64,000 nucleotides of DNA from Symbiodinium sp. CCMP2592 (lineage: Eukaryota > Sar > Dinophyceae > Suessiales > Symbiodiniaceae): NCBI GenBank assembly GCA_905221615.1, contig CAJNDT010005768.1, positions 372,001 through 436,000 on the forward strand, in the 5' to 3' direction. Positions 1 to 64,000 of this stretch are shown here, piece by piece. The translations under genes were made by a program, and so were the position numbers. How positions within the stretch are numbered: position 1 is the stretch's first letter; each line of letters opens with the position of its first letter. The notes beneath the pieces are model-generated. The model ran no database searches and was not told the DNA's origin. It saw nothing but the letters and a program-made list of their open reading frames with translations.

Positions 1-584
1 CTGCGACGTCGACTCCTGAAACGAACGCAGTGACTCCGAACCCGAACAAAATACTGAACGCATTGTGGATCGAAAGCCATGTTGTGCATAGATCCTGCTT
101 CTTTTGTCCAAGGCCCTGCGGAGAGTTTCCTCAGCAAGCAGTCGTCTTCATGCGCTGGCAACAGACGCCGAATGATAATACGTAACGACGTGGTGTGGGG
201 GGGGTGGCATGTCCACTTGTTCAGGATGTCCGTGCAATGTGCATGGCACAGGGATTCGCAAGTGCAGGGGGTTTGCTCTCTGGTGCACTCACTGTCTCGT
301 GATATCCGAGCTTCGCGTCCGGACTCCCAAAGCCCAACGCCTTGACCCCTGGGCAGCCATGCTGACGGAAAACGTCTGAGTTTCAGGTGCTTGCTGTCTC
401 CAGTCAGTGATTGACTGCGATGCACCACGACACAGCAGATTGCAGTCACAGAGTCGCAACTTAACTGATGCGGGGTGCAATGCAACATCACTGTTGGCCC
501 TCTGCCTTCTTATCTGGTCCAGCAACGTCTCGCGAGTTGCAGCCGGCAAGTTGCGTGGAGACCTGCACGCAGACTGCGGCCTCA

Positions 585-600
585 AACCCTAAACCCTAAG
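585..600. repeat. short telomere-like repeat
   Basis: Two consecutive AAACCCT-type units at the end of the first 600 bases. The same heptamer recurs in many places in the window. The rest of 1-584 shows nothing I can assign. Confidence 0.6.
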
Positions 601-616
601 CCCGGACACGTATAGG

Positions 617-658
617 GGAGAGAGAGAGAGAGAGAGAGAGAGAAAAAAAAAAAAAAAG
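617..658. repeat. (GA)n microsatellite followed by an A tract
   Basis: About 14 GA dinucleotides run directly into about 15 A residues. It is a simple repeat with no coding signal. Confidence 0.9.
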
Positions 659-1124
659 GCTGCGAAGGAAAGCAAGCAGGTAGACGGTAGACAGGCAGTG
701 GTGTGGATAGGTACGTAGGTCGATAGGTAGATCTGTAGATAAGTAGGGCAGGTCGGCAATGAGAGGGTTCAATCCATAGGCCTCGTCAGCAGAAGGAGTT
801 GCTTCCCCAGGCTGGAGAAACAGCGGTCGGAGGTTGTCGTGTCCAAACCCTGCATGCTGCAAGACATGCCGAAAGATCATGGAGAGCAGATCCCACGTTT
901 CACATGGTGCAAGGAAGCATCGGCATCTAGATAGAGGTGCTTGGGGGCACCTGTTCCGACTCGTGCTAGGGGCTAAACAAGCTTTATGAGTGCTTGGTTT
1001 TCTTGCCACCCGTGGGCCGACAGACGAAACATCCTGTGCTGGCTTCCCGAGCTCATCCGAGGCACAGAAGACAGAGCTTCGAAGATAAGCGCCAGCTTCG
1101 CAACCTGCAGCGAAACTTATACTT

Positions 1125-1511
1125 CTACGCACAGACTGGACCACGAAAGCATGCCGTCCCTCCTACGAGCTGTGTGGTTGTAGGAGCAGGTGGGGGCTTA
1201 GAAAGGCCATCCTGGTCGCCGTTCAGTGCTTGGCCACGTTCCACCTGAGCCGAACAACAAACAGACCGCACCTTGAAACGGACTGAACGAAAGCCGGTTG
1301 CCTCACACTCCTGGGACTCACTGGGCCTTCCGGCTTCCTTCCGCCTTTTGGAGACCTCGTCGCCTTTCTCCGGGTCTTCGCCGAGGACCTGCAGCTGGGC
1401 ATTGACCAGATCGGACCCATGCAAGATCTGAAGAAAGCTGGGGAGCATCGTTCGCTTTGCGCGCCTCGCTCCAGTAGCTGCAGATTTCTCGGACTTGAGG
1501 ATGCTTTCCAC
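1125..1511 (-). CDS. candidate coding exon, unknown product
   Basis: The minus strand stays open for 128 codons with a soluble, charged, protein-like composition: Lys/Arg/Glu-rich stretches, a SFLQILHGSDLVNAQLQVLG segment and no low complexity. The other strand over the same bases reads poorly. No domain was recognised, and true exon limits and start are unknown. It lies on the same strand as every recognisable host gene in the window. It could be one exon of a gene that also includes 1879-2124. The assignment rests only on composition. Confidence 0.25.
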   Translation of the reverse strand: MESILKSEKSAATGARRAKRTMLPSFLQILHGSDLVNAQLQVLGEDPEKGDEVSKRRKEAGRPSESQECEATGFRSVRFKVRSVCCSAQVERGQALNGDQDGLSKPPPAPTTTQLVGGTACFRGPVCA

Positions 1512-1690
1512 CCAGCGGAGTAAGACCTATGCCACACAACACAGCAGAAAGAAGCACGTACGGCACCCCCCCCAAAAAAAAAAGCAAACAGCTCTCAGAC
1601 AACACTCAAGCTCTGTGGCCCTGCGAACCTTGCGTGAGCAGGAGGAGGTGCGCCTGCACATGCCACGAAAAGTTAAAAAGTATAGCAAGT

Positions 1691-1754
1691 CCACCACAAC
1701 AGCCTCCACCACCATCACCACCACCACCACCACCACCACTACTGCTACTACTAG
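1691..1754. repeat. (CAC)n grading into (CTA)n microsatellite
   Basis: Imperfect CAC/CCA trinucleotides end in a few ACT/CTA units. The second half is the same trinucleotide that flanks the retrotransposon further right. Confidence 0.85.
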
Positions 1755-1878
1755 GGTCCATCACCCGCGTTTGCCGCACTTCAGGGGTGACTTTCGGGGT
1801 GGAGTGGGGGGGGGCTTAATGACGTCCACTTGGTCACCATCATCGTCAACCTCTTCATCAACACGGCATGCTCATCGT

Positions 1879-2124
1879 TTACGTTCCGGTACTCACATCA
1901 TCCACACATGAGGTTAGAGCTTGACGATCTCTTTTGGCAGCCTGGCTCGGCTTCTGGGGTTGAGAGAACTCCAGTGCAGCCATACCTTTCGGTGCTGGGT
2001 ATGCACTCCCACATTTTTGGAAGCGTTGAGCAACCTTTTGGTACTCATCGTCGCTGGCCTTCCTCCGATTCCAGCTCTCCGTGACTTCTGGGATGCTTCC
2101 TTTCAAGAACAGCAGGAAACCCAC
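1879..2124 (-). CDS. candidate coding exon, unknown product
   Basis: An 81-codon open stretch on the minus strand with protein-like composition, including the charged helix-like run RRKASDDEYQKVAQRFQK. No family was recognised. Between this exon and the retrotransposon (about 2,130-2,530) I see no clear coding signal. If the gene continued further upstream on the minus strand, the retrotransposon would lie within it, for example in an intron; this is inference only. Confidence 0.25.
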   Translation of the reverse strand: MGFLLFLKGSIPEVTESWNRRKASDDEYQKVAQRFQKCGSAYPAPKGMAALEFSQPQKPSQAAKRDRQALTSCVDDVSTGT

Positions 2125-2532
2125 CGAGTCCTCTGTCTCTCAGTCGGTGAGACATCTGCAGAGGCCATGGTTTCCAGCATCTTGTTGGGCCAGCACAGCA
2201 CTGGGTTTCGCCGAACATGGCGTTCCAAGACACGTCGTGGCTGCTGCCGCCGTAACAAGGCGCATTTGCCAGAGAACGGAAAAGCAAAAACTCGATGTTT
2301 ATGCGAATTATCAGAACAAAAAACATGTTAAAAAAGGACGCCCAAATCGTCCTGTCTTCGAATGCAAATGAAGCGTTCAAATTTGCATGCACCCTCGTGC
2401 ACAGCTCCAGAATGTTGTTAAACCCAAGCGAAAACACAGTTTTCGCATAATCGCACTCTGCATGTTGCAATGAAACACACCAATGCAAACCCGTTTGCTG
2501 CGCCATGTGCACGGCAAACGAAGTGAATGGAG

Positions 2533-2597
<65 letters not shown>
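2533..2597. repeat. (TAC/CTA)n microsatellite, left flank of the retrotransposon
   Basis: About 21 perfect ACT/CTA/TAC trinucleotides end exactly where the 5' LTR begins. The same trinucleotide resumes immediately after the 3' LTR, so the microsatellite was the insertion target. Confidence 0.95.
2593..2597 (+). repeat. left target-site duplication (actac)
   Basis: Five bases immediately before the LTR. The partner at 13101-13105 reads actgc, one mismatch. Because the site is itself a trinucleotide repeat, the exact duplication length is ambiguous. Five bp is the usual size for Copia-type integrases. Confidence 0.55.
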
Positions 2598-2598
<1 letters not shown>

Positions 2599-2953
2599 GC
2601 TGAATCCCGAAGCACTGCCTTTGTACAGGACCATGAGTGGAGCTTGTGGTTTGCAGGACCTTGAATTGTGGCTCCGTCAAGCGGAGTTTGGCTCGAGGAG
2701 CCATGATCGACAGAAGCCAGCAAGGACGTTAAGTCTTAGCTCGTGAGCGAAAGTCGAAGTCCTAAGTTATGCACAGATGCACTTAGGAACTCACGCACTT
2801 TGTTGCTGTGCCGTAAAAAGAACGGAAGGTCGTCTCTGCCCATGGCCGTTGAGGTTCCTTCGGGGATCATCCGATAAAGTTTGGAACGATTCTTCGAAGG
2901 AGGCGTCAAGCGATGCAGGTTCCAGCTGAAGAGCCTACTCAGGGCGCTCTTCA
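2598..2953 (+). repeat. 5' LTR
   Basis: Begins TGCTGAATCC and ends CTCTTCA. It aligns end to end with 12745-13100, with two substitutions: C/T at the tenth base and A/G at 2821, just after a run of A. It contains two small hairpins around 2672-2702 and, near its end, an ATG at 2913 that opens a frame into the internal region. No standard TATA box could be asserted. Confidence 0.97.
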
Positions 2954-3122
2954 GGTCTTGAGCCCAAGCGCTCCTGCTGTGCGAGAAGGAGCTTCGAACA
3001 GAGCTGGATCTGCTAATGGGTCTGCCGAAGGGCTAGTGAACGGTGTAGCCCCTGCCGCTTCGCAGACTTTGACGCAACTTGTGAGACATGGTGCAGAGAA
3101 CGTAAGCCTTAAGCCCTTCTGA
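2913..3122 (+). CDS. leader reading frame running from the LTR into the gag region
   Basis: A 69-codon frame starts at an ATG inside the 5' LTR, crosses the LTR/internal boundary and stops at 3120-3122. The protein begins MQVPAEEPTQGALQ and is rich in Ala, Ser, Gly and Val. The next gag-like frame starts 10 bases later (3133) in a different phase. It may be the original N-terminus of Gag, cut off by an indel, or a short upstream reading frame. No tRNA-Met-like primer site is seen just after the LTR; this open frame occupies that position. Function unknown. Confidence 0.4.
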   Translation: MQVPAEEPTQGALQVLSPSAPAVREGASNRAGSANGSAEGLVNGVAPAASQTLTQLVRHGAENVSLKPF

Positions 3123-3132
3123 TCTCGAGACG

Positions 3133-3642
3133 ATGAGGGCTCTCCAGGACCAGATGGGTGGCCCAGACTTCGGTGGCCGGGCTGCTGCTGAGGACGCTGT
3201 TCAAGGGGTTGTTCAGACTGTAGTGCCTGTTCAGACGATGGACGGTGGTCAAGCTTCGATGGCTGCAGCTATGGCGTTGGAAGATGGGAGTGTTCATGCT
3301 ATGAGGGCTGATGTGGAAGTGCAGCAGGGTTCTTCTTCGTTGACAGTTGTACGCTGGATTTCGAGGTTGAACGACTTCCTGACAACTCAAGGCCAGTCTG
3401 TGTTGGGTTCGGTTGGGTTTAATACGACGCCTACTCAGGGGCCCCGACATTCAGGACTAACACAACAAGCACACACTCCTGTTACCACACCAACACGCAG
3501 TCAGCAAGCAGCAGCGGCAGCAGCGAGACACCTCTGGTGTTTTCCCCGCCGGAAGAGTTGCCGCAGGGCAAACCGCCTTGGGGCCCTGACTACACGATTC
3601 AGGAGGCTCCGTTGTTCTCTCGAGAGGCCTGGGAGCAGATGA
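3133..3642 (+). CDS. gag: Gag N-terminal segment (frame-separated)
   Basis: An open frame of up to 169 codons. The first ~95 residues look like Gag leader: acidic, Val/Gln-rich, then a segment containing VRWISRLNDFLTTQ. The last ~70 codons overlap the main frame, are Arg-rich, and are probably out of phase with the original protein. The main Gag frame is open from 3423, so the switch lies between 3423 and about 3520, where an AGC/GCA-rich stretch could favour slippage. I infer it is the N-terminal part of the same polyprotein, separated by a one-base shift. Confidence 0.55.
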   Translation: MRALQDQMGGPDFGGRAAAEDAVQGVVQTVVPVQTMDGGQASMAAAMALEDGSVHAMRADVEVQQGSSSLTVVRWISRLNDFLTTQGQSVLGSVGFNTTPTQGPRHSGLTQQAHTPVTTPTRSQQAAAAAARHLWCFPRRKSCRRANRLGALTTRFRRLRCSLERPGSR

Positions 3643-6600
3643 TGAGGTTTTCTCAGCGGGCCCCGTGGCTTTATGGTCGAGGAAGGCATTCACAGGGTGA
3701 TTCGACGACGGGGTCTTCAAAGATTCAGGCGGAGGTGCAGCGCCAGATGGAAGGCTTGATGAGAAGCCAATCACGACAGCTAGATGAGATGCGCGAAGAG
3801 CTTCAGTACCTGAGAGCTGAGAGGGCGGCGGTTGCAGATCGCTTAGCTCGGGGCGGGGACCAACGTCGTGTTCAGCATGAAGGAGACGATGGCCTTCGGC
3901 ATCAAAGTGATCCTCGTGGGGAGCGACGCCAGGTTCAGCATGAAGGAAATGATGGCCGTCGGCATCAAAGTGATCCTCGTGGTGAGCGGTATGGTCAGCA
4001 TGAAGAAGATGATGGTCGTCGGCATCAAAGTGATCCTCGTGGTGGGCGGTACGTTCAGCATGAAGAAGACGATGGTCGTCGGCATCAAAGTGATCCTCGT
4101 GGTGGGCGGTATGTTCAGCATGAAGAAGACGATGGTCGTCGGCATCAGAGTGATCCTCGTGGCGAGCGTGTTCAGCATGAAGAAGACGATGGTCGTCGGC
4201 ATCAAAGTGATCCTCGTGGTGGTACAATGTATGTGCTTAGCCAGTCAGTCGGTGGTCTACAAGTGCCTAGCCAGTCAGTTGGTGAGCTTCAGCAGAGCCG
4301 TGGCGCTGTGGTCAGTGGGGGGTTTCAGGATGTACCTCAAGGACCTCTTGGAGAACCGAAGCCAGGTGACGTAGTTGCCGACCCTGTGAGCCTTGGTGAT
4401 GAGCAGAACAGGAATGTTCGACAGAGGGTTGGTGATGGACCAGCTGGGAGTTCGTCTTTGAGAATGCCGAGTGGCCCGCCTACTGTGTATGGACCAGGGA
4501 TCACCGCTACCAGGTGTGAGACCTTAGGCAGTGGCTGCCCAGCACCATCCTCAGTGCCAGGTGTTGCGATAGCTCGGCCACCACCTTCAGGAGGCCAGCA
4601 GAACCACTCTGCCGTCACGAATGAGAAGCTTTTGGAAACGCTGGCAGAGGGCATGCAGCAGCTGCAACGGGCTCAGTTGAGCCAGATGGAGCGCGGTGAA
4701 AAGAGAAAGGAGGAAGAGGCGCCGGAACAATGCAAGCCGGGCACGGCTACACTTCCTGCTTTACCTCCTCCCAGTGGTCACGAGAGCGCTGTGTCTCTTC
4801 AGGACTGGATCGAGGTCATTGATGGCCCGCTCAAGGACATCTCGGATAGCAGTTCGTGGTGGTGGGACGCTGTGAAGGAGAGGGCGGCCGTGAGTTACCA
4901 GAAATGGGTGGCTTCGGGTCCCTATGAAAGGCTGGCTCTGAAACCGCCAACCGCGGACGACCTCGAGAAGGGCAAGTACTCACGCTTGAGTGCGAGGACG
5001 GCGGGAATGATGCTACAGGCGATGTCTGAAGTGGTCAGGACGGAGATGGTGGCGAGGGCGATAACAAGATCACCAGTGGCCCTACTGTTCCGCTTGTGCA
5101 CGATGTATCAGCCGGGCGGTGAAAGCGAGAAGGCCTACATCCTCCAGTACCTGGTCTCCCCACCCAAGGCACAGACGGCCAACGAGTTGGTGACGATCCT
5201 GCGTCAATGGGAAAGACTACTTTTGAGGGCTGACAACCTGAACATCGCGAAGCCCGATCCGTCGTTGTTGGTACGAGGCTTGAATGTTTTGGTGGCAGAG
5301 CTGTGGGCCAAGGACAAGGACGTGATGTTCAGAACGCAGTTGGTGAAGAGCAAGCTAGGGGTGGATGTTAACCCCACCTGGGAGTCAGCTCTGCAACTAC
5401 ACCAGCACTTGAGGGCCGAGTCCGAAAACTTGGTGAATGGACTGCCTACAAAGCCGACTGTCACTGAGCCCTTGAGAGACCCTAAGCTCCGACCTTTGCA
5501 GCCAAGTGGCCAGGGACAGCCGAAACCACCGACCACAAGTACTACCACTTCGACAACGACGATGCCCAGTGGTGGTGGAGCAGGTGGGGGAGAGAAAATG
5601 TGCGAGTGGTTCACGGAGCCGGGAGGGTGTCGAAGAGGAAGCTCGTGCAAGTTTGTTCATAGCTTTGAGGGCGTCTCGAAGAAGGACAGGTGCTATACGT
5701 GTGGGGCGGAGGGCCATCAGTCAAAGGCGTGTCCGACGAAGGCGGAGGGCGGTGATGCTGGGAACCCCAAGGCAAAGGCCAAACCAAAGGCAAAGAGTGT
5801 GGTTGGCACCCCGTCTTCGAAGGATGAAGCGGCGAAGACCGCACCAGCAGCGAGAGCACTGACTACAGAGCCTGAACCACCGCCGTCAGCCCCTACGTCT
5901 CCGGTGACTGGAGAAGGCGGTGGAAGTGATGTGAAGGATGCGCTACGAGATGCAGCTCAGGCGCTGAGATCGATGATGAGCTCAACGAGCTCTGGTTCGA
6001 CCTCTACGGCTAGCACCTTGGAGAGCCTTCAGAAGCAACTTGATGAACTACGATTGAAGGCCATGAAGGTGAACAAGGAGGTGGTGGAGTTGAGGAAGTC
6101 GCGGCGCACGCCTCTGGACAGCAGAGTTTTCGAAGATCTACCCACCATCCCTACCTTGATCGACTCCGGGGCCACTCACATCCTTCGGCAACCTCGTGAT
6201 GACACTGAGCTGGAGGCAGCCAAGAGGGTCTCGGTTACCCTGGCCAATGATGAACGACGTGATCTACTACAAGCTGAGTCCGGGGCGATCCTCTCAACCT
6301 CGCCTGAAACCCAGCCCATCTTGCCGATGGCAGAGCTCGTGAGTGCAGGGTGTGAAATCAGCTGGAAACGTGGAGTCTTTAAGGTGATCCACCCTGTGTG
6401 GGGTGAGTTGAGGACCTCGTTGCGCGGGGGATGCCCGGAGTTGGCGCAGGATCAGGCAGCTAAGCTGGTGAACCTCATTGAGGAAAAGAAGCTCAAGGAG
6501 TTTCAAGAAGGGGTGCACCTCTTCAAGAGCAAGCTCGAGCATCTGGTCCACGAGGAGAAGTTGCCGTGGACCACCTACGCGACGAGGTATGTGGAGGGCG

Positions 6601-7664
6601 GCTCAGCAAAGAACCTTTGGAAGGCGATGCATAGATCCTTCATGAAAGGGTTCTCAGGGACGACCCTAGATATGTTGTGTCCAGAGGTGCGTCTACATGA
6701 AGGCTGGAACACCTTGAAGGCTCTACCACTCCCGCGGCGGCTTCGGAAAAGGATGATGGAGTCCACTAGATGGGTGGTTCACCTACCTGGGCATCGGGAC
6801 GAGGCGCCGTTGAAGCCGGAGACCTATGGGAAGGACGCTGTGGTTGTGTCAATTCATGGTAGTCTACTTCCACAAGCCTACGAAGCGCTGATGTGGGGAG
6901 CTGTGACGGGAAGGATCGCAGCGATCACGGGCACCACTCCAGCGAGCTCGGGTGGTACCGAAGCTCAGGCAGTGAGGCTGGCCCGGGCACTTCTGTTGTA
7001 CGTGGTTGGGAGACTCGCGAGACCTACAGGAAGAACGGGGTTTTTCTGGACCAAGCCAGCTCGTGTGAGTGGTGGTGAGGTTGTTGATCTCTTGAAGGAG
7101 TTCAGGAGAGCGGCGTCGATGGAGGAGATCGAGTTTGAGCAAGGCGCATGGGGCGGTGGAACGAGGAGACCTACGGTGGCTATCACGAACTACGACCTGG
7201 ACTTCTTGCGGAAGGACTACCGTGCTGAGGAGGGGAGTGCGGAAGCCAGTGGGGCTGAGTGGCCTATGGCTATGAAGCATGCCCTCGCAAGGACGATTGG
7301 AGGGGACCGCTTCAAGTTCCAGACGGTACGCGACGAAGGTGTTCTCAAGGCGATGAGTCCCGAACAGTGGAGGGAACACGTCAAGGCGGGCCACTATCCT
7401 TCGCGAAGAGACTGCCTTCAGTGCGTTGCTCATGGAGCCACGGGACATCGGCACGCTCGAGTTGAGTACCCAACGCTGTTTTGTCTCAATGTCGACATCA
7501 CGGGACCTTTCAGGACCACCGGAGAAGACCCGGGAGCTCGGGGAGATCGCTCCAAGGCCGCAAGGATGAAGTACCTGCTGGTGGCAAAGTTTACGCTTCC
7601 CAAGTCTTATGTCACGGGTGAGTTTGAACCTAGCCGAGGTCGGTTGCAAGGACCTGTTCGATGA
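3423..7664 (+). CDS. gag-pol: Gag-protease-integrase(N) polyprotein segment
   Basis: The frame is open from just after the stop at 3420-3422; residues here are counted from the codon at 3537. In order: a Glu/Arg-rich helical region; six ~20-residue tandem repeats (residues ~112-230); a capsid-like region (~419-640) starting near SLQDWIEVIDGPLKD; a CCCH finger beginning C689; a CCHC knuckle C719-x2-C-x4-H-x4-C; the aspartic protease motif LIDSGATH with D876; an integrase zinc-binding segment with H1281, H1286, C1293 and C1296; and the first catalytic Asp of the integrase core, D1320, in NVDITGPF. The frame ends inside the integrase core, which continues at 7609 in another phase. Gag packages RNA in cytoplasmic particles and protease matures the polyprotein. 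The 3537 codon is GTG and is not proposed as the true start. Confidence 0.9.
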   Translation, partial: YDAYSGAPTFRTNTTSTHSCYHTNTQSASSSGSSETPLVFSPPEELPQGKPPWGPDYTIQEAPLFSREAWEQMMRFSQRAPWLYGRGRHSQGDSTTGSSKIQAEVQRQMEGLMRSQSRQLDEMREELQYLRAERAAVADRLARGGDQRRVQHEGDDGLRHQSDPRGERRQVQHEGNDGRRHQSDPRGERYGQHEEDDGRRHQSDPRGGRYVQHEEDDGRRHQSDPRGGRYVQHEEDDGRRHQSDPRGERVQHEEDDGRRHQSDPRGGTMYVLSQSVGGLQVPSQSVGELQQSRGAVVSGGFQDVPQGPLGEPKPGDVVADPVSLGDEQNRNVRQRVGDGPAGSSSLRMPSGPPTVYGPGITATRCETLGSGCPAPSSVPGVAIARPPPSGGQQNHSAVTNEKLLETLAEGMQQLQRAQLSQMERGEKRKEEEAPEQCKPGTATLPALPPPSGHESAVSLQDWIEVIDGPLKDISDSSSWWWDAVKERAAVSYQKWVASGPYERLALKPPTADDLEKGKYSRLSARTAGMMLQAMSEVVRTEMVARAITRSPVALLFRLCTMYQPGGESEKAYILQYLVSPPKAQTANELVTILRQWERLLLRADNLNIAKPDPSLLVRGLNVLVAELWAKDKDVMFRTQLVKSKLGVDVNPTWESALQLHQHLRAESENLVNGLPTKPTVTEPLRDPKLRPLQPSGQGQPKPPTTSTTTSTTTMPSGGGAGGGEKMCEWFTEPGGCRRGSSCKFVHSFEGVSKKDRCYTCGAEGHQSKACPTKAEGGDAGNPKAKAKPKAKSVVGTPSSKDEAAKTAPAARALTTEPEPPPSAPTSPVTGEGGGSDVKDALRDAAQALRSMMSSTSSGSTSTASTLESLQKQLDELRLKAMKVNKEVVELRKSRRTPLDSRVFEDLPTIPTLIDSGATHILRQPRDDTELEAAKRVSVTLANDERRDLLQAESGAILSTSPETQPILPMAELVSAGCEISWKRGVFKVIHPVWGELRTSLRGGCPELAQDQAAKLVNLIEEKKLKEFQEGVHLFKSKLEHLVHEEKLPWTTYATRYVEGGSAKNLWKAMHRSFMKGFSGTTLDMLCPEVRLHEGWNTLKALPLPRRLRKRMMESTRWVVHLPGHRDEAPLKPETYGKDAVVVSIHGSLLPQAYEALMWGAVTGRIAAITGTTPASSGGTEAQAVRLARALLLYVVGRLARPTGRTGFFWTKPARVSGGEVVDLLKEFRRAASMEEIEFEQGAWGGGTRRPTVAITNYDLDFLRKDYRAEEGSAEASGAEWPMAMKHALARTIGGDRFKFQTVRDEGVLKAMSPEQWREHVKAGHYPSRRDCLQCVAHGATGHRHARVEYPTLFCLNVDITGPFRTTGEDPGARGDRSKAARMKYLLVAKFTLPKSYVTGEFEPSRGRLQGPVR
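3868..4225 (+). repeat. in-frame minisatellite in gag (about 60-bp units)
   Basis: Six units sharing AGTGATCCTCGTGG, at 3906, 3969, 4029, 4089, 4149 and 4206, so spacings are 63, 60, 60, 60 and 57. All spacings are multiples of three and the Gag frame stays open. Each unit encodes a charged segment like QHEEDDGRRHQSDPRGG. Confidence 0.95.
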
Positions 7665-10600
7665 GGACCCGAGTGGAAGAGCTCCGCTACCAGAGGTTCC
7701 AACTGACTGTGAAGAGTACGAGCCTTCGGAGTTGGGTGATGATGAGGGTGATGATGGAGCTGGTGTGGGACCCATACCAATGGATGTGAAGCCTCCAGAG
7801 TCAACGTACCTACTCCTTGCGGAGCCACTCCTTAACGACAAGGGGCCTACGGTGGCCTCTGCCATCCAGTCAATCGTCCTCTACCTCCAGAGCTTGAATG
7901 TGCCGGCGCTTCGGTTCCATTCCGACCGAGCCGCTCAGCTGATGACACGGTCTTTGACAATGTGGCTTCATGGCCAAGCCATCCGGACTTCTACGAGCAC
8001 GCCTGGTGTTCCTCAGGAGAATGGCGCGGCCGAGTGTGCGGTGAAGGAGGTGAAGCTCACTACAAGGAAGATACTATCCTCTTCTACTCTTGACAGGACT
8101 TTCTGGCCTGTGGCGGCAAAGGCAGCAGCTTCAATGCAAAGGGCACGGGTTCTACGACAAGTACCAAGGATGGCCGCTGCTATTGGAGCCAAAGTTCTGG
8201 TGAAGAAGCGAAGGTATGCAGCTTCAGGTGCTTTGATCCGGATGGAGTTTGATGAGCGCTGGGCCGAAGGTGTTTATCTGGGTCTGTCAGACCAGGTGAA
8301 TGATGGACATTTGGTCTATGTAGATGGGATCTTCACCCATACCAAGAATGCGGAGGACCAGGCCAACTTGATTGATGCTGGAGAACACCGTGGAGATGGA
8401 GAACTCCGTTTGGGCGGTGAAGGACGTGAGCACCCTGAAGCAGGGAGTCCGCCAGCTACAAGAAGGAAGATTGTTGGAAAGTCCGCACCTAGGATGGCGG
8501 TGTTTGGCGATGGGGAGCCCACCTATGATGACGACCTGGAGAGCGACAAGGGAGAAATGTCAGATCTCGAGGATGAGTTTGTCGAGGAAGATGGTGCCAA
8601 CCCACGGTGCGAACCTCGTGTTGCGGTTCTTGGAGCGGACCAAGGCGGAAGCTTTGGAGGACTTGTTTGTGATGATGGAGAAGTCCTGGACCCGGAGGAC
8701 TACGCGAGGGAGATCTTGTATGAGGATGAGGACATTGATGAGAAGGTCATTCAGCGACTGTTTGATCTACTACCGAACCAGAAGTTCTCAAGGGAGACTC
8801 GGGAGCCAGATGGTGGAGGTGGAAGTCAGAAGGCCTGGGGATCTGGAGCGTTCCGACATGGTGGAGTGCTGGGATTGAGGAACTCTACAAGGAGGTTTCC
8901 CTACTCAACCAGGGTGATCAACCAGTATATCCGAAGAAAGTTGGGTACGTCTACGACCTGGTCGACCTTCTCCATTCACAAGAACCTCAACGTGAAGAGG
9001 CACCGGGACTCCCACAACGCGAGGGATCAATGTTCTCGTTTGATCCCTATCACCGACTTCAAGCAGGGCGGCCTTTGGACCCAGGTGATGCCTTCCGAAC
9101 ATGTGTGCGAGAGCGATGTTGTTGAGATTGATGGGAAACAAGGCCGTGTGCTTCCGTTGTTTTCCGAGGAGGGGGAGAGGAAGGTGGTTTCCTTTGATTC
9201 CCGTCAGTGGCACGCTACGATGCCATGGCAAGGAGAACGAGTGGTTTTGGCGGTCTATACGGTCCGTGGTCTCAACAAGATTTCGCAGGCGGATGAGGAC
9301 CTGGCGCTGGATTTGGGTTTCCCTCTACCGCTGAATGTGGAGGACGAGCCAAGGATGTGTAAGTGTAAGATGCTCCAAGGCGAAGGCGGGGAACAAGTTG
9401 AAATGGACTTGGAGCTGGAGACGACTGAGTCTGTGATGCACATCAGGATGTCCGAGGAAGAATGGGAAACTACGAGCGCTAGGTATGGTGTGGACCACTA
9501 CATCCCCGAGATGGCAACGAGATGGCGATTGGTTCAGCCAGTTGATGGAGATTTGAACTCAGTGATCCCAGCGGCTATTGTGGCAGATCTTGGAAGAGAC
9601 TGGGCTGAACATCCCAGGATCTATTTGGAATCTGAGGAGGGCGAGGAGCTTCAAGTTGGAAGGTTCCTGGCGCTGAGATCCTACCGAGTGCCCAACTACG
9701 ATCCGGATGGGAGGGATGCGAGCTTCATCAAGGCTTTCAAGATACGCAATGACGTGATGAACATCGAGGAGGTGATTGTTTTGTGGATCCACCGGCGGGT
9801 TATTGTACGAAGAGCACCAAGGGATGATCCTGCAAGGGACCGTGGAGGACCAGGACCACCCGAGAGCCCAGATCCGCGGCCGGACAACTACGACCATCGA
9901 AGGGTGATGCCACGAGTCGCCATGATGAAGGTTGAGGAGCCTGAGACGTTGATGTGGTTCGTCGAGGTTTCTGAAGACGAGCTTGCCGAGGAGGGGGAGG
10001 CCCGAATGATGAAGGCCACCCAAGATACCTTGTATACGCCCAACATCGAGGACCTCCTTTCGAAGGTAAGCGTTGGCAACCCTCTCAAGGTGACCCACAC
10101 AGTTGATCCTCGAGAAGTGTTACCAGTGGTGGACAAGTGGGTGCCAGCCATGAAGGCTGAACTCAACTCGCTGGAGCAGATGCCAGCGATCAAGAAGTAC
10201 CGTGGCACCGAGGCCGCGGCGCTGAGGAGAGATCCAAATGTGATCATCGTTCCCAGCAAGCTGGTTTTTACTGTCAAACCCAGCGGGACGCCGGGTGAAT
10301 TTCGCCGCAAGGTGCGCGGCGTGGCTTGTGGAAACTTCTCTGGAGAGACTGCGGAGGAGTTGGGTGACATCTACTCGGCTGGGGCAACGATAGACCTAGT
10401 GAGGCTATGTCTGGCGGAGAAGAATGCCCACCGAGACTGGATCGCCGTGACCGACGACATCAAGACAGCCTTCCTCAGAGCCCCGATCCCGGAGATGCCA
10501 AATGGACGGAGGTACGCCATGGAGGCGCCACGTGCAATGGTGAGAGCGCAGCTCGCCGAGCCAGGCGAGTTATGGCTTGCCACAGCAGCCGTCTATGGCT

Positions 10601-11496
10601 TTCAACGGAGTCCTCGTTGGTGGTCTGAACATAGAAATCAGACCGTGCGGAAGGCTACGTGGAAGTCGAAGACCGGGCGCAGTGTGAAGGTGATCGCATG
10701 CGTGACGGATGAGAACTTGCACAAGCTTGTTGAGGTCCAGGAGGATGGGACTGAGAAGGTTGTGGGCTATGTCCTATTCTACGTCGACGACAAGTTGGCG
10801 GTGGGACCCCCGGAGTTTGTCCATGGCTTCTACGACTGGTTGGAGTCCACTTGGGAAACTAGTGGCCGGGAGGAGGTTACGAGGGACTCCGTGGTTCGGT
10901 TTTTGGGCCTGGAGCTGTCAGTTGAGCCGGATGGGAGAATGAAGATCGCGCAGCGGGGCTATGTTGATGAGCTCTTGAGGCGCCGTGAGGTCACGACCTT
11001 CAGCAAGGTCCCGTTCCTTAAGGAATGGGCCGCAGAGGAGATCCCGGTGGACGCCGACAAGAGCCCAGCACTGGTGAAGGAGGCCCAACAACGGTGCGGT
11101 GAAATCTTGTGGACCACCCAGCGCACAAGGCCAGATGCTAGCTACGCTGCTATGATGATGGCGAGACTGCCCACCAGGTGGCCAGAACGGGCGATTCAGA
11201 TTTCCAAGAAGATTTTGTCCTACTACAATGCCACGCGAGATGCGGGTTTTGTCGTGGAGCGGGATCAGCCTGGGAACCTGGTGATGTTCAGCGACGCGTC
11301 GCATTCTCCATCGGGATCAAAGTCCGTCTCTGGAACATTGATATTGTGGAGAGGCCTTCCGATATCATGGAGGGCGGCAAACCAAGGACTGACGGCCCTG
11401 AGCAGCGCTGAAGCAGAGCTTATTGCCTTGAGCGAAGGAGCTCAGTTGATGAGAGCGGTGAAGACTACTCTTTCCGATCGGAGGCATCTGAAATGA
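7609..11496 (+). CDS. pol: Integrase(C)-dioxygenase-like-reverse transcriptase-RNase H polyprotein segment
   Basis: Residues are counted from 7609, an ATG that is probably internal. The integrase core continues with D106 (FHSDRAAQ) and E142 (PQENGAAE), giving D,D35E spacing. An acidic linker (~270-410) follows, then a dioxygenase-like domain (~420-560), then a second linker. The Copia reverse transcriptase spans ~833-1140, with D949/D950 in TDDIKTAFL and the catalytic FYVDDK (Y1058-D1061). RNase H starts near 1165 with D1229 (FSDASHSPSG) and E1268 (SSAEAELIAL). The frame stops at 11494-11496 within RNase H, and the rest of that domain is in the frame beginning at 11493, which overlaps as ATGA. 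All key catalytic residues visible here are intact. The product copies element RNA into DNA and integrates it. Confidence 0.93.
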   Translation: MSRVSLNLAEVGCKDLFDEDPSGRAPLPEVPTDCEEYEPSELGDDEGDDGAGVGPIPMDVKPPESTYLLLAEPLLNDKGPTVASAIQSIVLYLQSLNVPALRFHSDRAAQLMTRSLTMWLHGQAIRTSTSTPGVPQENGAAECAVKEVKLTTRKILSSSTLDRTFWPVAAKAAASMQRARVLRQVPRMAAAIGAKVLVKKRRYAASGALIRMEFDERWAEGVYLGLSDQVNDGHLVYVDGIFTHTKNAEDQANLIDAGEHRGDGELRLGGEGREHPEAGSPPATRRKIVGKSAPRMAVFGDGEPTYDDDLESDKGEMSDLEDEFVEEDGANPRCEPRVAVLGADQGGSFGGLVCDDGEVLDPEDYAREILYEDEDIDEKVIQRLFDLLPNQKFSRETREPDGGGGSQKAWGSGAFRHGGVLGLRNSTRRFPYSTRVINQYIRRKLGTSTTWSTFSIHKNLNVKRHRDSHNARDQCSRLIPITDFKQGGLWTQVMPSEHVCESDVVEIDGKQGRVLPLFSEEGERKVVSFDSRQWHATMPWQGERVVLAVYTVRGLNKISQADEDLALDLGFPLPLNVEDEPRMCKCKMLQGEGGEQVEMDLELETTESVMHIRMSEEEWETTSARYGVDHYIPEMATRWRLVQPVDGDLNSVIPAAIVADLGRDWAEHPRIYLESEEGEELQVGRFLALRSYRVPNYDPDGRDASFIKAFKIRNDVMNIEEVIVLWIHRRVIVRRAPRDDPARDRGGPGPPESPDPRPDNYDHRRVMPRVAMMKVEEPETLMWFVEVSEDELAEEGEARMMKATQDTLYTPNIEDLLSKVSVGNPLKVTHTVDPREVLPVVDKWVPAMKAELNSLEQMPAIKKYRGTEAAALRRDPNVIIVPSKLVFTVKPSGTPGEFRRKVRGVACGNFSGETAEELGDIYSAGATIDLVRLCLAEKNAHRDWIAVTDDIKTAFLRAPIPEMPNGRRYAMEAPRAMVRAQLAEPGELWLATAAVYGFQRSPRWWSEHRNQTVRKATWKSKTGRSVKVIACVTDENLHKLVEVQEDGTEKVVGYVLFYVDDKLAVGPPEFVHGFYDWLESTWETSGREEVTRDSVVRFLGLELSVEPDGRMKIAQRGYVDELLRRREVTTFSKVPFLKEWAAEEIPVDADKSPALVKEAQQRCGEILWTTQRTRPDASYAAMMMARLPTRWPERAIQISKKILSYYNATRDAGFVVERDQPGNLVMFSDASHSPSGSKSVSGTLILWRGLPISWRAANQGLTALSSAEAELIALSEGAQLMRAVKTTLSDRRHLK
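8870..9290 (+). other. 2OG-Fe(II) dioxygenase-like (TET/JBP-type) domain inside pol
   Basis: Within the pol frame, residues ~420-560 carry the double-stranded beta-helix dioxygenase signature. FSIHKNLNVKRHRDSHN places an H-x-D iron-binding pair at H465/D467, followed by N470. A GGLW turn follows. Then comes DSRQWHATMPWQGERVVLAVY, split here as DSRQWHATMP (distal iron ligand H535) and ERVVLAVY (R544, the 2-oxoglutarate-binding Arg). The H-to-H spacing is 70 residues and H-to-Arg is 9, within the usual range. The pattern T-x-S-I-x2-N before H-x-D-x2-N resembles TET/JBP hydroxylases of 5-methylcytosine or thymine. A standard Copia polyprotein has nothing comparable between integrase and reverse transcriptase. 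The family match is from motif recognition only; substrate and activity are unknown. Confidence 0.7.
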
Positions 11497-12674
11497 GGGT
11501 TGATGCAACGGCTGCTATAGCGGTTGCTAGCTCAGGTGGGAGCTGGAGAACCCGACACCTTCGACTTCGGGAAAACTGGCTGGTGGAATTGGTGAACTCC
11601 GACGAGTACCAGTTGAAGCACCAACCGGGTGTGGAACAGCTTGCGGATGGTTTGACTAAGCAGTTGGCCTCACGTGCTTGGAAGTTGCTTGAAGAGTGGG
11701 GGTTCTACCGTGGAAGTGGCTCTGCTGACCTCAAGAAGATCACGTTTGAGGACAATGAGGTGATGTTTGGAGCCACAGCAGCAAAAGCATCACAAGCCGC
11801 AACGGCAGCATCAGATACCGCAGCCAAAGCATCACAAGCCACAGCGGCAGCATCTGATAACATAGCCAGAGCATCACAAGCCGCCACAGCAGCATCACAG
11901 ATCACAGCAGCAACAGCCCTGAATGAAGGTGTCCTGAGTAGGTGTACCCAGGTTCTACTAGGTCTAGGGTTGCTGGCTGGTGTAACTGGCGAGAATGTGG
12001 AGGAAGTTCAAGCCTACACAGGTGTGGATTCTGAGTACGAGCTTTGGATTGCAGTTCTGTTCGTTATGATCACCACCATTTTTGTGTGGGAGTGGAGCAA
12101 GCGTGCTGCGGGAGGTGTCAAGAAGGCTGTGAGATTGAAGATGTTGTCGGCGAAACCAAAGCCGAAACTCTCAAAGAGCGAGGGCAAGGAGCTTTTAGCT
12201 TTACTGGGAGTTGACGAGAGATCGATTGAACAGGAGGCTAGACTGTCTGCGCTGATTGAGAAGTTCCGTGCAGGGGATACAAGTTTGCCGAGCGAGCCTG
12301 AAGCTGGAAGGGTGTCAGTTTTGGGTGCCGAAGCTCGGGGAAGGACTTCTACGTCGTCTTCTATGTTCTCGAGGCCAACGGTTCAGAGTCGGGAAAGGTT
12401 TCAGCCCGAAAAGTGGAGCAGAGCAGTCCAGACGGACCCTGAGATCCCGCCGGATGTGCCAACGCGTGCCATACATTCGTCTGCGGTTGATGCCAGGATC
12501 CGTTATATCGTGCAGCCGTGGGAGGGCGACATGTATGTGAGCCCCAATGGTGACCGAGTGCACGTGAAGCCCGACTGCCACGGACTTCGGAATGCTTCGA
12601 GGGCTGTGAGGAAGCCTGCGTGTCAGTATTGCCTGAACGACTGGAGGAATCATCCTGACAATACCCGAGGATGA
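11493..12674 (+). CDS. pol: RNase H C-terminus fused to a membrane-anchored Cys/His tail
   Basis: Residues 1-75 complete RNase H: D4 in RVDATAAIA, and the Copia-typical HQPGVEQLADGLTKQL with D52. Then follows a ~320-residue extension. It has an Ala-rich stretch with 3-4 imperfect 15-residue repeats (AAKASQAATAASD type, ~95-140); a short hydrophobic segment (~151-164); a clear membrane span (ELWIAVLFVMITTIFVWEW, ~183-201) followed by basic residues; a Lys-rich and then helical region (~205-260); a Ser/Pro-rich linker; and a C-terminal cluster H357-x4-C362, C377-x2-C380. The tail is not part of canonical Copia pol. Its position and membrane span recall env-like genes of some plant Copia elements, but I see no homology to them. 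The start codon is probably not real; a shift joins it to the preceding frame. Confidence 0.8.
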   Translation: MRVDATAAIAVASSGGSWRTRHLRLRENWLVELVNSDEYQLKHQPGVEQLADGLTKQLASRAWKLLEEWGFYRGSGSADLKKITFEDNEVMFGATAAKASQAATAASDTAAKASQATAAASDNIARASQAATAASQITAATALNEGVLSRCTQVLLGLGLLAGVTGENVEEVQAYTGVDSEYELWIAVLFVMITTIFVWEWSKRAAGGVKKAVRLKMLSAKPKPKLSKSEGKELLALLGVDERSIEQEARLSALIEKFRAGDTSLPSEPEAGRVSVLGAEARGRTSTSSSMFSRPTVQSRERFQPEKWSRAVQTDPEIPPDVPTRAIHSSAVDARIRYIVQPWEGDMYVSPNGDRVHVKPDCHGLRNASRAVRKPACQYCLNDWRNHPDNTRG

Positions 12675-12735
12675 GATTCTGGAAGTGCTTCAGGTGACAC
12701 GAAGGAATGATGATGGCAGCCTTACCGGGCGCATC

Positions 12736-12744
12736 AAGGAGGGG
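12736..12744 (+). other. polypurine tract
   Basis: AAGGAGGGG lies immediately before the TG of the 3' LTR, the expected primer site for plus-strand DNA synthesis. Confidence 0.85.
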
Positions 12745-13100
12745 TGCTGAATCCTGAAGCACTGCCTTTGTACAGGACCATGAGTGGAGCTTGTGGTTTG
12801 CAGGACCTTGAATTGTGGCTCCGTCAAGCGGAGTTTGGCTCGAGGAGCCATGATCGACAGAAGCCAGCAAGGACGTTAAGTCTTAGCTCGTGAGCGAAAG
12901 TCGAAGTCCTAAGTTATGCACAGATGCACTTAGGAACTCACGCACTTTGTTGCTGTGCCGTAAAAAGGACGGAAGGTCGTCTCTGCCCATGGCCGTTGAG
13001 GTTCCTTCGGGGATCATCCGATAAAGTTTGGAACGATTCTTCGAAGGAGGCGTCAAGCGATGCAGGTTCCAGCTGAAGAGCCTACTCAGGGCGCTCTTCA
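12745..13100 (+). repeat. 3' LTR
   Basis: A 356-bp copy of the 5' LTR with TG/CA ends and two substitutions. It ends directly against the microsatellite. Its copy of the ATG (13060) opens a frame that runs into the microsatellite and would encode poly-Leu; this is an insertion-site accident, not a gene. Confidence 0.97.
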
Positions 13101-13105
13101 ACTGC
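13101..13105 (+). repeat. right target-site duplication (actgc)
   Basis: Partner of 2593-2597 with one mismatch, at the edge of the trinucleotide repeat. Confidence 0.5.
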
Positions 13106-13152
13106 TACTACTACTACTACTACCACTACTACTACTACTACTACTACGACTA

Positions 13153-13233
<81 letters not shown>

Positions 13234-13236
13234 CTG

Positions 13237-13310
<74 letters not shown>

Positions 13311-13323
13311 GCTACTGCTATAA
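13103..13323. repeat. (CTA)n microsatellite, right flank of the retrotransposon
   Basis: About 220 bases of CTA trinucleotides, with occasional CCA, CGA, CCT and CTG variants. It resumes the repeat interrupted at 2597. The long open frames on both strands (poly-Tyr/poly-Leu, poly-Ser/poly-Val) are produced by the repeat. Confidence 0.95.
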
Positions 13324-13777
13324 ACTACTGTTACTACCACCACCACAACACCACAACACGCCTGCCCACAAACATCCACCGCACGCACATGACGCAAAGC
13401 CGCGAGCAAAGCAGTTGCAAAGCTAGAAGTTTGAAGATCTCGAAGCGAAATCAGCAATGGCGATGCACGATGCCCCCTTTGGAACCAACCTACCCACAAT
13501 TGCAGAGCGAGCCAGCCCTGGAGCCGTCCATGCTGCCGACCGTTCCATCCAAGCAAAGACTTTGAGCATGGGGTGTTCTATAATTCGATGATTTCGTGCA
13601 TGAAATCTCAAGGTCGCAGGCGGGCCGGTCTCCTAAAGCTTGAGGATGCAGCACTTCGGAACTATCTGACCCATTCATGTACTCGTGGCTGCATCGAAGC
13701 AGTTCGCGTCATTGCAAAGGAACAACACAGCAGCTGCAACTGCCATCCAAACCCGCTTCGTTGCCGGGCTATCGCTC

Positions 13778-14005
13778 TCATCTCCCTGCCTGAGGCAAGT
13801 CGGCCAGTCGCCTCACCGCCTCCACGGCAACTCCTTCGAGCAGCTCCTTCGCAGCTTGAAACGCTAACGCGCGACCATCACTCAAAGAAGTAGCAGGAGT
13901 GCCGGAATACCCCATCTTCGTGATTCCGGCTTTGGAAGCAGCACGAAGAGGGGTTCTCAAGAAGATGCCAACTTCGGCAGTATTTTCGACGGCCCCCCAA
14001 TTCAA
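13778..14005 (-). CDS. candidate coding exon, unknown product
   Basis: An open stretch of 75 codons on the minus strand containing a helix-like run, DGRALAFQAAKELLEGVAVE, which looks like real protein. Nothing was recognised. Other parts of 13,324-15,800 are open in several frames on both strands and I cannot separate coding from non-coding there. Confidence 0.2.
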   Translation of the reverse strand: MNWGAVENTAEVGIFLRTPLRAASKAGITKMGYSGTPATSLSDGRALAFQAAKELLEGVAVEAVRRLADLPQAGR

Positions 14006-15829
14006 TGTGCCTTGCCGCCCTGTTCCGCATGGGTCTTCGCAGCGAGTGCCAAGCCTGGGTGTGCAGCAGAGGCCCGCGGCGCTTGGAGTCGGAGACGCGT
14101 GGACTTCTTCAGGCCCCAGGAGCGAATCAGCTCCGCCGCTGGAAGCTCAGACAGTGCAGGACGCACCTCCAGGCACCAACACTGTGCGGCAGGTATACGT
14201 GCCAGGTAACGTACATGTTGCACAACATTCATGAAGCCGCTGCCTTGGCTGCAGTGGCAGAGAGCAGTGAAGCCCAAAGTGCTGAGGGGACTTCCGGGGC
14301 TTCATCCTTGAGAATTTGCACACTCGGCAAGTCTGCAGCACGACCGAACCGCCACAGACAATGTGTCCTTGCCCTCCGTTCGCCGCGGCTTCGCCAGAGC
14401 CAAGACCAAGCGAATGGCCTGCGAAAATATACCACGGCTTGTCGGCTCTTCTCTTCACAATCGGTGTCCCCATCACATTTGCATTTGCCTCGCTGGCCTG
14501 CCACTGGCTCAGCACCTGCCGTTCCCATCGAACAATGAGAATGTTTCGAACAGAGAGAGCCCTAGGCCCTAGTCATTGGAGTTAAAGTGGATGGAAGTGG
14601 ATGCATCCGTGCAGCCCCGGGCCTGCACTGCTGCATCCATCACCTCGGACCCGAAAACCAGCTCTGTTGAGGGCCCTGACGGGGAGTAGGCTGCCCTAGT
14701 GGCAGCATGACCACCTCTGAGAAGAGCACGGCAGAACTGCAGAATGACAATGAACCCGATTTCGTTGCTGCGACGGCCAGAGCCTCAACAGAGCTTCGCG
14801 GTCAGAACAGGAGCTCCATGAGACTGGGATGGACAAAGTGGAGTAATGCACGAAACGGACGAAACGAATCCACAGTGTTATTGCATCGACCTGATCCGCT
14901 GCAGCCACGGGCTGTAGTGATTAACCTGGGGCATCGACCTGGAGACGAGAAAAAGAGAGCGCTGCGAAGTCCGCCGCTCCTTGTGGATCGCACGAACTTG
15001 CTCGAAAGAACAGCACACACAACTAGTGCTGCCTGCCTCTGCCTGCGAGGTTCTTGCACGCTGCAACGAGCTGTGGTCCTACCAACACAGCTTTCCACGT
15101 GAAGATTTGGGCACAGGCCGCATGCAGCACTCGTCGCATGTCCTTCGTGCCCCTGATCTCCAACCGCAGCCACTGCAGACGCCAGATCCTGGTCATGCAG
15201 AAGCCGAGAATGGCTGAGACTGCTTCTTTTATCAGCGTCTCAGAGCCACATCCAGCTTATCGCATCTGCTCAAGTGAAGCTGTGGTCTCAAGACTCAAGA
15301 CCAAGTCACCAGGCCTCCGTCGGGAGCAGAGCACAGTGCTGTGCCAGAAGGGATGCGCAGCCGTCGAGCAACAAGCCTGCACACATTTTGAGACAGTTCC
15401 GACTCATCCCCAGCCAGCTCCAAGCAATGTTGCTCTCAATCGGCGAGCCGTTGTTCGCCAGCGCCAGCACAACACTGTGAACCGCGGCCGGCGACGTACC
15501 AATACGACCTCTGGGAGTCTACGAAGCAGCAGCTGTAGCGTCGACGATAGAAGTTGGTCGAGGTCCTGGCCAACCTGATGAAGTGCCAACTGGGCAGCCT
15601 GGAGAGGGACAAGAGACATCGTGTATCTACTGCTACTACCACGCATCACGAAACATCTCCGGAAACAGGTCAGGCACAAAGCGATCCGAAAATCGAGCGG
15701 CCGAATCGAAAACGGCGGACTCCCGCACAGACAACAAGGACTCATAGTGAGAACGAACGAACCATAAATTGCGCCCAACCCGCCTGAACTGGACAACAAC
15801 CCGAACCCTCCAAATCGTCAACCGTTAAA

Positions 15830-16140
15830 TCGTCAACATGAGCCCCAGGAGCCGTAAACAGTCGTATAAGCCCACAAACCATAAAAATACAAGCCAACAA
15901 AACAAAAAGACAAAGAAGCTTAGATCCGAAAACCTAAACCTAAGATAGCAAACCCTCAAAACCCTATGCTTGAGAGTACTTTGAGTGCTCGAACGGGCTT
16001 GTGTCCTAGAGTCACCCGTGCTTGAGTTGAAACTATGCTCGAATTCCACATGCATGAACCGCTCATGCTTGAGCCTCAAGTGCTGGTGGCAGCGCCTGAA
16101 TCGCGGTATTAGAGTCACGGCGAGTCCCCGAATCATGCTT
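15830..16140. repeat. CCCTAAA-like stretch followed by degenerate GCTTGAG repeats
   Basis: An A/C-rich stretch with AAACCCT-type words (15,930-15,965) passes into irregular units containing GCTTGAG, GCTCGAA or TTGAGT about every 20-30 bases. A similar pair of repeat types occurs at 48,960-49,380. No gene is seen in it. From 16,140 to 17,130 there are only ambiguous open frames. Confidence 0.45.
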
Positions 16141-17136
16141 CGACGTCCAGAAGCAAGGTGAAAGCCACGCCCAAAGACCTCAATTCGGCGAGTCAGCTTG
16201 CCTCCTTCGCAAAGCCCATGGCTTTGGCAGCCGCTGCGCCCGAAGTCGCTTCAAGGATCTTGGCCAGTGGAGCCTCTTGAACAGAATGAGGTGCGATGCT
16301 ATGCAGCGTTGCTGCGCACGCAGAGGTCATGCATCTACCGCTTCAACTGGACAGTGGAAGCCTCGGCGAGGGGTGGCGATGTGATCCTGGCGAGAACTTG
16401 CACACATTCAGATTCAGCAACGTTGTGCTTGCATGCAGTCACTGTGTGAAGTCGGCACACTGATGACTTACTGCTTGCTCAATCATGCGCTGGCAGGAAG
16501 CGAGGACTACGTAGTCTGGACCTTCCGTTATAGTATCGGTTGCCAGTACATGCACTTGATCAACGTGCAAAGTGTCCTGGCCAGGATGTTGCTGTGCGAG
16601 GACATCCCGGGCAGCATCAGCACGATCCGGAGATCGTCAAGCTTCACCTGATGTCTCGCTGAAAGCACACTCGCGAAGGCCCTGGCTTCCAGTGTTCGTG
16701 TCTCAATCGCAAATGGCAGAAAAGGCACAGCTGGGCAGGACATGCACCAGAACCCTCCCTTTCGTACATGGTATGAGCACGAATCAGGGGTGACGCCAAT
16801 TGCACAACTGTTCGATGTCGCCCCTCCAATTCAAAAGCAGAGGCGGAGACCTCTTGCAAGGAGACGAGAAAGTTTTTATAGAACAGATAGTGGCCAAGCC
16901 GGGGTTTCGCTCGGGGAATCTCACGGAGTTTCCGGCTAAGGCGAGAGACAGGTCGGACATGGCTCATGTGCGATGCGAGCCGACGCACCCGAACAACCAT
17001 TCGAGAAAGAAAGCACGGTGAGGGTTCCCACTGAGGTCGGTAGTGCACCACGGCGAATCGAGGGCCGGAGTACGGATCAGGTTTCCCGAAATGCAACTGC
17101 ATACCCCTTGGATATGATGGTGATTCGGTGGAGCCT

Positions 17137-17470
17137 CATTTTATAGACGCGGTGGTCTATAGAATGGCCCTCCAGTGTATACCCAACACAAACACGGCGC
17201 AAAACAGGGTCTATAAAATGACCCACTCAGGTTGTAGGAACAACAACGAAAAACAGTGTGCGTCATGGATGTCTTGGGTGTATTCACTATGGAATGACCC
17301 GCGTGGGTCACCCGGAATGATTTGAGTTTCCCGATGGCATCATGCTGATGGATACCAAGCAGATTTGCCAAAACAGGAGCATACTATAAAATGGCCTGCG
17401 AGGGTACCTTTGAAAGAAGAATAAAACTATGCAAGAATTGTGTTGCCAAGGCGGGTTCTCTATAAAATGG
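17137..17470. repeat. CTATAAAATG motif cluster (left)
   Basis: The motif CTATAAAATG, or its complement CATTTTATAG, recurs at 17137 (reverse), 17155, 17209, 17383 and 17457, usually followed by GRCC. The first two form an inverted repeat with a 6-base loop (17137-17166). The spacing is irregular and it is not a single promoter. Confidence 0.6.
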
Positions 17471-17507
17471 GGGCCGGGGGTGCACACGTAGAGTTTCTCG
17501 ATCCGAT

Positions 17508-17740
17508 TGTTTTTTTGCTCTGTTATTTTCTTTATTTCCTTCATGAGTTCACATTTTTTGTTATTTTCATCTCGTTTTTTAGGTTTATCTTCTCTTGTTT
17601 GCTTTGTTTGGCTTCTTTTGTTCATGTTTTTTTATATTTTTCCTTATCCGTTTTTCCTTTGTGTTTGTACTTTATTTAGTTTACAAATCCGTTTCTTCTG
17701 TTATTTTTAGTTCGCTTTCTTTTAATAAGTTTTATCTGCC
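17508..17740. repeat. T-rich tract
   Basis: About 230 bases dominated by TTTT, TTCT and TTTGT words, a sharp contrast with the GC-rich surroundings. Its end meets a GC-rich run (GGCCCGCGGCGCGGGGGGG) at about 17,742-17,762. No coding sequence. Confidence 0.7.
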
Positions 17741-17761
17741 CCCGGCCCGCGGCGCGGGGGG

Positions 17762-18520
17762 GCAGAGGGCAGGATTGCAGGTTTTTGGGTTAGGGGCTTC
17801 AATCTTTAAGGGACTTTGAGTTTAGAGGCCTATAGGCTTATAGGGTTCAGGTATCTGGGCGGGTTGAAGGGTTGAGGCGGTCAAGGACTTTGACTCTAAA
17901 GTTTCTGCATTCCGGGCTTCTGGTCTTAGGGGTTTGGGGTTGCCGGGGTTGCGGGTTTTTGATTTAGGGGTTTCTGGGTTGCGGGCTTGTAAGTTGAGGG
18001 GTTTATGGTTACTGGGGTTGTAGCTTTCTAGGTTTGTTGTAGGGGTTTAGGGCTTCTGGGTCGTAGGTTTCTGGGTTTGTGTGTTTGGCGTTTGGGGTTT
18101 AAGGCTTCAGGGGTTCTGGGTGTAGGGGCTTTTCTGGGTGGGTTGAAGGGTTAAGGGTTCTGGCTCTAGTGTTTCTGGGTTGCGGGCCCTGGGTTTGGGG
18201 GTTTAGCCTTGCTGGGGTTGCGGGCTTTTGCGTTTCGGTTTAAAGCGGCTTTCTCGGCTGAGGGGTTTAAGGGTTTCTGAGTTGCAGGTTTCTGGGTTAG
18301 GGGGTTTAGGATTTCGCGGTTGCGGGGTTATTAGGTTTAGGGGTTTAGGGTTTCTGGTGTTGCGGGTTTGGTCGAAGGTTAGTTTCTGGGTTGCAGGTGA
18401 CAAGGTTGGAGGAACGGTTGCGGGGCGCTTGCCATTGTGGGTTGCGGATTTCGGCATTGCGGGCTTCTAGGTTCAGGATGGTTCAGGGGTTTATGGTTTA
18501 TAGATGTTGCTAGTACTGCG
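17762..18520. repeat. GGGTTT/GGGTTGCGGG degenerate telomere-like block
   Basis: Nearly 760 bases built from words such as GGGTTTCTGGG, TTGCGGGCTT, TTTAGGGG and GGGTTTAGG on the + strand. This is a degenerate, G/T-rich relative of the TTTAGGG telomere heptamer, in the opposite orientation to the AAACCC-rich block at 29-38 kb. Confidence 0.75.
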
Positions 18521-18529
18521 GGGCTCTTG

Positions 18530-18870
18530 CCACTACGAAATGACCGACGTGGGTGCACGGGCATGATTCTCGAAACGTCCAGTAATATACCATGACAAAC
18601 CCTGTGGGGCTATAGAATGGCTCCCTTGGGTCACCCGGACAAAAAGAGATGACAATGCACGGTGCTACAATGCATGCCATCGTTTCAACCTCCCGACCCG
18701 CTTCCGGCTATAAAATGACCCCCTGGGGGGCACCCCAGACTTTGGCAGGAAAACACAGCGAGTCTATAAAACGACTCGCCGGGGTTGTTGGAAAAGTTAC
18801 AAACCAAATTTCCTATATACTGGAGAGCCATTTTATAGAGAAGCAGTGTTGGTCATTTCATAGAGCCATA
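18530..18870. repeat. CTATAAAATG motif cluster (right)
   Basis: Further copies of the motif seen at 17.1-17.5 kb: 18609, 18708 and 18762 forward, 18829 and 18854 reverse. Two of them sit beside a shared GGGTCACCCGG-like word, also present near 17,305. The two clusters bracket the T-rich and GGGTTT-rich tracts. Confidence 0.6.
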
Positions 18871-18929
18871 TCCAAGGGGTAACTGCAACCTGAGAGTCAG
18901 CTCAGTCATTTCGGCTTCCCGGGCCCCAA

Positions 18930-19590
18930 TCAGTTCAAAAACGTAGAGGCCAAATCTTCAAGTGGTGAGACGCTCGATGGCCAAAATAGAGGCACAGCGG
19001 GTAAATGAGGAAACCAATACCAGACCAGGGTAGCAACACGGAGACGGTGCCAAAAGGGCACACAGATTTCACCAAACGCAGGCATTCCTAAAGGCAGCTG
19101 CAGCCGACACATTCCACCATCTCGAGCCCTCCAGGACGATCGAGCCGACTGTTGTCGCGGCGAATTAAAGCTTGGATTCGCAGCCAAGATGAGCTGCGCA
19201 CCGGCCAACATGCCAAGTTCAAGTTTATGCAACCGACCTCTGCGAAAAAACGATGATCCTTCATGCCAGGCCACGACATCTGCCACTGTGCCCTTCTCGG
19301 CAGCAGCTGCCCGAGCCAGGACCTCTGCAAAAAGAAAACCGAACACTCTCAATAGAGCGACCGACAGCAGTGCTCTAAATCAGACCTATGCATGTCAGCC
19401 GCTTCTCAGGCATGATCTCCATGAGTTTGTGTGGGGTCCCGGCCAGCTTTGACAGCATGCTGCAAGCTTCGGTGCTCCTATGAGACTTACAGTCTCGTGA
19501 GATGTGCACAAGGGCTTCGGCTGTCCTGTTCGCAACATCAGGCGCCGTGCCCTCGCTGAGAGGCTGCAACGCGCGGGCGAAGCGGGCCAA
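18930..19590 (-). CDS. candidate coding exons, unknown product
   Basis: Two minus-strand stretches look like real protein. One, at 19,375-19,590, has a run near MARFARALQPLSEGTAPDV and an STEACSMLSKLAGTPHKLME helix. The other, within 18,930-19,352, contains EVLARAAAAEKGTVADVVAW and GMLAGAQLILAANP. They are in different frames, as expected of separate exons. No family was recognised and boundaries are not placed. The stretch 19,600-20,100 is ambiguous. Confidence 0.3.
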
Positions 19591-20100
19591 ATCCGCCAGG
19601 TCCGCCTAGAGGGTCAACGGATGGACACTGCGAGCCATGGCTTCTACTGAAGTGGTTGCTAGCACCTGTCGGTGGCGACACCCAACTCATGTATGCACTT
19701 TGCCACTGCGGCGCGATGAGGAGTGCTTGTCAAGCTGGACACTCTCCTGCCTCTCCAGCTGTGGACAGCACGCCACCCAGGAGCGAGGAAAGCAGTTGGC
19801 GCTGTGCCTCCCAAACCCCAAGCAAGATGCCTTGAATGCAAAGCATGCGCCCTGGAAACGAAACCGAAAGGCGATGCATCTTTGCGCTCTGGTCTTACGA
19901 AGTCTTTTGCCGGTCGCCTCCATGCGCTGCACCACCTGAGTTGCAGGACGGGCAGACGGACCCAAGCAGTTCAGCTTCGAAGCATGGAAAGGGACGCGGG
20001 GACGTCCCAGGGTGCCACCTTCTGAGACAAAACACACCTCTTCAGTGAATCCGAGCGCGAGGCGGCTGAAACGTCGTCACTCTGACCGCGGCTAAGCACT

Positions 20101-22149
20101 TCAAAGACTGGGAGGACATAGCGCCTGGCCAGACTGGGACCCTCTGCTGCCTCTGCGATGGATGGTCTCATGTGCTGACACAGAAAACAGCCGAGAATGT
20201 GGCCAGTGCAAGCCTTTGAGCTCGTCCCCAGCCCTCGGAAAGGCAGGGGATTGCACGAAAATGTCGCCCATCAGCTCTGCTCGAATCTTCCAGGGTCGTT
20301 GCGTCACAACTAGCTCAGCAGCCACATCAGGATCCTGTAGCAACTCGCGCTGAGCCCATTCTCTCCCCGTACTAGTAGGTGACATCTATGAGCAACCTTT
20401 GGGCCAGTCATCTGCCGAATCTCATGTGGCCAGTTCTCTAACTCGGAACAGATCTCGTGTTCCCCCACTCCTTGGCGCGCTCAAGGGCATATCCCAATCG
20501 CTCATCCACACCACGCAGCCTGCTAGCCAAAGATTGAGACACGCATGCCGTGTACCCTGTCTTCCATCTCATGCCAAGGTCTGTTCTCAGATTTCTGCAG
20601 AAAGCTTGCCTGACTTCGGGCCGACTATCGGTGCAGCGAAACCTTAGGGGTACTGCCAGGCATGGCATCACTTTGCAGGCACCACGTGCAGATGCTTCTA
20701 GGCAACTCCCACATTTCGAAGTGGCCCTCGAAGTAGGTCTGAAAGTCGTCATCGTCCCACATTGGCTTTTGCAAGATGTTTCCAAAGTATGCCTCAGAAT
20801 CGGATTTGTTCACAACCGCTCACGTTTGCAAAAATGCTGTGTTTCCTTTGTTTGAGAGCCACCCCCCCCCCCCCCCCCCCCGACTTCAGGGTCAGCAGTG
20901 TGTTGGTGCCCAAAGAACCGACAGGGACAACCCATGGTTGAGTATAGAACGCTCCCTCCAAATTGGCTGAGCGAGGCGCGACCACGTTCGCGTCAGCTTT
21001 CACTTCCTGCAATCAAACCACAGGCGAACACACGTTCTGGAAGTTCGCTCAAGATCACGGCGACCTCGAAGGTGACCCAGCCGCCCTTCTTCTCGATGGC
21101 GGGCCTTAGGACCTTCAGGGTGTTCCTGCAGGACCTACGGCCATCTGTGGCGAGTGCAGGGTCCAACCTCCTCGATGTCGATGAACTTGAACATTGCCTG
21201 GAAATCGACGAGTGTGAAGTCAATGATGACCCTTGGCCACAGGAAAATCATTCGCAGAGAGGTCGCACTTCATTTCGCCATGAACGGTCGTGACGGACAA
21301 GTAAACACAAACTATGAGCGTCAATTTCCACTCCCACCTGCCCGAAGGCTCTCAGAGCGTGGCTTTTTAGGAAGCGGCCCACCACTGTATGGGATCATCC
21401 TGCCCAAGAATCGTCTCAGCGACATGGCGGCACATCTTGGATGCATCAGAAGACACAGGAAGGCTGCTTCCCACGGGCCTCAGTTGCGTTGGCGGGCGGA
21501 ACCTTGGACGGGTCAGGAATCGGCACACCCAATGTTATCAGATTCATCAAAGCAGACAGTATAGTGGCATCGCATGCCGAGGAACGCCAAGAAGTAGCCC
21601 CGGCGGAACGCCGCTTCGAAACGGAAGGCATTGTCATAGAGCGGACCTTGCAAGCTGAAGTTTGAGTGATCAGAAAGTCCGGGATGCTGGTTGCTGACAC
21701 TCATGAGGCAACTACGATTGTGCTCGGACGCTCTCACCCCAAGACTACATGATCAAAACTCAGTGGACTCGCCCATGGATTTTCAGGATTCTCCCTGGCA
21801 GACAGAACAAGAATCAGCAACTCTTGGACTTGCATGACTTGGAATGAGAGAGTCTTGAGTTCGGACAGACAGACCCAGCTCCAGGGGAGCTCTCCTCGCT
21901 GAGCCGCGAGCTGGAGATGACGATGAAATTGACGTTTTCATTCTTCTCTCCCTTCCCAGCCTCTACAAAAACGGCCGGCACTGCTATCGAGTTCTCGAGG
22001 CTGGGCAAGGCAAGACCAGGTCTGAGAAGGCTGCGCAAGCTCACTTCGGGCTGCTGTGAGACTTCTACAGGCTCAAGTCTGCTGAAACAGCTCAAGGCCC
22101 GCCTCCACCAGCCGCAGATCCGATTCGCGATGGTCATTGACCTGAGCAT
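20101..22149 (-). CDS. candidate multi-exon gene, unknown product
   Basis: A run of minus-strand segments with convincing protein composition in changing frames. From 5' to 3': one containing IAVPAVFVEAGKGEKNENVNF (about 21,900-22,080; shown part 20 residues: IAVPAVFVEAGKGEKNENVN); one containing GPLYDNAFRFEAAFRRGYFL (about 21,580-21,680); VIIDFTLVDFQAMFKFIDIE (about 21,160-21,235); RPAIEKKGGWVTFEVAVILS (about 21,040-21,120); SANLEGAFYTQPWVVPVGSL (about 20,890-21,010); PMWDDDDFQTYFEGHFEMWE (about 20,700-20,790); a Cys/Arg-rich segment ending EWGN (about 20,440-20,660); and ELLQDPDVAAELVVTQRPWK (about 20,260-20,350). The opposite strand reads poorly at each. The exon boundaries are not resolved, and some segments could belong to different genes. 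No domain was recognised. Confidence 0.4.
20862..20881. repeat. homopolymer C tract (20 bases)
   Basis: An uninterrupted run of C inside the candidate gene at 20.1-22.1 kb, probably in an intron. It is G-rich on the presumed sense strand. Confidence 0.9.
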
Positions 22150-22411
22150 CGAACCTTCTCGGAGAACCTAGGTGACCAAATCTACCAACTCTAGCCACGG
22201 CCGTTGAAGGTGGTTCGTTTCAGCTACAAGTACAGCTAAACTTAGATGTAGAAGCTTTTACCAGCTCGGCTGCAGAGGAGCAAGGTTCACGCAGCAGCTG
22301 TTGGGCAACTGTCCGGAGCCTGAAAGATCGCCCTATCGGCTTCTGAAGTCGGATGCCATGAGCGAACGGCCCTCGAACAACTATAAAACACTTCCACAGC
22401 ACGCAGCTGGA

Positions 22412-23811
22412 TCACAGAAAGATCGGTTGGTCGGCTGTCGCTTTCCGAACGCATCGGATGCATGAAGCTGTCCGTGCTGAATACATGCACACTCTGCTAC
22501 TCCGTTCTGCTTCCGCGGATATCCCATCCGTCGTCACTGCAGGCACGAAACAGCCTCTTCCAAAACGAGCAAGGTCTGACAGCATGTCAGCATGTCCATC
22601 AAGGAGCAAGTACAGAATGGGTGCAAGGCTGCACGTGTTGCACGAGGCCTGCCGTTGCCAGCTGAGATTCGGACATCAATCTCGAAAGCCAGATTGAAGC
22701 CGCCGGGGCGCCCAGCGACAACCTTCGGCTGCAGACTTCACAGAGGATGCGACTTTGCAAGGCAGAAACCAACTCACGTTCTTTGGGGCGCCTTCTCACC
22801 GGCACTCGACCGAGTCCTCGCCTGAACACGCCGCGTGCGACATTACATCAGAGCATCATCACAGAGGCCACTCCCAGCCACTCCCGCCTCCAATGCGCGA
22901 ATGCGGCACATGTTGTTGACATCTGGCAGCCTGCAGCTTGCGAAGGGTTGTCAGAAGCTCAGGATTCGCAATCACGGCGAGCTGATGCAAAGCACTCCCG
23001 AATCCTTCAACTGCCTACATCATCTACTCTTGGAAATATTTGGGAATGACATCGTGCCTGAACTCTGGCTCTGCCGGAGAAGCAAAATCAACATACTGGA
23101 CGAGGCTGCTGACGTGATCAGGATCGCACCACCACAGAGAAAGCTTCGCCGCTTTGAAGAATGGCACGAACCTCCGTCCAATAAGATCACCAAGTCCTAG
23201 CTCAAATACAAGGTCACTGCCAAGAAACGTTTTCTTAATGTCGCGGGCGCTTTTCACACGATGCTACAGCCCTTTCGCGCTTTCGAAACACATCGAGTTT
23301 GCGATCATGGCCCATGGGCTTCTGACTGATCCAACCCACTCTTGCCATCGAGACGGGCGTCCGCACGCGAATTGACCTTCGCTTGCATGCAACACCTTTC
23401 GTTCACACGCAAGGCTTCCCCATATCGGCGAATCCGTGCCTCACATTGAGCTCTTGCACGCTCATCACCGTAGCGCACGAACTTGTTTGGATACCTTGCG
23501 ATTCCGTGCTGGATTACGTGAGCTCGCGAGAAATGCAGCCCGATGCAGTCACATTCCTTGCTGCCATGTCACCCGATGGGCTGCAACATAAACTCCCGGG
23601 GAATACGCTGGCGTGGTGCCAAATTCTGCGCCTTGCGACAGTACAGATGGCACTCAACAGCGCAAAGAGAGGAGCATGTACCGATCGCAGCGAATCCGAA
23701 AGCTTCGATGCCCTCTCCCATTCTGCGCATCGCGCCTTCAGGTCTGGGCCTCAGACATCCAACATCGAAGTCTCTCAGCAGCAGATGCGTACTCAAGAAC
23801 TCCAGCATCAT
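22412..23811 (-). CDS. candidate coding exons, unknown product
   Basis: Protein-like minus-strand segments. At 23,690-23,811 there is a segment with LEFLSTHLLLRDFDVGCLRP and EGAMRRMGEGIEAFGFAAIG. At 23,110-23,257 there is SARDIKKTFLGSDLVFELGL and RRFVPFFKAAKLSLW. At 22,530-22,609 there is LLDGHADMLSDLARFGRG. Frames differ between them. No homology was recognised and no splice sites were fixed. It may be one gene or several. The interval 23,812-24,190 holds no clear signal. Confidence 0.3.
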
Positions 23812-24194
23812 CCTAAATCGCGCACCTTGCCACGTGCGAACAATTCAACTGTTGGCGAAGACTCCCCTCAGAAACATAAACAGAGGTGGAGGAACAGCGA
23901 ACCCCGAGAAGGAACCTGCAGTAACCTGCAGGGATACCAAACGCTGAAAAGCGACCTTGCCCGCGACTGGAGCGCAGCAACGCCTGCCGCTGCGCATCGT
24001 AAGTGGCACCTGGGCAGCTGTACGCAGAAAGGCCTGTCGTGGCCCTGAATCCGCTGACAGGAGCTAAGGTGACAACGCTTGGTGGCATTGCTGAGTGTCT
24101 CCTTATGCCAGCAACACAGCGGTTCTGAAGCCAGCGTGGTATTTGCAATGAAGCTTCAACAAGGAATTACTCTGATCAGTGTCCGAACTGCATC

Positions 24195-24957
24195 CTACGA
24201 TCTTGCTCCGGTACGGCCGTATTCTGGCAGCCATGTGTCGTAAGCGTTGTTGATGGCGCGAATCTTCTCTTCTGCCTCGCCACTGGCGCTGATCATATGA
24301 ACCGCATGCTCATGCTCTCAATCTGGAGACCGGAAAAGGCTGGGCACTGGAGACAGATAGCTGAAAAGTTGGAAGTGAAGGCAAGGACTTCGAAACCGAA
24401 TTCGAAAATGCGTAAAGGAATCCGGGAAGCCGACACAGGCACTCGGAAAGCAAATCCGAGTCTCCTTCTCACAGCCTGGCCTGTAGCCCTTCGAAAGTCG
24501 AAGGATGTAGGACTCAAGCACTCAAGACTACACCTTAGAGTCCTGAATTCAAGCTCGCGGCCTCAGATTCAAAAACAGCCCTTACACCGCCCTTGCCGAA
24601 GCAAGCAGTCCCACCGAGCCCCGGCCTCATCCCGGCCCTCTGGATGCTTGTCGGGGTGCCACTTGAGCACCAACTTCCTGCCGAATCTTCAATGCCTCTG
24701 CCTTGTAGTGCCCCTTTCAGAGCACCGCACAGCATGGCTCCTGTAGGCCTTCTTGATGTCTTTCTCGTCTGCGTCTTCGGCCACTTCCAGCCTGGGCTGT
24801 AGCTCACTTCCGGCAGAGGCTGCGATCCGAGGGACGCCTTGAGGCTTGTCGCAAAAAGAGCTCTCAACACTTGCTAGCTGCAGGAAAAGAACGCTCCGTA
24901 GTGGTCCACAATACCCAAATCGTTCTTCTTCTCTTTCTCCTGCTCCTTCTCCTTCTC
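24195..24957 (-). CDS. J-domain (DnaJ/Hsp40-like) protein, C-terminal exons
   Basis: Four minus-strand exons give a continuous J domain when joined at intron borders. Exon 24893-24957 encodes a Glu/Lys-rich run ending in VDHYGA. Exon 24741-24791 encodes LEVAEDADEKDIKKAYR. Exon 24626-24677 encodes KLVLKWHPDKHPEGRDE with the HPD motif. Exon 24195-24275 encodes AEEKIRAINNAYDT followed by 12 residues and a TAG stop. J domains stimulate the ATPase of Hsp70 through HPD. Here the domain lies at the extreme C-terminus, unlike classical DnaJ. Introns are 24792-24892 (GT-AG), 24678-24740 (GA-AG) and 24276-24625 (GC-AG), all followed by G. Upstream exons of the same gene are listed separately. Confidence 0.85.
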
Positions 24958-24999
24958 CTGTCAGAGGGTCTGCATTGCATCTTCGGATGCTTATGCTGG

Positions 25000-26640
25000 T
25001 GGTGGCACAGGGCCTCTTCCGGCAGCGGTGGCAGACCCCGCCTGGAGACACGGGCATCGAGCTGAAGTGGCGGGGTTTGTGTTCACAACGGAAGCAAGCC
25101 GCGTCAGGTGCAACATGGCAGCTTACTTTTGACATCAGGCACTGCCTCTCTCGGACATTCTGCGCAGTTTTGCAGATCCAGGCCTGTGCGCAGCACTCTC
25201 AGGTGCAGTTCAACCCCTGATCCGTAGTTGCAATCCAGGCACGGAAGGATTCCGGATTCCGGGCCCTTTCTGCTCCAGCTCCTTGCCAGGACATGCAAGG
25301 TCTGCGCGGATGTCAGCTGCATTGCTCTGCATCTTTGGCTCTCCTTCAATGCGTGCACCGCATCTTTAGCATCGAGACTTTTCAGTGCCTCAGCGTCGAA
25401 GCCGGCGTGACATGAAACCGCGTTTGCCGGGCAGGTAAACCGAGCTGAGAGGCGTTGAGGGCCTTGGAGTCCAAGCTGGGGAACTTCGAGAGCCAGGCCT
25501 GCAGCTCCAAGAGCTCCTGAAACGAGCAGACATAGAGAGCAGAAACAGGGAGCAGAGGGCAGAAAGAGCTGCCGCACTCCTCCTCGGAAGCCGGAGGACG
25601 CTCCTCACCTGCAAAGGAACGGAGGGAGGAGGAGAGAGCCTTCCCCCACATCATCGGCGGACCTTCACGATGGGTGCGACGAGACTTTCGCTGCTCCTGT
25701 CAACAACAACATTGGGTCCAGGCAAGCTTGTCATATGCAGGCGACGGTGCCGTAAGACAACAATCCAACCGTCTCTCCATTCAAACCCACTGATGGCATC
25801 GGATCCTCATCGAACTTTTTCCTGGCCTCTTCTGCACGGCGCTTTGCCTTCGTGCAACGAGCCAGAACAGCAACAACGTGAATCCCAACGTCTCAGCTCG
25901 GTCACTTCACCGATGGTATCTTCGAAAGATTGACCGGTCCTTAGAAGCTGAAAAACTCTACACATGGTCTATACATGGATGCAAACTCAGCAAGGCATCG
26001 GCCACTCGCTGCCGCCGGCTTTGGCACCCTCCGCGCCGTCTTTGGCAGCTGGTGCTGGGGCAGGTGGTCGTGGAGACGGCGGTGGAGGCATGGGCGGGGC
26101 AGGTGGCGGAGATGTGAAAGACGATTGAGGTGGCATCGCCATAGGCGGGGCAGGTTGGACAGGAGGAGGTTGTGCTGAAAAAGGAGGCACTGCACTTGGC
26201 ATTGCACCGTGAACGGTGCCTGGAATTGCGCCGGGCATTCCACCCGGCATTGCACCAGGAATTGCACCGGGCATGACACCGGGGATTGCATTAGGTGGTC
26301 GAATGCCTACAAAAGTTGAAGGGGGAGTGTTGAGGCCGTGTGTTGGAACAGTCATCTGTGGAGGGATTGCAGCGGCTCCTGGATATGATGCGCCCGGGTG
26401 TGGATAGCCGTGGCCCATACATGCCGACTGCGGAAAGGGCTGTTGTGCTGGAAAGCCTTGTGGATAGCCTGAGCCAAAGAAGCGAAGCTTCTCTGAGGAA
26501 AAAGCTTCCCCAAAGTCGCGCTAAGCACAGCACTTGCGGCGGGAGGCGGCCAGTGAGGCGGAGGCGCAAATGGGTGCATGTCCTGGTCCCCCTGTGGCTC
26601 ACAGATCTCACATGAGCGAGGAAAGAAAGTCTGAGAGGAG
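25000..26640 (-). CDS. probable upstream exons of the J-domain gene (zinc-finger and Pro-rich parts)
   Basis: On the same strand, 5' of the J domain, several segments look coding. About 26,540-26,640 has a CEIC motif followed by PPPHWPPPAAS. About 25,987-26,480 is a Pro/Gly/Met-rich region with PGAIPG-type tandem units and PPPAPPMPPPPSPRPPAPAP. About 25,790-25,850 encodes AKRRAEEARKKFDEDPMPS. About 25,380-25,510 includes LELQAWLSKFPSLDSKALN and ALKSLDAKDAVHALKE. About 25,020-25,110 has a C-x2-C-x17-C-x2-C arrangement (CFRC ... CHRC), a possible zinc-binding module. The splice junctions between them were not established, so they may belong to two genes. Proline-rich plus J-domain proteins occur in RNA processing and chaperone roles; the function here is unknown. 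Confidence 0.45.
26203..26290. repeat. 15-bp tandem repeat coding PGAIPG/PGxMPG
   Basis: About six imperfect 15-base units of the form GGCATTGCACCAGGA on the + strand. On the minus strand they keep frame and give Pro-Gly-Ala-Ile/Met repeats in the Pro-rich exon. Confidence 0.75.
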
Positions 26641-26759
26641 CTTCAGCACGAGTCTGCGGCCTTCGCCTTTCGCTGGCAGACGCCTGGTTGACAAGCCGAC
26701 TGCCTTGGCCCATAGCCTTTGGACCGCTCTGCTAGTTCAGCTTTGACAAGGTGACTGCT

Positions 26760-28950
26760 TGGCTGGATGGCTGATCTAAGGCTTGCCATGTCTTCCCCGC
26801 GTCTGTCGTTCCTTGGGATGCTTGCGCCGGAATTGTCATCTTGTTCATGACAGGAAGCAGTATAAATGTGCCTCTGCTTCTCGATGCTGTGACTGCTTGT
26901 TGTGCTTCCCGCTAGAAGCTGCTAGAACATGCTTGAACAAATACGGAGGCAAGCAATCCTCAGGATCACTGGAAGGCAATGCAGCAAACTCCATAGAGCG
27001 CTGGCGTCTCTCGGAGGCTTTACCACACCGAGCGGGCGACATCTATGTCATTGTGCAGGAGCTCGTGACGGAAACACTTCAGTCCAGAGCATGACGTTGA
27101 CACTCTGGATGCCGACTGGCCCCGAGAGCCAGCCTGCAGTGCGAAGCTCCTCGTCATGACTGTCGGGCTGCAACCTTGCTTGGAGCAAAAAGGCTTCAAT
27201 GTGGAAGCAGAGTTGCTCACGCTTGGCTCCATGCCAAGCGCAAAGATGCTCTGTTGCAGTCTATGTGCTCCGAAGACATTGGACACGTCAACTGACAACA
27301 GAACAGCACAGTCACGCGGGGGGCTCCGGCGACATTCTGTAGCGAATAGGGAGAGACGGAACTGTTATGACACCGGCCGAAGCCACGAGAAGAAAGAAAT
27401 GTGTCTGCACTACTCCCAGAGCATCTTCTTCCTACGGGTCTACTTACTGACACAGCCGGCTGCAGAGTGTCCAAAACATCGCGGAGGCTTCAAGTTGATG
27501 CAAACTAAGTATAAACAGCAAGCAGCATTCGTTTGGAAACAGAGCAGCCGCGGGAAAAAACAGTTGACCGCCGCCGCACGAAGCGCTGACGGGTTTGAGC
27601 CTATGTACTGCCAAAACCAGCATGCAGAACCAGCCTATTAAGCTGAAGAAGTAGATCGTTCGATCGACTGGCTCCTCTGAGTGAGCGAAATAATTTTGCA
27701 TCGACTTGCACCATTATCGTGCCATGGAGTGATGAGCTGCAAACCCCCCAGGAAAGGGGTCGTAGGCAGCAAACCCTAGATCTGTATGAGGGTGCAGGAT
27801 AGCCAAAGTTAAGCTTCAGAGCATTCATGCGTAGCGCCTTCGAGCATAGTGAGTCCGAAGTCTCAAACATAATGTGCCATCACGGTTCGGTTTCAGGCAG
27901 CACTCACACCCGACTGGTCTGCAAATGCTGGCTTTGGTGAAACGGCAGGCCATCGAAAAACGGACCAATCTGCGAAGACCTTAGCTTCCAGAAGCTTCTC
28001 TTTGCCACCGAACTCACTCAAGACGCCTCATCGAAAATGCGACAACCCCGTGCCCACAGCCATGGAACACAGTGATTACCCTAGGCGTTTCCAAACAGAA
28101 CAACAACACACATGCAAGCCAAACCGAAAGAAGAAACACTATGGCGGCTGATGTTTAAGCCTGCTGACGGGATGCAACACGCTGGGTACCAGCAACATTT
28201 TTGCTGTCTCGATCAGACGGTGAACTCCAACAGGTATGTCGGCATGGCCTGTGCGCGGCCCCAACGCAGAGAGAGCGAGAGAGAGAGAGAGAGAGAGCAG
28301 GAAAAGTCGTATGAGAAAGCAAGCACGAGGCTTCGAGTCGTTCGGAGTCATTTTGTGCCAGGAACTGCGCATGACCAATGCACTTGTCGCTCGCTGCCCT
28401 GCATCATTTCGTGGCGCGAGGATTAAGGGCATGTGCACATACACCGCACCTATTGCGCAGGTCTGCATGTGTGAATGAGCACGCCTGCACAATGCTGTGT
28501 AGGTGCACTAGTCCGTGCAGCCGGTGTTTTGCGTATTGTTGTGCTGGTATGTCAATGTATGTTTGCATGATACATACTAGCTACTAGCCGCAGACACGGA
28601 ATTCTGAAGGTGCAAGCGTGCACAGTCGCGTCAAGTTAGCGCCAAGCAGCTACAGCACCCAGCTGTGTGTATGGATGGATCCGCACAGGTGCCTTAGAAA
28701 GTAGCCGTGTCTGTATGCCTCGATTTTCAATCAGGCCCTAAACCCTGAACAAATCCTAGACCGTTATCTGTGTCCATGACTCTGAACGAACCTGTGGATG
28801 AGAGCCGGACCTGTGATGTGGAGGTTTCAAAAAACCGTGTTAAAACAAACATCTTACATACCAACGTCCCGATGTAGAAGCTAACCATCAACGTCCAATG
28901 GCCACATTAGGGGCGGCGGAAGAGACAAAGCGAAAACAAGGATCACCAAA
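26760..28950. other. unassigned sequence
   Basis: Open frames occur on both strands but none gives a recognisable domain or a consistent exon series. The minus strand at 27,020-27,298 is the most protein-like but contains Cys-rich low-confidence stretches. A (GA)n microsatellite lies at 28,268-28,298. Scattered CCCTAAA words begin near 28,735 and thicken towards 28,960. Confidence 0.5.
28268..28298. repeat. (GA)n microsatellite
   Basis: About 15 GA dinucleotides with one CGA interruption. Confidence 0.9.
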
Positions 28951-28959
28951 TCGGAAAAC

Positions 28960-31900
28960 TCCAGAAGCGATGTAGATACTGTCTAGCAATCCCTTTACCT
29001 TTACCCTAACAGGACATTTTGGTTGGCAAACCCCTAACCCTAAAAGCAGGTCGCAAACGGCAAGCCCCAACATCCAAACGAGGAAGTAACTGGTTCCCCA
29101 ACAGGACACGTTGGTTGGCAAACCCCTAACCCTAAAAGAAGATCCTGGGTGGCAAACTCCAAACTGGCAAACCCTGCCCTAGATCCTAACAGGACATGTT
29201 TGTTAACAACCCTCTTGCCGAAAGCCTAACATCAGCTCGTCCTTGGCAAACCCCAAACCCTGAGCGAACAAGATAGTGGTTGGCAAACTGGCAAACCCGA
29301 GGAGATGTTGAAACCCTGAAGCAAGAAGACATTGATGGGCAAAAAGCAAACATCCCTGAACCTTACTTAGAAATGTTGGCTGGCAGACCCCATACCTTGA
29401 AGGAAGCTCTTGAGAACAAACCCCAAACCCCTTTTTCAGCAATCATGGTCAAGCTGGCAAGGTACATTGGTCGGCGAACCCTAAACACTAAAACGAAAAG
29501 GTCGGATAAACCACAACAAAGTGGCACGGGGTCCAACCTCAAGCCCTAATCAAGAAACGTTGTTGTTTGTCAAACCCTAAAACCCCAAACGCGACGTTAC
29601 GACGTTGGTTGACAAAGCCCTAACCCCATTGGAAGGTCGGGGCTAAACGACGAAGATGTTGGCCGGCAAACCCTGGACTTTACTGGGACACGTTGGTTGC
29701 AAACCCCTAACCCTAAACGAGAACCGCGGGTGGACCTGTCTGGAAAACGATTGCTTCCCTCCCCAGCCCGAAACCTGTCGATGCACAAACGAATGCAACC
29801 TCTATCACGGGGTCACACACAATCGCAAGCGTCACGGTAATCCTTTCTGGTCCTTTCTGAAACCCAAAACCTAAAAGAGGAAGTAGGTTAAACACAAATG
29901 GAACTTGGTGGCTTGCAAACCTCACATCCTAAAAAATATCGTGTGTGGCAAATTGGCAAACCCAAGCCCCAAAAGACGAAGGCACTGGTCGGCAAACCCG
30001 AAACCCTACAAGGAGATGTTGGCAAACCCCAAACCCGAAAAGCAAATCGCAGCTGGCGCGCCTGGCAATTCCAAGAGAAGATCGTAGCTGGAAAATTCCA
30101 AACCCTGTACGATGGGGATAGTGACCGGCAATCCCTTTACCCTAGCAGGACATGTTGGTTGGCCAATCCCTACTCCTAGAAGCAGATGCGGGGTGGCAAA
30201 CACCAAACCCGCAGCTAAGAGGATATGGGCTGGAAAACCTTAGATCCCAACACAACATGTTTGTCGGCACGCCCCCAGCCGTAAGCATAACATCAGCTCG
30301 TCCTTGGCAACCCCGAACCCTACACGAAGAAGATACTGGCTGGCAAGCCACAGCTGTTGGTTGGCAAACCAGAAAGCTCCAACAGGAGAGTTTGGTCAGC
30401 AAGATCGAACCCTGAAGGAATAAGACATTGATGGGCAAACGGTAAGCATCCCGAAACCTTACTTGGCAAACCCCAAAACCCTGAATGAAGATCTTGAGAA
30501 TAAACCCCAAACCCCGTTTTCAACAGTCATGGTCAGCAACCCCTAGAAAGAGGATCGCGGGAACAAACCTCAAACCCCTGTATTGGTTGGCGAACCCTGC
30601 ACACTAAGAGATCATGTCGGATAAACCAAAACAAAGTGGCGCGGGGTCCAACCCTCAAGCCCTAATCAAGAAAAGTTGTTGCTTGGCAAACCCTAAAACC
30701 CAAAACGCGACGTTACGACGTTGGTTGACAAAGCCCTAACCCCATCGGAAGGTCGGGGGCTAAACGACGAAGATGTGGGCTGACAAACCCTGGACTTTAC
30801 TGGGACACGCTGGTTGGTAAACTCCTTACCCTCAACGAAGACCGCGGGTGGACCTTTCTGGAAAACGATTGCCCCCCCGCCCCCCCCAAATCCGCAAGAC
30901 CTGTCCGTGCACAAACAACTACAAGCTCTATCATGGGGTCACACACAAACGCGAGCCCCACGATAATAGCCCTTCCTGGTCCTTTCTGAAACCCAAACCC
31001 GAAAAGAAGAGGCTTGCAAACCTCAAACTCAAACCCTAAAACATATCGTGTATGGCAAACCCAAACCCCGAAAGACGAAGGCACTGGTCGGTAAACCCGA
31101 AACCCTACAAGGAGATGTTGGCAAAGCCCAAACCCCAAAAGCAAATCGCGGCTGGCATACCCCCAATCGAACCCAAAACGAAGAAGATACTGGTTGGCAA
31201 ACCACAGCTGTGGGCTGGCAAACCCGAAAACCCCAAGAGGAGACGTTGGTCAGCAAGATCAAACCCTGAAGGAAGAAGACATTGATGGGCAAACGGTAAA
31301 CATCCCGGAACCTTACTTTCAGAAGTTGCTTGGCAAACCCCAAAACCCTGAAAGCAGATCTTGAGAACAAACCACAAACTCCTTTTTAACAGTCATGGTC
31401 AGCAACCGCTGAACCTCAAACGAGGACATGTCGGCTGGCAAAGTCCAGTCACTGAAAGACGATCGCGGGAACAAACCTCCAACCCCTGAAATCAAACTCA
31501 GGTATTGGTTGGCGAACCCTGAATGCTAAGAGAACATGCCGGATAAACCACAACAAAGTAGCACGGGGTCCAACCTCAAGCCCTAATCAAGAAACGATGT
31601 TGTTTGGCAAACCCAAAAGCCCCAAACGCTCCGTTACGACGTTGGTTGACAAAGCCCTAACCCCATCGGAAGGTCGGGGGCTAAACGGCTGAACCATGAA
31701 GATGTGGGCTGGCAAACCCTGGACTTTACTGGGACACGTTGGTTGGCAAACTCCTTAACCTCAACAAAGACCGCGGGTGGACCTTTCTGGAAAACGATTG
31801 CCCCTCGCCCCCCCCAAATCCGCAAGACCTGTCCGTGCACAAACAACTACAAGCTCTATCATGGGGTCACACACAAACGCGAGCCCCACGATAATAGCCC

Positions 31901-34900
31901 TTCCTGGTCCTTTCTGAAACCCAAACCCGAAAAGAAGAAGAGATAAGCTCCCTAAACCCAAATGGAACCCGGTGGCTTGCAAACCTCAAACCCTAAAACA
32001 TATCGTGTGGCAAACCCAAACCCCGAAAGACGCAGGCACTGGTCAATTAACCCGGAACCCTACAACGAGATGTTGGCAAAGCCCAAAGCCCAAAAGCAAA
32101 TCGCGGCTAGCATACCCCCAATCGAACCCAAAACGAAGAAGATACTGGTTGGCAAACCACAGCTGTGGGCTGGCAAACCCGAAAACCCCAAGAGGAGATG
32201 TTGGTCAGCAAGATCAAACCCTGAAGGGAGAAGACATTGATGGGCAAACGGTAAGCATCCCGGAACCTTCCTTGCAGAAGTTGCTTGGCAAACCCCAAAA
32301 CCCTGAAAGAAGATCTTGAGAACAAACCACAAACTCCTTTTTAACAGTCATGGTCAGCAACCCCTGAACCTCAAACGAGGACATGTCGGCTGGCAAAGTC
32401 CAGTCACTGAAAGAAGATCGCGGGAGCAAACCTCAAACCCCCAAAATCCAACTCAGATATTGGTTGGCGAACACTGAATGCTAAGAGAACATGCCGGATA
32501 AACCACAACAAAGTAGCGCGGGGTCCAACCTCAAGCCCTAATCAAGAAACGCTGTTGTTTGACAAACCCTACGGCTAAACCATGAAGATGTGGGCTGACA
32601 AACCCTGGACTTTAGTGAGACAGGCTGGATGGCAAACTCCTGACCCTGAAGGAAGACCGCGGGTGTACCTTTCTGGAAAACGATTGCCCCCCCCGCCCCC
32701 ACCCCCCCCCCGCCCCCGCCCCCCCGAAACCACAAAACCTGTCCGTGCAAAAAAAACTGCAAGCGATATCATGGGGTCACACACAAACGCGAGCCCCACG
32801 ATAATAGCCCTTCCTGGTCCTTTCTGAAACCCAAACCCGAAAAGAAGAGGCTTGTAAACCTCAAACCCTAAAACATATCGTGTGTGGCAAACCCAAACCC
32901 CGAAAGACAAAGGAACTGGTCGCTAAACCCGAAACCCTACAAGGAGATGTTGGCAAAGCCCAAGCCCCAAAAGCAAATCGCGGCTGGCACACCCCCAATC
33001 GAACCCAAAACGAAAAAAATACTGGTTGGCAAACCACAGCTGTGGGCTGGCAAACCCGAAAACCCCAAAAGGAGACGTTGGTCAGCAAGATCAAACCCTG
33101 AAGGGAAAAGACATTGATGGACAAACGGTAAGCATCCCGGAACCTTACTTGCAGAAGTTGCTTGGCAAACCCCAAAACCCTGAAAGAAGATCTTGAGAAC
33201 AAACACAAACCCCTTTTTAACAGTCATGGTCAGCAACCCCTGAACCTCAAAGGAGGACATGTCGGCTGGCAAAGTCCAGTCACTGAAAGACGATCGCGAG
33301 AGCAAACCTCAAACCCCCAAAATCAAACTCAGATATTGGTTGGCGAACCCTGAATGCTAAGAGAACATGCCGGATAAACCACAACAAAGTAGCACGGGGT
33401 CCAACCTCAAGCCCTAATCAAGAAACGATGTTGTTTGGCAAACCCAAAAGCCCCAAACGCGCCGTTACGACGTTGGTTGACAAAGCCCTAACCCCATCGG
33501 AAGGTCGGGGGCTAAACGGCTGAACCATGAAGATGTGGGCTGACAAACCCTGGACTTTAGTGAGACAGGCTGGATGGCAAACTCCTAACCCTGAAGGAAG
33601 ACCGCGGGTGTACCTTTCTGGAAAACGATTGCTCCCCCGCCCCCCCGAAACCGCAAAACTGTCCGTGCATAAACAACTGCAAGCTCTATCATGGGGTCAC
33701 ACACAAACGCGAGCCCCACGATAATAGCCCTTCCTGGTCCTTTCTGAAACCCAAACCCGAAAAGAAGAAGAGATAAGCTCAACAAACCCAAATGGAACCC
33801 GGTGGCTTGCAAACCTCAAACCCTAAAACATATCGTGTGTGGCAAACCCAAACCCCGAAAGACAAAGGAACTGGTCGCTAAACCCGAAACCCTACAAGGA
33901 GATGTTGGCAAAGCCCAAGCCCCAAAAGCAAATCGCGGCTGGCATACCCCCAATCGAACCCAAAACGAAGAAGATACTGGTTGGCAAACCACAGCTGTGG
34001 GCTGGCAAACCCGAAAACCCCAAGAGGAGATGTTGGTCAGCAAGATCAAACCCTGAAGGGAGAAGACATTGATGGGCAAACGGTAAGCATCCCGGAACCT
34101 TCCTTGCAGAAGTTGCTTGGCAAACCCCAAAACCCTGAAAGAAGATCTTGAGAACAAACACAAACCCCTTTTTAACAGTCATGGTCAGCAACCCCTGAAC
34201 CTCAAAGGAGGACATGTCGGCTGGCAAAGTCCAGTCACTGAAAGAAGATCGCGGGAGCAAACCTCAAACCCCCAAAATCAAACTCAGATATTGGTTGGCG
34301 AACCCTGTATGCTAAGAGAACATGTCGGATAAACCACAACAAAGTAGCACGGGGTCCAACCTCAAGCCCTAATCAAGAAACGTTGTTGTTCGGCAGACCC
34401 TAAAACCCCAAATGCGACGTTACGACGTTGCTTGACAAAGATCGCGGGCTAAACCATGAAGATGTGGGCTGACAAACCCTGGACTTTAGTGAGACAGGCT
34501 GGATGGCAAAGTCCTAACCCTGAAGGAAGACCGCGGGTGTACCGTTCTGAAAAACGATTGCCCCCCCGCCCCCGCCCCCACCCCCCCCCCGCCCCCGCCC
34601 GCCCGAAACCGCAAGACCTGTCCGTGCACAAACAACTACAAGCTCTATCATGGGGTCACACACAAACGCGAGCCCCACGATAATAGCCCTTCCTGGTCCT
34701 TTCTGAAACCCAAACCCCAAAAAAAAAGGGTTGCAACTTGCAAACCTCAAACCCTAAAACATATCGTGTACGGCAAACCCAAACCCCGAAAGACGAAGGC
34801 ACTGGTCGGTTAACCCGCAACCCTACAAGGAGATGTAGCAAATCGCGGCTGGCACACCCCCAATCGAACCCTAAACGAAGAAGATACTGGTTGGCAAACC

Positions 34901-37900
34901 ACAGCTGTTGGTTGGCAAACCCGAAAACCCCAAGAGGAGATGTTGGTCAGCAAGATAAAACCCTGAAGGGAAAAGACATTGATGGACAAACGGTAAGCAT
35001 CCCGGAACCTTACTTGCAGAAGTTGCTTGGCAAACCCCAAAACCCTGAAAGAAGATCTTGAGAACAAACACAAACCCCTTTTTAACAGTCATGGTCAGCA
35101 ACCCCTGAACCTCAAAGGAGGACATGTCGGCTGGCAAAGTCCAGTCATTGAAAGAAGATCGCGGGAGCAAACCTCAAACCCCCAAAATCAAACTCAGATA
35201 TTGTTTGGCGAACCCTGTATGCTAAGAGAACATGTCGGATAAACCACAACAAAGTAGCACGGGGTCCAACCTCAAGCCCTAATCAAGAAACGTTGTTGTT
35301 CGGCAAACCCTAAAACCCCAAACGCGACGTTACGACGTTGGTTGACAAAGATCGCGGGCTAAACCATGAAGATGTCTGACAAACCCTGGACTTTAGTTAG
35401 ACAGGATGGCAAACTCCTAACCCTGAAGGAAGACCGCGGGTGTACCTTTCTGGAAAACGATTGCTCCCCCGCCCCCCCGAAACCGCAAAACTGTCCGTGC
35501 ATAAACAACTGCAAGCTCTATCATTGGGTCACACACAAACGCGAGCCCCACGATAATAGCCCTTCCTGGTCCTTTCTGAAACCCAAACCCCAAAAAAAGG
35601 GTTGCAACTTGCAAACCTCAAACCCTAAAACACACCGTGTGGCAAACCCAAACCCCGAAAGACAACAAAGGCACTGGTCGGTTAACCCGCAACCCTAAAA
35701 GCAACTCGCGGCTGGCACACCCCCAATCGAACCCTAAACGAAGAAGATACTGTTTGGCAAACCACAGCTGTTGGTTGGCAAACCCGAAAACCCCAAGAGG
35801 AGACATTGGTCAGCAAGATCAAACCCTGAAGGGAGAAGACATTGATGGGCAAACGGTAAACATCTCGGAACCTTTCTTGCAAAAGTTGCTTGGCAAACCC
35901 CGAAACTCTGAAAGAAGATCTTGAGAATAAACCCCAAACCCCTTAAACAGTCATGGCCAGCAACCCCAAAACCTTAAAAGAGTAGATGTCGGCTGGCAAA
36001 GTTCAAACACTCAAAGAAGATCGTGGGAGCAAACCTCAAACCCCCAAAATCAAACTCAGGTATTGGTTGGCGAACCCTGAATGCTAAGAGAACATGCCGG
36101 ATAAACCACAACAAAGTAGCACGGGGTCCAACCTCAAGCCCTAATCAAGAAACGTTGTTGTTCGGCAAACCCTGAAACCCCAAACGCGACGTTACGACGT
36201 TGGTTGACAAAGCCGTAAACCTATCAGAAGATCGTGGGCTAAACCATGAAGATGTGGGCTGACAAACCCTGGACTTTAGTGAGACAGGCTGGATGGCAAA
36301 CTCCTAGCCCTGAAGGAAGACCGCGGGTGTACCTTTCTGAAAAACGATTATCTTTCGGCCCCCCCCCCCCCCCCCCCCCGCCCCGCCCCGCCCCACCGAA
36401 ACCGCAAAACCTGTCCGTCCACAAACAAATGCAAGCTCTATCATCGGGTCACACACAAACGCAGGCCCCACGAGAATCCTTTCTGGTCCTTCCTGAAACC
36501 CAAACCCTAAAAGAAGAGGCTTGCAACTTGCAAACCTCAAACCCTAAAACATATCGTGTGGCAAACCCAAACCCCGAAAGACAACAAAGGCACTGGTCGG
36601 TAAACCCGAAACCCTACAAGGAGATGTTGGCAAAGCCCAAACCCCAAAAGCAAATCGCCGCTGGCACACCCCCAATCGAACCCTAAACGAAGAAGATACT
36701 GGTTGGCAAACCACAGCTGTTGGTAGGCAAACCCGAAAACCCCAAGAGGAGATGCTGATCTGCAAGATCAAAACCTGAAGGAAGAAGACGTATGGGCAAA
36801 CGGTAATCATCCCTGAACTTCGCTTGCAGATGTTGCCTGGCAAACCCCAAACAATGAAAGAACATCTGGAGAACAAACCCCTTTCTCAACAGTCAGTCGG
36901 CAGGCCTTAAATTGAAGGGACGACCCCCAAATCGAAACATCCCCAAACCCTAAACGAAAAAGTTATTGATTGGCAAACCCTTAACCCTAACAGTACAGGG
37001 CATGTTGGTTGGCAAACCCTGACCCTAAAACAAAAGTTGTGTGTGGAACACCCCAAACCCTAAAATACGAAACCATCGGTAGCCAGACCCTAAACCCCAA
37101 AACCAAATGTTGGTTAGCAAACCCCCCAGACCCCAAAAGACGATCTTGGATGGCAAACTTCACACCTGAAACACGTCTGGTTGGCAAACCCTAAACTCTC
37201 AAAATCAAATGATGGTTGGTAAATCTCCAACCCCAAAACAAAAGGACCGCGGACCGCGGGCAGCAATCCCCAAACACCCTGCGAAGAAGATGTGGGTAGG
37301 TTCGCAAAGCCCGAGCCCTGAAGAGGAGCATGGGCAAAGAAGAAGATACTTGCAGCCTGAACCGTAACAGGACCTGTTGGTTGACAGAGTATTAACCCGA
37401 CAAGGAAGGCACGGGCAAACCCCAAAACCTAAGATCTTGCCTGACATACGATTGAACCCTAAAGTGCATGACACTCAACGAAGAGTATGTTGGCTGGCAA
37501 ACCTGATCCCAAAAAAAATTGGGTTCGCAAAGCCTAGGCCCCAAACCAAGATGTTTGCAAACCCCAAGTATTGCCTGGCAAACCCCGCACGCTGAAAAAA
37601 CTCTTTGGTTGGCAAACCCTAGACCCTGCACATGCTGGCTGGAAAAGCCTTCGCCCTAACGTGGGCAATCCAGCTTAACAGAAAAGAAAAAACAAACAGA
37701 TATTGGCAGGCAAACCCAAGAGCCCACAAGGACATGTTGGTTCGCGAAGCATGAGCTCCAAAAGAGGACCAGGGCAAACCCCCAACAGCCCCAAACCCTA
37801 AAGAAGATGTTGGCAGGCAAACCTTAAACTCTCAAAGGACATGTCGGTTGGCGAAGCATGAGCTCTAAAAGAGGAGCACGCCCAAACCCCAAACCATAAA

Positions 37901-38150
37901 AGAAGAAGAAACTTGCAGGCAAACCTTCAACCCCGCACGGACATGTTGGTTTGGCAAAGCCCGGGCCCGAAAAGAGGGAGGGAGCACAGGCAAACCCCAA
38001 ACCCCGTGAAAGAGGAAGATACTGGCAGCCAAACGCCAAACCTGCAAGGACATGTTGGCTCGAAAAGCCTTAGCCCTAAAACAGGAACGGTTATTGGCTG
38101 GCAAACCCGCAACACTGAAAGGACTTGTCGGATGGCAAACCCCACTGCAA
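28960..38150. repeat. large block of degenerate telomere-like repeats (TTGGCAAACCCTAAACCC family)
   Basis: About 9.2 kb built from degenerate monomers of roughly 35-50 bases. Each combines a TTGGCAAACC-type word with one or more AAACCCTAAA/AAACCCCAAA words, often followed by a GAAGAAGAT- or GAGATGTTGG-type spacer. The CCCTAAA word is the complement of the TTTAGGG telomere heptamer. Monomers diverge at the edges and are most ordered at 29.8-36.5 kb. Many open frames up to ~120 codons appear on both strands, but none keeps frame between units, so I call no genes here. Confidence 0.9.
29650..36900. repeat. higher-order tandem array, about 0.92-kb units, eight copies
   Basis: The landmark GGTCACACACAA recurs at 29811, 30937, 31865, 32775, 33695, 34654, 35527 and 36447. 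Spacings are 1126, 928, 910, 920, 959, 873 and 920. Each unit carries the same order of parts: GATGTGGGCTGACAAACCCTGG-type start (20 bases: GATGTGGGCTGACAAACCCT), a C-rich tract, the landmark, CCTTCCTGGTCCTTTCTGAA, an ATCGCGGCTGGCA-type segment, ACATTGATGGGCAAACGGTA and a GATCTTGAGAACAAAC-type segment. Interior units are very similar; the first and last are more diverged. Confidence 0.92.
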
Positions 38151-38194
38151 GTACGGCTCTGCGAGGGTGGGCACATCAGAGTGAAAGAAGTGAC

Positions 38195-38198
38195 CAAG

Positions 38199-38236
<38 letters not shown>

Positions 38237-38240
38237 GCAC

Positions 38241-38282
<42 letters not shown>

Positions 38283-38408
38283 CAGGAGCAGCAGAAGCAG
38301 CAGAAGCAGCAGAAGCAGGAGCAGGAGCAGGAGCAGGACCAGGAGCAGGACCAGGAGCAGGAGCAGCAGAGGCAGCAGCAGCAGCAGCAGCAGCAGAAGC
38401 AGCAGAAT
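38195..38408 (+). repeat. (CAG)n-rich imperfect repeat
   Basis: About 70 trinucleotides, mostly CAG with AAG, GAG and GAC variants. On the + strand the frame from 38,052 to 38,543 reads poly-Gln with Lys, Glu and Asp interruptions. On the minus strand it reads poly-Leu or poly-Cys/Ser. Coding status is unknown. It directly follows the telomere-like block. Confidence 0.9.
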
Positions 38409-38581
38409 GCTTTGGCAGTGTTTTCCAAAATCGGTCCTTGGCATGTTCCGAATCTGTCTTCGCATCGGCTCGCGTGGTTTTCCGAACTTGATTTTCTGAA
38501 CCGATGTGTCGTTGTTAGAGACCGACTGTGCCCTCTCGCATGAGGCGACTCATGTAGCGATCATGCTAGACACGTAACTTG

Positions 38582-39016
38582 CTACGGTAGTCGTTCTTCC
38601 ACGTGGAGCATGCTCAACTGCCGCATTCTTGCCAGTGGAACTGCCGATGCCATGCCCACCTGAAAGTCCCGGAAGATGCAAAAGTTCACAGGACACTCCG
38701 CGTCGTCCACTGTGCTGTCGAAGCCTGGGTGACCCAAGAGTCCCCACAAAAGACCCTTCCAGAATCCACGGTGTCGGCTAGCTGCAGTCACCGAGCCGGG
38801 AACGAACCAGGCCATCTTTGTCCCGGCAGGGAGGCCTGAGAGCTTAGGAGAGAACAAAAGGCCTTTACCCCGAAATCTTAGCACCAAGGCCCAGGCTCTA
38901 CCAGATCTGGAGAGCCCTTTGCCCAGGCCTGAGATTCCAATCAGAGGAGCTGATGTGACCCTTCCATGTACAAGAACTGAGCAGTGCTCGCCGACGAGGA
39001 CTTTGGCAAAGAACAC
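38582..39016 (-). CDS. candidate coding exon, unknown product
   Basis: An open minus-strand stretch of 144 codons with mixed hydrophobic and charged content, including VLVHGRVTSAPLIGISGLGK and AECPVNFCIFRDFQVGMAS. No domain was recognised. It is the longest plausible non-repetitive frame between 38.4 and 43.6 kb. The remainder of that interval (39,020-43,650) has open frames on both strands, with no recognisable family and no consistent exon series. Confidence 0.25.
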   Translation of the reverse strand: MFFAKVLVGEHCSVLVHGRVTSAPLIGISGLGKGLSRSGRAWALVLRFRGKGLLFSPKLSGLPAGTKMAWFVPGSVTAASRHRGFWKGLLWGLLGHPGFDSTVDDAECPVNFCIFRDFQVGMASAVPLARMRQLSMLHVEERLP

Positions 39017-42000
39017 AGTTCTTCGGCGAGGTCGCTTTCGCTCACAGAACTTCGTGCCTGAGCTGGCGCTGGCTGATTAGCTCGGAGATCCGCATGCAGG
39101 CTTGGGTTTTAGCTGCACGTGAGATGCTGTAGGCAGCAGAGGCAGAGAAGTAGCAGCCGTGCCCGAGCTTCGTTCCTTGAGCAGCGAGTAAAAGACGCTG
39201 CACATGGCTTGGCAAGATCATCTGCCGATATCGGGTAAACGCTGCAGCTGGCTGAGGCTGGCTCCGTGCCGACGTCCGCTGTAAGCTCGGTTGAAGCCAT
39301 TGAGCACAATGTTGGGAACGCACCTGAGAAAATGCAAGCTTCGATCCAGACCCATCTGAGGCCATGTTTGACGAACACATGTCAATGTGTGGCAAGCAAA
39401 CATACCAAAACTCCCACGTCGTTGGCTTGTCGTCTGATTTCTATCCGAACAGAAAACAGGCTGGGGATCAAGCTCGCTCGATGTGCCGTGCCACAGATCC
39501 AACCTCGAAAACGAGTCTGGCCATGCACACCGTGCACCCACACTTGTGCCAAAAGCATTCAAAAGCAGCGCTCTTAAAGCGATTGCTTCTCTACCAGTGG
39601 AATTCTGAAAGGCTTTAATACCCATCCCTGTTTGGCTCGCGGCTCACACTCGCTGCCCATTGCATCGCGCACCGCGGCATAGACTCCGGCCTCGGGTGAT
39701 TGCAACCGCTAGTTACAGACTCTCCATGCTTCAACAGCGCAGAGCCAAAACTGAAGCCACGAGATCGAATCCTACATCGTTTGCTGCCGTCAGGCCAAGG
39801 CCCGTAGTGGCTTTTGCCGCAGGCAAAATTCTTCCACGCAAGACTTGGGAAACCCAGCGAGAGTTGGATTCTCCACGCGATAAACTCCCAGGACAAGCGC
39901 TTCCGGAACCTGGCCGTGCAGCAAACAGGACCAACTTTCACACTGCCGAAACACACGCACTTATGGACAGCACGGAATGGCCTGTGTGGCAAACAAGTTA
40001 CGCACATGTTCCAGGTCGCTGTCCTCGGTCTCGAACGTATCTGTTGCTCTGCGACGCTTCTGCTATTTGCCGTGGTAGCTGACTAATGGCAGGCTCCTCA
40101 TCCCTGCCAAAAGTGATCATGGGCAAGGGGGTGTCAGAGAGAACTCCGGCGCCTCAGAACAGAGCGGGTTAACATCATCGCACAGTCGATCAGATTGGCT
40201 ACACTTCATTCTCGGGCTTCCACTCAACAGCGGAGATATGACGGGTTTGTCCTCGGCGGCCTCGCACGGACAAGGTCCCCCACTTTCAGGATCGCAGTTC
40301 AGCCTTGCCGGATCACCCGAAGGACCTACCCGTGATGCCTCGGAGTTGTTCTCCTCTGGGAGACGGGTGCTGGCCATCCGACCTGATGGGTGCGCCGTGC
40401 ACCAAGACAGTGAGCAAAACCAAGCAAAAACGCTGTCCCCCTTCCCCTCCCGCCTGAAACGGATCGGCGCGGCTCCGGGCGCAACTCCCGCGGAGATCTG
40501 CATGCTGCGCTCTCAAGTGGTTGGGTTTAGTGGCAGTGTGAGCCGTGGCGCGGGAACCTTGCTCGGGGTGCCGGAGGCGGAGGCGGAGCCTGGAAGCCGA
40601 ATGAAGAAAAGCCACGCAAGACGGATGAAAAGAGCGGGGAGCTTAGGGCTTAGGGCGGGCCTTCGGTGGACTGCAGCTGCGCTGCCGGGCAGCCTGATGA
40701 CAGGAGACGACTCGTGTAGGCTCGCACGTCGAAGCACATTTAGCATCTGAGTCCCAATGCCCTCGAGGTCAGCAGTGGATCGCGGAGCTCGAGAAATTCC
40801 CGAAAGCCCTGAAGACGAGTCTCGACGTGGCAGCAATCGCAGGCGACAGACGAAAAACAAGCTTAACAAGGAACAGCCCACCTTGTCATCATGGAGTTCC
40901 CTGAAGCTGATACCTGCGAGGGTGTGCTGTAACACAGTGGAGGCTTCCCCCGGTGTCGGCAGGGAGCACTGCAGGGCTTCCTCTCTGGAGAGGCCGTCCG
41001 TGGCGACCTGGCGCGGCGAAGCTCTGCACACTGCCATCAAAGCTGCTTAGGTCGTCTGCATTGACGAGACTGCTGTCTGGGGCCGGTGCGTGTTCGTTTG
41101 GCGAACGGCATCGCAGAGGACTTTCAACTCGTTCAAGTGCCTTCATATGTCAAGCTAGCATCTGCATGGCTTCCTTCCTTTGTCCCATCAACATACTGCT
41201 CAACACCAAGTCGTGCTGGAAGCAATGGGCCAGGGCACCCCTCGTAGCGTTGGCAAACCTGCTCATATTCGGACCTGAGGTGAAGGATAGAGACAACAAA
41301 GCCGTTGATTTGGACAACTGCTATCGCAACGCCAGAAGCTGGGGCCGCGGCGAGCTGACATTGCGGCGCGACACATAGGCAGTCACTGTCTTCTCCTCAG
41401 CAGAGCACACCATGCTGTGGTGATCGTGTCAGCGCTGGGCTTGAGACAAGGTTTTCCAGGACCCCCCGCAAGCCGTTTCCAGGATGGAGAGGGCTGGATC
41501 CTGGTGAGCTGAGGTTCCAGTCTTCTGCTTCGTATCGGCAGAACTACAGACACAGAGCTTCGAAATAAGCCTCAGTGACTCATTGGTGGTCTTGCCAAAC
41601 CCATGTGCTGCGAGATGCAAGGCCGACTGAGGTCTTTGCGAGCTGCACTGCGAAGGCTCGTCCTGCTGCGAAAGCTATGTATGTGTGTCGCTCGCAGAAA
41701 CATTCCAAGAGCCCACGTCGAGTGAGTGGGGGCAGGAATTTTTCGGTGGCGGTTTGGAGGACGGCTTGGGAAAGCGGTCAAACTGGATAGCAAAGGGGGG
41801 TACTTGCGGTGCCTGGTCGGCCTTCTCGGCTTTCTCCTCTTCTGGCTCCGCAAGTGGCGTAGGCTCGGGTGAGGCGGACCCAAGACCTCACAAGGGCCCA
41901 CTGTGCAGTTGCCCCGCCTTGGCTCCACTCTCGCAGCCCTGTCCCGGCTACCTGGAGTTGCAGCGGGAGCAGTCCACGCCAGCCGGGATCCCTGCTCAAA

Positions 42001-43653
42001 GATGCCAGATGCAAGCAAGTGCAACATGTCAGTCTCGTCATGTTTGATATACTAGCTGCTAGCTAATGGGACACATTGCCAACCGTACATCTGAGCTGTG
42101 CGTTACATCATCTGCGCCTGCTGGCGGCTGTTTCGCCTCGTGATGGCAAAAACTTTCAACGAGCAACCCATGGATCGCTCTTCCGGGTGGCCGCTGTCGC
42201 TGCAGTTGCGAATTCGTCAGTCACTTCTCTACACCGTGGCCTTCTGCTCACCACGAACATGCAGGATGCACATGGATGCTCCAGAGCAGACTTGCCGCCA
42301 AAGGCACAAGGACGTCGCTGACGAAGCGTGGTCTCGGCAGTCGAAAACAGCTGCGACAGGGCTGCGCACTCGTCTGAGAGTTCTGACTACCTTCATACAG
42401 ATGAAAGCCTCTGCCATGGGCTGGCCGTGCTGGGAACTTGGCAGAAGCCTCGATGCGGTGAAAGCGCCGCCGCAGCTCGCAGCGAGGCACCTGCGAAGGA
42501 TATGAAGCATGTGGACATTCGAGAGATCGTGGCATGAGGTGGGGCAAATCCCTGCGCCGCAACACCGCAAGCTGCTGCACTTTGTTGAACTCTTCACCAC
42601 TCCGGCAGCTCAATCTAATGAGTCCCCAGCTCACACCACTTGCAGGCCGGCCGTCAATTGCCGTGACCTGTTGCGCAGGCTCGGAGAAAGCACAGGTGCT
42701 GGCGACACAGAGCCCATGTCAGAAGCACATCCACAACATGCCTCGCCACTTCCGCTGCGCTGCCTCTGGAACATACCAAGCTGGCTTAGCCGGAATAGAC
42801 TGCACAAATACATCACCACTTCACCAGCAAGATCTAGCGAGTCAGATATGTCGCTGCCGCTGGCACCTGGCAGAAGGAACTGGTCCTCGAAGCACCGGAC
42901 GAACCTCGGACCGCCGTCATCTGGCACTTCCCACACATCACGACAACCAACCGTAGCAACTGAGGCCCCTTACAGCTCGTGTGCGCGGCGACTGGGCCCG
43001 GACTTTGCCTGACCTGTTGCAAAGAAGAAACAAGAAGGTGCCCCAACCGCGCGATGACATCACGCTGGCAGGGACTGCCACACACCCAGAGAGCATGCAG
43101 CTGCAAATCTGACTTTGCGGCTTCCAATTATCCGGACGGCTACAGACAGGATAAACAAGTTCGTTCCTGCACTCCTTCAGTGTTCTTCCGCCTTGTCGCA
43201 GGAGTCTTGCGAGAATCGGCCTGGACAAAAAAAGCTCACACCGCAAGGCAACGAAATCCGTCGCCGCAGGCTCCGCCCAATGCAGGCTTCTTATCGCAAA
43301 AGGGTCCACCAAGTAACGCAAACCACAGCAAGCAGGTAAGCAGGTTCGGGCTTGATTTCCGCAAGGCCAGAACAGGGATTCGTGCCCCATCTGTGGTTGG
43401 TATCAGGCTGGCGCCAGCCTTTACCCTGAGTGGGAAGCTCTCTGCGGCCTTGCGTCTTTCTTATGTCTTTGATTTTGTGTTCAGATTACAGCAGGCGAGC
43501 TTCCGTTTTGATACGCACATGTCTGTACATATGCCGCGACAGCAGCCGCTCCAGCAGGGAAGATTCGAAGCTGTTTGTCGGGCCCAAGTAGATGGTGATC
43601 CCTAGACTCGGCCGCTGCTGTCATGAATTATCCAACCGGGACCTTGGGGGCGA

Positions 43654-44085
43654 TCATGTGCCAAGGCCTCCGGGTCTACGTGGAAGCTCACATCCTGCTG
43701 CGGAACACCACAGGTCAGACCAGGCGACCTGCAGTAAACTAGGGGAGAGGATCGCACGACTGTAACTGCGCTGTCTTCCCTGCTTACTGGCCTTCGTCAG
43801 GATTCGACTCGCCTGCCGTTTTGTATGCAGAACGGTCTGAACACTGTGCTGTCCTACTGCATGCTGAAGGAGCCTGGCGTGCCCCTGACAATCTGAAAGT
43901 TGGGCTTTCGATATCTGGCTGTAACCTTTGCCCATGCAGAAACAGCAAAAGCAGAACCTGGCGCAAATCATCGCACTGTCTGCTTGGCGAACCTCTTCAG
44001 AGAGGGCCTGCAGGCCCTCGTCGTCTTCGATCTCCCGAAGCATAGCCTGCAAAGTGTCCTCACGGTTTGCTGCAAGATGCAGCAA
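43654..44085 (-). CDS. candidate coding exon, unknown product
   Basis: The 5' part (about 43,960-44,085) encodes ANREDTLQAMLREIEDDEGL followed by a further acidic helix, which looks strongly like real protein and possible coiled coil. The rest of the open stretch is less convincing and may be intron. No family was recognised. The + strand also has a 261-codon frame across this region, but its composition is poor. Confidence 0.3.
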   Translation of the reverse strand: MLHLAANREDTLQAMLREIEDDEGLQALSEEVRQADSAMICARFCFCCFCMGKGYSQISKAQLSDCQGHARLLQHAVGQHSVQTVLHTKRQASRILTKASKQGRQRSYSRAILSPSLLQVAWSDLWCSAAGCELPRRPGGLGT

Positions 44086-45179
44086 GAAGCAGCCCCGGGT
44101 TCCGTTCCCAATTCCCCTTCAACCTCGTCCAATCTGCCGCCTGTCCGGAGATTTGCCGCCTCCCGGAGAAGCTTCCTCTTCTTCTGTTTCGCTCAAGATG
44201 GAAGCGGCCCCCAGGCCCCTGCGGCCCTTCTGCCGAGTCACACTTGGACTTGGCAGCGAGGCGCCGAGGCGGAGCCCGGAAACCTCCGTTGAACATCACG
44301 GCATATCACGGCAAAAACGCATCGGAGGTCTCCCAGTTTTGTCGCATCATCAGGCCCGCGGCCAGCACCATCAAAAGCCGAAGCACCAGGGGCATGGCCT
44401 GGGCTCGAACCGTTGGAGAGACTGGGGCGACAGACAACAACTCTGGAAAGCTGGGGCCGTCAGCTTCTACGTTCGCGTTCCAGATCTCAGTGGGAGGATG
44501 CTCCCACTTTGTTTCTGTGAGGTTGGCGTGACTTGTCTGAGCCAGAAAATGGCACGATGGCTGCCAATGCTGCCTGCTTTCGATGGCCGATATATCCTGG
44601 TATCACCAAAAGTCAAGTGCAGGCCAGGGCTTTGCGCGGGATGCTACAAAACTACGCCGCTGCCCACTGATGCGTTTGCTTGTGGTTACAATGAAATGCT
44701 CCGTGACGCATAGTACCGCGAGCAAAAAGGCATGGAGCACAAGCACATGCCTCCGGCGGACCGCCTGCTCGCCGTTCAACTGCCTCAGGAAATTGTTGTT
44801 TGGGTGGTTATTTCGCCTCACATGCAGTGAGAAAAGTCAGACGACAGTGCAGTGGGTCGTTTGCTTCGAAAGCAGACCGATTCTGATCGTAGCTTGCCCT
44901 TCCGATACACAATTTAATTCGGGTCCGCACCACCTGGGCATTGCGACTCGCCTCGCGTGGCACCAGCGTGCCACAACTCTCTCAAGTCCACCTTGGCCTG
45001 ACTTCTCCTCCTTACCCCTGTTCACAAGATCCACAACAGCTGGACTCCCTGTCGGAGGTGTGTTCGGGGAACCTGAAAAACCTTCTCAGGAGTAAGAAGG
45101 GGCGAGGGGTTAGCTTCAGCTACCCCCCACCCGCGCTTGCATTGTCTCTCTGACTCCCTGTCTCACATGCACGTAGACA

Positions 45180-45275
45180 AAGCTGCTTGAGCACCAGCAG
45201 GCGCCTTTTGAAGCTCTTCTTGTGCTTTCAGAAGCAGATGTTCCTGCTGTTCCCTTTGCCTCCCGAGTATCTGTC
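45180..45275 (-). CDS. candidate coiled-coil exon, unknown product
   Basis: The minus strand reads REQQEHLLLKAQEELQKAPA, a heptad-like helix of about 27 residues. It is preceded by a CAG that could be an acceptor and followed by a GT. The + strand over the same bases is also open, so the strand is not certain. Nothing else in 44.7-48.6 kb was recognised. Confidence 0.2.
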
Positions 45276-45659
45276 ATTTCAGCTGAACCAGCCGGAGACC
45301 TTCCTCTGTCCAGGCCTGCGACTCTCAGCGACGACCCCAAGTGCGGGTTCCGCAGTTGCGGCCGCAGCGCGGCCCAGAGAGGCAGGGAGGCCAGAGCTCA
45401 GCGCCGTCGCCTTGGCTATAGGCCGCTTTTCAGCCAAGCACAGCGCCAGGCTGTGTCAGCGGCTGTGCCATCTGAGGGCACTGCGGCAGCATTGGCCAAT
45501 GAGCGGCCGCTGGCCTTGACTAGCAAGGAACGGCTCAGGATGCTGTTCAACTTACACGTTCGCAATTCAGTTGCGCATGATTGCACCATTCACTGGGGAT
45601 CGGGCATCTCGGGCGTGGCCCATGATTCAGTGCTGCATGTGCACACTTAATCAGACTTG

Positions 45660-48640
45660 CGCTACTCAATATTGTCACAATGTCGCACGTGTCAACATGC
45701 CACCAAGTAAGTGAAGTTGGAGAAGCTGGGGCTCGACTGTGGCACAATAAGCTGGCATGGCTGAGTGGAAAACACAGTGTCCGGGACCGAGTGATCTCGC
45801 ACAGGCACGAATGCTGCTGACGCCTGCTACGAGCAGCCCTAATTGGTCCGAGACTATCACAGCTGCAGCCTTTTGCTTCAGTCGCGGCTCAGCACGCGCA
45901 CCTGCATCGAAGGGTCGAAGACAGAGGACCAAACATCTCCAAGATTTACGCCCAGATACGCCCATGCAAAAACTTCCCTGGCTAGCGGCACCTCAGGCAA
46001 CATCAACACGGCGACAGAGCTGTCAGTGTAGTCGAAGCCCACATAGGGACGCGCCTGCGCAACGCTTCGCCAAACGATACACAAATCGACTACTTGTAAA
46101 AGGGGGGTATCTGAATCAAACTCAGCAATTTCGCAGTTTGGCGAAACCACTCTTACCACACACATCGAAGACCTGATACACGGCCGAAGAGCACAGACAC
46201 AACCATCCGCATAGCTTTTGCTTCTGCATGGTCATTGGTGAAGGGATCAACGAAGCAGCACATTCAAGAAGGCCTTGCAGTAGCCAATTAGATCGGGCTG
46301 TCCTACGTCTATGCACGTATATCACCAATGATCTGATTGACAGAGAACTGCACCTCAACGAAAAGGTAGTCTCCTCTGCCCGGGCAGATTGTTGAAACCT
46401 GCACGTTGCTTGGCACCTGCACGCGGAAGCAATCGGACGAAGAGCAGAGACACTTGTCGATTGTTGCATGGCGTAAAAGCAACGCATTCATGTATGTTCC
46501 AGGATACATGAACTACCACTGGAGGCCAAATAGATATTCCCGAGAGCGGTGTAGAAACCACATGCCTTCAGGGAGGCACATTCAGCAGCTCTGTCTATCT
46601 CGGTGCTGTTGCCCAGCAGGAAAAAAAGCACATGGCCTGAGATGAAGCACAAGAGCCAAAATTAAGCGATGAGGTGCGCATAAGGAAAGGACCGTATGTC
46701 TCCGTGCAGCAGTCTCTGGACCAAACCTTGACCTGCACACACTGCAGCTGAAGATGTGGTTAAACGATGGCAAAAGCAGAGTAGAGTATGATATGCCTCT
46801 GGATCGGAAGCCGTCCGCCGCAACTTCACCCACCAGTGAGAACCGCCGACTGAGCACAGCCCAATGCTCGTCATGCTGATTCTCACTGTAAGCACTGTCA
46901 TGTGCCATAGATTGGGATCTGCACCGTATTTGCCCTGATAAGACGCCTGCAGATTTGGCAGTTTCGGCTGCTCACAGGTCAAGCATGCTCGAGCAACGAC
47001 ACCTTGTTCGCACCATCCAAGTCGAAGTGATACTCGTGAGGATGATCCTCACAAGACATGCAACCTATGCACATTGCGAAGGTGCGCAGACTGAAGGTCA
47101 CCACGGGCCTGTCGCGTCTCCCCGTCATTGGCCAACCGGTGAGCACCGTCTGCACGAGCAGGGGAGCCCCCTCGCGGCAGGAAAGGATGCACCACTGAGG
47201 CTGGGCACTCTGTTGTGCTGCGCCCGGCCGCTGGGCTGGCGTGTGGAGAGATCACGGTGCTCGTCCGAGGCATCAAGGTCTCCAGCCATCTGCAAACCCG
47301 AGCGGATCGGTCAGAAAATCTTGCTGTTCCTACTCACCGCCTGTTCAGTGCCGCTCACAGTGCGCGGCACCCCTCGCAGGGAGGCGATGAGTTCCAAGGC
47401 CTCTCAAGTTCGACGTGGCATGACAGAAAGTTGCAAACTGCAGACCTTCCGTCGTCGGTTCCACTGCGGTCTTCGCATGTTTCCAAGCACTTGAAGAACC
47501 AAAAACACCAGTGCCATCACTAGCACCTCCACCGTCGCTTTCTGCTACGATTCTTTCAACACGATTTGCGCACGCAGTGGTCATGCAACAAGGCTTCTCC
47601 TCGATGCGTTTTGGTCTGGTGCGTCAGGAAAGAACAGATTCACCTGCCTGCCGAGTGAAATTGGGGTGCTACAGCAGGCCCAAGCACAGCGTGGCCCAAG
47701 TGCGCACGGGTCGTAGAATCAGGAGCAGAAGTCCCCAGTGATGCTGCTGCTGCTCAGGTTAGTCGCCGTCATGCCGGAGCTTGTCAGAAGGATTGGCGCG
47801 GCGTGCAGCTCTCTTCGAGCGCATCAAGCCCCTTCCATGTTGGATTCGCTTTTCCGGCTCCATCTTCACAGCACCTTGTCGTCCTGCCTTGTGTTCGACC
47901 TGCCTCCCTGAACTCAAATTCAGAAGCTCGCATCGCCGGCCTGACTCCAGAAACTCATTGCCACCCCCAGGTGCTCCATCTGGCAGGGCAAAGCAAGACT
48001 GTGAACAACTCCCTCGCACCTTGACTGTGGACACGATACAATTCGACTGAGTCAAGCACATGCGCCCTCTGCATAGAGTGGCTGATCTTCTGGTGATCCG
48101 AGGCAGCCAGCTGCCTCGCAAAACGGCAGGGTGCCATTTTCTGACAGGCAGAACCTACTAGAGTCAGTATTGCTATTGCAACGTTCACCACGCAAGCCAC
48201 ACAATCACTAGCGTCGCCACGTGCAAAACATGTGCATGGGTATCGGCTGCTGCTACAATTGATGCCACTGCTGCTTCTTCCGAACCTGGAAACCATGACT
48301 GCTGCCAGTAGCATTTGCGCTTTGGTGAACATGATGTAGATAAAACATGAAGTTGAACAGTAAGAAGGGGACAAGGACGAGCACGATGGCTCAATCTTCA
48401 ATACATGATGAGGAGGAGTGCAAAATGGCAGGCCCTAGTCACACCGCATGCGCTTGATGACTTCGCCTTCGCAACTATCCGAATCATGTTGCATTAAATT
48501 CATGCCCGCTCAGGGCCAGGCTTAAGCAAGCTTGGCACTGAGTCAAAGTGGGAGATATGCGGCAAGGTTAGGTAGTCGGTGAAAGCTGCCCAGTACCTGC
48601 CAGAAGCGTTTCACATGTCCAAACTGTCATCTGTTTGGGC
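45660..48640. other. unassigned sequence
   Basis: Open frames up to ~180 codons occur on both strands without recognisable domains, repeats or RNA genes. I see no consistent exon chain. Confidence 0.4.
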
Positions 48641-48959
48641 TGCGTCTGAGTTACGTCATGGCGGCCCAGTCGTCGGTGTCCTTACAGAACTGATGCATTC
48701 TACGCATGTGCTTCGAGGCGAAGAAAGGGAAGAAACCGGCTGCACCGCACGGCGGATTCTCACGTACGCAAGGCCATTGGCTGGTTCGCTGATTCTCGCA
48801 CTGGGCCACGGATTTGCACACAGGGGACTCGCGGAATGACGCAGAGGCCATGAGGCGCCGGATTTGAGCATGTTTGCACTGGTGCTGCACGCCTGCACGC
48901 TGGAAACTTCGCGTACTGGACCCAAAGTCAAAGACCACCCTCAAACCTGAACGCTAACC

Positions 48960-49380
48960 GCAAGAATGCAAAAGCTTTACCTCACAGGTTAAAAACCCTA
49001 AACCCACCAAACCCTGATTTGCAATACTCTAACCCCGAAGCCCTAAACACCTTGAACATTCAAAGCAACAGACCCTTGCAACCCTGCACTCCAGAACCCA
49101 TACCGTACAATGCACAGAAACGGTAAACTCAAAAAAAGCACAAACCTTCAAGACCCAAACAAAGTACACGAACCCGAACCTCCACAAAGTCCTATAGACC
49201 CGAAAATCCTGGGACCTTGCTGAACCGCGCACACTCTTGAATCGAGCATGCATGAGCATCGAGTGGTTGAGTCGGCTTTGGTGTTGAAATCAGCACGGCT
49301 TGAGTCATACTTGTGCTCCAATCACGCGTGCTTGAATCGCGGTCAGCGCTAGCATCATGCCACCAGCAGGCCTCGACTAC
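48960..49380. repeat. CCCTAAA-like stretch followed by degenerate CTTGAATC/GCTTGAG repeats
   Basis: AAACCCTAAAC-type words at 48,990-49,050 are followed by an A/C-rich stretch and then irregular CTTGAATC, GCTTGAG and GAGCATC units up to 49,340. The arrangement parallels 15,830-16,140. From 49,400 to 50,800 there is no assignable gene. Confidence 0.45.
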
Positions 49381-50805
49381 TGAAACCACTTGGACTTTTC
49401 TTCAAAAGGCAACATCAACGAGCTCCAGATGCTGAAAGCTTCGAAGGGCGAATGGGGATGCACGCGATGTGGCGCATGTCCAGGCCGGCTACCCTCGAAG
49501 TCTGGACAGACGGAGTAGTCCTGGATCATGCTGGCAAGCGTCTTGAGTCACACGTCACACTGCTCACCAATGCCCAACATCACAAAGCATGTGGTGGGCT
49601 GCAGCGCCCTCCTGACTCACATACAAGGGCAGCGAGTCTCGCGAGGGCATGTAGATCGGCACACCCATGGCATAGAGCCTGAAAGGGCAGTCTCTCCGCA
49701 GAGGACTTCGAGACGGTCTTCTTTTGAAAGAGATCCGACTAAGAATCAGGCTCGTAGAACCAGAACTGACTTGGACTGTACGGATAGATCACGGCCTTTG
49801 CACACTCGTCTCTGACTCTGACCACACCCAAGAACCACAAATGCTGACGAAGTGGCAGCCAAGAACTCCGAGAAAGTAGAATAACCCATCCGCTCTTTCC
49901 TTGCAAAGACCGGTCAGGAACAAATACCATCGAGTGTGTCCGGTTCCTATACCTATCGAACCTATTCCAACTTACTGCACGCGACCAGCACGAAGGCTCG
50001 GAGAGATCTCTCAAGCTCAGCATGCCTGTGCCCTGGGGACTCCTCGTGAGCTCTCGGGGCAGCTCAAGGGGATGTTTGCAACCGAAGCATCTCAGAGAGA
50101 CTGGCAGACTCTCGAAATCTCAGCGCAGCAGTTGCCGAAGAGTCTCAGGGCAAGGAGCGGTACAAACGATCAACCCAGGACAGCTTCTCATGACAGGCCC
50201 TTTTCAAAGTAAAGCAGAAGGCAAGCTGGCGCCTGCATAGACTTGCGCAAAGTAGTTGAGGACACACTCCTTATACATGGAGCTTGTGACTTAATCAGCA
50301 GGTTCACAACCTGCGATGTGTCTGATCATGATCCGAACCTCGACACGTCGCATTAAACTCCGCCATGCTTGCGATACACAGGCGCCGCAACTAACCCCCT
50401 CTCAGATGCCCTTCCTGTCAGCTACTCTCAGTCAAGCAGTGAGCGGGGACAGCTAGATGCAAGTAGTCATGAAGCCCCGCATGAACCTGTGCTGCGGCTC
50501 TGGAAGATTGTTAATCCAAGCCGCCGTGTCCCAAAACAAGCTAACGGTTCGCAGAAGCAGCACCTCCTGAAACGAGAACACAGGCTTGCAGCCATTCAAC
50601 CGCGATGTCTCGCTCCCAGCTCTAACATGCCAATTGAGATGCACAAATATCACACACAAAAGGGCCTGCGCCCGCTTTGGCCAATAAGTTGCCTGCCGGG
50701 GTCTTGAACCATGGCCGTCATGCTGGGACTTCAGATATTTGCGATACAATACATCCACATCCAGAGCCATACTCCCTCTGCAAGGCCTTCGACATCGCCT
50801 TAAAT

Positions 50806-51600
50806 TACTGAAGGGTCGCGAAACCGAACTGGAGCCGCTGACCCGAACCGCTCCCGAACCGAACTGCGGGGACTGCGCCGAACCACAATGAAGACACTGA
50901 AACCGGAACCGGTCGAACCGGAACCGCGGGCAGTTTGTGGGTCTTAATTTGTGGGTTAGGGGGTTGCTCCCGTTTCCTAAAACCCCTTGACTTTAAACCG
51001 CATACCGCACACCGCAATTCCAAAAATCCTCGAAGCCCCCGTAGACCAAACAGCCTCCAAACCTCAAAAATCCGCAAAACCCCACAACCCGTTTTACGAT
51101 ACGAACCCTAGAAACCCTTCAAACCCACGGAAGTTTGAGTTAATTAAAGGCTAAAGCCCCTGAAACATGAACCCGCTAAGCCGCGCAGACCTTGAAGCCT
51201 GAACCGCAAAAAAACCCTCCAACGACCTGCCCTCCAGCCACCTGCCTTTGCTACCAGCCACCAGCCACCAGCCACCAGCCGCAGCTGAGGCTGGTGGCTG
51301 CTGGCAAAAAGGGTGGCTGGAAGGTGACTAGCAGCGAGTGGCTGCACGGTGGCTGGACGGAGGCTGATTGGAGAGTGGGCGTAAGGCGCAGGTGGTGGGT
51401 GCGGTGGGCACTAGGCGGAAGTGGTTGGAGGGTAGGAAGCAACCCAGCTGCAGCCGGCTCCAGGCCAGGGCCCATGCCGAGAACCGCGGAAAACCGCGAA
51501 CCGCAGGAACGAGAAACGCCAAGAACCGTGAACCCCGCAGAACTCAACCGCCGTTGAACCGAACCGCTCCGAGAACGCCCCCTGTACAAAAAGAAGCGAA
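50806..51600. repeat. low-complexity GAACCG / AAACCC / CCAGCCA repeats
   Basis: Three simple patterns in succession. CGAACCG-type words run at 50,815-50,935 and again at 51,478-51,560; AAACCCxxx words at 50,990-51,125; and tandem CCAGCCA followed by its complement at 51,235-51,320. No gene. Confidence 0.7.
51271..51298. repeat. perfect inverted repeat
   Basis: GCCACCAGCC and GGCTGGTGGC separated by eight bases can form a 10-bp GC-rich stem. It sits at the turning point between a run of CCAGCCA units and a run of GGCTGGTGG units. Confidence 0.8.
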
Positions 51601-51639
51601 ACGAGTGGAACCGTGTAGCTCCTGAAATTCGTGATTCGA

Positions 51640-52600
51640 ACATTTCTCAACTCAGTCGACACATGATAGTGAATGGGGCTACTGACACAGAAGCAGAAAA
51701 AAACACGTGCCTCTGTGTATGTACACATAGGTCGGATGACCGGCAATGATATGCCGGTGCCATACCTCCGATAACTACTCATACTCGTCATGTGCCACAA
51801 ACGTCCACAACGTCATGGATTCAATTAGGCGAATGCTGTAGCACTGCAGCACTTCGGAATGCTTCCGCCAAACTAGCTATACTGCGCATCATCTCTTGGG
51901 TGTTCTTGGAGACCCTACACGACAGAGTATTCGAAGCGCTTGCTTCATGGTGTCAACCAAAACAGACCAAGTTGCGCGACCCATTCTGCAAAAAGTGGCG
52001 TGGTGGCAGCAAAGATGTGCCGTTCATCTAGAGCCATCTCCTTTGTTGCAAGTTCGTAATCAACAGCCAAGGGTGCCTCTGGCTCCACTATTAGCTGTTC
52101 CTGTCTGTGAGAACGAACTATCTCGCCATTGCCCCCTAGGCCCAGCCCTCCGGAGCAATCACTCGAGAGAAGTCCGAGGCTCATAAAACTGTTGGTACCA
52201 CTCAGACCGGTCTTCGGCCCGAACCTGGGTGCGAAAAGCTATGAAAGCTACTTGGTGTATTGGGCACAAGATCGGAGATTCAAGCGTGTCCATTTACAGT
52301 TGCTACGGCAATGCAGAGATTTAAACCCACACTGACACATGGACCCTTGCATGACTGCAAGCACCTGCAACACTCCGAGACACTGGCGTACACAGAGATG
52401 GGAGTGGAAATGTAACCAATCACCTTCGGCTGGAAAGGCACCAAAGAGTACCGAAGTCAGCCGAAAAACGTTTGACCAAGCTTTGCTGGACAAACACCTC
52501 GCAGCAGGCGCCGAGGCTGTGACAGGCCGGCCGAAGTGCGCCAACAGCCGACAGAAAAGGACAGGCTCCCCACACATGAAGAAATCCTCGGGCAAAAGTG
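51640..52600. other. unassigned sequence
   Basis: No repeats or recognisable coding sequence. The minus strand at 52,400-52,595 (containing EPVLFCRLLAHFGRP) may be an exon continuing from 52,627-52,930 but could not be joined with confidence. Confidence 0.4.
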
Positions 52601-52626
52601 GCTTGAGGCAGAAGTTGCTGCATTCA

Positions 52627-52930
52627 CTACATCGGCATCACTGACACGTCTCCATCAAGGAGCACTCCTGCAGATCTGTCTACATCGGCTCCATCTTGCG
52701 CCCAAGAATCAGCAGACCGCAGCTCGGGATCGTTGCCCATAAGCCGCACGAACCGGTCATGATACTCTCGCGCCTGATGCGGCAACAAGACGATGAAAGC
52801 ACCGCATTGCATCGCCGCAGCGTGCTGAACAACTTCAAACATCTGGTCAAGTTCGGCCTGGATAATGCAATCCTGAAAATACATGAAAGCTCGCAGACTG
52901 CTGCATCCACGGCACGGATCTGAGGAAATG
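52627..52930 (-). CDS. candidate coding exon, unknown product
   Basis: The 3' ~85 codons of a longer open minus-strand stretch look clearly protein-like: DCIIQAELDQMFEVVQHAAA followed by a hydrophobic FIVLLP, then EYHDRFVRLMGNDPELRSAD. The + strand is open too but has poorer composition. The part above 52,930 may be intron. No family was recognised. The interval 52,930-54,690 has nothing assignable. Confidence 0.35.
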
Positions 52931-54690
52931 ATGTCGTGCCTGTGCAAAGGATTGATTTCAATTCGGCGGTTTCTGAAGGTCTGAATTTGAACTGGCTCCG
53001 GAACCAATAAGTATCCCAAAAGAGCTCTCTTCTGTAACGTGCATGTACACGACAAAATAGGACACAAGGCAACCAAGAACAGGGAAGAAGACTTGTTGAA
53101 ACTCATGCGCTAGTGATGAATAAGGCATCCTGCTTTTCGTTTCAAACTTGCACAGAAACTGTCTGTGCCTCTGACTCTCCCTAGACTCGATCCGCGACTC
53201 TCTTCTGCGCTTGAAAGCTCCCCAGCTTCGCCACGAGGACTGTTTTTCGGGAGAATGGCATTCCAAGGATGAACCTTCGACAGCAGGCTGGCAGCAGGAA
53301 ATGCTGACCGGTCCTGGTGCCAATACAAACGAGGAAGCAGCCTTGCAAATAACACCGAAAACCAAACGACCCGATGACGAGCTTGCACCTGCTGAGTCAG
53401 GCTTACCTCTTCAGTTGGTCCATCCATTTGGAATGTGCGCAGGCAACAGAACCACCTCCCTTCAACAAGTGCAAGACCTCACAAGCATCACGCAATCAAG
53501 AGACGACGGTACGCACGAGAACAAGTGAAGCCGTGAAGAATCGCCAATCTGTACAGCCTTGTGGTCGCCCGTGTGGCAGTCCAAAACAACCTCCTGCCAG
53601 GTACCGAATCCGAATTCATGCTCTGATGACTGTTCTTTCGCCTTATAGCATACGGATGACACGGATGCTGCCCAAACGCAGTGATCAACCAGGTCCTCAA
53701 AGAGTTCATTTAGCTGGAGGAGGCGCTCATCCGAGCCGCACCACCCTCCGCCCTTAGCCGCTCTAGAGCCAAATAGGAACGAGCAGCTAAAGCAGGCCTA
53801 GCAGTCTAAGCAATCTAAGCCTTATGTGGCCAGGACCATTTTCAAAGCACGCCCAAGGCTCCCGAGAGCACGACACTGTGGCGGGAGCACGATTTACAGC
53901 CCAGCGTATGCACAGCAACGCGAGTCGCACTCAAAAAAGCACGTGAGACTGCAGCGGGAGAACGAGTTGCACAGGACTGCACGGTGGCGGGATCGTCGTT
54001 GCTGGAGGCGAAGACACACAGCACTTTGCCCTACGGCAAGATTCGAGGACTTCTGCAACTTCGATCGATCTACGGCCAACAGCAGTACGATTACCGATAA
54101 ACATCAACATGATGAGGGCACTGTGGCGGAAGCACTACCAAGCTCGGGAGTGCCTGAGTTTTGGACTCTGCTCTGACTGCAGTGTCGGTTCCGACGGGAC
54201 CACGCGGGACTGTGGAAAGAACGGGCGGTTGATTTGGGAACCGCGGAGCTGCCGGGCCTGCCGGGCCTCACGCAGACAGTAACTTATCCCCTTTACGCTG
54301 AACACAAAGCGGGGGAAGCAAACAAGGTTCGCATTACCTGTCCTGCTTGTTGAAATGTCCAGTTCACTTACTTCCCTGCACTTTGAATTGCTCTTGGATG
54401 CGTAGGCGGCCAGCTGCAACCTTCATTTCTCATGCTGGGGGTCGACGTAATAAAACGTCGCTGATTGGATTTTCGAGTCAAAACCAACTAGGTCAACATG
54501 TGCCTGTTCAATTACCGCTGAGGGCGTGGCGATGAAGCGACAATGGTTGTGCAAGCGAGCCACATCCTTCGACAATACACCAGATGTGTTCCATGCTGGC
54601 ACGTCGTGTATTGAGCTTTGGAGACTATCAGGGAAGGGGGTGTGTCAGCAACATCCCCCTCCCCGACTTCAGTCATTCGGAGGATGCTCG

Positions 54691-55090
54691 TCAACAACTG
54701 TACCCTGGCCACATGGGGTTAGTCTCAGTAGGCCTTGAAGACGTTTTGTTGGCAAGACCACTAAGCAAACCCGGCAAACCCATACACTGCTTGCTGCATT
54801 CCAAAACTGCTTTTGCAGAGCTGTTGCACTTGTCTTCCATCTCGTCCTCCGGAGTTTTCGCGGTTGCATCCAAAATGTGCAAGATAGCCTCCACTTCGAA
54901 GAGGTGACTCAACATGTGCTGCCTCAGCACGGCGAGTCGGTCCGTTCATTGCACGACCACTTTCGAGAATGCCAGCCAGGGCCGAATGGAACGAGACAAG
55001 ACCTGATCGATGTATCCATCGGGGGCTCCACATGCTAGAGCATACTGACGGAAAACCGGCATTCTGCAGACGACCGGGCAAGTTCAACAT
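54691..55090 (-). CDS. candidate coding exons, unknown product
   Basis: Two adjoining minus-strand segments in different frames. The first (about 54,960-55,050) includes VSFHSALAGILESGRAMNG. The second (54,691-54,915) includes LSHLFEVEAILHILDATAKT and EDEMEDKCNSSAKAVLECSK. An exon junction between them is likely near 54,930-54,950. No domain was recognised. Confidence 0.35.
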
Positions 55091-55591
55091 CGATGGAGGA
55101 GACTGTCAACCCTCCCAAATTCCTCATACCCGGTGCCTTGGCAGAAAATATGAAAACAGAAACACTGCAAGCCACCAGGGTGCCAGAAAGAGAGCGGCTC
55201 CCGCAGCAGCGCAGTGTGGTACCTCGTGGAGGCACTGCAAACGAAGCTCTTCTCGACAACAGGGCAGGACCAGAGCAGAGAGCATGTTGCACCGGCACCA
55301 AGTCTCCGCACGTCACGTAACTGCTTAGCCAAGATGCGAGATGGCCACTGTCTTCAGTCGACGAATATCTGGGAACCTCGTCCCGCAAGCTTGGGGCATT
55401 CAACTCTGCGGCTTGTGAAAGCTCGTTGTAGGCAGGTTGCCTGGTGTGAGCCGGACTCCTGCAAAGGGACAAGATTGTAACTTGCCTGAAATCCTGTCAG
55501 TGTTGCAAGTCTCTCCTGCGAACCACCAACTGGGGTATCCGCAGCGCTGAAGGCAGCGCTGCATCGCGGGAAACCCTCGCACCGGGCGAAT

Positions 55592-57325
55592 TTAGAAATG
55601 AGAACATGCCATCAGCAGACATGGAGATGGAGATTGCAACCCGCTCCTGTACCCACTGCTCCCGACAAATTTCGTGCTGAGGGCTTTGGCCATTTCCACC
55701 ATTTTCACGTGCCACCCAGAGCTTTCCTGCACATCGAACCATGACCAAGAACCGCTCAGGCAGCTCTTGTGCGGATCATCCGAGCCAAGTCTCAAGGAAG
55801 TGCATGGCGTTGAACTTTGATGCATCATTCAAAAAGCCTTGGCTCTTTATGGGCGTTGCCAATGACGAAGGCCTTTTCGGGATTGCCTTGCCTGTCAAGG
55901 TGCCCCAGGCGTTGTTCGCCCATTCTGCCATGCCCGGCACGTTGGCGAAGTGTTGGTTGCCAAACACCCCCAGCCTTGGCTGATGCCAAGAAACTGCCTC
56001 ACAGCATCTTAGGCACAGCGCGTGCATCAGGTCTGTCAGCAGCGGTGGCTGACTGCAGAAGGACAAAGAAGCATGGACTAGCTCCAAGCGACCACTGCAC
56101 TGTGGCGAAACCGTAGAAGCAGAAGTTCTGCTGCAGGTCCTGCCAGCTGCCGCTTTGCTTATCAAGACCGAAGATTACATTGCTCTGCAAAAACACGATG
56201 CTGCGACCGCCCAACTCCCTAAGGCCTGGCCTCGGGGACTTCTCCGAGGCGTTCTGGACTGCAAAGGTGGAACACAGACCAGTCGCTGGCGTACTTCACC
56301 TCGGCAAGGAGCCGACTGCCAGGCTTCTTGATCCACAAGCATGCCTGACCCTCTCCGAGGAAGGGCTGCTTCGTACTTGAGCCACCGCAACACCGGGCAC
56401 AGAATATCGCTATGACATTTTGTAGTAGAATGTGGACAATGCTGTGCCTGACCTCCCGACGGGCAACTCTGCTTGTCTAAACATGGCTAGCGTTCATTGC
56501 ACACCCGGCAAGCAAACGCATCCGTGGAAGAAAGGATTGATTTGCTCATTTGTTGGCACTCGGGCCTGGAGACACCAAGCCACATTTCACCAAAAAGTTC
56601 ACCAGCTGATGTCGAAATACTGCCACACAGGAACGGACGGCACAAAAGCAAGGACGGTTTGGACCTTGCAGGACTCAGGCTCTAAAAGATGTGAATCAGA
56701 TCTGAAACTGGAACCGCCATTAGCCAGATCGTATCCGTGAAGTTGCCTCTTTCGTCGCACACTGGTGCAGGCTTGGGACCGCACAAAGGTGGGCTCGTAG
56801 CGCCGCCCCAGATCGTTGGCTTCCGCGAGAATCTGTGCCAACCCAAACACTCGAACGTGTCATCTCCCGAACCTGCCCTGGGGAATCGATCGACCGAATG
56901 CTCTGCTTTGTATGATTTGGGCCTCCTGCATGTGCAGGATTATTTCCTGCTGATTGTCCTTCGCTGATGCGAACAGCTTTCGGAATGCGGCAAAGCGCTC
57001 CCGGAATCTGCTCCATTCCTCACAAGCTTGACAACTCCAATCAAGTTCTTGAGTTGAGTGCTACCACTCGCAGCGCCCATATGAACTGCACCGAGGCTAT
57101 GTTCTGCATGTGCGACAACAACCTTCAGTGGAATGCTGTGCCAGGCTTGGCATTCTCAGGCACAAGCTGGATGGTTGGAGCAGTCGAAATACCACGGCGC
57201 CTGGCAAGCACAGCAGCCGAGGCAATGAAAGCCGAAAGGACATGCAATCTCGGACAGGGATCCTGGAGGACAACCTCGTCATCCGCGGCTGTCAATAAGA
57301 TGAAGCTCCTTGGCGTAAGGAGCAA
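55592..57325 (-). CDS. candidate multi-exon gene, unknown product
   Basis: A series of minus-strand protein-like segments. About 57,125-57,325 contains DEVVLQDPCPRLHVLSAFIA. About 56,890-57,010 contains FAAFRKLFASAKDNQQEIIL and MQEAQIIQSRAFG. About 56,700-56,850 contains AQILAEANDLGRRYEPTFVR. About 56,060-56,190 contains FGLDKQSGSWQDLQQNFCFY. About 55,780-56,010 contains VFGNQHFANVPGMAEWANNA and ends near HFLETWLG. Frames change between them, as with short exons. I recognise no domain, and some pieces may belong to neighbouring genes. It lies on the same strand as, and downstream of, the P450 gene. Confidence 0.35.
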
Positions 57326-57699
57326 AGCTCACTGAGGGACATGGAGACTCTACTGGAGCAGATCGGGCTCCCGCAGGAGGCCAATCCGGCACGGGTTAGC
57401 CATCAGAGGACTACCGGACCACCATTTGATATGCCCTTGAAGACTGGTTCGATCTCGATGGATGACACTGAGAACTTGACTGCCTTCGGTACAAACTGCG
57501 TTCATGTTTGGAAGCTGGGTGGACCGGTGGTTTTGACATGAATATCTCGATGCATGGCGTCAAGAGCCAAGTCTGCGCAGCAGAGTGCTCCCAATCCACT
57601 AGAACAGCCTTGCAATGTGAATAACAGACAGCAGCATCGACACACGCAAATCTTAAAGTCTTAAAGGCAATTCCAGAGAAAGAAACCGACGCCGGTGAC

Positions 57700-58430
57700 C
57701 CCTGAACCCAAACGGAAGACAGGTGGCAAGAGTTGCCTCAAAGCCAAGTGCACCGAAACACCCCGGCAAAGCTTGTCTGTTCGGTCGGGTTCATTCGACG
57801 TCTCCTCAGGAACTGAGGAGTTATTGTACAAACTCCACAAACTCCTGCGACTTTACAGAGGCTACCAAAGCACAGCAGAGCCTAAAGTGACGATGTTGCC
57901 AGGACAGGGTGCCGCGTGGATGCAGGTTATCTTTGTCATTCAGTTCTGGGCTGCTGCTCCGCCGCCGCACCCACTGGCGAGCTGCAAGAACTTGTTCCGA
58001 GCTGTGAAATATCTGCTCGCAGCTTGTGGAACCTCTGTTGCTCTGGCTAGGTCAGCGAAGACCGTGTTCGACTCCGGAGGCTGGCCGAGGCAGTCCTTGG
58101 CACAGAGCTCGCAGAGACACTCTCGCGCACAGGAAGTGCGCGTAGGCACCCCGCTTGGATGCCGCAGCCTTGCAGCACGCTTTGGCAGGATGAACAAACA
58201 CAGAATGATACTTCCAAAGTGTGCAGACTTTCGAAAGGAGTACCGGTACAGGCCTTCTTCGGGGCTGGGTCCAAGGACTGGACGACCAGCTGGCCGATCC
58301 TCAGAAGGACCAAGACATGGGCCAAAACTGCTTCTAATGTATGCGCCGAAACAGCGGTTCCTCGTGCACACAGCCACAGAGCTCGCTTTTTTCGTGAGTT
58401 AATCGATGCCGGCTGCCCTTCCGGACTCCC
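57700..58430. other. unassigned interval downstream of the P450 gene
   Basis: Both strands have long open frames here (235 codons on +, about 145 on -). Neither gives a recognisable domain. Part of it presumably holds the P450 3' untranslated region. Confidence 0.4.
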
Positions 58431-58438
58431 AAGCAGAA

Positions 58439-61236
58439 TCAGGAAGGCATGCCGGGCTGGCGGTTTTTGACCCAAACTAGCAGTTCGTCTTTGTCACCAC
58501 TTCTGATGCTCATTGTAATCTTGTCGCTGTAGGTAATCTGCTGGCCAGTCTTCAGCTCAAAGCTCAGGTGACGCAACAGCTCAACGGCTGCAATCTTCGC
58601 CTCGAAGATGGCCTGCATGGTCTTTCCCAACATGTCACGTGTCGGCTCCGAACCCTCCACCATGTCTCTCTACGAGTATTTCTGGTCAAGCTGACTGTGT
58701 CAAGTTATCGGTTTCTCTGAACTTACTCACACACAAATGTACTGTGGTGGCCCCGTCTTTCGTGCATGGTGTTTACGCTCCAGTGTCCAGACAACAAATC
58801 TAGCTGGTAAGGAACCCGTCCTTGGGAGCCCATTCCGACAGACGAAATGTCGCTGACACACGAAAGGTGCATTGCTGGATGGCTTAAGCTTCCACTAGCA
58901 CGAATCGACATGCTCCAGGATAAAGCGAGTTCAAGATGTTGTAGTCATACTTGAGGTTGCTCTGCCTTGAAATCTTAGTATGCTGTCCAATGCTGAGTCG
59001 GCATTTGGAGACCTGTGAGGTGTCAGTATGAAGCCGGCCTCAACGGCTCCAAGTGCGAAACCCCAATACACGGACGGTTTCATCAGTTTGAAGCTTCAAT
59101 CTCTCATCTTCCGGTAGTCTTGTGACACAGTCCAGCTCCCATGAAACGCACAAGACCTAAGCCAAACAGCATTCTGTTTAAGGCTTAAGGTTTTTGGCTG
59201 CCGGGTCGCCATGTCCATGCCGAGGCAGATGCGTGGTCCCGCCTCCGGGAATCCATCATTCAACGCTTTGGTATGAACAAGACTCAGCCAAATCCAGCCT
59301 GAAACACGGGAAACTCGTGGTGCGGCGGCGCGGAGAAGGGAATCCAACGCTCTGGCCTAAAAACAAGCGGCTCCGGGTAGCGATCTGGATCGCGACCCAT
59401 GTTGTACCTGATTCAACAAAGAGATCAGGCACGATGGCAAGTTGTCGACTGGTGCTCAAACAAACCACTACTACCACCTTGTTTGGCCTGGGCGCGGGCA
59501 GAATACGAGCGTTGCTCCCTTCGGCACCCTCCAACCACCCGGAAGAACATCATCTACCTGGGCGATCTTCGAGTCCACTGGAACTGGGGGCCACAAGCGC
59601 AACGATTCGTAGACCACCGCGTGCAAGTAGGGCAGTTCGTTATGCGACAAGCTCTTCAGGTCCATCGGCGTACCTTCTACCACAACCACAGCGAAACAGT
59701 GATCCTGTGATGCTTTGACGAGCAGCCTGCTGGAGACTTCTTGTCAATCTCCTCCTGCAGACGCTTCTGTACATCAGGATTCCGTGCAATCTCGTAGAAC
59801 ATCCAAGACCTTGCCAAAAGCAAGTTGCTGCTTCAAGATGCAGCAAGCCACTTCCCGAAGCTAAGTCGAGCGCAGCAGACAGGCCGTCGTATCTCTGCCG
59901 GCAATGATCAAATTCAGGACCATGTCCTTCACAAACTTTGTCGTGAACTTCTGTTCCTTCTGCGCCTGAAGAAACCTGCGCTGCTTCCGACGAAGCGCTG
60001 GCTCTCGGTAGAATAGCGGAATAGCTTCAAAGCTTCGCCAAAGCACCAAATCTCAGCTAAGTAAATGCCCCACAGGAGCAAAGCAAGTAGATCCCGACGG
60101 TTCTCGAACTGAGGATCGGCCAAGCAATCTTGCACCAGTCCTGAGATCCACATGTGTTGGCTTTTTGCCTCCCTGAAGTGACGGCGGCTTTGCGATGCTA
60201 CGCGCTCCATAATGCGCCTCTGAATATATCAGGCAGGGCATCTGTCTGCTTCGGCATTGATGATCCGGCGCTCCGACATGAACTCCCGATGTGTTGGAGA
60301 CAAGGTGTCCCAGAGGATGCGTGCGATTCCTGCGCGCTGCAAACGCATGTTTCGGCACGCGTGGGGGAAGAGCAGTGATTCGCTCACATCGGACACCCTG
60401 CGCTGTCCTGTACTGCCCCCGAAGGGCCAAGGCAGAAACGTTCGAGAAACCAGGTGGAAGGAGAGAGACTTGATCATGTGCCGGCGCATTGCAGACTGAG
60501 CCTTGTCAAAAGCTTCGCCGTACTTGTTCTCTTTGCCCATGACGGTGTCGGAGTCTTCTCCAAAGAAGACCTTCATGATGCTGTCCATCGTGAAGGTGAA
60601 AAAACCTTGGCTCATAGCACTGGAGATCTTTGAGTCTGGCAGCTGCTGAGCCGAGTCACCCATCTGGAGGTCCACTGGCTCCTGTCATCGACGAAGTGTA
60701 TACCAGCTTCTGTTAAGTGCAGATCATGTGCGGGAAGTTGCAAGATATGCAGCAGCACATCGGCATTAATCGATTCACTTCGAACTGCATGACCTCCACT
60801 GCATGCTTGTCATAGCACCTGCCCTGTGCTTCTCCTGCTGCGTCTGCGGACGTGAGAGAAAACCGCGCAGTGCTTCGGCTTTCTCCACGAACACATCTTG
60901 CATCCTTGTTGTTTGGAAGGTCTCGTGACGCATGCGATCATGTGCAACGACGATGAGCAGCAGCATGATAGGAGCCAAGAGTCAGGGAATTGAAATTCTT
61001 CCGGCTAAAGATTTGAGATGAAATCTTCCGCATCTGCGCCCAAGCTTTCCCATCGTCTTCGGAGCCTGTACCATGCCTGGAAAAGCCCACAGAGGTGTCA
61101 ACAAGACAGTTGGCAGAGCACATGTGATGATGATTTCAACCTTGAGTGCACTCGCAACCGACGCCAGCGATCAATCCCACGCTGCCCGTCAGACATCTTG
61201 CCTCACAGTGAAGATCCCGTCGCCCAAAAATTCCTG
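58439..61236 (-). CDS. cytochrome P450 monooxygenase (multi-exon; 5' end unresolved)
   Basis: Minus-strand exons encode the P450 core in order. EFLGDGIFTV is at ~61,205-61,236. GKAWAQMRKISSQIFSRKNF is at ~60,985-61,058. VFVEKAEALRGFL is at ~60,852-60,900. Exon 60417-60605 starts FFTFTMDSIM and ends LPWPFG; its 5' neighbour from 60660 gives VDLQM. An exon ending at 60329 has TLSPTHREFM. LADPQFENRRDLLALLL is at ~60,072-60,141. The I-helix AGRDTTACLLSW spans the junction of the exons at 59874 and 59809. The K-helix ESLRLWPPVP is in 59478-59673. RDPDRYPEP and PERW are in the exon from 59299. The heme-ligand AGPRICLGMDM is a 33-bp exon (59210-59242). Exon 58439-58612 encodes the C-terminus. ExxR, PERW and the Cys ligand are all intact, so it is probably functional: heme-dependent oxidation of a hydrophobic substrate at the ER. 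The signature resembles the CYP4/CYP86/CYP704-type clan. N-terminal exons may extend to ~61,670. Confidence 0.9.
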
Positions 61237-61239
61237 GCA

Positions 61240-63660
61240 GTCAAGTTGACTTCTCGGGTCAGCTCACTTTCCATTCTCCATCAAAGACATCCAGGCAATG
61301 GAAGCATGTACCACATCTCACGGTCATACAGTCTGCATGCGGAGCTCCTGCAAATAAAAGAAGACGGGGTTTTCTGATGGGTCTCCTTTGGTGTACCTGA
61401 CTGCAGGCTCTGTCACAGGGGCCATGATGACTGCAACTCCCACAATGAAAACGTCGAGCCAGGCTCACACGTCAAAGGAGTCCTTCAAGAAGTGGCGAAC
61501 CATTGCAGGGTCCCCGCAGATTACAGAGTGCCCCCCACTGCTCCACCTCGCACATATATGACTGGACAGGCAAAGAAGCACACTGTAGCTGAGATGTGCC
61601 TGAAGCCCAAGTTCTTGCAGATTTGCATTCCCTCGCAGATTTCGTAGCGCCAGTCGTTGACCTCGAGGGCATGCATACGTGCAGATCCCTGCATGCCCTC
61701 ACTATGGAAGCCTTTTCTTCTTGCAACTCCCGAATTTGGCGGGCGACGCCGCACCCAGTCTGCTGGAGGAGAACGACTACTCAATCGAACAAGCCAGCAC
61801 CGCAAGCAACGTGTAAGGCCAACACGACTCAGCACCAAAAAGGATGGACAAACACAATGAACAATGGACTTCTTTCTACGGTTTGCTGCGAAAGGAATCC
61901 CGAGCCATCTTTGGCAAAGCGGCGCGCTGCCAGTTTTCTCTCATCCCCTTGAGCCAAGACATCGGCGCCTCGTTGCCTCGGAAAGTGCACTGTTTGGGGT
62001 TTAGGGTAATTCGAAGAGGACGTTGTGCCTTCCATTTTTGTTTGGAGGGGAGGGTGTAGATTTTATGTGGCTACAAAATATATTATCAAGGGATACTGGG
62101 GGAGATCGTAACCGTATCCAAAAACGCCCACACAACATATCTAGTAGGCTGGCCCTTTCTTCGACCGAGTTACCCTTGGTCGACGGAATGTCAGCCAGCA
62201 TGTCCTGGCTGAGCAATGCAGGCCAGAAATCTGCAAAGCCATCACAAACCAGGGGCGAGGGTGGGCGGAGGTTTAGCTCCACTGGCATGTCTTTACCTCT
62301 GCATGCGCATACCGACCTCACGCACATTGGCTATTGCCACTACTGTCAGCATTCATCGGACATCCTTTGTCGGTACTGAAGGTACAGGTCGCCGTTGACG
62401 CAGTGCTGTCACACCCAGACCAGTGAGGAGTCTTCTGACCACCCTAGTTCCGACAGTTTCCACATATGCAAAGCATTGCCAGGAATGAGACCCGATTGCA
62501 AGCATCACTTCGTGACAGCATTTCAGTCATAATTACTGCATCGTGTCTGACCGGTGTTCATCCCCCGCCGCTTCCTCCGCTTACCAGAGGTTCGTGCTGG
62601 TAGGAACAACATACTCTCTTCAGCATGTGTCCCGAAACTTCACTCCCACCGAGTTCTCCGACTTCGAGCTTTGAAGGTTGCACGCCGAGGAAGCTTCTGG
62701 ACTCCCCAAAACCCCCCGTCGTCCCCAAGAAATTGTGCTGAAGAGCGCGATGATTATGGACTCCAGGGTAGGTTTCGCTCTGCTGCTATGTCATGTTAGG
62801 TTCCATTTCTGTCCAAGCGTCTCGCATCCTCAAGGACTCCCTCCAGCCGCGGATAAGGCGGATAAAGACTTGGACTGCACCGAAAGCACCTCACCAATAG
62901 ACTCGTCTTGAAAACAGCGATTGGCGCGACACCCCGACCGATGCCATTTCAACAGCTGAGTAGCTGTATGCCAACAAGCCTTTCAAGAGCAACTGCTTCG
63001 GCAAGGAGTCGACACTCCCATGCCGCGACTTCGCATCGTCCATGGGCCGTGCACTGCCACTAAAGGCAGCAATGCTTCCCACGTGGCTGCTACGTTGACT
63101 AAGGAAGCTGTGAACCAGCACGTGCGAGAGACCCACCTGCCAAGCGATTGGAAAATCCCTGAAATAGCTTGGAAGCCGTCAAAGAAATAGCAGAAACATC
63201 GCGGTCCCTTTTCCCATGGTTTTCTGACTCCGGCAGGGCTTCAGCCTGCCTGTCGGTCGGGTTGGCCTACTCGTGAGACCCTGAGACAGACACGCAGATC
63301 TCCCATCCTTCAAAAGTGTGCGTCTGCGGTCTGTCCAATTATGGCCACTTGATAGCAGCGGCCCAGTGCTTGCGCATGCAACCAAACGATCCGTCTGTTG
63401 CAAGGCTTCCGAGAAGTCACCCTCTGAGTCTCTGCGTGGTCTGTCCTAACGGCCCAAGGCAGGAATCGGGGCTGCGATTTGCGGCCTACGCGACAGACAG
63501 TGCAAGTGCCATGGTGAATGTGCTCCTCAACCAGCACAGCTTTTGCCTTGACCATTGAGCTCAACGGTCGGCCTGCACTCGAAGCTGCTCACATGCTGTC
63601 ATATGCGTCCGTCACGGCCACTGAGCGCAGCATGTACTGTTTGCAACAGCTCCCTGGCTC
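61240..63660. other. interval between the two P450 genes
   Basis: Should contain the P450 N-terminal exons and intergenic DNA. Around 61,630-61,680 the minus strand reads ALEVNDWRYEICEG, plausibly N-terminal P450, and around 61,270-61,300 DVFDGEWK just precedes the EFLGDGIF exon. I cannot fix a start codon or membrane anchor. The rest has no recognisable coding sequence or RNA gene. Confidence 0.4.
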
Positions 63661-63667
63661 CCACCTG

Positions 63668-64000
63668 CTACCAGTCCCTGACATGCACAAGGAACTCCTC
63701 CTTGCCATTGCTCTTAATGTCCAGGGTAATCTTGTCACCGTAGGTGATGTTCTGTCCGGGTACCATCTCAAATCGGCAGTGACGAAGCAACTCCACCGCA
63801 GCTGTCTTCGCTTCGAAGAGAGCCATGTCCATGCCTGAAAGTGGCGCATTCTCAAGGCGCAATTCTAAACCCTAACACCCTAAACCCTTAAACCCTTAAA
63901 CCCCAAACCCTAACCCCCCCCCCGCTCAACACCAAAGCAAAAGCCACACGAGTCTAGAGCCAGGAGGCCGAGGCAAATCCGCGGTCCCGCTTGGAAGACA
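63668..64000 (-). CDS. second cytochrome P450, 3' end (partial, runs off the right edge)
   Basis: The exon at 63969-64000 encodes VFQAGPRICL, the heme-ligand loop, and is cut by the window edge. After a GC-AG intron (63835-63968), the exon 63668-63834 continues with GMDMALFEAKTAAVELLRHC to a stop at 63668-63670. Joined, it gives the standard AGPRICLGMDMA sequence. Over the last ~55 residues it is clearly similar to the P450 ending at 58439 (shared FEAK-AAVELLRH, ITY-DKIT), so the two are probably tandem paralogues on the same strand. The intron contains TTTAGGG-like repeats. Substrate unknown. Confidence 0.9.
63866..63925. repeat. telomere-like repeat inside the second P450 intron
   Basis: Consecutive CCCTAA/CCCTTAAA words on the + strand followed by a nine-C run, wholly within the 134-bp intron 63835-63968. 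In the gene's sense the intron reads TTTAGGG-like. Confidence 0.85.

Follow-up and report, generated by a model that had tools for sequence, protein, structure and literature searches.

A predicted TET/JBP-like 2OG-Fe(II) dioxygenase domain in the Pol frame of a Symbiodinium Copia retrotransposon family

The host element and the domain it carries

The window, by which we mean the whole 64,000-nt stretch of DNA analysed here, contains a 10.5-kb LTR retrotransposon at 2598-13100, in which two LTRs flank a gag-pol region of the Ty1/Copia class (Table 1). The LTRs are 99.4% identical, with 2 mismatches over 356 bp, which points to a young insertion. In a check for a target-site duplication, the element was found between ACTAC and ACTGC, equal at 4/5 positions, within a trinucleotide microsatellite; the ACT repeat adjoining the 3' LTR occupies 13101-13320. 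The zinc knuckle of ORF1 was identified by Pfam (zf-CCHC, residues 756-771, E 7.3e-5), and the DSGA motif and integrase start were read from sequence and alignment. The integrase of ORF2, assigned by alignment to Symbiodinium polyproteins, lies upstream of an RVT_2-type reverse transcriptase, the arrangement of Ty1/Copia elements. An earlier note on this DNA had likewise described a Copia element with the order integrase, oxygenase domain, reverse transcriptase.

Table 1. Features of the retrotransposon and its oxygenase domain (window coordinates)
Feature	Coordinates	Strand	Basis or remarks
5' LTR, 356 bp	2598..2953	+	TG...CA ends, from sequence
ORF1 (stop to stop): gag with zinc knuckle, DSGA protease-like motif, integrase start	3423..7664	+	
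ORF2 (stop to stop): integrase end, oxygenase domain, reverse transcriptase, RNase H start	7570..11496	+	
Predicted TET/JBP-like 2OG-Fe(II) oxygenase domain, ORF2 residues 385-590	~8722..9339	+	Model, fold matches, homologues
HRDSHN: metal ligands H478 and D480 (HRD at 9001-9009); N483 at D+3	9001..9018	+	
GGLW turn: G500, G501, L502, W503	9067..9078	+	
WHATMPWQGER: distal metal ligand H548 (9211-9213), R557 (9238-9240)	9208..9240	+	
Reverse transcriptase RVT_2, ORF2 residues 893-1143	10246..10998	+	Pfam E 2e-9
ORF3 (stop to stop): remaining RNase H GGSWRTRHLRLR in another frame, then tail	11412..12674	+	By eye, against L044
3' LTR, 356 bp	12745..13100	+	Purine-rich stretch AAGGAGGGG on 5' side; ACT microsatellite on 3' side

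Two frame breaks occur in this copy, at about 7570-7664 in the integrase and about 11412-11496 in the RNase H, despite the near-identity of the LTRs, and may reflect mutation, assembly error or frameshifting. The first looks specific to the window's copy, since the predicted proteins P0001 and P0003 of its relatives read through it. The surrounding frame, described earlier as open, is indeed open across the domain and its neighbours, and is interrupted further out at these two points.

Several repeats lie within and beside the element. A 60-bp tandem repeat in gag (3869-4221, 5.9 copies) encodes a repeated, charged 20-residue unit. Further along the window, a 300-nt sequence recurs eight times between 30196 and 36858 at a spacing of 854-955 bp, within a longer repeat array, and a 107-bp tandem repeat with an AGCAGC array spans 37698-38405.

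The interval previously proposed for the oxygenase domain, 8870-9290, does fall inside it, but the domain is longer: the related protein P0034 can be aligned to the window over 8725-9321, giving the extent in Table 1. All of the motifs named in the earlier note are present in ORF2, namely the HRD pair, the GGLW turn, a distal histidine 70 residues past H478, an arginine nine residues past H548, and the T-x-S-I-x2-N strand, which reads T-F-S-I-H-K-N in the same frame. R557 is the arginine expected to bind 2-oxoglutarate. Residue N483 occupies the position of Asn1387 in TET2, the HRDLHN of TET2 aligning with it in a weak match. Between the oxygenase and the reverse transcriptase, the stretch at 9370-9849 (ORF2 residues 601-760) is 44-71% identical between elements.

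Predicted fold, residue conservation and selection

The HxD..H..R motif by itself is weak evidence, since the bare pattern arises in 28 of 2000 shuffled versions of the 181-residue domain and in 114 of 2000 of the whole ORF; what raises it above chance is its conservation across homologues.

An AlphaFold2 model of the domain, built with 19 sequences, reached a pLDDT of 86.6 and a pTM of 0.85; an earlier run on alignment A2, with 11 near-identical rows, had given a pLDDT of 34.9 and was discarded. In the PDB the model is most similar to 2OG-Fe(II) dioxygenases from the TET and AlkB groups, TET2, NgTet1 and CcTet being among the top matches. By Foldseek, 19 of the best 38 chains were AlkB-type and 17 were TET, together 36/38. 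The best VIA rows were a Burkholderia 2OG oxygenase of unstated function (6n1f, 11.2) and NMAD-1 (10.8). On this model the domain almost certainly adopts the 2OG-oxygenase fold, a double-stranded beta-helix, as the earlier note had anticipated. Structures of TET, AlkB, FTO and ALKBH5 were tied in Z, with TET and AlkB within about 1 Z of each other, and the modelled fold is not one by which TET and AlkB can be separated.

Homologues of the region were found among proteins and in the host genome. Ten proteins matched at E<=0.001, six of them with Symbiodinium names (for example GIP or unnamed product), and a profile search gave 23 proteins at E<=0.01, including P0022 at 38% identity, which in turn led to P0034-P0038. 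A search of the 1.098-Gb assembly (5383 contigs; the window is C4962:372001-436000) returned 5126 first-look candidates, of which the best-scoring 150 were scored and 150/150 matched. Viral contigs, bacterial and archaeal genome contigs, and phages held no relatives at the sensitivities used. Residues were counted at 60 of the 150 scored places, which yielded 66 rows and 55 distinct strings; because certain strings are alike except at their ends, the count was repeated on the core (residues 456-566), leaving 49 distinct cores. As all rows were drawn from the 150 top-scoring candidates among 5126, decayed copies are under-counted.

Within this sample the residues expected to hold iron and 2-oxoglutarate are close to invariant. 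Residues H478, D480 and N483 occur in 49/49 distinct cores, and H548 and R557 in 48/49, the exception being L014. In the 37 distinct cores whose identity to the window does not exceed 40%, the HxD pair, the distal histidine, the arginine and the asparagine at D+3 are all retained (37/37), as they were in 42/42 divergent rows before duplicates were removed. In the GGLW turn, G500 and W503 are present in all 49 cores and G501 in 46/55 strings. Only 16 of the 158 well-filled columns across the 55 aligned strings are at least 95% conserved, and these include H478, D480, N483, H548 and R557. The same five residues are invariant in alignment A5, which joins the window to 19 sequences sharing 25-37% identity with it; there they fall in columns H94, D96, N99, H164 and R173, and the remaining invariant columns are G42, G51, G116, W119, G141, F158, W169, G171 and F200. 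Damaged copies also occur: P0016 has HRN for HRD, P0014 lacks the asparagine, the HxD pair is deleted in P0029, and L014 is without H548 and R557.

Compared with its relatives, the window is 58-74% identical in the domain core, 55-90% in the integrase tail and 80-81% in the reverse transcriptase; identity falls to 40-58% in the linker preceding the domain and to 24-35% over the last 17 residues of that linker. In the window's own clade, the median dN/dS of the domain is 0.122 (0.05-0.30) at a median dS of 0.49, from 36 pairs of nine copies, which indicates purifying selection. This set omits the partial copies L012 and L013, as well as L008 and L009, which are identical to L007, and the ratio is claimed for this clade, dS being mostly high or saturated in the others. 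The earlier note had proposed testing whether HxD, His and Arg are conserved in related elements with dN/dS below 1; the residues are conserved, and the ratio is below 1 in the window's clade. Neither outcome that the note named as a refutation was seen, the predicted fold being of the double-stranded beta-helix class and the divergent cores keeping HxD, His and Arg. A chance motif in a polyprotein spacer, the reading that the shuffles might favour, is so improbable that we reject it: the motif persists in homologues at 25-37% identity, the predicted 2OG fold is confident, and dN/dS is about 0.12.

Relation to TET/JBP and AlkB enzymes

Tet_JBP is the commonest Pfam match, though a weak one, reached by 12/38 sequences (best E 0.0018) and by 9/20 in another set. 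Among natural sequences, P0022 matched at E 0.012 (15.3 bits), P0034 at 0.013 (15.2 bits) and L037 at 0.068 (12.8 bits); among consensus sequences, the P0022 type matched at E 0.0043 (16.7 bits) and the mixed domain at E 0.00067 (19.4 bits), the best E of the 38-sequence set falling between these two. Every match with printed bits (12.8-19.4) falls short of the curated cut-off of 34.9 bits, and neither the window's own sequence nor the Copia-only consensus gave a Pfam match to the domain. We therefore term the domain TET/JBP-like without assigning it to the family; the type first proposed from the motifs is favoured by the commonest match, but at a strength below the cut-off and with the window itself unmatched. 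Sequence searches against the PDB added little. With the A5 profile the matches were CcTet and TET2 alone, at E 1.2-1.8, and the larger A6 profile lost both and found two unrelated chains instead, so these matches are not used as proof. Neither the window nor A2, P0035 or A3 as query gave anything relevant in the PDB, an NCBIfam scan of seven proteins likewise gave nothing relevant, and a comparison of the A5 and A4 profiles proves nothing, their first sequence being common to both.

Weak matches to other Pfam models were also seen, in the 38-sequence set to Asp_Arg_Hydrox (4/38), Cupin_2 (3/38) and 2OG-FeII_Oxy_5 (1/38), in an 11-sequence set to 2OG-FeII_Oxy_3 (2/11) and Asp_Arg_Hydrox (1/11), and for P0014 again to 2OG-FeII_Oxy_3. 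The Asp_Arg_Hydrox and Cupin_2 matches, together with 6n1f as the top VIA row, would suit a domain that keeps the fold but acts on protein or serves only to bind nucleic acid, perhaps in integration or in the assembly of particles. We regard this as quite improbable: a binding-only module would have no need of the metal and 2-oxoglutarate residues kept in all 37 divergent cores, and TET or AlkB-type enzymes dominate the best Foldseek matches. The substrate is very probably a nucleic acid.

The residue at D+3 bears on the choice between TET/JBP and AlkB. In TET2 (Asn1387), NgTet1 (Asp234) and CMD1 (Asp350), this residue hydrogen-bonds N4 of 5mC, and in CcTet a glycine takes its place (PMC11040006, PMC7854593). 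The family has asparagine here in every distinct core, divergent ones included, and the HxD (or HxE)...H metal triad of TET/JBP enzymes is complete in the 37 divergent cores. TET/JBP enzymes have a second base-contact pair, an aromatic residue plus His or Arg, towards the C-terminal end of the core; in the present family an aromatic residue and R566 (43/49 cores) lie in that neighbourhood. The domain shares with TET2, NgTet1, CMD1 and CcTet the 2OG-Fe(II) fold, as predicted, and the HxD..H triad, and with TET2 also the HRDxHN motif; it differs from TET/JBP enzymes in scoring below the Tet_JBP cut-off and in being part of a retrotransposon polyprotein.

AlkB enzymes carry a paired arginine motif, R-x5-R, downstream of the distal histidine. 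An AlkB-, ALKBH5- or FTO-like demethylase, stripping N-methyl groups (m6A, m1A, m3C) from the element's RNA or DNA as may happen in orchid Gypsy elements, would fit the structural matches equally well. Against it, R-x5-R was found in only 1/42 divergent rows, the D+3 asparagine is a TET-type base contact, and a methyltransferase-like domain adjoins the oxygenase in some relatives; the AlkB Pfam family was also absent from all sets at E<=10, a result to be read with the HMMER filters in mind, as they drop most weak matches. We consider the AlkB reading unlikely, and a TET/JBP type the probable one on these sequence features.

Taken as a whole, the locus appears, with reasonable confidence, to encode a conserved and probably active TET/JBP-like Fe(II)/2OG dioxygenase, built into Copia Pol in the interval between integrase and reverse transcriptase.

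Carrier elements and possible function

The candidates examined are spread over different kinds of element. Thirteen genome frames were scanned with Pfam or PHROGs, and nine had a retroelement or integrase match; in these scans the RVT_2 matches lie above the Pfam cut-off and the rve (integrase) matches below it. The order integrase-oxygenase-reverse transcriptase was found in the window, L044 and L036, the latter two with rve and RVT_2. In L048, L038 and L045 the oxygenase precedes the integrase and the reverse transcriptase, an arrangement seen in part in L046 (integrase, no reverse transcriptase match), L049 (reverse transcriptase, no integrase match) and L037 (zinc knuckle, oxygenase, integrase). 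The single captured domain of the earlier note is accordingly confirmed as a domain but understates a large family; that note was supported on observation, and largely on interpretation.

A further group has a methyltransferase-like neighbour. One frame, L042:2366-6886, encodes the oxygenase, a methyltransferase-like match to phrog_757 (0.031) and an integrase-like match to phrog_1 (9.9e-7), and on short ENA contigs P0035, P0038 and P0034 have the oxygenase followed by phrog_757 at 8.4e-6, 0.0011 and 0.055, respectively. The methyltransferase reading rests on phrog_757 in these four, which are a possible methylate-and-oxidise polyprotein. Pfam DNA_methylase gave no match in P0034, P0035, P0038, L041, L043 or L030, and the PHROGs scan found no phrog_757 in L030, L040, L041 or L043; L030 and L041 look similar to L042 by eye, yet are without a family match, as are L040 and L043. 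By eye, the domain order differs in L034, L040 and L043: a motif resembling that of a methyltransferase (EIFARRASLCG and similar) precedes the oxygenase, and a stretch resembling reverse transcriptase/RNase H follows it.

In a tree of 36 domains, a single branch (100/99) separates the oxygenase-before-integrase group and two rows of unscanned type from the rest, and the integrase-oxygenase-reverse transcriptase type appears in two places, among methyltransferase-bearing domains; the branching order is unsure because several branches are long. Given its two positions in Pol, the domain must have been acquired repeatedly, have moved, or have changed place inside Pol.

We propose that the Pol-embedded oxygenase would use Fe(II), O2 and 2-oxoglutarate to hydroxylate the methyl group of a pyrimidine, 5mC and possibly T, in the element's own nucleic acid, most plausibly its cDNA or a freshly inserted copy. 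That 5mC or T is the substrate seems rather more likely than not. Oxidation could then offset methylation made by the host or the element, or write a protective hydroxymethyl mark, with the possible benefit of countering methylation-linked silencing or hypermutation, or of marking the element's DNA; a benefit against silencing or hypermutation has been speculated for fungal TET transposons (PMC12730594). The adjoining DNA-methyltransferase-like domain suggests that some members of the family couple methylation with oxidation, and a methylate-then-oxidise couple would be the simplest reading of those frames.

As a special case, the enzyme could be a JBP-like thymine hydroxylase making the 5hmU typical of dinoflagellate DNA, which replaces at least 12% of thymine in the species cited by PMC11071213. 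The TET/JBP-type fold and residues would allow this, the discussion of CMD1 D350N in PMC7854593 suggests that an asparagine at D+3 could in principle face O4 of thymine, and Breviolum repeats, some LINEs excepted, are mostly 5hmU-enriched (PMC11071213). Yet CMD1 D350N itself yielded no thymine product (PMC7854593), and the methyltransferase-like neighbour, if a C5 enzyme, would suit cytosine better. Thymine hydroxylation is a minority prospect within the broader reading of a pyrimidine-methyl oxygenase.

Mobile elements with base-modifying enzymes are already known from dinoflagellate LINE and DIRS elements, fungal DNA transposons and orchid Gypsy elements. In fungi, TET/JBP-type dioxygenases are borne by Kyakuja, Zisupton, hAT7, EnSpm, Harbinger, Helitron and other elements, and the 2025 survey reporting them found no retrotransposon with a TET/JBP enzyme (PMC12730594). 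The carriers there are DNA transposons and Helitrons, whereas in Symbiodinium they are LTR/Copia elements and methyltransferase-bearing frames. The 25-kb orchid Ty3/Gypsy elements are, like the present one, LTR retrotransposons with a 2OG-Fe(II) dioxygenase, but theirs is an AlkB domain in an additional ORF (PMC9289625) and the one described here is TET-like and inside the Copia Pol frame. SymbioLINE-Dnmt and SymbioDIRS-Dnmt3 are dinoflagellate retrotransposons that also carry a DNA base-modifying enzyme (PMC5890265); theirs are DNA methyltransferases, whereas the present family has an oxygenase, in part adjoining a methyltransferase-like domain. That report says that Copia lacks any DNMT domain, and the words 'dioxygenase', 'TET' and 'JBP' are nowhere present in its main text (PMC5890265). 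Among the matches listed from titles and the starts of abstracts in openly licensed literature, none described a TET/JBP-type enzyme in a dinoflagellate retrotransposon.

The presence in Copia Pol of a TET-like oxygenase, which some relatives have next to a methyltransferase-like domain, suggests an element-encoded system that would write and oxidise base marks. Tentatively, Copia elements, which have the domain at two positions in Pol, and elements bearing a methyltransferase-like domain of their own may have exchanged members of a large mobile TET/JBP-like family, whose enzymes would put 5hmC or 5hmU into the DNA of retrotransposons. Some of the hydroxymethylated bases in dinoflagellate genomes might then be retroelement-derived, a proposal that we regard as possible and not as the expected outcome. 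In any case, the domain family offers concrete candidate enzymes for the oxidised bases of dinoflagellates.
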